A stretch of DNA of 23,219 nucleotides from SAR202 cluster bacterium (GTDB lineage: Bacteria > Chloroflexota > Dehalococcoidia > UBA3495), in the NCBI GenBank assembly GCA_009392775.1, contig VFFT01000084.1, forward strand, positions 1 through 23,219. The letters are read 5' to 3'. The translations under genes were made by a program, and so were the position numbers. The notes under the pieces were generated by a model, which searched no databases, was not told where the DNA came from, and saw only the letters and a list, made by a program, of their open reading frames with translations. This document shows, in pieces, positions 1-23,219 of the stretch (position 1 is its first letter; every line of letters begins with the position of its first letter).

Positions 1-1028
1 CAGGAGATTTACAGGTCGGTACCGTAGACTCATGGCTGATTTGGAATTTGACTGGTGGGCGTGTCCATGCCACCGATTACACGAATGCTAGCAGGACTAT
101 GCTGGCTAATATCCATATATCTGATTGGGATGATGATCTACTGAGACTATTTGGTATTTCTAAACATATACTTCCCGAAATTAAGCCATCAAGCGGATTT
201 ATTGGAGTTACTGATAGAAAATGGTTTGGTAACGAGATACCAATATGTGGCGTGTCTGGAGATCAACAGGCAGCACTATTTGGGCAAAAATGTGTTTATC
301 CTGGAAATATAAAAACAACCTACGGTACTGGTTGTTTTATATTAATGTCTACCGGTGATAAACCGGTTGTATCTGATGGTGGTTTGCTAACTTCTTTAGC
401 CGCAGGTACAACTGAAAAACCAGGATATGTTCTGGAAGGTAGTGTTTTTAATGGAGGGGCAACCGTACAGTGGCTTAGAGATGAGCTGCAAATTATAAGT
501 TCATCCGCCGATATCGAGAGTTTGGCCTTAGAAGTAAATGATTCTGGTGGTCTGGTATTTGTACCTGCCTTTACTGGATTAGGTGCTCCCCTGTGGGACC
601 CGTATGCTAGGGGTTTGCTTATAGGTATCAGTAGAGGTACGTCCAAAGCTCATGTGGCACGAGCTACTCTAGAAGGTATTGCTCAGCAATGTGCAGATGT
701 TATCGAATATATGGAGAAGGATTCTGGTATTGCGGTGAAAGAAATGAAGGTAGATGGTGGGGCTTCGGTTAACAACCTTCTCATGCAGATACAATCGGAT
801 ATATCTGGAATACCTATAATAAGGCCTAGTATGGTAGAAACGACCGCTCTTGGAGCTGCTTTTCTAGCTGGACTGGGAGTAGGTCTCTGGGAAGATGTTG
901 AATCTATAGGCAATGCTGACAATCAATTCGATACGTTCTATCCCCAGGGGACTGATGTTGTTCGAAGATCAATGAGAGAATCCTGGACTAAAGCCGTTCA
1001 TAGAAGTCGGAACTGGGTTGATGCGTAA
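1..1028 (+). CDS. glpK: Glycerol kinase, C-terminal part (5' end outside window)
   Basis: This enzyme phosphorylates glycerol with ATP to sn-glycerol 3-phosphate in the cytoplasm. The reading frame is open from the first bases of the window: codons from position 3 read GDLQVGTVDSWLIWNLTGG, a typical glycerol kinase stretch, so the real start lies upstream and the TTG at 48 is not a start. Further FGGY-family hallmarks are TDYTNASRT, VSGDQQAALFGQ, TYGTGCF and, near the end, DGGASVNNLLMQIQSD in the C-terminal actin-like lobe. About 340 residues are visible of the roughly 500 usual for the family, so the N-terminal lobe is mostly missing. The next gene begins 78 bases downstream on the same strand. 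The family assignment is secure. Confidence 0.95.
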   Translation, partial: GDLQVGTVDSWLIWNLTGGRVHATDYTNASRTMLANIHISDWDDDLLRLFGISKHILPEIKPSSGFIGVTDRKWFGNEIPICGVSGDQQAALFGQKCVYPGNIKTTYGTGCFILMSTGDKPVVSDGGLLTSLAAGTTEKPGYVLEGSVFNGGATVQWLRDELQIISSSADIESLALEVNDSGGLVFVPAFTGLGAPLWDPYARGLLIGISRGTSKAHVARATLEGIAQQCADVIEYMEKDSGIAVKEMKVDGGASVNNLLMQIQSDISGIPIIRPSMVETTALGAAFLAGLGVGLWEDVESIGNADNQFDTFYPQGTDVVRRSMRESWTKAVHRSRNWVDA

Positions 1029-1072
1029 ATTGTTTAGATGTAAGCTTTTTGTCGGAGAGAAGTTTAATTTGT

Positions 1073-1092
1073 GCAAGGCTTGTTTACCTTGC
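1073..1092 (+). other. Small hairpin just upstream of a ribosome binding site
   Basis: GCAAGG (1073-1078) and CCTTGC (1087-1092) form a perfect 6-bp stem with an 8-base loop. It ends five bases before the GGAG of the next gene. No T-run follows, so it is not a convincing terminator. It could modulate translation of the downstream gene or be chance. Confidence 0.25.
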
Positions 1093-1106
1093 TATAGGAG
1101 ATGTGG

Positions 1107-1781
1107 ATGTCTCAGGAACTAGGCCGAGTGCAGCGTCCTCCTGTAGATCAATATAAGGACAAGCGAAAACTATTGCTGGTTCCATTGATTCAGTCTCATC
1201 CATCCATTGATGATGCTGGTGCAACTATTATATCGACGTATTGGGCCCAGGTGACTACGCAACTGGAAGTCATGCAAACTCAGCTTGGAGCTATATCCGT
1301 AGTTTATTGCGAAAACTTGGCGGAGGGAGGAGACCAAGGACTTGAGCAATTGCAAGCCGCGGACCAAAGCACCTATGAACTAGTCAGTACTGTAGTGTCC
1401 GAAGGAGCCACCTTAGAAGTTATAGAAGAACTGGAATCATTGTCTGAACTTATAGACTTACAAAGATTTCTGGCGTCTCCTATGGTTAGCCAAAAAGTCG
1501 CTACCCGTCTTCAGGAATGGTACACAGAAGCCAGTAAGTCTAGATGGGACAGAATTTCTGAGACTATTGGCGGAACTCTTGGTGAGGGAAGCGTAGGCTT
1601 AATTCTGGCATCAGAACGCCATCAAATACAATTTCCCTCTGATATAGAAGTTTTCTATGTGGCCCCGCCAGCCTTGGATGAATTTCGCAGATGGATGCAG
1701 GATTGGATCGAACAAAGGCAACGGGAGTTTGCAGAGCGCATGGCGTCAGAGTCGACGGATTCTCCAGATGCAGATACCTGA
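1107..1781 (+). CDS. Hypothetical soluble protein, unrecognised family
   Basis: I do not recognise this 224-residue protein. It appears cytoplasmic: no signal peptide or membrane segment is visible. It is rich in Glu, Gln, Leu and Ser and looks mainly helical, with an acidic tail (about 20 residues ending STDSPDADT). It has a single Cys (in VVYCENL). The N-terminal stretch LLLVPLIQSHPSIDD and the later FYVAPPALDEF look like short beta strands. Two start codons are possible: ATG at 1101 directly abuts GGAG (1097-1100), while ATG at 1107 lies six bases after it, so 1107 is chosen. It follows glpK on the same strand and converges tail to tail with the esterase gene, leaving a 10-base gap. No function can be proposed. 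Confidence 0.75.
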   Translation: MSQELGRVQRPPVDQYKDKRKLLLVPLIQSHPSIDDAGATIISTYWAQVTTQLEVMQTQLGAISVVYCENLAEGGDQGLEQLQAADQSTYELVSTVVSEGATLEVIEELESLSELIDLQRFLASPMVSQKVATRLQEWYTEASKSRWDRISETIGGTLGEGSVGLILASERHQIQFPSDIEVFYVAPPALDEFRRWMQDWIEQRQREFAERMASESTDSPDADT

Positions 1782-1791
1782 TCTGGATTCG

Positions 1792-2718
1792 TTAGACATC
1801 TAGTGCTTTTCTCATAGCGTCGGCTGCTTCTTTCACGGCTGCGCGTCCTTTGTCTACTACCGATGCCATTCCAAAGAATCCGTGAATCATACCGCTATAC
1901 ATTGTGTATTGAGTAGTCACACCTTCGGCTTTTAATCGTTCGGCATAAGCCTTGCCCTCATCTCTCAACGGGTCATATTCAGCAGTTATGATGAGAGCTG
2001 GAGGTAGGTTTTGTAAACTCTGAGCCTTCATGGGAGCTGCGTATGGGTTGTTAGCGGCTTCTTTATCCTCAAGATAATGGTCCCAATACCAGATCATTCC
2101 ATCCCTGCTTAACTGGTAACCTTCAGCATTATCTATATAAGACTTGGTGTTGAAGTTCATTTCAGTTACTGGGTATACCAGTAGTTGGAATCCTATTTTA
2201 GGACCTTGTTTATCCCTCGCCATTAGGCTTACCACAGCGGCTAGGTTTCCACCGGCGCTGTCTCCTCCGACAGCGATCTTGTCTGGATCTGCATTTAAAG
2301 AAGACGCATTTTCTGATACCCATTGGGTTGCAGCGTAGCAGTCATCTGACGCGCCGGGAAACTTTGTTTCGGGCGCCAATCGATAATCAATAGATATGAT
2401 CACTGAACTGGATTCATTACAGAGGTGTCTGGCGGTAGCATCTGCACTTTCTAAGTCACCTACAACCCAGCCACCTCCATGAAACCATACTAAAACAGGA
2501 AGGGATGTTTCGTCAGAAGGTGTGTATATTCGTGCTGGTATAGGTCCGGCGTCTGAAGGTATTTTTATGTCTTCTACTTTATGTACATCGGGACCTTTTC
2601 CCCGTGGGCGTGCTTTGGCGTTAGATCTAGCCTCTTGAGCACTTACAGTGTGGGATGGTGGAAATCCTAATGCAGCGACTTGTTCCATTACTGATTCAAT
2701 TTGTGCGTCTAACGGCAT
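1792..2718 (-). CDS. Alpha/beta hydrolase, hormone-sensitive lipase (HSL) family esterase
   Basis: This is a probable carboxylesterase of 308 residues, a usual length for HSL/family IV esterases. The oxyanion-hole motif HGGGW is at residues 80-84 and the nucleophile motif GDSAGG at 152-157 (Ser154). Asp249 in AEYDPLRDEG and His279 in MIHGF complete the catalytic triad. The family tag YRLAPE is at 112-117. It has no signal peptide, so it should be cytoplasmic and act on short-chain esters; the true substrate cannot be read from sequence. The ATG start is supported by AGAGGAT a few bases upstream, and a TTGACG-N17-TATACT promoter lies further upstream. It is divergent from the pst operon and convergent with the hypothetical gene. 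Confidence 0.93.
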   Translation of the reverse strand: MPLDAQIESVMEQVAALGFPPSHTVSAQEARSNAKARPRGKGPDVHKVEDIKIPSDAGPIPARIYTPSDETSLPVLVWFHGGGWVVGDLESADATARHLCNESSSVIISIDYRLAPETKFPGASDDCYAATQWVSENASSLNADPDKIAVGGDSAGGNLAAVVSLMARDKQGPKIGFQLLVYPVTEMNFNTKSYIDNAEGYQLSRDGMIWYWDHYLEDKEAANNPYAAPMKAQSLQNLPPALIITAEYDPLRDEGKAYAERLKAEGVTTQYTMYSGMIHGFFGMASVVDKGRAAVKEAADAMRKALDV

Positions 2719-2800
2719 ATTAATAATCCTCTTATTTTCTCGTTTGAAAAAACGGAGATTTCATGGTTGTAGGAATCTATCACGTTGTTCGGATGCCCGG

Positions 2801-2829
2801 AGTATATGGGGTAGAACCGACAGCGTCAA
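2801..2829 (-). promoter_or_regulatory. Sigma-70-type promoter for the esterase gene
   Basis: On the minus strand, TTGACG (2829-2824) and TATACT (2806-2801) are separated by exactly 17 bases. Both are near-consensus boxes. Transcription would begin near 2794, giving a leader of about 75 bases before the ATG at 2718. Confidence 0.6.
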
Positions 2830-2923
2830 TTATTAAAGAAAATGATTATTCAAGAAATTATTAGCTTGTTATAAACGCCCGGAGAATGGATTCAAAGGTA
2901 TCTGTGGTGGGGCTGTACTGTAT

Positions 2924-2967
2924 TTAACCTTTAATTAACATTGTATTAACAGTGAATTAACTGTCTG
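2924..2967 (+). promoter_or_regulatory. Pho box: four 11-bp direct repeats upstream of pstS
   Basis: TTAACC, TTAACA, TTAACA and TTAACT begin at 2924, 2935, 2946 and 2957, so the period is exactly 11 bases, one helical turn. Such TTAAC-type direct repeats are the known binding pattern of PhoB/PhoP regulators of the OmpR family. The position 70-115 bases before pstS and the phoB-phoR pair encoded in the same window support that role. Four units would fit two regulator dimers. A GATAAT (2967-2972) directly after the array, or TAGTAT (2994-2999), could be the -10 box; I cannot decide between them. Confidence 0.85.
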
Positions 2968-2972
2968 ATAAT

Positions 2973-2987
2973 CCGCTTTTCAAGCGG
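2973..2987 (+). other. Short perfect inverted repeat in the pstS leader/promoter
   Basis: CCGCTT, loop TTC, AAGCGG. If GATAAT at 2967-2972 is the -10 box, this would sit at the transcript's 5' end and could stabilise the pstS messenger. It could also be chance. Confidence 0.3.
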
Positions 2988-3037
2988 CCCCTTTAGTATT
3001 GCATTGCAAAATAAATCTTTTTAAGGAGATATAAACC

Positions 3038-4117
3038 GTGTTACCTGAACCAAGTTTCCTCTGGAAAGCTAGGAATTATTTGTCATTGATAGTCTTAGTG
3101 GTAGGGTCGATATTTTTGCTTGCATGCGGTAATTCACCGGATCAATTGGAAACGATATCAGACCCCTCGGGTATTCAATCTAATAATATGTCTGAACTGA
3201 GGGGCGATATTGCGATCGACGGATCAAGTACTGTATTCCCGATTGTTGAGGCAGTGGCTGAAGAATTTGGAATACTGACAGGTGGTAATGTGCGGGTGAC
3301 CGTAGGTATCTCAGGTACGGGCGGTGGCTTCAAGAAGTTCTGTAATAGTGAGACCGACGTCTCAGACGCTTCCAGACCAATCAAGCAAAAGGAAGTAGAC
3401 ATGTGTTCCCTCGAAGGCGTTAAGTACATTGAACTTCCGGTTGCGATCGACGGATTGACAGTAATGGTTAACAAGTCAAATGACTTTGTTGAATGTATGA
3501 CAATAGATGAATTGAACAAGATCTGGAGTCCAGAATCTGAGGATGTTGTAACTACTTGGGATCAGATACGTCCTGAGTGGCCCAATGAAAAGATGGACCT
3601 TTATGCACCTGGTGTGGATTCTGGTACTTTCGACTACTTCACCGAGACAGTAAACGGTGAATCCCAAGCGTCTCGCGGTGATTTTACCGCATCAGAGAAT
3701 GACAATGTATTGATTCAAGGTATATCCGGCAGTAAATATAGCCTGGGGTATTTTGGATACGCATACTACTCAGAAAACATAGACAAACTAAAGGCAGTGG
3801 CTATTGACGGTGGAAATGGGTGCGTCATTCCTAATGATGAAGTCATCAACGATGGTGCCTATACCCCGCTATCTCGTCCGTTATTCATCTACGTGAGGCA
3901 AGACGCATCGGATACCCCGCACGTGTCTGAATTCGTAAAGTATTTTCTTGGTGCTGAAGGTCAAACACTGGTTGCGGAGTCTGGATACATACCATTTCCT
4001 CAGGAAGTGTATGACTTTGGTATTACCAAATTCCTAGACGGAATAACAGGGACAGTCTTTGGCGGCGATAATGCCCAGAAAGGATCGGTAGCAGATGTGT
4101 TGGCTGGTAGTATCTAG
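3038..4117 (+). CDS. pstS: PstS, phosphate ABC transporter substrate-binding lipoprotein
   Basis: This protein captures inorganic phosphate outside the membrane and delivers it to PstCA. It has 359 residues. The N-terminus is a lipoprotein signal: positives (Lys10, Arg12), a hydrophobic core, then lipobox LLAC with Cys30 as the lipidated residue. The mature part shows PstS hallmarks: [44 protein letters not shown] and [10 protein letters not shown]. The Ser/Thr/Asp/Arg residues in these motifs form the phosphate pocket in the family. The start is GTG, backed by AAGGAG at 3023-3028 with a nine-base spacer. It is the first gene of pstSCAB and lies behind a clear Pho box, so it should be induced by phosphate starvation. 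Confidence 0.97.
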
Positions 4118-4132
4118 TAACTTAATTTAGTG

Positions 4133-4179
4133 GGGTGGTAGCCGTGATTCCCCAATGTATCCTTCCCCGGCTACTACCC
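4133..4179 (+). terminator. Hairpin between pstS and pstC, likely attenuator or partial terminator
   Basis: A 12-bp stem (4133-4144 with 4168-4179, one G-T wobble, core GTAGCCG/CGGCTAC) encloses a 23-base loop and is followed by GATTTTAG, a weak T-run. It lies 15 bases after the pstS stop. A hairpin in this place usually lets pstS messenger accumulate above that of the membrane and ATPase genes. Confidence 0.55.
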
Positions 4180-4217
4180 GATTTTAGTAAATCTCTATAC
4201 AAAAAATAGGTGTTAAT

Positions 4218-5213
4218 TTGTCTCAGGTAGGTGGGGGCCGGATAAAATTCGGAAGTGGGTCGGATGGTGTGTCGCCTATGGGTCAGGATAAACAGGTGTT
4301 AGGACTTCTTCAGAGGATGTTCGGGCTCAGATGGAAGAGAAATCTGCCAGAGGCTTTCATAAAGCATGGTCTCTTCTTGTGTGCGATCCTCTCAATTTTT
4401 ACCACAGCTGGAATCATAGCTGTTCTCTTATTTGAGGCTATTCAATTCTTCCAAGAGGTATCTATATTCGAATTTCTTGGAAGTACTAAATGGACTCCTT
4501 TATTTTCCTCTAAGCATTTTGGAATATGGCCTCTTGTAACTGGAACCTTATTAACCTCTGTCGGTGCGATGCTGGTAGCCCTGCCTCTAGGTTTGTTAAG
4601 CGCTATATATCTGTCTGAGTATGCACCGAGGCGAGTCAGGGCAACATTAAAACCGATTCTGGAAGTACTCGCTGGAATACCGACTGTAGTCTACGGATAT
4701 TTCGCGTTGCTATTTGTTACACCTATCTTGCGATCGATATCAGATAACATAATGGTTTTCAATGGCCTAAGCGCCGCTATAGTGATGGGAATAATGATCC
4801 TCCCAATGGTGTCCAGTTTGAGTGAGGATGCGATGCAATCTGTTCCTAGGTCCTTACGGGAGGGTGCCTATGCTTTGGGAGCTACTAAACTTGAAGTTGC
4901 CACAAAAATAGTAGTGCCTGCCGCATTATCGGGTATCGTAGCGGCTTTCATACTTTCTATGTCTAGGGCGATCGGTGAGACTATGATCGTTGCCATAGCT
5001 GCAGGTCAAAACCCCAACTTTACCTTTAATCCTTTTGTGCCAATAGAAACTATGACAGCATATATAGTCCAAGTCAGTATGGGCGATACTCCGACTGGGA
5101 CAATTGAGTTTAAGACCATATTTACCGTTGGGCTAAGTCTATTTGTGATGACTTTAATTATGAATTTATTGAGCCAGTACTTTGTGAAGCGATTTAGAGA
5201 GGTATATGAATAA
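4218..5213 (+). CDS. pstC: PstC, phosphate ABC transporter permease
   Basis: This is one of the two inner-membrane channel subunits of the high-affinity phosphate importer. It has 331 residues and about six hydrophobic segments; the first is near [16 protein letters not shown]. The ABC-permease coupling loop is present ([20 protein letters not shown]), followed by [10 protein letters not shown]. The TTG start has TAGG seven bases upstream. An in-frame ATG at 4278 would remove 20 polar N-terminal residues but has no good ribosome binding site, so the start is not fully certain. It overlaps pstA by one base (TAATG), which implies translational coupling. Confidence 0.95.
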
Positions 5214-6097
5214 TGGCTCTCATAACTGAAGTTGCATTCCATGCGCAGATGAGGAAAAGGAAAATCCGAGGATATGTCTTTTACGCTCTATGTCTTACTG
5301 CCGTAGCATTAGGTCTGCTGATGCTGGCAGCGTTGTTGTACAACGTATTGTCTGAGGGATTGAGTCGACTTTCTTGGGACTTTATCACGAATTTCCCTTC
5401 AAGATTCCCTGAACGAGCTGGTATTCATGCCGCTATATTGGGGAGTATATATGTAGTGTCTATAGCGGGTGTGGTCGCTTTTAGTTTAGGTGTAGGTGCA
5501 GCAATCTATCTAGAAGAATATGCGAAGAAGGGTACATTTGCTAGCTTCATACAGCTAAATATAGCAAATTTAGCTGGTGTGCCTTCGATAGTCTACGGGA
5601 TACTTGGTCTCGAAATATTTGTGCGAATCATGGAGTTGGGAAAAAGTGTTATAGCAGGGGGGTTGACCCTTGCCCTGTTAGTCTTACCAATAGTAATAAT
5701 AGCTTCTCAAGAGGCTATTAGAGCCGTTCCACCGTCTTTGAAGGAGGGAGGATTTGCTCTGGGTGCTACTAAATGGCAGGTTGTACGGCGATTGGTATTG
5801 CCATACGCTTTTCCTGGGATACTTACAGGAGCTATATTAGCCGTAAGTAGGGCTGTAGGGGAGACGGCTCCATTGATTGTCATGGGAGCCTTAACCTTCG
5901 TGCCGTTTGCTCCGGATGGACCCATGAGTCGTTTCACTGTTCTGCCGATTCAAATTTTCAACTGGGTATCAAGACCACAAGAGGGATTCCATGTTGCTGC
6001 TGCTGCTGGGATTATTGTTCTGTTGGTAGTACTACTGTCTATGAATGCTTTCGCAGTATTCCTTAGGCACAAATTCCAGAAAGGGACTCAATGGTGA
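5213..6097 (+). CDS. pstA: PstA, phosphate ABC transporter permease
   Basis: This is the second inner-membrane permease of the Pst importer, pairing with PstC. It has 294 residues and six hydrophobic segments; the first follows a basic start (MRKRKIRGY). Typical motifs are [25 protein letters not shown], the EAA-type loop [20 protein letters not shown] and [16 protein letters not shown]. The ATG overlaps the last base of the pstC stop, and GAGAGG lies about a dozen bases upstream inside pstC. pstB follows after four bases. Confidence 0.96.
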
Positions 6098-6101
6098 TTA
6101 T

Positions 6102-6881
6102 ATGGTCACTACAGAAAAAACTTTAATTATAGAAACTAAGAATGTGAGTGTTTTCTATGGAGATACTCCTGCGGTTTCTGACATAAGTCTGGGAATCGAA
6201 CGAGAAAAAATAACGGCCTTGATTGGCCCATCGGGCTGCGGCAAAACTACTCTTCTACGATCTTTTAATAGAATGAATGACTTGATTCCAATAGCTCGAA
6301 CGTCCGGTGAAATATTGTTCGAAGGACATAATATTTACGCTGAGAATGTCGACCCGACAGAGATTAGATATAGGATTGGGATGGTTTTTCAACGGCCTAA
6401 CCCGTTTCCTAAGTCGATTTACGACAATATCGCTTTCGGTCCACGAATCAATGGTTTTAGTGGAAACATGGATGAGCTTGTGGAAAAGTCGTTGATTGGA
6501 GCTGCTTTGTGGGATGAGGTTAAGGACAGGTTGCGTACGAGTGGGTTAGAACTGTCAGGAGGCCAACAGCAACGTCTATGCATAGCAAGAACTTTAGCTG
6601 TGGAGCCCACGGTTATTCTTATGGACGAGCCATGTTCAGCATTGGATCCTATTGCTACTCTGGCAATTGAAGAATTAATGCGTGATTTATCTAAACAATA
6701 TTCGATCGTGATAGTCACGCACAACATGCAACAGGCTGCTCGAGTATCAGATTATACGGCGTTTATAACCGCGGATGAGCGAAGGATAGGAGAACTAGTT
6801 GAATATGACGACACTCGTCAGATATTTACTAATCCTACTGATGAGCGTACTGAAGCGTACATAACCGGCAGATTCGGATAA
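6102..6881 (+). CDS. pstB: PstB, phosphate ABC transporter ATP-binding protein
   Basis: This cytoplasmic ATPase powers PstCA. From the ATG at 6102 it has 259 residues, the normal PstB length. An in-frame TTG at 6045 would run inside pstA, so the later ATG, right after the pstA stop and preceded by GGTGA, is preferred. Walker [10 protein letters not shown] is at residues 42-50. The Q-loop region is [21 protein letters not shown], read in two overlapping parts: [13 protein letters not shown] and IYDNIAFG. The ABC signature is [16 protein letters not shown], Walker [14 protein letters not shown], and the switch His is in IVTHNM. All catalytic elements are intact. No phoU follows. Confidence 0.97.
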
Positions 6882-6914
6882 CTAAAGAAGGTAATTCAGC
6901 GAGGTCAGAATAAA

Positions 6915-7100
6915 ATGTTCCTATTGAAGGCATGTCCCAGGTGTTCGGGTGATCTTAGGGAAGACTCAGACAAGTACGGACGTTTTCTATTATGTCTGCA
7001 ATGCGGATACCATAAAAGTGATACTAAGGATACTGTTCCCGAGTTTATGCCTTTGGTCAGTAGGAGCGGTAGGCCTCGGAAAATAGTTTTGTCCGAATAG
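6915..7100 (+). CDS. Small zinc-ribbon protein (61 residues) at the end of the pst operon
   Basis: This is a 61-residue protein with two CxxC knuckles: Cys7-Pro-Arg-Cys10 and Cys27-Leu-Gln-Cys30, followed by GY. That is the geometry of a single four-Cys zinc ribbon. The basic tail (SRSGRPRK) slightly resembles an AT-hook and could touch nucleic acid. The ATG has GAGGT at 6901-6905, nine bases upstream. It follows pstB by 33 bases on the same strand, so it is probably cotranscribed. It occupies the place where phoU is commonly found but has no similarity to PhoU. The function is unknown; a regulatory or nucleic-acid-binding role is a guess from the fold. Confidence 0.75.
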   Translation: MFLLKACPRCSGDLREDSDKYGRFLLCLQCGYHKSDTKDTVPEFMPLVSRSGRPRKIVLSE

Positions 7101-7181
7101 TAGCGTTTGGCCGCAGCATTCTACGGTTGAAATGACGTCTGGATGATAGTACCTATAGCTAATGGCAATCAAGTCTATGCA

Positions 7182-7934
7182 TTAATCTGCAGGCATGAAG
7201 AATTCACGGTCCTCACCGTCTAACCCTTCTATCGAGCTAGATTTAAGGCCTTTACTGTTTAAAGCCGCTTCTACTATGCTTTTGTTGAAAATACTAGTAT
7301 CCGGAGACTCTAGGAATTCAGATACTGGCATCCATCTACAATCCTCGATTTCTTCGGTTTGCATAGTGATGCGCTCGCTTAGTGGGGTTAAGCGGCATAC
7401 GAAATATATATCAGATTTGCCGTACCTGTAGGAATGCATGTGTCTAAAACAAACCAATGCGTCAAATTCTGTCTCTACGCCGGTCTCTTCTAGTACCTCT
7501 CGGACGGATGCTTCTGAAAGGTTCTCAGATGGCATCAATGCTCCTCCGGGTAGTTTGTAAAATGGAGCTTGTCCAGGCCGGCGATAACGTTCACATACTA
7601 CTAACAGCTCAGATTTTTGATTTAGTACTACTCCTCCGGCTCCAATGTAATGAGTAGCAAAAGGCGGGATAAATGCATCTGCAACTAGTTGGTAAGTCAT
7701 CATCAAATAATCTGTGTTGCTGTGGTGGAAAACAAAGCCTGCTTCGGTTGCGATTGGTATAAGGTTAGCTTTTGATATGGGTATTTCTAGCCAGACTGTT
7801 AACATACCTTCGCTTGTCCATTCTTGTAACGAAGATAGAAGTGAGTCGCGAAATACAAGGGGGTCTTTGGGTAGTGCGCTAGGTTTAGGGATAACTCCTT
7901 TGAAAGGGTTGTTGGATGATTCTAATATAGTCAT
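7182..7934 (-). CDS. NUDT6-like Nudix hydrolase with pre-Nudix domain
   Basis: This is a probable pyrophosphohydrolase of nucleoside-diphosphate-linked compounds, 250 residues long. The N-terminal 90 residues resemble the pre-Nudix domain of eukaryotic NUDT6 and plant NUDX enzymes (VWLEIPISKANLIPIA, then GFVFHH). The Nudix box fits GX5EX7REUXEEXGU exactly at residues 131-153, with metal ligands Glu146, Glu149 and Glu150 in REVLEETGV. The ATG at 7934 is chosen because GAGGA lies six bases upstream; an upstream in-frame Met would add 22 residues without a better site. It converges with the zinc-ribbon gene and diverges from the CE7-type esterase. The substrate is unknown. Confidence 0.92.
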   Translation of the reverse strand: MTILESSNNPFKGVIPKPSALPKDPLVFRDSLLSSLQEWTSEGMLTVWLEIPISKANLIPIATEAGFVFHHSNTDYLMMTYQLVADAFIPPFATHYIGAGGVVLNQKSELLVVCERYRRPGQAPFYKLPGGALMPSENLSEASVREVLEETGVETEFDALVCFRHMHSYRYGKSDIYFVCRLTPLSERITMQTEEIEDCRWMPVSEFLESPDTSIFNKSIVEAALNSKGLKSSSIEGLDGEDREFFMPAD

Positions 7935-8000
7935 GTATATCCTCGTTTCCCGGACAGTGATTGCCTTTGCTAAACTTTTAATAGTCTGTAAACAGAGCAA

Positions 8001-8009
8001 AGTATACCA
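8001..8009 (-). promoter_or_regulatory. Possible extended -10 promoter for the Nudix gene
   Basis: On the minus strand TGGTATACT is an extended -10 element (TGnTAtAcT). No good -35 is visible at 17 bases. Transcription would start near 7994, about 60 bases before the ATG. Confidence 0.35.
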
Positions 8010-8089
8010 TTGTAGGTTGGGTGCTATTTATGTGGAAGGTATCTCAGGAGATGTGCTACGGTAACGCAATCATTTTTGGGGTGATTGAT

Positions 8090-8968
8090 ATGAAACCTTC
8101 TGATATTCATAGTTTTTGGTCCGAAACAATTGATCGACTCGGCGATGTCCCAATTAATGCTGTAGTGAAGCTTAATGAGAATTTGAGCGATCGCGAATTC
8201 GCTACTTATGATGTAGTTCTATCCAGCTACGAGAATGTGAGTTTGCGAGGTTGGTATTCGGTCCCAAATGATATTTCAGCAGAGCGCAGAGGTCCTGGTA
8301 TCTTAGCTGTGCCAGGTTATCAAGGTAACAAGAGCATCCCAACGCAATTGGTTGTCGCTGGGTATTGTGTGTTTACACTTTTCCCGAGGGGCCAAGGTGA
8401 GAGCGTTTCAGAGTGGTCTTTAGATACTGGTACCAAGCTCACGTATCATATTGAAGATAAACGCCACTATTATTATAGGGGTGCTTATATGGATTGCATA
8501 CGCGGGTTAGACTTTTTGCAATCTAGGGATGAAGTCATACCTGATCGATTGGGCATGTGGAGTAGGAGTCAGGGAGGAGGGTTTACACTGGCTACAGCTG
8601 CTTTAGATAATCGGTTGAATGTGGCAGTAGCAGAAGAACCTTTTCTATGCAACTTTCCAGTGGCGGTTGACCTGGAATCCTCCCCCTACTCCGAACTTAG
8701 AGATTATTTATCACAGAACCCGGAAACACGCCCATTAGTTTTGGATACATTGTCTTACTTTGATCAGTTGAACTTGGTGTCTGGTATATACTGCCCCACG
8801 TTGGTAAATATTGGCATGAAAGATCAAACATGTCCTTGGGAAACTATAGAACCAGTCTTCAAGGAAATTCCAAGTATTAAGAGTTTATGTATTTACCCTG
8901 AATTGAATCATTCACCGTGCACGGACTTTAGTAATCATGCCTCTGATTGGATTCGCAGATATATATAA
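8090..8968 (+). CDS. CE7-type acetyl esterase / acetyl-xylan esterase-like alpha/beta hydrolase
   Basis: This looks like a deacetylase of the AXE1/cephalosporin-C deacetylase group. It has 292 residues, slightly shorter than typical CE7 enzymes (about 320). The CE7 mark PRGQGES is at residues 99-105. The nucleophile elbow is WSRSQGGG (157-164, Ser160), the acid is Asp245 in GMKDQTCP, and the base His274 in ELNHSP. In classical CE7 enzymes the elbow is GxSQGG and the His is followed by Glu; both deviate here, so the substrate may differ. The ATG at 8090 is chosen for GGGGTGA five bases upstream; earlier in-frame ATGs lack this. It has no signal peptide. It is divergent from the Nudix gene and convergent with phoR. 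Confidence 0.88.
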   Translation: MKPSDIHSFWSETIDRLGDVPINAVVKLNENLSDREFATYDVVLSSYENVSLRGWYSVPNDISAERRGPGILAVPGYQGNKSIPTQLVVAGYCVFTLFPRGQGESVSEWSLDTGTKLTYHIEDKRHYYYRGAYMDCIRGLDFLQSRDEVIPDRLGMWSRSQGGGFTLATAALDNRLNVAVAEEPFLCNFPVAVDLESSPYSELRDYLSQNPETRPLVLDTLSYFDQLNLVSGIYCPTLVNIGMKDQTCPWETIEPVFKEIPSIKSLCIYPELNHSPCTDFSNHASDWIRRYI

Positions 8969-9018
8969 TTTGATTGGTTAATTCCTATGTGAGTAATCAA
9001 TAGTCTGGTGTGGTATGA

Positions 9019-10296
9019 CTAGACTTGATGTAAGGGCAAAGTAAAATAAAATGTTGTGCCTTCTTCCTCAACACTTTCTACTCTGATATTGCCACTGTGC
9101 GCTTCGATGATTTCTTTGACAATCGCTAGCCCTAATCCTGTACCAACATACCCTCTGGATCTCTCAACTTTGTAGAAACGCTCGAAGATATGGGTTTGAT
9201 GTTCAACTGGAATGCCGATTCCGTTGTCTTGCACGTAAATCTCTACCGTGGTTTCCCCTTTGTAACAACCTACAGATATCGTGCCATTTTCATTGGTAAA
9301 TCTAATCGCGTTTTCAATCAGATTTATGAATATTTGCCTGATACGCTCTTCGTCTGCATAAATTTCTAATGGGTCATCTGGGCAATTTATAGATATGTTG
9401 GGTGAATGATCAGCATGTTTGATATTAGTTTCTGATGTTATTTCTTTAATTAATAGCGGCAAATCTACTACCTGTTTCTCGAGGCGAAGTCTTCCACTTT
9501 CAATCCTAGAAAGTTCTAATAAATCATTTACTAGATTAGTCATTCTCTCAATATCCGACGAGATCCTGCCTAGGAAATCAAACGCAATAGAAGTATCGTG
9601 TACAGTCCCTGATTCCAATGTTTCGACCATTGCTTTTATAGATGCCAGCGGGTTTCTAAGTTCGTGGGATACGTTGCTTACGAATTCTCTTTGACTGTTG
9701 TCTAATAATTGGGTTTGGGTGTAATCATTAATTGTTAATATAATGTTTGTATTTTCTGAGTCATCTACCGGAGTAGCAGTTACAATCAGATGTTTGCGTA
9801 ATGATGCGATCTCAGTATTTCCAACTTGCATTGAAGAAGTGGTTATAGATTTCTCCGCAATAGAATTTATTATTGAATCACGTGTAAGTTCTACTAAAGT
9901 CATCCCAGATAAATCTTCTGAGGAGTCTATAGCTAAGTGATCTCTAGCTGCCTTATTTACTAGCAATAATTCTTTCTGAGAGTTCAATACTATAACCCCA
10001 TCTGACAATGTGTTAAGTAACTCTGCAATCATCAGCTGGTCCTTGGCGATCGTGGTAAATGTTTCTCTGATGTTCGTAGGGATATCGTCGTATAGTGAGA
10101 GTGGTTGGGAGTCAGAAGAGGCAGTGATTTGTTGATTTCGGAGATGGTATATTAGATCGCCTGTTAGCGTGCGTAGGCCATCTGCTAGCAACTTATTAAC
10201 TCTGGCATAACGCCTATAAACATACACACATACCAGAGTAGGTACTATGCATACTATAGTTGTGACTAAAATTAATGCTACTTGCAATGAAGTCAT
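9019..10296 (-). CDS. phoR: PhoR-like sensor histidine kinase
   Basis: This is the sensor kinase of the phosphate two-component system, 425 residues. A single N-terminal membrane helix (about residues 5-27) is followed by Arg-rich RRYARVNK; there is no periplasmic domain. A PAS-like domain spans about 90-195, beginning LNTLSDGVIVLN. HisKA carries the phospho-acceptor His211 in SHELRNPLASI. The ATPase domain shows the N-box (Asn325, Asn329 in NLIENAIRF), the G1 box DNGIGIP (357-363), FERFYKVER, and the G2 box GTGLGL (385-390). It lies 65 bases downstream of phoB on the same strand. Lack of a sensor domain fits PhoR proteins that read the state of the Pst transporter. The pairing with pst is inferred from context. 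Confidence 0.92.
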   Translation of the reverse strand: MTSLQVALILVTTIVCIVPTLVCVYVYRRYARVNKLLADGLRTLTGDLIYHLRNQQITASSDSQPLSLYDDIPTNIRETFTTIAKDQLMIAELLNTLSDGVIVLNSQKELLLVNKAARDHLAIDSSEDLSGMTLVELTRDSIINSIAEKSITTSSMQVGNTEIASLRKHLIVTATPVDDSENTNIILTINDYTQTQLLDNSQREFVSNVSHELRNPLASIKAMVETLESGTVHDTSIAFDFLGRISSDIERMTNLVNDLLELSRIESGRLRLEKQVVDLPLLIKEITSETNIKHADHSPNISINCPDDPLEIYADEERIRQIFINLIENAIRFTNENGTISVGCYKGETTVEIYVQDNGIGIPVEHQTHIFERFYKVERSRGYVGTGLGLAIVKEIIEAHSGNIRVESVEEEGTTFYFTLPLHQV

Positions 10297-10361
10297 TATC
10301 TTTACATATTACAGATTTATCAGTTGGGACCTATCTGATAGTTTGGAAGATCTCTTAAGTG

Positions 10362-11054
10362 TTAGTCGAGCCGGTATCCGATACCTCTTATGGTTATTAT
10401 TCTTGGAGGTAGCCCGCTGTCAGATTGGATTTTCTCTCTGAGCCATCTAACGTGAACATCGACTGTTCGGCTTTCGCCCATATAATCGTAACCCCACACA
10501 CTCTCAAGCAATTGGTCTCTAGAGAATGCTATTCCCTGGTGAGCGACCAAGAACGCCAGCAAATCGAATTCTTTGGGCTTGAGATATAAAGGCTTCCCAT
10601 TGAGGACCGCAGAGTGACTATCTAAATCAATTTCTATTCGACCTAGTGAGAACTGTCGGGGGGTATTTGGACTTTGGGTCTGGGTGGTTAGGCTCCTTCT
10701 TAGGATTCCTCGTACGCGTGCTACTAGTTCGCGCATGCTGAATGGTTTTGTAACGTAGTCATCAGCTCCTAATTCTAGGCCTACAACTCGGTCAATTTCT
10801 TCTCCTTTGGCTGTTAAGAACAATATAGGTATGTTGGATTCTCTCCTTATCATTCGGCATACCTCGAAACCATCTAAAGATGGGAGCATTACATCTAATA
10901 TCAATAAATCCGGCTGTAATGAACGAGCTTTTTCTAGACCAGAGACTCCGTCGTGAGAAACATATACTCGGTATCCTTCTCTTTCAAGGCTGACTTTAAG
11001 TGCAGCAACCAGATTTTGTTCGTCTTCTACGATTAGGATGCTCTGATCAGGCAA
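10362..11054 (-). CDS. phoB: PhoB-like response regulator, OmpR family
   Basis: This is a 230-residue phosphorylation-dependent DNA-binding regulator. The receiver domain has acidic residues Glu10/Asp11, phospho-acceptor Asp54 in LILDVMLP, Thr81 in FLTAK and Lys103 in VTKPF. The winged-helix output domain spans about 135-230, with LYLKPKEFDLLAFLV, SRDQLLESVWGYDY, RTVDVHVRWLREKI and IRGIGYRL. The TTG start at 11054 has AAAGGAG (complement of 11061-11067) six bases upstream, and ATGs nearby are out of frame. It is cotranscribed with phoR. Its likely target is the four-repeat Pho box before pstS, since OmpR-type regulators bind 11-bp direct repeats. Confidence 0.93.
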   Translation of the reverse strand: MPDQSILIVEDEQNLVAALKVSLEREGYRVYVSHDGVSGLEKARSLQPDLLILDVMLPSLDGFEVCRMIRRESNIPILFLTAKGEEIDRVVGLELGADDYVTKPFSMRELVARVRGILRRSLTTQTQSPNTPRQFSLGRIEIDLDSHSAVLNGKPLYLKPKEFDLLAFLVAHQGIAFSRDQLLESVWGYDYMGESRTVDVHVRWLREKIQSDSGLPPRIITIRGIGYRLD

Positions 11055-11116
11055 AGCATTCTCCTTTTTTACTGTAAAAAGTGGTAATCCCTTAAATTTT
11101 CCTACTCACTGCCGAA

Positions 11117-11122
11117 ATTATA
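11117..11122 (-). promoter_or_regulatory. Possible -10 box for phoB-phoR
   Basis: On the minus strand a perfect TATAAT lies about 60 bases before the phoB start; a second TATAAT is at 11143-11138. Neither has a recognisable -35, and I see no clean TTAAC array, so the promoter choice stays open. Confidence 0.3.
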
Positions 11123-11147
11123 TTACATAATACGGTAATTATAGCTA

Positions 11148-11176
11148 TTGACTACGGTTGATATCCTGCATACACT
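11148..11176 (+). promoter_or_regulatory. Promoter of the UGSC selenoprotein gene
   Basis: TTGACT (11148-11153), exactly 17 bases, then TACACT (11171-11176). The start of transcription would be near 11183 and the leader about 22 bases, containing AGGAGGT (11191-11197). It lies back to back with the presumed phoB promoter. Confidence 0.65.
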
Positions 11177-11204
11177 CCTGAAAATACCCTAGGAGGTAAC
11201 AAGT

Positions 11205-11744
11205 ATGCCTAGTGAGCAAAACAATGTATTTTTGCATCCAGGGGTGGAAGATGAAGCCGAAACTTTTGGGCTCGCTAATAGATTGCCAAGCCTTTCTGGT
11301 ATGAAGATAGGATTGATAGATAATCGTAAACGCAATGCCGATCTGTATTTAGAGGAAATAGCTCGCATCTTTGAAGAACAATATGGCGTAACTGAATTTC
11401 AGACTTATCGGAAGGCCAGTCAGAGTATTCCAACTCCGGCAGACGTGTTGGATGATATGGCCCAAAACTGCGATGCAATAATTCATGCGGTGGCGGATTG
11501 AGGGTCTTGTACAACGTGGGGTCTCCACGATGGAATAGAATCCGAGAAAAGGGGAAAGCCTGCGGTTACAGTAATAACCGAGGCATTCATAAAAGCGGCT
11601 GGTATCAGAGCCAAGACATTGGGTATGGCCGACCACCCTGTGGTGGTAATTGAACATCCTATAGCCAGTAAGACTAAACAAGAGATCCATGAAACAGCTC
11701 GCCGTAGCGTGGAGAAGATTGTCCTCGGGCTTCGTGGTTCATAA
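11205..11744 (+). CDS. UGSC-family selenoprotein, with in-frame TGA read as selenocysteine
   Basis: The frame starting ATG 11205 (AGGAGGT seven bases upstream) meets TGA at 11499-11501 after 98 codons. The same frame then continues for 80 sense codons to TAA at 11742-11744. Around the TGA it reads AVAD-U-GSCTTWGLHDGIE, and downstream VVVIEHPIAS. This is the UGSC motif and C-terminal half of the UGSC family, known in selenocysteine and cysteine forms and seen in marine metagenomes. The full product is 179 residues with Sec99 and Cys102, a U-x-x-C redox pair. A SECIS-like hairpin follows the TGA at the proper distance. It is soluble and its reaction is unknown, but a thiol/selenol redox role is likely. 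The next gene begins 30 bases downstream. An ordinary reading would wrongly give a 98-residue protein. Confidence 0.9.
11494..11544 (+). promoter_or_regulatory. Bacterial SECIS-like element
   Basis: CGTGG (11515-11519), loop GGTCT (11520-11524) and CCACG (11525-11529) form an apical hairpin starting 16 bases after the T of the TGA. Loop sequence GGUC(U) and this distance match the known E. coli fdhF SECIS bound by SelB. A lower stem CGGATT (11494-11499) with AATCCG (11539-11544) can also form and includes the U of the UGA. Confidence 0.8.
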
Positions 11745-11774
11745 TTCAATAATATTCAGGGTAGGAGCGCGTAA

Positions 11775-12833
11775 TTGGTAGCCTCGAAAAGAGCAAGTCG
11801 GCTAGATGTGACCGGGTCACTTGTTGATGTCAATAACTACTTCTATGACCAGGGATGGACCGATGGCTTGCCCATAATACCTCCCACTGAAGATCTTGTG
11901 TTTGAAATGTTGGAGGCATGCCCTCTAGCAGCAGATCAGGTTTTAGGAAGAATGCCTCCGATGAACGGAAGCGTCACCCCTGAGAAGATAGCTATAAATG
12001 CGGTTATGGCAGGATGCAAACCAGATTATATGCCTGTTGTTGTAGCGGCTGTTAAAGCTGTTATGCAGCCACAATTTAATGTCGCCGCAATAACTACCAC
12101 GACCGGAGGAGCAGCTCCAGCGATCATAGTAAGCGGCCCTATAGCTGATAAATTAGGAATTAATAGTGGGACTGCTGTGTTTGGATCTGGGCATCAGGCT
12201 AATGCTGCAATCGGAAGAGCCTTAAGACTAACAATGCGAAACATGGGCGGGGCGACCGTCCATACCATGGAAAAGTCGACCCATGGTTGGCCAGGTAAAT
12301 ACACGATGTGCTTTGCTGAAAATCAAGCGGCTAGTCCTTGGGAACCAGTCCATACAGGACTAGGGTACGAACCGAATAGTAACGTGGTAATAGTTGTAGC
12401 TGTTAGAGGCATACATACTTTTGTTGAAGGGGCTCAAGAGACCGGAGATGGTGTGCTGGAGACTATATGTATGGCTGTAAAAGGTGCTGGGATATCTGCT
12501 TACTACTATCAGTTACGGGGAGCTTCACCGATATTGGTGATAGGTCCGGAGCACGCGGCGGAAATATCGAAATCCGGGTATGATCGTGAGAGTGTAAAGC
12601 AATACCTGTTTGATAATGTGAGGATTCCTCTGTATGAATTGAAGGATAGAGGGCATTGGGGAGCTAGGGGATGGCCTGAGGAATGGGAGCAGCAAGGAGA
12701 GGAATTTGGTATTCCAATGGCGCTTGACCCTGATAGATATATTGTAGTAGTGGCGGGAGGAGACGGAAGACATTCGTCATGGTTGTTGCCATGGTCTGCT
12801 ACGCAAAGGGCTGTTGAGATAATAGAAACATAG
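11775..12833 (+). CDS. Uncharacterised protein, probable partner of the UGSC selenoprotein
   Basis: I do not know a function for this 352-residue protein. It appears soluble. It has strongly patterned, conserved-looking stretches: GWTDGLPIIPPT near residue 28, NAVMAGCKPDYMPVVVAAV, ATHT-like TTTTGGAAPAIIVSGPIADK, GINSGTAVFG, ANAAIGRALRLTMRNMGG, HGWPGKYTMCFAENQAASPW and a terminal GGDGRHSSWLLPWS. Cys in MAGC and CFAEN and several His could be functional. I have the impression that such proteins sit beside or are fused to UGSC domains in other bacteria, but cannot check. The TTG start has TAGGAG seven bases upstream. Its 30-base distance from the selenoprotein gene implies one transcript and perhaps a two-subunit enzyme. 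Confidence 0.8.
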   Translation: MVASKRASRLDVTGSLVDVNNYFYDQGWTDGLPIIPPTEDLVFEMLEACPLAADQVLGRMPPMNGSVTPEKIAINAVMAGCKPDYMPVVVAAVKAVMQPQFNVAAITTTTGGAAPAIIVSGPIADKLGINSGTAVFGSGHQANAAIGRALRLTMRNMGGATVHTMEKSTHGWPGKYTMCFAENQAASPWEPVHTGLGYEPNSNVVIVVAVRGIHTFVEGAQETGDGVLETICMAVKGAGISAYYYQLRGASPILVIGPEHAAEISKSGYDRESVKQYLFDNVRIPLYELKDRGHWGARGWPEEWEQQGEEFGIPMALDPDRYIVVVAGGDGRHSSWLLPWSATQRAVEIIET

Positions 12834-12863
12834 AATTAGAAGCTATGCGTTGATATACACCAT

Positions 12864-12885
12864 AGATAGCACTGGTCCGCTATCT
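12864..12885 (+). other. Hairpin between the UGSC partner gene and the molybdenum hydroxylase gene
   Basis: AGATAGC and GCTATCT form a 7-bp perfect stem with an 8-base loop, followed by TCGAGA. No T-run follows, so termination is doubtful; it could be an RNA processing or pausing site. Confidence 0.3.
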
Positions 12886-12932
12886 CGAGAATATAGGTAC
12901 TTGATGTTGCAAGAGAAGAAATGGAGGGAAAT

Positions 12933-15215
12933 ATGACTACAGTTGAAGGATCTAATAAATATCGTGTCATAGGAACGCGGCCTATGCGTCACGACGCAGT
13001 AGATAAAGTGACTGGAGCCGCTAAATATGGGGCTGATTTTAGTGCGCCAGGAATGTTGCACGGGAAGATACTTCGCAGCCCCCATGCTCATGCCAAAATA
13101 CTCTCAATAGATACAAGCAAGGCAGAGGCAGTACCAGGGGTTTTAGCGGTAGCTACTGCTGCTGATTTTCCTATTATTTCGGCAAGGGCCTTAGATTATG
13201 AAAACTTTCAGGGCAACCCTCGGCTCATAGCAGAGAACATTTTTGCCAATGAAAAAGTTCTCTATAAGGGTCATGCTATAGCTGCTGTCGCTGCTACTAG
13301 TCAGCATGTTGCCGAAGAGGCTGCAGCATTGATAGATGTGAAATATGAAGTTCTACCTACAGTATTGGGCTGGAGAGATGCACTGAAAGATGATGCTCCT
13401 CTATTACATGACCAGATGACCACTAGATTTAGAGTGGAACGATTTGGCCCTGGAGATGATACGGGAGAGATAAGCAATATAGCTGGGCATCTGCAACATA
13501 AATTAGGGGATATAGATAAGGGATTCAAAGAAGCAGATGTGATCTTCGAAAAAGAATATGAGACCCAGACTGTACATCAAGGCTATATAGAACCTCACGT
13601 GGCCTCTGCAGTTTGGGGGAGTGATGGTCGTGTCACAGTTTGGACTAGCACCCAAGGACCATTTTCTGTTAGAACGGCTACTGCCGCTATTCTGGGTATA
13701 CCTGATTCTTCCGTTAAGGTCGTTCCTATGGAAATTGGTGGTGGATTCGGAGCTAAGGGTGTGACCTATTTAGCTCCTGTCGCTGCTGTATTGGCAAAGA
13801 AGTCTGGAAAACCTGTCAAAGTTGTAATGACCAGGAAAGAAGTCTTTGAAGGGAGTGGTCCAGCTTCTGCGACATTCATGAGGGTAAAGTTAGGAGCAAA
13901 GAAAGATGGAAAGCTTACTGCCGGTCAGGTGTACATGGTTTACGAAGCGGGAGCATTTCCTGGTGCGCCTGTTGGTGGAGGAGCAGTTACAACTTTCGGG
14001 TCATACAATTGTGAAAATATACTTGTAGATGGATATGATGTTGTATGCAATAAACAAAAGGCACAGGCTTATCGTGCCCCCGGTCAACCACAAGCTGGGT
14101 TTGCAGTTGAGTGCGCAATCGATGAGTTGGCTGATGAGTTGAAGGTAGACCCAATGGAACTTCGCCTCAAGAACGCTGTAAGTGAAGGGGACAGGATGCC
14201 CAATGGTGTAGCGCATGCTAGGTTTGGATGTGTTGAGTTGGAAGAGGCTATGAAAAATCACCCGCATTATCTTGCTCCTCTAGGTGGACCGAACCGAGGT
14301 AGAGGAGTGGCAGTAGCGTTTAGAGCTCAGGGAGGTCAGGTTTCCTCAGCAACTATCAATGTTAACAGCGATGGAACCTTAAATTTGATAACTGGTTCTG
14401 TGGATATTGGTGGTACGCGGACTGCTACTGCGATGCAGGTTGCAGAAGTATTGGGCATAGATTCAGAAGATATTAACCCCGCAGTTGCTGATACAGATAG
14501 CGTAGGTTATACGGGTAACACAGGGGGTAGCCGCACCGCATTTGATACTGGGCTTGCGGGGATAGCTGCTGCTGAAGAAGTCATAAAACAGATGAAAGGT
14601 AGAGCTGCTCTACTCTGGGAAGTTCAAGACGAGGATGTGGAATTCGCAGATGGTACGTTTGTTTGCTCTAAGAACGCCGAAGATAAATATACTTTCAAAG
14701 AATTGGCCACTCGATTAATGCGTACTGGTGGACCGGTGACTTGCTCGGCTTCAGCTCCTTCTACAGGTGTTGGTCCGATTTTTAGTGGCAATATTGTCGA
14801 TGTGGAAGTTGATCCGGATACGGGCAAGGTGGAAATATTGCGGTGTACCGCATTTATTGACGCTGGGCAAGCAGTCCATCCCAGTTTTGTAGAGGGTCAA
14901 ATTCAGGGAGCAACAGTGCAAGGAGTAGGCTGGGCTCTAAATGAAGAATATGTCTACAATGATGATGGATCAGTGGCTAATGCCAGCTTTTTGGATTATC
15001 GAATGCCGACCAGCTTAGATCTTCCGATGATTGACTCGGTAATTATAGAAGTTCCTAATCCAAGACATCCGTTCGGTCTGAGAGGTGTAGGGGAAGGTCC
15101 AATAATACCTCCTTTACCTGCTTTAGCTAATGCTATTTCTCATGCTACAGGTGTACGAATGCGTAAATTACCGATGTCACCCGGAAATATTTTAGAGGCT
15201 ATTGAATCTAATTAA
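12933..15215 (+). CDS. Xanthine dehydrogenase family molybdenum-binding (large) subunit
   Basis: This is a molybdenum hydroxylase large subunit (CoxL/XdhB-like) of 760 residues, the normal length. Starting at ATG 12933 (GGAGGG just upstream) is preferred over ATG 12921, which has no clear SD. The N-terminal hammerhead domain has AVDKVTGAAKYGADF and GKILRSPHAHAKI. The Mo-cofactor domain shows IGGGFGAKG near 269, QAYRAPGQPQ (AYR at 379-381), and the catalytic Glu721 in RGVGEGPIIPP. AYRAPG differs from the AYxCSFR loop of form I CO dehydrogenase, so CO is not the expected substrate; an aromatic or N-heterocyclic compound is more likely. No [2Fe-2S] or FAD subunit gene is adjacent, which is unusual. 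No Tat signal. Confidence 0.92.
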   Translation: MTTVEGSNKYRVIGTRPMRHDAVDKVTGAAKYGADFSAPGMLHGKILRSPHAHAKILSIDTSKAEAVPGVLAVATAADFPIISARALDYENFQGNPRLIAENIFANEKVLYKGHAIAAVAATSQHVAEEAAALIDVKYEVLPTVLGWRDALKDDAPLLHDQMTTRFRVERFGPGDDTGEISNIAGHLQHKLGDIDKGFKEADVIFEKEYETQTVHQGYIEPHVASAVWGSDGRVTVWTSTQGPFSVRTATAAILGIPDSSVKVVPMEIGGGFGAKGVTYLAPVAAVLAKKSGKPVKVVMTRKEVFEGSGPASATFMRVKLGAKKDGKLTAGQVYMVYEAGAFPGAPVGGGAVTTFGSYNCENILVDGYDVVCNKQKAQAYRAPGQPQAGFAVECAIDELADELKVDPMELRLKNAVSEGDRMPNGVAHARFGCVELEEAMKNHPHYLAPLGGPNRGRGVAVAFRAQGGQVSSATINVNSDGTLNLITGSVDIGGTRTATAMQVAEVLGIDSEDINPAVADTDSVGYTGNTGGSRTAFDTGLAGIAAAEEVIKQMKGRAALLWEVQDEDVEFADGTFVCSKNAEDKYTFKELATRLMRTGGPVTCSASAPSTGVGPIFSGNIVDVEVDPDTGKVEILRCTAFIDAGQAVHPSFVEGQIQGATVQGVGWALNEEYVYNDDGSVANASFLDYRMPTSLDLPMIDSVIIEVPNPRHPFGLRGVGEGPIIPPLPALANAISHATGVRMRKLPMSPGNILEAIESN

Positions 15216-15260
15216 ATCGATTAGAGTATCTTGTACTGATTTGATTCAATAGAAAGACAA

Positions 15261-16073
15261 ATGGCTGATTTAAAAATAGTTGACCTTATGGAGACTGTTT
15301 GGATTTCCATAGTGGATTTATGTACTGGTTTTTCTGATTCCGATTGGAATGCTAAGACGGATTGTCCGGGATGGTCCGTGCAAGACCAAATTTCCCATAT
15401 GTCTGGCAGCGAATCTAGGTTGCTAGGCAATGATGCACCTGATCATGTAGCCGCAGACGTGTCTCATGTTAAGAACGATGGCGGTCAAAGAAATGAAATT
15501 TTGGTTGATTGGCGGAGATCGTGGTCTGGGTCCGATGTTCTTGAGGAATTCAAGGAATTAACTAAACAGAGGCTCTCGTATTTACGTGCTTTGTCTCAGG
15601 AAGAGTTGGAAGGTACAGTGGAGACTCCGAATGGTTCTACCACAATGCTGGAACAGCTCAATAGGCGTATTTACGATGCATGGGCACATGAACAGGACAT
15701 CAGGAGAGCTCTAGATAAACCTGGGCATCTGGACGGACCAGTGGCAACTCACGTATTAAACAGAACCCTTATGGCAATGCCTTATGTAGTGGGCAGAAAA
15801 GCCAAATCGGAGGACGGTACTGTAGTTGTTTTTAATATCACTGGAAACACAGAGGGAAATATCTCTGTAGAAGTTGTTGATGGGCGTGCTAGAAAGATGG
15901 ATGCAACGCCAAATACCGCCACAGTATCTCTTAAAATGGATTTTCAGACTTTTTTGTGTTTGGCGTGTGGTAGATGGGCTGGAGAGGATACGGTCTTATC
16001 AGGAAAAGTAACGATTGAAGGCTCAAGCGAAGTCGGAATAAATATTGTGCAGCAGATGGCTATAGTTACTTAA
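15261..16073 (+). CDS. Maleylpyruvate isomerase-like, DinB/MDMPI family protein
   Basis: This 270-residue protein matches the mycothiol-dependent maleylpyruvate isomerase superfamily. The N-terminal DinB-type four-helix bundle has DCPGWSVQDQISHMSG, with metal-ligand candidate His46, and DAWAHEQDIRRAL with His143, Glu144 and Asp146. The family places three such residues around a zinc ion. The C-terminal part (about 180-270) looks like the SCP2-like domain seen in these proteins. Members transfer or use small thiols such as mycothiol; whether this host makes one cannot be told from the window. It follows the molybdenum hydroxylase by 45 bases on the same strand, suggesting one aromatic-compound or thiol-linked pathway. 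The SD is weak (GAAAGA). Confidence 0.8.
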   Translation: MADLKIVDLMETVWISIVDLCTGFSDSDWNAKTDCPGWSVQDQISHMSGSESRLLGNDAPDHVAADVSHVKNDGGQRNEILVDWRRSWSGSDVLEEFKELTKQRLSYLRALSQEELEGTVETPNGSTTMLEQLNRRIYDAWAHEQDIRRALDKPGHLDGPVATHVLNRTLMAMPYVVGRKAKSEDGTVVVFNITGNTEGNISVEVVDGRARKMDATPNTATVSLKMDFQTFLCLACGRWAGEDTVLSGKVTIEGSSEVGINIVQQMAIVT

Positions 16074-16115
16074 GGTGAAACAATCGGTTATTGTTGTTTG
16101 TGCGTGCTGTCTGCA

Positions 16116-16144
16116 TTGACAGGTTTTGTGCCTGCTACTAAACT
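16116..16144 (+). promoter_or_regulatory. Promoter of the DUF1800-NHL-DUF1501 unit
   Basis: Perfect TTGACA (16116-16121), exactly 17 bases, then TAAACT (16139-16144). Start of transcription would be near 16151, giving a leader of about 80 bases. Confidence 0.65.
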
Positions 16145-16229
16145 CAATTCATTCCCTAATACGGAATGTGTCGAAACCTTTACTAATTGGGTATAAAGTT
16201 ACGAAACTATACTAGTGGAGTTTGAAGTT

Positions 16230-17651
16230 ATGACTGGTTATTCTGAAATTTCTAGGATAGCTCACTTGTTACGTAGGGCGGGGTTTGGAGCTAGTAGGGA
16301 AGATCTTGAACATTATTCCGATATGGGTTATGAAGCGACCGTAGAAGAATTGCTTAACCCTGAGCTTCAGCCTGATTACGAAGATGATTTAGCCTATCGG
16401 TACGTTCCCTACTACCGCATGGGTACTGGAATACCTAGCTACCAGTGTTACTGGATGTACAGGATGATAAGTACTCGTAGACCCTTAGAAGAGAAAATGA
16501 CCCTTTTCTGGCATCATGTCTTCGCGACTAGTCATTCCAAGCTAAATCGTAACCCTCAGATGAATAAACAACTGAAATTATTACGTAGTTTTGCTATGGG
16601 TAATTTTAGGACGATACTCATAGAAATTTCCAAAGATCCCGCGATGATATATTGGCTGGATAACTGTGAGAATCATAATGGGGCACCCAATGAAAACTAC
16701 GGAAGGGAATTATTAGAGTTGTTTTCTATGGGTGTAGGGATGGACCAAGGATTCAATTACTCGGAAGATGATGTTAAGGAATGTGCGAGAGCCTTTACGG
16801 GATGGACTATGGCACCTCAGCTGCCAAGATACCCTTACGGTGATTACTGTTGGGATTTTGAATATCGTACAGATGACCATGATCATGGGGAAAAATCCTT
16901 CCTTGGTGAGACTGGCAGATTCAATGGCGACGATATAGTTGACATAATCGTCCGACAGCCAGCCACGGCTCGTTTCCTCTCCCGTCATTTGTATAACTTT
17001 TTCGTGTCTGATGAACCCCAGGTACCTTCTTGGCAAACTAGTGATCCTCAAGACCCTAAGGCAATAAAAATACTGGAAGATGAATATTTCAGATCTAATG
17101 GCGACGTTAGGTCTATGTTACGTGTTTTATTTAATTCAGATTTCTTTAAGAATTCTTCGTATAAGAAAGTGAAAAGTCCCGCAGAGCTAATTGCGGGCGT
17201 TATGCGTCTAGTAGATGATTACACGACTCCAAAACCGAATAGTCACGAAATAGCGTTCGCTGCAGCTTATATGGGACAAGATTTATTGAATCCTCCTACC
17301 GTTGAAGGATGGCATACAGGTAAAGAGTGGATAGATAGCGGAGCGTTGGTTGAAAGGGTTAATTTTGCGGCGGATCGAGTCGGTGATATCAACATGCCAG
17401 GCGTACAGAGAATTGTTGATAGATTGTCTGCATTGGGACCTGTAATACAGTCTGGCGACCTACTGGATCACACTTTAGAATTAGCTGGACCCGTGGAGGT
17501 TTCTAGCGATCGTAGGGCAGAATTAATGTCTTATCTAGAGAAGTATACAGAGATTAAATGTGGCACTCCGGAAGATATGAATAATTTTGCATTAATTGTA
17601 ACTGGTTTGTTGCGGCTTATAGTAGCTTCGCGCGAGTTCCAGTTTGCATAA
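16230..17651 (+). CDS. DUF1800 family protein
   Basis: This 473-residue protein shows clear DUF1800 marks: AHLLRRAGFGASREDL at the start, EEKMTLFWHHVFATSHSK near residue 90, NYGRELLELFSMGVG near 160, then ARAFTGWTM and PPTVEGWHTGKEW. ATG 16230 is chosen because GGAG (16217-16220) lies nine bases upstream; GTG 16215 is in frame but has no SD. The family function is not established; members are usually encoded beside a DUF1501 protein, as here, and often exported. No signal peptide is visible in this copy. It is first in a three-gene unit, with 16 bases to the next gene. Confidence 0.92.
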   Translation: MTGYSEISRIAHLLRRAGFGASREDLEHYSDMGYEATVEELLNPELQPDYEDDLAYRYVPYYRMGTGIPSYQCYWMYRMISTRRPLEEKMTLFWHHVFATSHSKLNRNPQMNKQLKLLRSFAMGNFRTILIEISKDPAMIYWLDNCENHNGAPNENYGRELLELFSMGVGMDQGFNYSEDDVKECARAFTGWTMAPQLPRYPYGDYCWDFEYRTDDHDHGEKSFLGETGRFNGDDIVDIIVRQPATARFLSRHLYNFFVSDEPQVPSWQTSDPQDPKAIKILEDEYFRSNGDVRSMLRVLFNSDFFKNSSYKKVKSPAELIAGVMRLVDDYTTPKPNSHEIAFAAAYMGQDLLNPPTVEGWHTGKEWIDSGALVERVNFAADRVGDINMPGVQRIVDRLSALGPVIQSGDLLDHTLELAGPVEVSSDRRAELMSYLEKYTEIKCGTPEDMNNFALIVTGLLRLIVASREFQFA

Positions 17652-17667
17652 ACGGAGTTGAATAAAA

Positions 17668-18657
17668 ATGACATTGCTTACTAAAGTTTCACCTTCATTT
17701 AAATATTCTTACACTATTGGAAATCAGGCAGTCCCGCCTGCTCATGGCTTTTCAGGGCCGGTTAGTGTGGCTGTTGCCAACAACGGGCTCTTGTACGTGC
17801 TCTGTAGTTATTATGAATATGTGCCCGCTTGGAAATTCGTAGTCAAGTGCAACATGGACGAAGATTATATAAAGCATTTTGGGTCGTATGGAGAAGGATC
17901 AGGGCAATTTACATGGCCGAATTCGATAGCGGTTGATTCTGCAGGAAGTGTATATGTAACGGACGAATGGTTGAATAGGATATCAGTTTTCGATGGTGAT
18001 GGTAATCTCGAGAAAACGCTTGGGACTGTCGGTAGTAAAGACGGAGAATGGGATAGGCCTGCGGGAATAGTATTCGATTCAGAAGACAATATGTTGGTAG
18101 TAGATAGCCTAAATCATAGAATTCAGAAGCTCTCAAAACACGGAGATTTCATAAGCAAGTTTGGAGAATTTGGTTCGGGACCCGGCCAATTTGATACACC
18201 GTGGGGTATAAACTTAGATAAAGATGGGAATGTCTATGTAGCTGATTGGAGAAACGATAGGATTCAGAAGTTTAGTCCGGATGGCAAACCCACTTTACAG
18301 ATAGGGAGTTCGGGGTCAGGCGATGGCCAGTTGGCACGCCCGAGTGGGGTGGCTGTTGACTCAGAAGGTTATATATATGTGGCAGACTGGGGCAATGACC
18401 GCGTCCAAGTGTACGATAGTATCGGTTCGTATGTAGGACAGTTTAATGGTGACTGCCATGGTTACTCAAAATGGGCCGAGGCAAGAATGGCATCTGACCC
18501 AGAAGGGATGTCTGCCGAGCGAGCTGTGGTCTCCGATTTTACAGTTGAAAGAGTGTTTTTCCAGCCTACCACAGTTAGAATAGACGATGAAGATAGAATA
18601 CTTGTAGTTGACACAGGTAGACACCGGATCCAGATATACGAAAAACAGTATAATTAA
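17668..18657 (+). CDS. NHL-repeat six-bladed beta-propeller protein
   Basis: This 329-residue protein is built almost wholly of NHL repeats. Five clear blades follow one divergent first blade. Blade cores are WPNSIAVDSAGSVYVTDEW, RPAGIVFDSEDNMLVVDS, TPWGINLDKDGNVYVADW, RPSGVAVDSEGYIYVADW and TTVRIDDEDRILVVDTGRHR. An insertion of about 45 residues separates blades five and six. Such propellers bind proteins, sugars or RNA or act as hydrolases; there is no clear catalytic signature. It has no signal peptide. It lies between DUF1800 and DUF1501 genes, so it may be a scaffold or substrate-binding part of the same complex. GGAG lies ten bases before the ATG. Confidence 0.88.
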   Translation: MTLLTKVSPSFKYSYTIGNQAVPPAHGFSGPVSVAVANNGLLYVLCSYYEYVPAWKFVVKCNMDEDYIKHFGSYGEGSGQFTWPNSIAVDSAGSVYVTDEWLNRISVFDGDGNLEKTLGTVGSKDGEWDRPAGIVFDSEDNMLVVDSLNHRIQKLSKHGDFISKFGEFGSGPGQFDTPWGINLDKDGNVYVADWRNDRIQKFSPDGKPTLQIGSSGSGDGQLARPSGVAVDSEGYIYVADWGNDRVQVYDSIGSYVGQFNGDCHGYSKWAEARMASDPEGMSAERAVVSDFTVERVFFQPTTVRIDDEDRILVVDTGRHRIQIYEKQYN

Positions 18658-18696
18658 TAATCGGGGTATCAATACCTTTAAGGAGATTAAAAAACG

Positions 18697-19824
18697 ATGA
18701 CTAGTACTAAGAAAGATCCGATATTGGTAGTGATTCAGTTAACCGGTGGTAACGATTATCTCAATACGCTTATACCGTATGGCGATCCTCTATATTATGA
18801 CAATCGTACTAACGTCGGAATACCTCAAGCCGAGGTTTTGCCAATCAATGATTACGTTGGCCTGCATCCTGCAGCATCGGCAATTAAAGACCTTTATGAC
18901 GACGGGAAAGTAGCGATTATAAATGGTGTTGGCTACCCGACTCCTAACAGGTCGCATTTCAGGTCTATGGATATATGGCACACTTGTGAGCCTGATAAGG
19001 TTGGCAACGAGGGATGGCTCGGACGAGTAATTCGTGACATAGACCCTAAGAGTGAAAACGTACTCACGGGAGTTAACTTTGGTAGAGGATTGCCAAGAGC
19101 ATTAGCACTTTCAGGAGTGCCTGTGGCTTCAGTAGCAGTTCTGGAAACTTACGGAGTCTTAACAGGCATTACGGGTGAACCTGAAAGAAGTGAAGCTTTG
19201 GATGTATTCTCACGCATGTATGCTCCAACAATCGGTGGTGGTCCGGTAATGGATTATTTGGGTCAGACAGGTCTAGACGCACTTAAGGGTGCGGATATAT
19301 TGAAGACTGCTCCTGACAAATATGAATCTACTGTAGAATACGCGGAAACTAGTATAGGTAAGAACTTGCAAGGTATCGCTAAGGTTCTTACGGCTGATCT
19401 AGGTACTAGAATCTTCTACACTCAGCATGGCGGATACGATACTCATGCTAATCAAGGTCCAGCTCACCCAAAGCTATGGACTGAGTTGTCTCAGGGTATC
19501 TCTGATTTCTATGCTGATTTACGTGAGCATGATACAGCTGATAATGTTCTGATGTTTGTGTTTACGGAGTTTGGTAGGCGTGTGAAGGATAATGGTTCTG
19601 GTACAGATCACGGCTCAGGTGGAATGGCATTGGCGATAGGCGATCCCGTTAAGGGAGGTCTATACAGTGAATATCCTTCTTTGAAAGCCGAAGATCTTTT
19701 GGAAGGTGATTTGCATTTTAATTTCGATTATCGAGGTGTCTACGGCACCATGGTCGAAAAATGGTTAGGGCTGGATGCCCAGTCTGTTGTAGGTGGGAAT
19801 TTCGAGCAACTCGGGTTTGTATAA
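18697..19824 (+). CDS. DUF1501 family protein (alkaline phosphatase superfamily fold)
   Basis: This 375-residue protein has DUF1501 marks: VVIQLTGGNDYLNTLIPYGD at the start, NRSHFRSMDIWHT near 90, QHGGYDTHANQ near 248, FVFTEFGRRVKDNGSGTDHG near 290. Conserved Asp, His and Asp-His pairs fit the metal-site pattern of the alkaline phosphatase/sulfatase superfamily. Many family members start with a Tat signal, but this one begins directly with MTSTKKDPILVV, so it seems cytoplasmic or exported by an unknown route. AAGGAG lies 11 bases before the ATG. It closes the three-gene unit and is followed by a long inverted repeat. Activity is unknown. Confidence 0.92.
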   Translation: MTSTKKDPILVVIQLTGGNDYLNTLIPYGDPLYYDNRTNVGIPQAEVLPINDYVGLHPAASAIKDLYDDGKVAIINGVGYPTPNRSHFRSMDIWHTCEPDKVGNEGWLGRVIRDIDPKSENVLTGVNFGRGLPRALALSGVPVASVAVLETYGVLTGITGEPERSEALDVFSRMYAPTIGGGPVMDYLGQTGLDALKGADILKTAPDKYESTVEYAETSIGKNLQGIAKVLTADLGTRIFYTQHGGYDTHANQGPAHPKLWTELSQGISDFYADLREHDTADNVLMFVFTEFGRRVKDNGSGTDHGSGGMALAIGDPVKGGLYSEYPSLKAEDLLEGDLHFNFDYRGVYGTMVEKWLGLDAQSVVGGNFEQLGFV

Positions 19825-19849
19825 AGTAAATCTGTAAGATTGCAAAATG

Positions 19850-19893
19850 ATAGATAAGAGCGGGACTGTTTTAACAGTCCCGCTCTTATCTAT
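19850..19893. terminator. Bidirectional terminator: 21-bp perfect inverted repeat
   Basis: Arms 19850-19870 and 19873-19893 are perfect complements with only TT between. The core is GAGCGGGACTGTT/AACAGTCCCGCTC. It lies between the convergent DUF1501 and decarboxylase-like genes, 25 bases from each stop, so it can end transcripts from both sides. No long T-run follows on either strand, which is atypical. Confidence 0.75.
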
Positions 19894-19916
19894 TCCCCAA
19901 TTGTGCAAATATGTGC

Positions 19917-20477
19917 CTAAACTGGGAGCGGTATTTCTGGGCTATCTCCAGGTATTTCCATTTCGAAAGCATTAACATTAAATGCTAGAGCTGCGTAATA
20001 TCCCATTAAGTTGGTGAGTTCGACTAATCCTCTAACCCCGAAGCATGCAAGAGCCGCGTCAAAGCTTTTCTGGGTAACTTTATGTGTACGGAAGAATTCA
20101 CGTCCGTAATTGATAACCGCGTCTTCGTCTGTGGACAATGTTGGCAAATCTTTTTTGTCTCTGAGGTTGTTTACCAATTCATCTGAAAGGCCCGATTCTC
20201 TAGCAAACCCAGCATGGGCGTGCCAAATATATTGGCAGTCCATCTCGCGTGCTGTTAGTATCATGGCTAGTTCCCGGGTTTGCGCCGGAAGTGAAGTCAA
20301 ATCACCTCTAAGATATTCTCTGAGCACTTCTCCTCGCTGCGTAAGTTCTGGAACATGAATCATAGCGCCTATTGGACCCAGTTCAGGTATGCTGCCCCTA
20401 TCTTGGACTATCTGGTCGAAGGCTCCGGTTTGATCTGATGGGATTGACGTTCTGGTTGCTGCTTTTAATCGTGCCAT
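19917..20477 (-). CDS. Carboxymuconolactone decarboxylase (CMD/AhpD-like) family protein
   Basis: This 186-residue protein fits the CMD family of small helical proteins. The central motif is REMDCQYIWHAHAGFARESG: Cys81 and His88 stand where family members have their active-site Cys and His, while the CxxC of AhpD peroxiredoxin partners is absent. Family members decarboxylate lactones or reduce peroxides, and many stand-alone ones are uncharacterised. GGAAG lies before the ATG, 13 bases after the stop of the upstream flavin monooxygenase gene, so both are in one operon. A role in breaking down an organic acid or handling peroxide made by the flavoenzyme is an inference. Confidence 0.88.
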   Translation of the reverse strand: MARLKAATRTSIPSDQTGAFDQIVQDRGSIPELGPIGAMIHVPELTQRGEVLREYLRGDLTSLPAQTRELAMILTAREMDCQYIWHAHAGFARESGLSDELVNNLRDKKDLPTLSTDEDAVINYGREFFRTHKVTQKSFDAALACFGVRGLVELTNLMGYYAALAFNVNAFEMEIPGDSPEIPLPV

Positions 20478-20490
20478 ATTTTACTTCCTT

Positions 20491-21573
20491 TTAAGTGAGA
20501 TCTTTGATTAGTGGAGCTACCTCTTCCATTAGTAGCCTCGTAGAGTTTTGCATCAGGGAATGGTTATCAGGGTCTTGAGTAATAAATAGTAGGCATCCAA
20601 ATCCGCCTACTTCTTTGTAAAGATGTCTTATCTTGTCGGCACATTCCTGGGGATCCCCAACAATCCATACGTTGTCTAGCATGTAGTCGACGTCTACTGA
20701 TTCATCTGGCATAGATGGATCAGATTTGTATCGTGCTAGTGTGCCCTGTGCCTTTTGATTTACCCACCTGTGCTGTGTAAATGGTTCTCCGAGGACTATA
20801 CGGGCCTCGTCTCTGGCGGATTCTGACGATTCTCCTACGTATATCTCTTTCGATATTCTCCAATCGCTCCTACTGGGAACTAATCCGCTGAGGGAAGCGC
20901 CGTCTTCGACCATTGCCCAATGGTCTGCGAGGTCTGTTCCTAATAAACCTGTGCTCATTGGTATCCATCCGCGTTCTCCAGCCATACGAGCTGTTTCGGA
21001 TCTCATGCTACTGGCGGCTACTCCAATTGGGGGGTGCGGTAATTGGTAGGGCTTATAATATAAGCGACGCTCCAATATAGGATCGATATCGGGTGCATGA
21101 ACTTGGTAGTATTCTCCTTCGTAACCGAATTTGCCGTCTTCACATGCCCACATTCCAAGTATGATGTCTAGTGCTTCTTTACTTCTGTCACGAACTTCGT
21201 TCATGTTGTTATATTCGATACCATATAAATTCAAATCTGTGGCTAGTGATCTTAAGCCTATGCCCCAATTGAATCTACCTTTGGCAAGATGGTCGAGCAT
21301 GGCTATCCTGTGTGCTGTGTCAACTGGATGATGAAGGGGTAACATGGTTACTCCGGTACCTAGAATTATGTTTTCTGTTTTGCAAAGAGCTTGGGCTATC
21401 ATAAGTTCAGGTACGGGTGCATTTTCCCACATTTCCGTAATATGTTCTCCGATCCATGCTTCATGGACGCCTAGCTGGTCTGCTAGTGTTATAAGCTCTA
21501 GGTCTCGTTCGTACGATTCTGAGAACCCTCTGTGCGGCGGGTGAAGGGGCATCATGAACATTCCAAACTTCAT
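20491..21573 (-). CDS. LLM class flavin-dependent monooxygenase
   Basis: This is a luciferase-like (bacterial luciferase/F420 or FMN-dependent TIM barrel) oxidoreductase of 360 residues. Typical stretches are MKFGMFMMPLHPP, LADQLGVHEAWIGEHI, ILGTGVTMLPLHHPVDTA, FNWGIGLRS and a late DNVWIVGDPQECADKIRHLY. These resemble limonene monooxygenase-like members. The substrate cannot be read; members oxidise hydrocarbons, terpenes or sulfur compounds with reduced FMN and oxygen, or use F420. GGAAGG lies before the ATG. It has its own divergent promoter and is cotranscribed with the CMD gene. It has no signal peptide. Confidence 0.93.
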   Translation of the reverse strand: MKFGMFMMPLHPPHRGFSESYERDLELITLADQLGVHEAWIGEHITEMWENAPVPELMIAQALCKTENIILGTGVTMLPLHHPVDTAHRIAMLDHLAKGRFNWGIGLRSLATDLNLYGIEYNNMNEVRDRSKEALDIILGMWACEDGKFGYEGEYYQVHAPDIDPILERRLYYKPYQLPHPPIGVAASSMRSETARMAGERGWIPMSTGLLGTDLADHWAMVEDGASLSGLVPSRSDWRISKEIYVGESSESARDEARIVLGEPFTQHRWVNQKAQGTLARYKSDPSMPDESVDVDYMLDNVWIVGDPQECADKIRHLYKEVGGFGCLLFITQDPDNHSLMQNSTRLLMEEVAPLIKDLT

Positions 21574-21623
21574 ATGTAACCTTCCTTTGCAAGTCTGATT
21601 TATTCAAAACGTGGTTAATTCGG

Positions 21624-21653
21624 AGTGTAGTTTGATAGCTGAGCCCGTGTCAA
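21624..21653 (-). promoter_or_regulatory. Promoter of the LLM monooxygenase-CMD operon
   Basis: On the minus strand TTGACA (21653-21648), 18 bases, then TACACT (21629-21624). Transcription would start near 21617, about 44 bases before the ATG. Confidence 0.6.
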
Positions 21654-21725
21654 CGTATTATTCTTGATGTGGTTCTAATGGTGGGACCGAGATATTTGTG
21701 TCGTGGAACCATTTATCGCAACTGA

Positions 21726-21754
21726 TTGACATGAATTGTTCACTTGCAGATAAT
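21726..21754 (+). promoter_or_regulatory. Promoter of the FAD oxidoreductase gene
   Basis: TTGACA (21726-21731), 17 bases, GATAAT (21749-21754). This is the best match to the sigma-70 consensus in the window. The start of transcription would be near 21761, about 22 bases before the TTG. Confidence 0.7.
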
Positions 21755-21783
21755 TCGGAAAGTTTATATCTGGAGATTTTGTA

Positions 21784-22977
21784 TTGCAATCTAACCCCGA
21801 TGTCATTGTTATAGGTGCAGGCGTAGTTGGATGTTCTGTGGGGTATTATCTGGCTAAGCGCGGCGTACAGGTTATGCTTTTAGAGAAGGAAGCTATGGGC
21901 AGTGGAGCTTCGGCCCACGCTACAGGATTCTTGAGCTTGTTGGGAGCGGAATTCTCGCCGGGGCCCTCTTTTGAGATGGGTATTGCTAGCTATAACGAAT
22001 TCGACCATCTAGCCGAAGATTTGGAACAATTGACTGGTATAGACTTGTTATTTCAGAGGCGACCTTCGCTTAGATTGGCTTTATCAGATGATGAAGCTAA
22101 TCTAATACAAGAAATGATGGTTTGGCAGGAAGAAAAAATTAACATGCACTGGATCGATGGTGACGAAGTTAGGAAAATCGAACCACGACTAAGCCAGTCC
22201 GTGATTGGCGGTGTGTATGAGAATGAATCAATTCAACTAGATAGTTATCGACTAAACCTTGCCTTAGGGCAGGGAGCGGAATCACTTGGAGCAAGTCTTG
22301 TTCAACGAGAGGTTGTTGGACTTATCTCTGACGGGAAACGGATTACAGGTGTGAGTACTATCTCTGGAGATGTTTATGCCGATACCGTAATCATTGCAGC
22401 CGGCACGTGGAGTAGAAATTTTAGTTCATTCTTGGATTTTCCAATACCTGTGATCCCTATGAAAGGTGAGAGATTGCAGCTGCGGTTTGAGGGGGACCCC
22501 TTGGAAGTGCTTATAAGCTCGCCGAAAAGGGGGCATATGATCAGCAGAATGGACGGTTTGTTAAGTGTTGGAAGCACCGGTGGGCGTGATTATGATGAAC
22601 GAGAATTATTTGGTGGTGAAGAATTTGATAGAAAACCTTCGCAATCGGCTAGGCTAGAGTTATTACAGCGAGCTATTGATGTATTTCCAGGTTTAGAAGA
22701 TGCGGAGCTAGTGGAACAGTTAGCCGGTTCTAGGCCACTAAGTCCTGATACAAAGCCGATTATAGGACCTGTACCAGGCTGGGATGGTGTTTTAATAGCT
22801 ACCGGCCATACTACCAAAGGAATACATTTAGGTCCTATAACTGGTCGGATGATTTCAGAATGGTATCTAGACGGAAAATGCCATTGCATTAGCGACGTAG
22901 ATTTGTTTCTTCCGGACAGGTTTTCTGAGTCGGATCTCTCATCATTTTATAGTGCTAGTAAGCTCGTTGATGAGTAA
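21784..22977 (+). CDS. FAD-dependent oxidoreductase, DAO (glycine/D-amino acid oxidase) family
   Basis: This 397-residue protein has an N-terminal Rossmann FAD fold: VIVIGAGVVGC (GxGxxG at residues 11-16), with Glu34 in MLLEK for the FAD ribose. SGASAHATGFLS follows. A C-terminal FAD segment is WDGVLIATGHTTKGIHLGPI. This is the layout of DAO family enzymes that oxidise amines such as sarcosine, glycine or D-amino acids; the exact substrate is unknown. The TTG start is chosen because GGAG at 21772-21775 lies eight bases upstream and a strong promoter is directly ahead. It is divergent from the LLM gene, with another flavin monooxygenase 34 bases downstream. Confidence 0.92.
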   Translation: MQSNPDVIVIGAGVVGCSVGYYLAKRGVQVMLLEKEAMGSGASAHATGFLSLLGAEFSPGPSFEMGIASYNEFDHLAEDLEQLTGIDLLFQRRPSLRLALSDDEANLIQEMMVWQEEKINMHWIDGDEVRKIEPRLSQSVIGGVYENESIQLDSYRLNLALGQGAESLGASLVQREVVGLISDGKRITGVSTISGDVYADTVIIAAGTWSRNFSSFLDFPIPVIPMKGERLQLRFEGDPLEVLISSPKRGHMISRMDGLLSVGSTGGRDYDERELFGGEEFDRKPSQSARLELLQRAIDVFPGLEDAELVEQLAGSRPLSPDTKPIIGPVPGWDGVLIATGHTTKGIHLGPITGRMISEWYLDGKCHCISDVDLFLPDRFSESDLSSFYSASKLVDE

Positions 22978-23011
22978 GTATTTTCAGATCATCTGGTCTT
23001 AGGATATAGTC

Positions 23012-23219
23012 GTGAGTGACTCGCATTCGCAGAAAATGATATTGGCGGGGTTCATACAGGCTTCCAATTGCTCGAATTACACGGGGTCTTGGAGGCACCC
23101 AGAGACAGATCATGGTTTTTTATCACCAGAATATTACCAGTCGATAGCTAGGACATTAGAATCCAGTAAGTTCCACTTAGCATTCATAGATGATCGTTTA
23201 GCTATGCCATCGCAATATG
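23012..23219 (+). CDS. NtaA/SnaA/DmoA-type FMN-dependent monooxygenase, N-terminal part (cut by window end)
   Basis: The frame from GTG 23012 stays open to the last base (69 codons). It reads KMILAGFIQASNCSN, GSWRHPETDHGFLSPEYY, ARTLESSKFHLAFIDDRLAM. The pattern W-R-H-P, E-Y-Y/ARTLE and FIDDRLA is typical of the N-terminus of nitrilotriacetate, pristinamycin and dimethylsulfide-type monooxygenases, which need FMNH2 from a separate reductase. AGGA (23001-23004) lies seven bases before the GTG; ATG at 23036 is in frame but without SD. The substrate is unknown. It is probably cotranscribed with the DAO gene. Confidence 0.8.
   Translation, partial: MSDSHSQKMILAGFIQASNCSNYTGSWRHPETDHGFLSPEYYQSIARTLESSKFHLAFIDDRLAMPSQY

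Follow-up and report, generated by a model that had tools for sequence, protein, structure and literature searches.

A UGSC Family Gene of a SAR202 Cluster Bacterium Appears to Carry Selenocysteine at an In-Frame TGA and Looks Like a Distant Cousin of GrdB/PrdB

Introduction

Members of the UGSC family have been in print as selenocysteine (Sec)-containing proteins since 2008, and from that year on the family has been numbered with the selenoproteins that are abundant in ocean samples. A GOS survey from that year reports UGSC fused to a second domain named "Unknown_1" (PMC2398784); PMC1088965 is a survey of the Sargasso Sea. A 2026 review places UGSC in a sentence that ends with proteins of the thioredoxin-like fold, and describes GrdB with a UxxCxxC motif (PMC13188914). 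Within the portions covered of the literature on UGSC, SAR202 selenoproteins, the structure of D-proline reductase, and homologues of GrdB and PrdB, no link between UGSC and GrdB/PrdB and no function for UGSC was found.

The window analyzed here is a stretch of 23,219 nucleotides from a SAR202 cluster bacterium of the Dehalococcoidia (contig VFFT01000084.1) that contains a UGSC gene. Since the family is known in print as Sec-containing, the selenoprotein itself is not new. Based on sequence comparison, the UGSC gene probably encodes a full-length selenoprotein in which UGA99 is decoded as Sec by SelABCD with the help of a downstream hairpin. This protein would supply the Sec subunit of an enzyme made of two subunits, the other being the product of the adjoining gene, and its Sec domain is probably homologous to those of GrdB and PrdB. 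The relation to GrdB and the near one-to-one tie to the partner gene appear not to be in print so far, within the portions of the literature surveyed.

The Reading Frame and Its Family

The UGSC gene occupies positions 11205..11744 of the window (+ strand), from an ATG at 11205 to a TAA stop at 11742-11744, and a ribosome-binding-site-like AGGAGGT (11191..11197, +) lies ahead of the start codon. The sequence-only reading that preceded this analysis had described a TGA at codon 99 across which the frame runs on for 80 codons, and direct reading of the frame confirms this: the 179 codons contain one TGA (11499..11501, +) and continue with 80 sense codons (GSCTTWGLHDGIE...). Across the six frames of the window this is the one open reading frame that bridges a TGA flanked by 70 or more codons on its 5' side and 50 or more on its 3' side. 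The 179-aa product matches PF24696 over residues 11-175 (E = 1.4e-48, 165.7 bits against a cut-off of 25 bits), so that the bridge is more than chance, and it matches NF041046, "UGSC family (seleno)protein", above the curated threshold (E = 4.9e-41, 140.2 bits against a cut-off of 125 bits). The family name and the U-G-S-C motif proposed earlier therefore stand: the gene shares the profile match, the motif and the Sec or Cys column with the family, no family-level difference was found, and the gene is a member. The C of the motif, Cys102 (11508..11510, +), is Cys in all 96 aligned sequences.

The expectation that simple gene calling truncates the protein at about 98 residues also held, as database gene calls for UGSC stop at 98-100 aa in 30 out of 33 matches; standard gene calling halves these proteins, of which a genome may encode as many as 13. 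The description of the selenoprotein as "hidden" applies to gene callers only, because the family is already described in Pfam, in NCBIfam and in print. A search of the window against Rfam returned nothing at the gathering score, no UGSC was found in phage records, and none of 24 pattern matches in viral contigs was confirmed.

A Partner Gene Adjoining UGSC

Immediately downstream, at 11775..12833 (+), lies a gene for a 352-aa protein, referred to here as the partner, that has no family in Pfam or NCBIfam at E 0.001. A Pfam search of 45 of its relatives returned only rows with E > 0.01, in at most three members. Two cysteines are conserved among 83 aligned partner sequences, Cys81 (12015..12017, +) in 99% and Cys179 (12309..12311, +) in 95%. 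Among 7,999 database candidates that were scored, 6,509 are homologues of the partner.

This family-less gene nearly always accompanies UGSC, and several copies in one genome are frequent. Among 59 related genomes the partner and UGSC are present in the same 46 and absent from the same 13, and the 46 genomes hold 268 partner and 253 UGSC matches, with equal numbers in 34 of them (Pearson 0.97) and between 1 and 13 UGSC copies per genome (median 5). The two genes lie within 1.5 kb of each other at all ten UGSC loci of the nearest relative found, a Red Sea Dehalococcoidia metagenome-assembled genome (MAG), as well as at 23 out of 29 class-wide UGSC loci (no partner was found within this distance at the other six) and 30 out of 30 loci of the relatives; a UGSC gene lies within 1.5 kb at 25 out of 30 partner loci (best-scoring matches). 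Neither gene occurs at any of 30 control loci of GRDB-like genes. The order of the two genes varies between loci, and some pairs are fused into one stop-free frame; locus L035 is an example, and P0214 is one among database proteins. Two further loci (L165 and L167) have the partner adjoining UGSC, and one UGSC copy (L166, G304:C6:419000-437000) has no partner match within 18 kb. The partner is perhaps the "Unknown_1" domain of the GOS survey, which likewise ties UGSC to a second conserved domain (PMC2398784).

Relation to GrdB and PrdB

The Sec domain of UGSC looks, by sequence profile, like a distant cousin of the Sec domain of GrdB and PrdB, the Sec subunit of glycine and D-proline reductase. 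An hhalign comparison of the UGSC profile with GrdB/PrdB gave a probability of 95 (E = 3.8e-8, score 60.2, residues 72-178), and 100 column-shuffled UGSC alignments scored at most 24.3 against the GrdB profile. A set of short GRDB-like proteins compared with the UGSC profile gave a probability of 94; the short and long GRDB sets, each of which contains its own query twice, are not independent, because 11 sequences are common to both. When sequences were scored singly, 230 other proteins serving as decoys, some of them near-copies of each other, reached at most 24.7. This value was exceeded by 12 out of 13 rows of the long GrdB set and by 14 out of 29 rows of the short set, the remaining 15 short rows being no better than the best decoy. 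One high-scoring decoy (L164:8629-10008, score 78.6) was set aside because it represents the latter half of a fused UGSC-partner protein. The short GRDB-like loci (L078, L082, L086 and others) encode proteins of about 160-240 aa that match the C-terminal part of PF07355 only; they are common in related genomes, and many carry a TCPxC motif and no TGA.

The likeness extends to the arrangement of the motif, which in both families follows a strand and precedes a helix, with an E-x-x-G-I-P-like stretch next, so that the D-U-G-S-C-T ... E-x-x-G-x-P region of UGSC resembles the Sec/Cys region of GrdB. Residue 105 is Cys in 48 and Trp in 39 of 96 UGSC sequences (Trp in the window); the 48 therefore share the UxxCxxC spacing of GrdB. 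UGSC differs in that it has no counterpart of the N-terminal part of GrdB, no PF07355 match and a partner that is not GrdE-like. PF07355 gave no row against the UGSC protein of the window at E up to 10, and a family search of 28 UGSC members, with E allowed up to 1, did not bring it up either. Sequence searches of the PDB that started from the UGSC profile, from the partner and from one GrdB-like protein returned nothing convincing and no GrdB structure. As the relation is one between profiles without a direct PF07355 match, UGSC is best said to share a domain with GrdB and PrdB and is not filed among them. The partner showed no relation to GrdB in a profile comparison and a probability of 0.1 against GrdE-like neighbors, for which the profile was shallow (10 rows) and the GrdE label came from reading rather than from a family search. 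Because the partner resembles neither, the pyruvoyl chemistry of glycine and proline reductase is not transferable to it.

An alternative would make UGSC a thiol/selenol oxidoreductase of the thioredoxin-like kind, with UxxC as its redox motif and the partner as its substrate or companion. The UxxC spacing is indeed the same as in thioredoxin-like selenoproteins and fits this alternative, as does the grouping with thioredoxin-like folds in the review (PMC13188914). However, the predicted UGSC model alternates five strands with helices (pLDDT 93.5), a predicted strand and helix order that appears to differ from that of the thioredoxin fold, and the best-ranked matches of a Foldseek search with this predicted model, within a limited list, have folds other than thioredoxin. 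The predicted fold is thus alternating alpha/beta and not evidently thioredoxin-like. Together with the profile relation to GrdB and the near one-to-one tie to a 352-aa partner, this makes an oxidoreductase of the thioredoxin type unlikely, and a Sec subunit related to GrdB and PrdB remains the preferred reading.

Selenocysteine Machinery and a Putative SECIS Element

The UGSC protein encoded in the nearest relative, the Red Sea MAG (71% complete, locus L017), is 98% identical to that of the window. The sequence-only reading had predicted SelA, SelB, SelC and SelD in the lineage, and a check in this genome found SelA (549.5 bits), SelB (346.8 bits), SelD (392.4 bits) and tRNA-Sec (62.9 bits), all above their cut-offs; ARAGORN identified the tRNA as tRNA-SeC with anticodon tca. 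The genome has ten UGSC copies with one TGA each. Its selD gene (L174, G001:C29:27795-28715) contains one in-frame TGA and is itself a selenoprotein candidate. Overall, SelB scored above the cut-off in 54 out of 59 related genomes and in 42 out of 46 of those with UGSC, leaving four UGSC genomes (G305, G309, G319 and G346) where it did not. One of the four, G346, is 91% complete and carries four UGSC copies; its missing SelB is perhaps an assembly gap.

The RNA past the UGA folds into a bacterial-SECIS-like hairpin (CGUGG-GGUCU-CCACG, in the DNA CGTGG-GGTCT-CCACG, 11515..11529, +), which is separated from the TGA by 13 bases and lies inside weaker outer pairs. The SECIS element of Escherichia coli fdhF has the same GGUCU loop. 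The hairpin of the window alone is little above shuffled sequences (z -0.60 to -1.46). A signal does appear at the level of the family. Of the 96 UGSC sequences (window included), 85 are distinct over 44 bases counted from the TGA; across these, a stretch of 45 bases counted from the UGA folds more stably than its synonymous-codon shuffles do (mean z -0.96), and control stretches give weaker values both upstream (mean z -0.42) and downstream (mean z -0.11).

Constraint at and beyond the TGA Codon

The fetched loci gave 97 UGSC matches in 95 loci, of which 95 were long enough to keep; these copies are not all independent, as some loci contain the same gene. The motif column is TGA in all 95, and 94 contain no other TGA. 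Likewise, UGSC was found in 94 out of 294 genomes of the class and in the related genomes with one TGA each among the matches listed, the latter covering the UGSC rows of 59 genomes. From the databases, 22 UGSC proteins were fetched, of which 13 span the Sec column, all with Cys, and nine begin after it. Three further homologues (P0122-P0124) have Trp in this position, giving 13 Cys and three Trp among 16 column-spanning homologues chosen among the matches listed (120 of 527). The earlier suggestion to ask whether Sec or Cys occupies column 99 is thereby answered, and the Sec reading of the TGA is borne out, as far as sequences go, by the family profile, the Sec/Cys column and the machinery in the nearest relative: the gene appears to carry Sec at its in-frame TGA. 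Two of the Cys-type proteins (P0166 and P0168) are about 275 aa long with an extra N-terminal domain, for which P0168 has a precomputed Pfam assignment to the NifU-type domain PF01106.

The second half of the gene is under constraint. The window gene and its 98%-identical relative differ at seven nucleotides, four before the TGA (two of them residue-changing) and three after it, all synonymous. In eight out of nine more distant relatives dN is lower after the TGA than before it; dN/dS ratios are omitted for these nine because dS is mostly saturated. Furthermore, G100, C102, D109 and E114 are invariant in 28 aligned UGSC sequences. Were the TGA a real stop, a 98-aa protein would be made and the second half would be a relic or a separate gene, as the database gene calls of 98-100 aa would have it; the constraint past the TGA, the family profile that crosses it and the full-length Cys homologues make this highly improbable. 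Translation of TGA as tryptophan under code 4, to which the Trp of P0122-P0124 would point, is just as improbable, since TGA also serves as a stop in the window, ending two of the 21 open reading frames taken as genes, these frames contain 100 TGG codons, a single frame of the window is TGA-bridged, the nearest relative has Sec machinery, and the three Trp residues are probably table-4 readings of TGA by the gene caller. In this DNA, TGA thus shows no sign of coding for Trp.

Proposed Mechanism and Gene Neighborhood

For the preferred reading, a Sec-containing UGSC subunit paired with the partner, we infer Sec insertion, a physical complex, selenolate catalysis and a diversity of substrates among paralogues. 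SelABCD would decode the UGA at codon 99 as Sec, helped by the hairpin just 3' of it, and UGSC would form the Sec subunit while the neighbor-encoded partner would be the second subunit and hold the substrate. If GrdB and PrdB are taken as the analogy, the selenolate, placed where a helix begins, may attack the held substrate at an activated carbon or heteroatom, after which the U-G-S-C pair would close an Se-S bond that a thioredoxin-type reductant would reopen. The paralogues (1-13 per genome), which sit among differing genes, may serve differing substrates.

More tentatively, and with slightly more doubt than confidence, UGSC and its partner might represent a new class of two-subunit selenoenzyme, in which a Sec subunit that shares its descent with the GrdB/PrdB domain works with a substrate subunit of another kind. 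In relatives of this marine Dehalococcoidia bacterium the pair would have radiated into as many as 13 paralogous pairs per genome that cleave different organic compounds. If so, given the published abundance of UGSC in ocean samples, the breakdown of marine organic matter would routinely use selenium as a catalyst. A likely relative and a regular partner make UGSC a testable enzyme.

For the neighborhood of the pair, 74 of 142 open reading frames near partners were hand-picked from 15 of 18 fetched regions, leaving out partners, UGSC halves, open reading frames of the window, most short frames and some longer ones. No third gene was common to many UGSC-partner copies among them, the commonest Pfam families occurring in four of the 74 (best 25 of 132 families). 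In the window, a xanthine-dehydrogenase-type molybdopterin-binding subunit (12921-15215) lies beside the UGSC pair; a counterpart adjoins the pair at another locus (L158), and a match is also present in L168. Further along the window, DUF1800, NHL-repeat and DUF1501 genes stand in a row (16215-19824).
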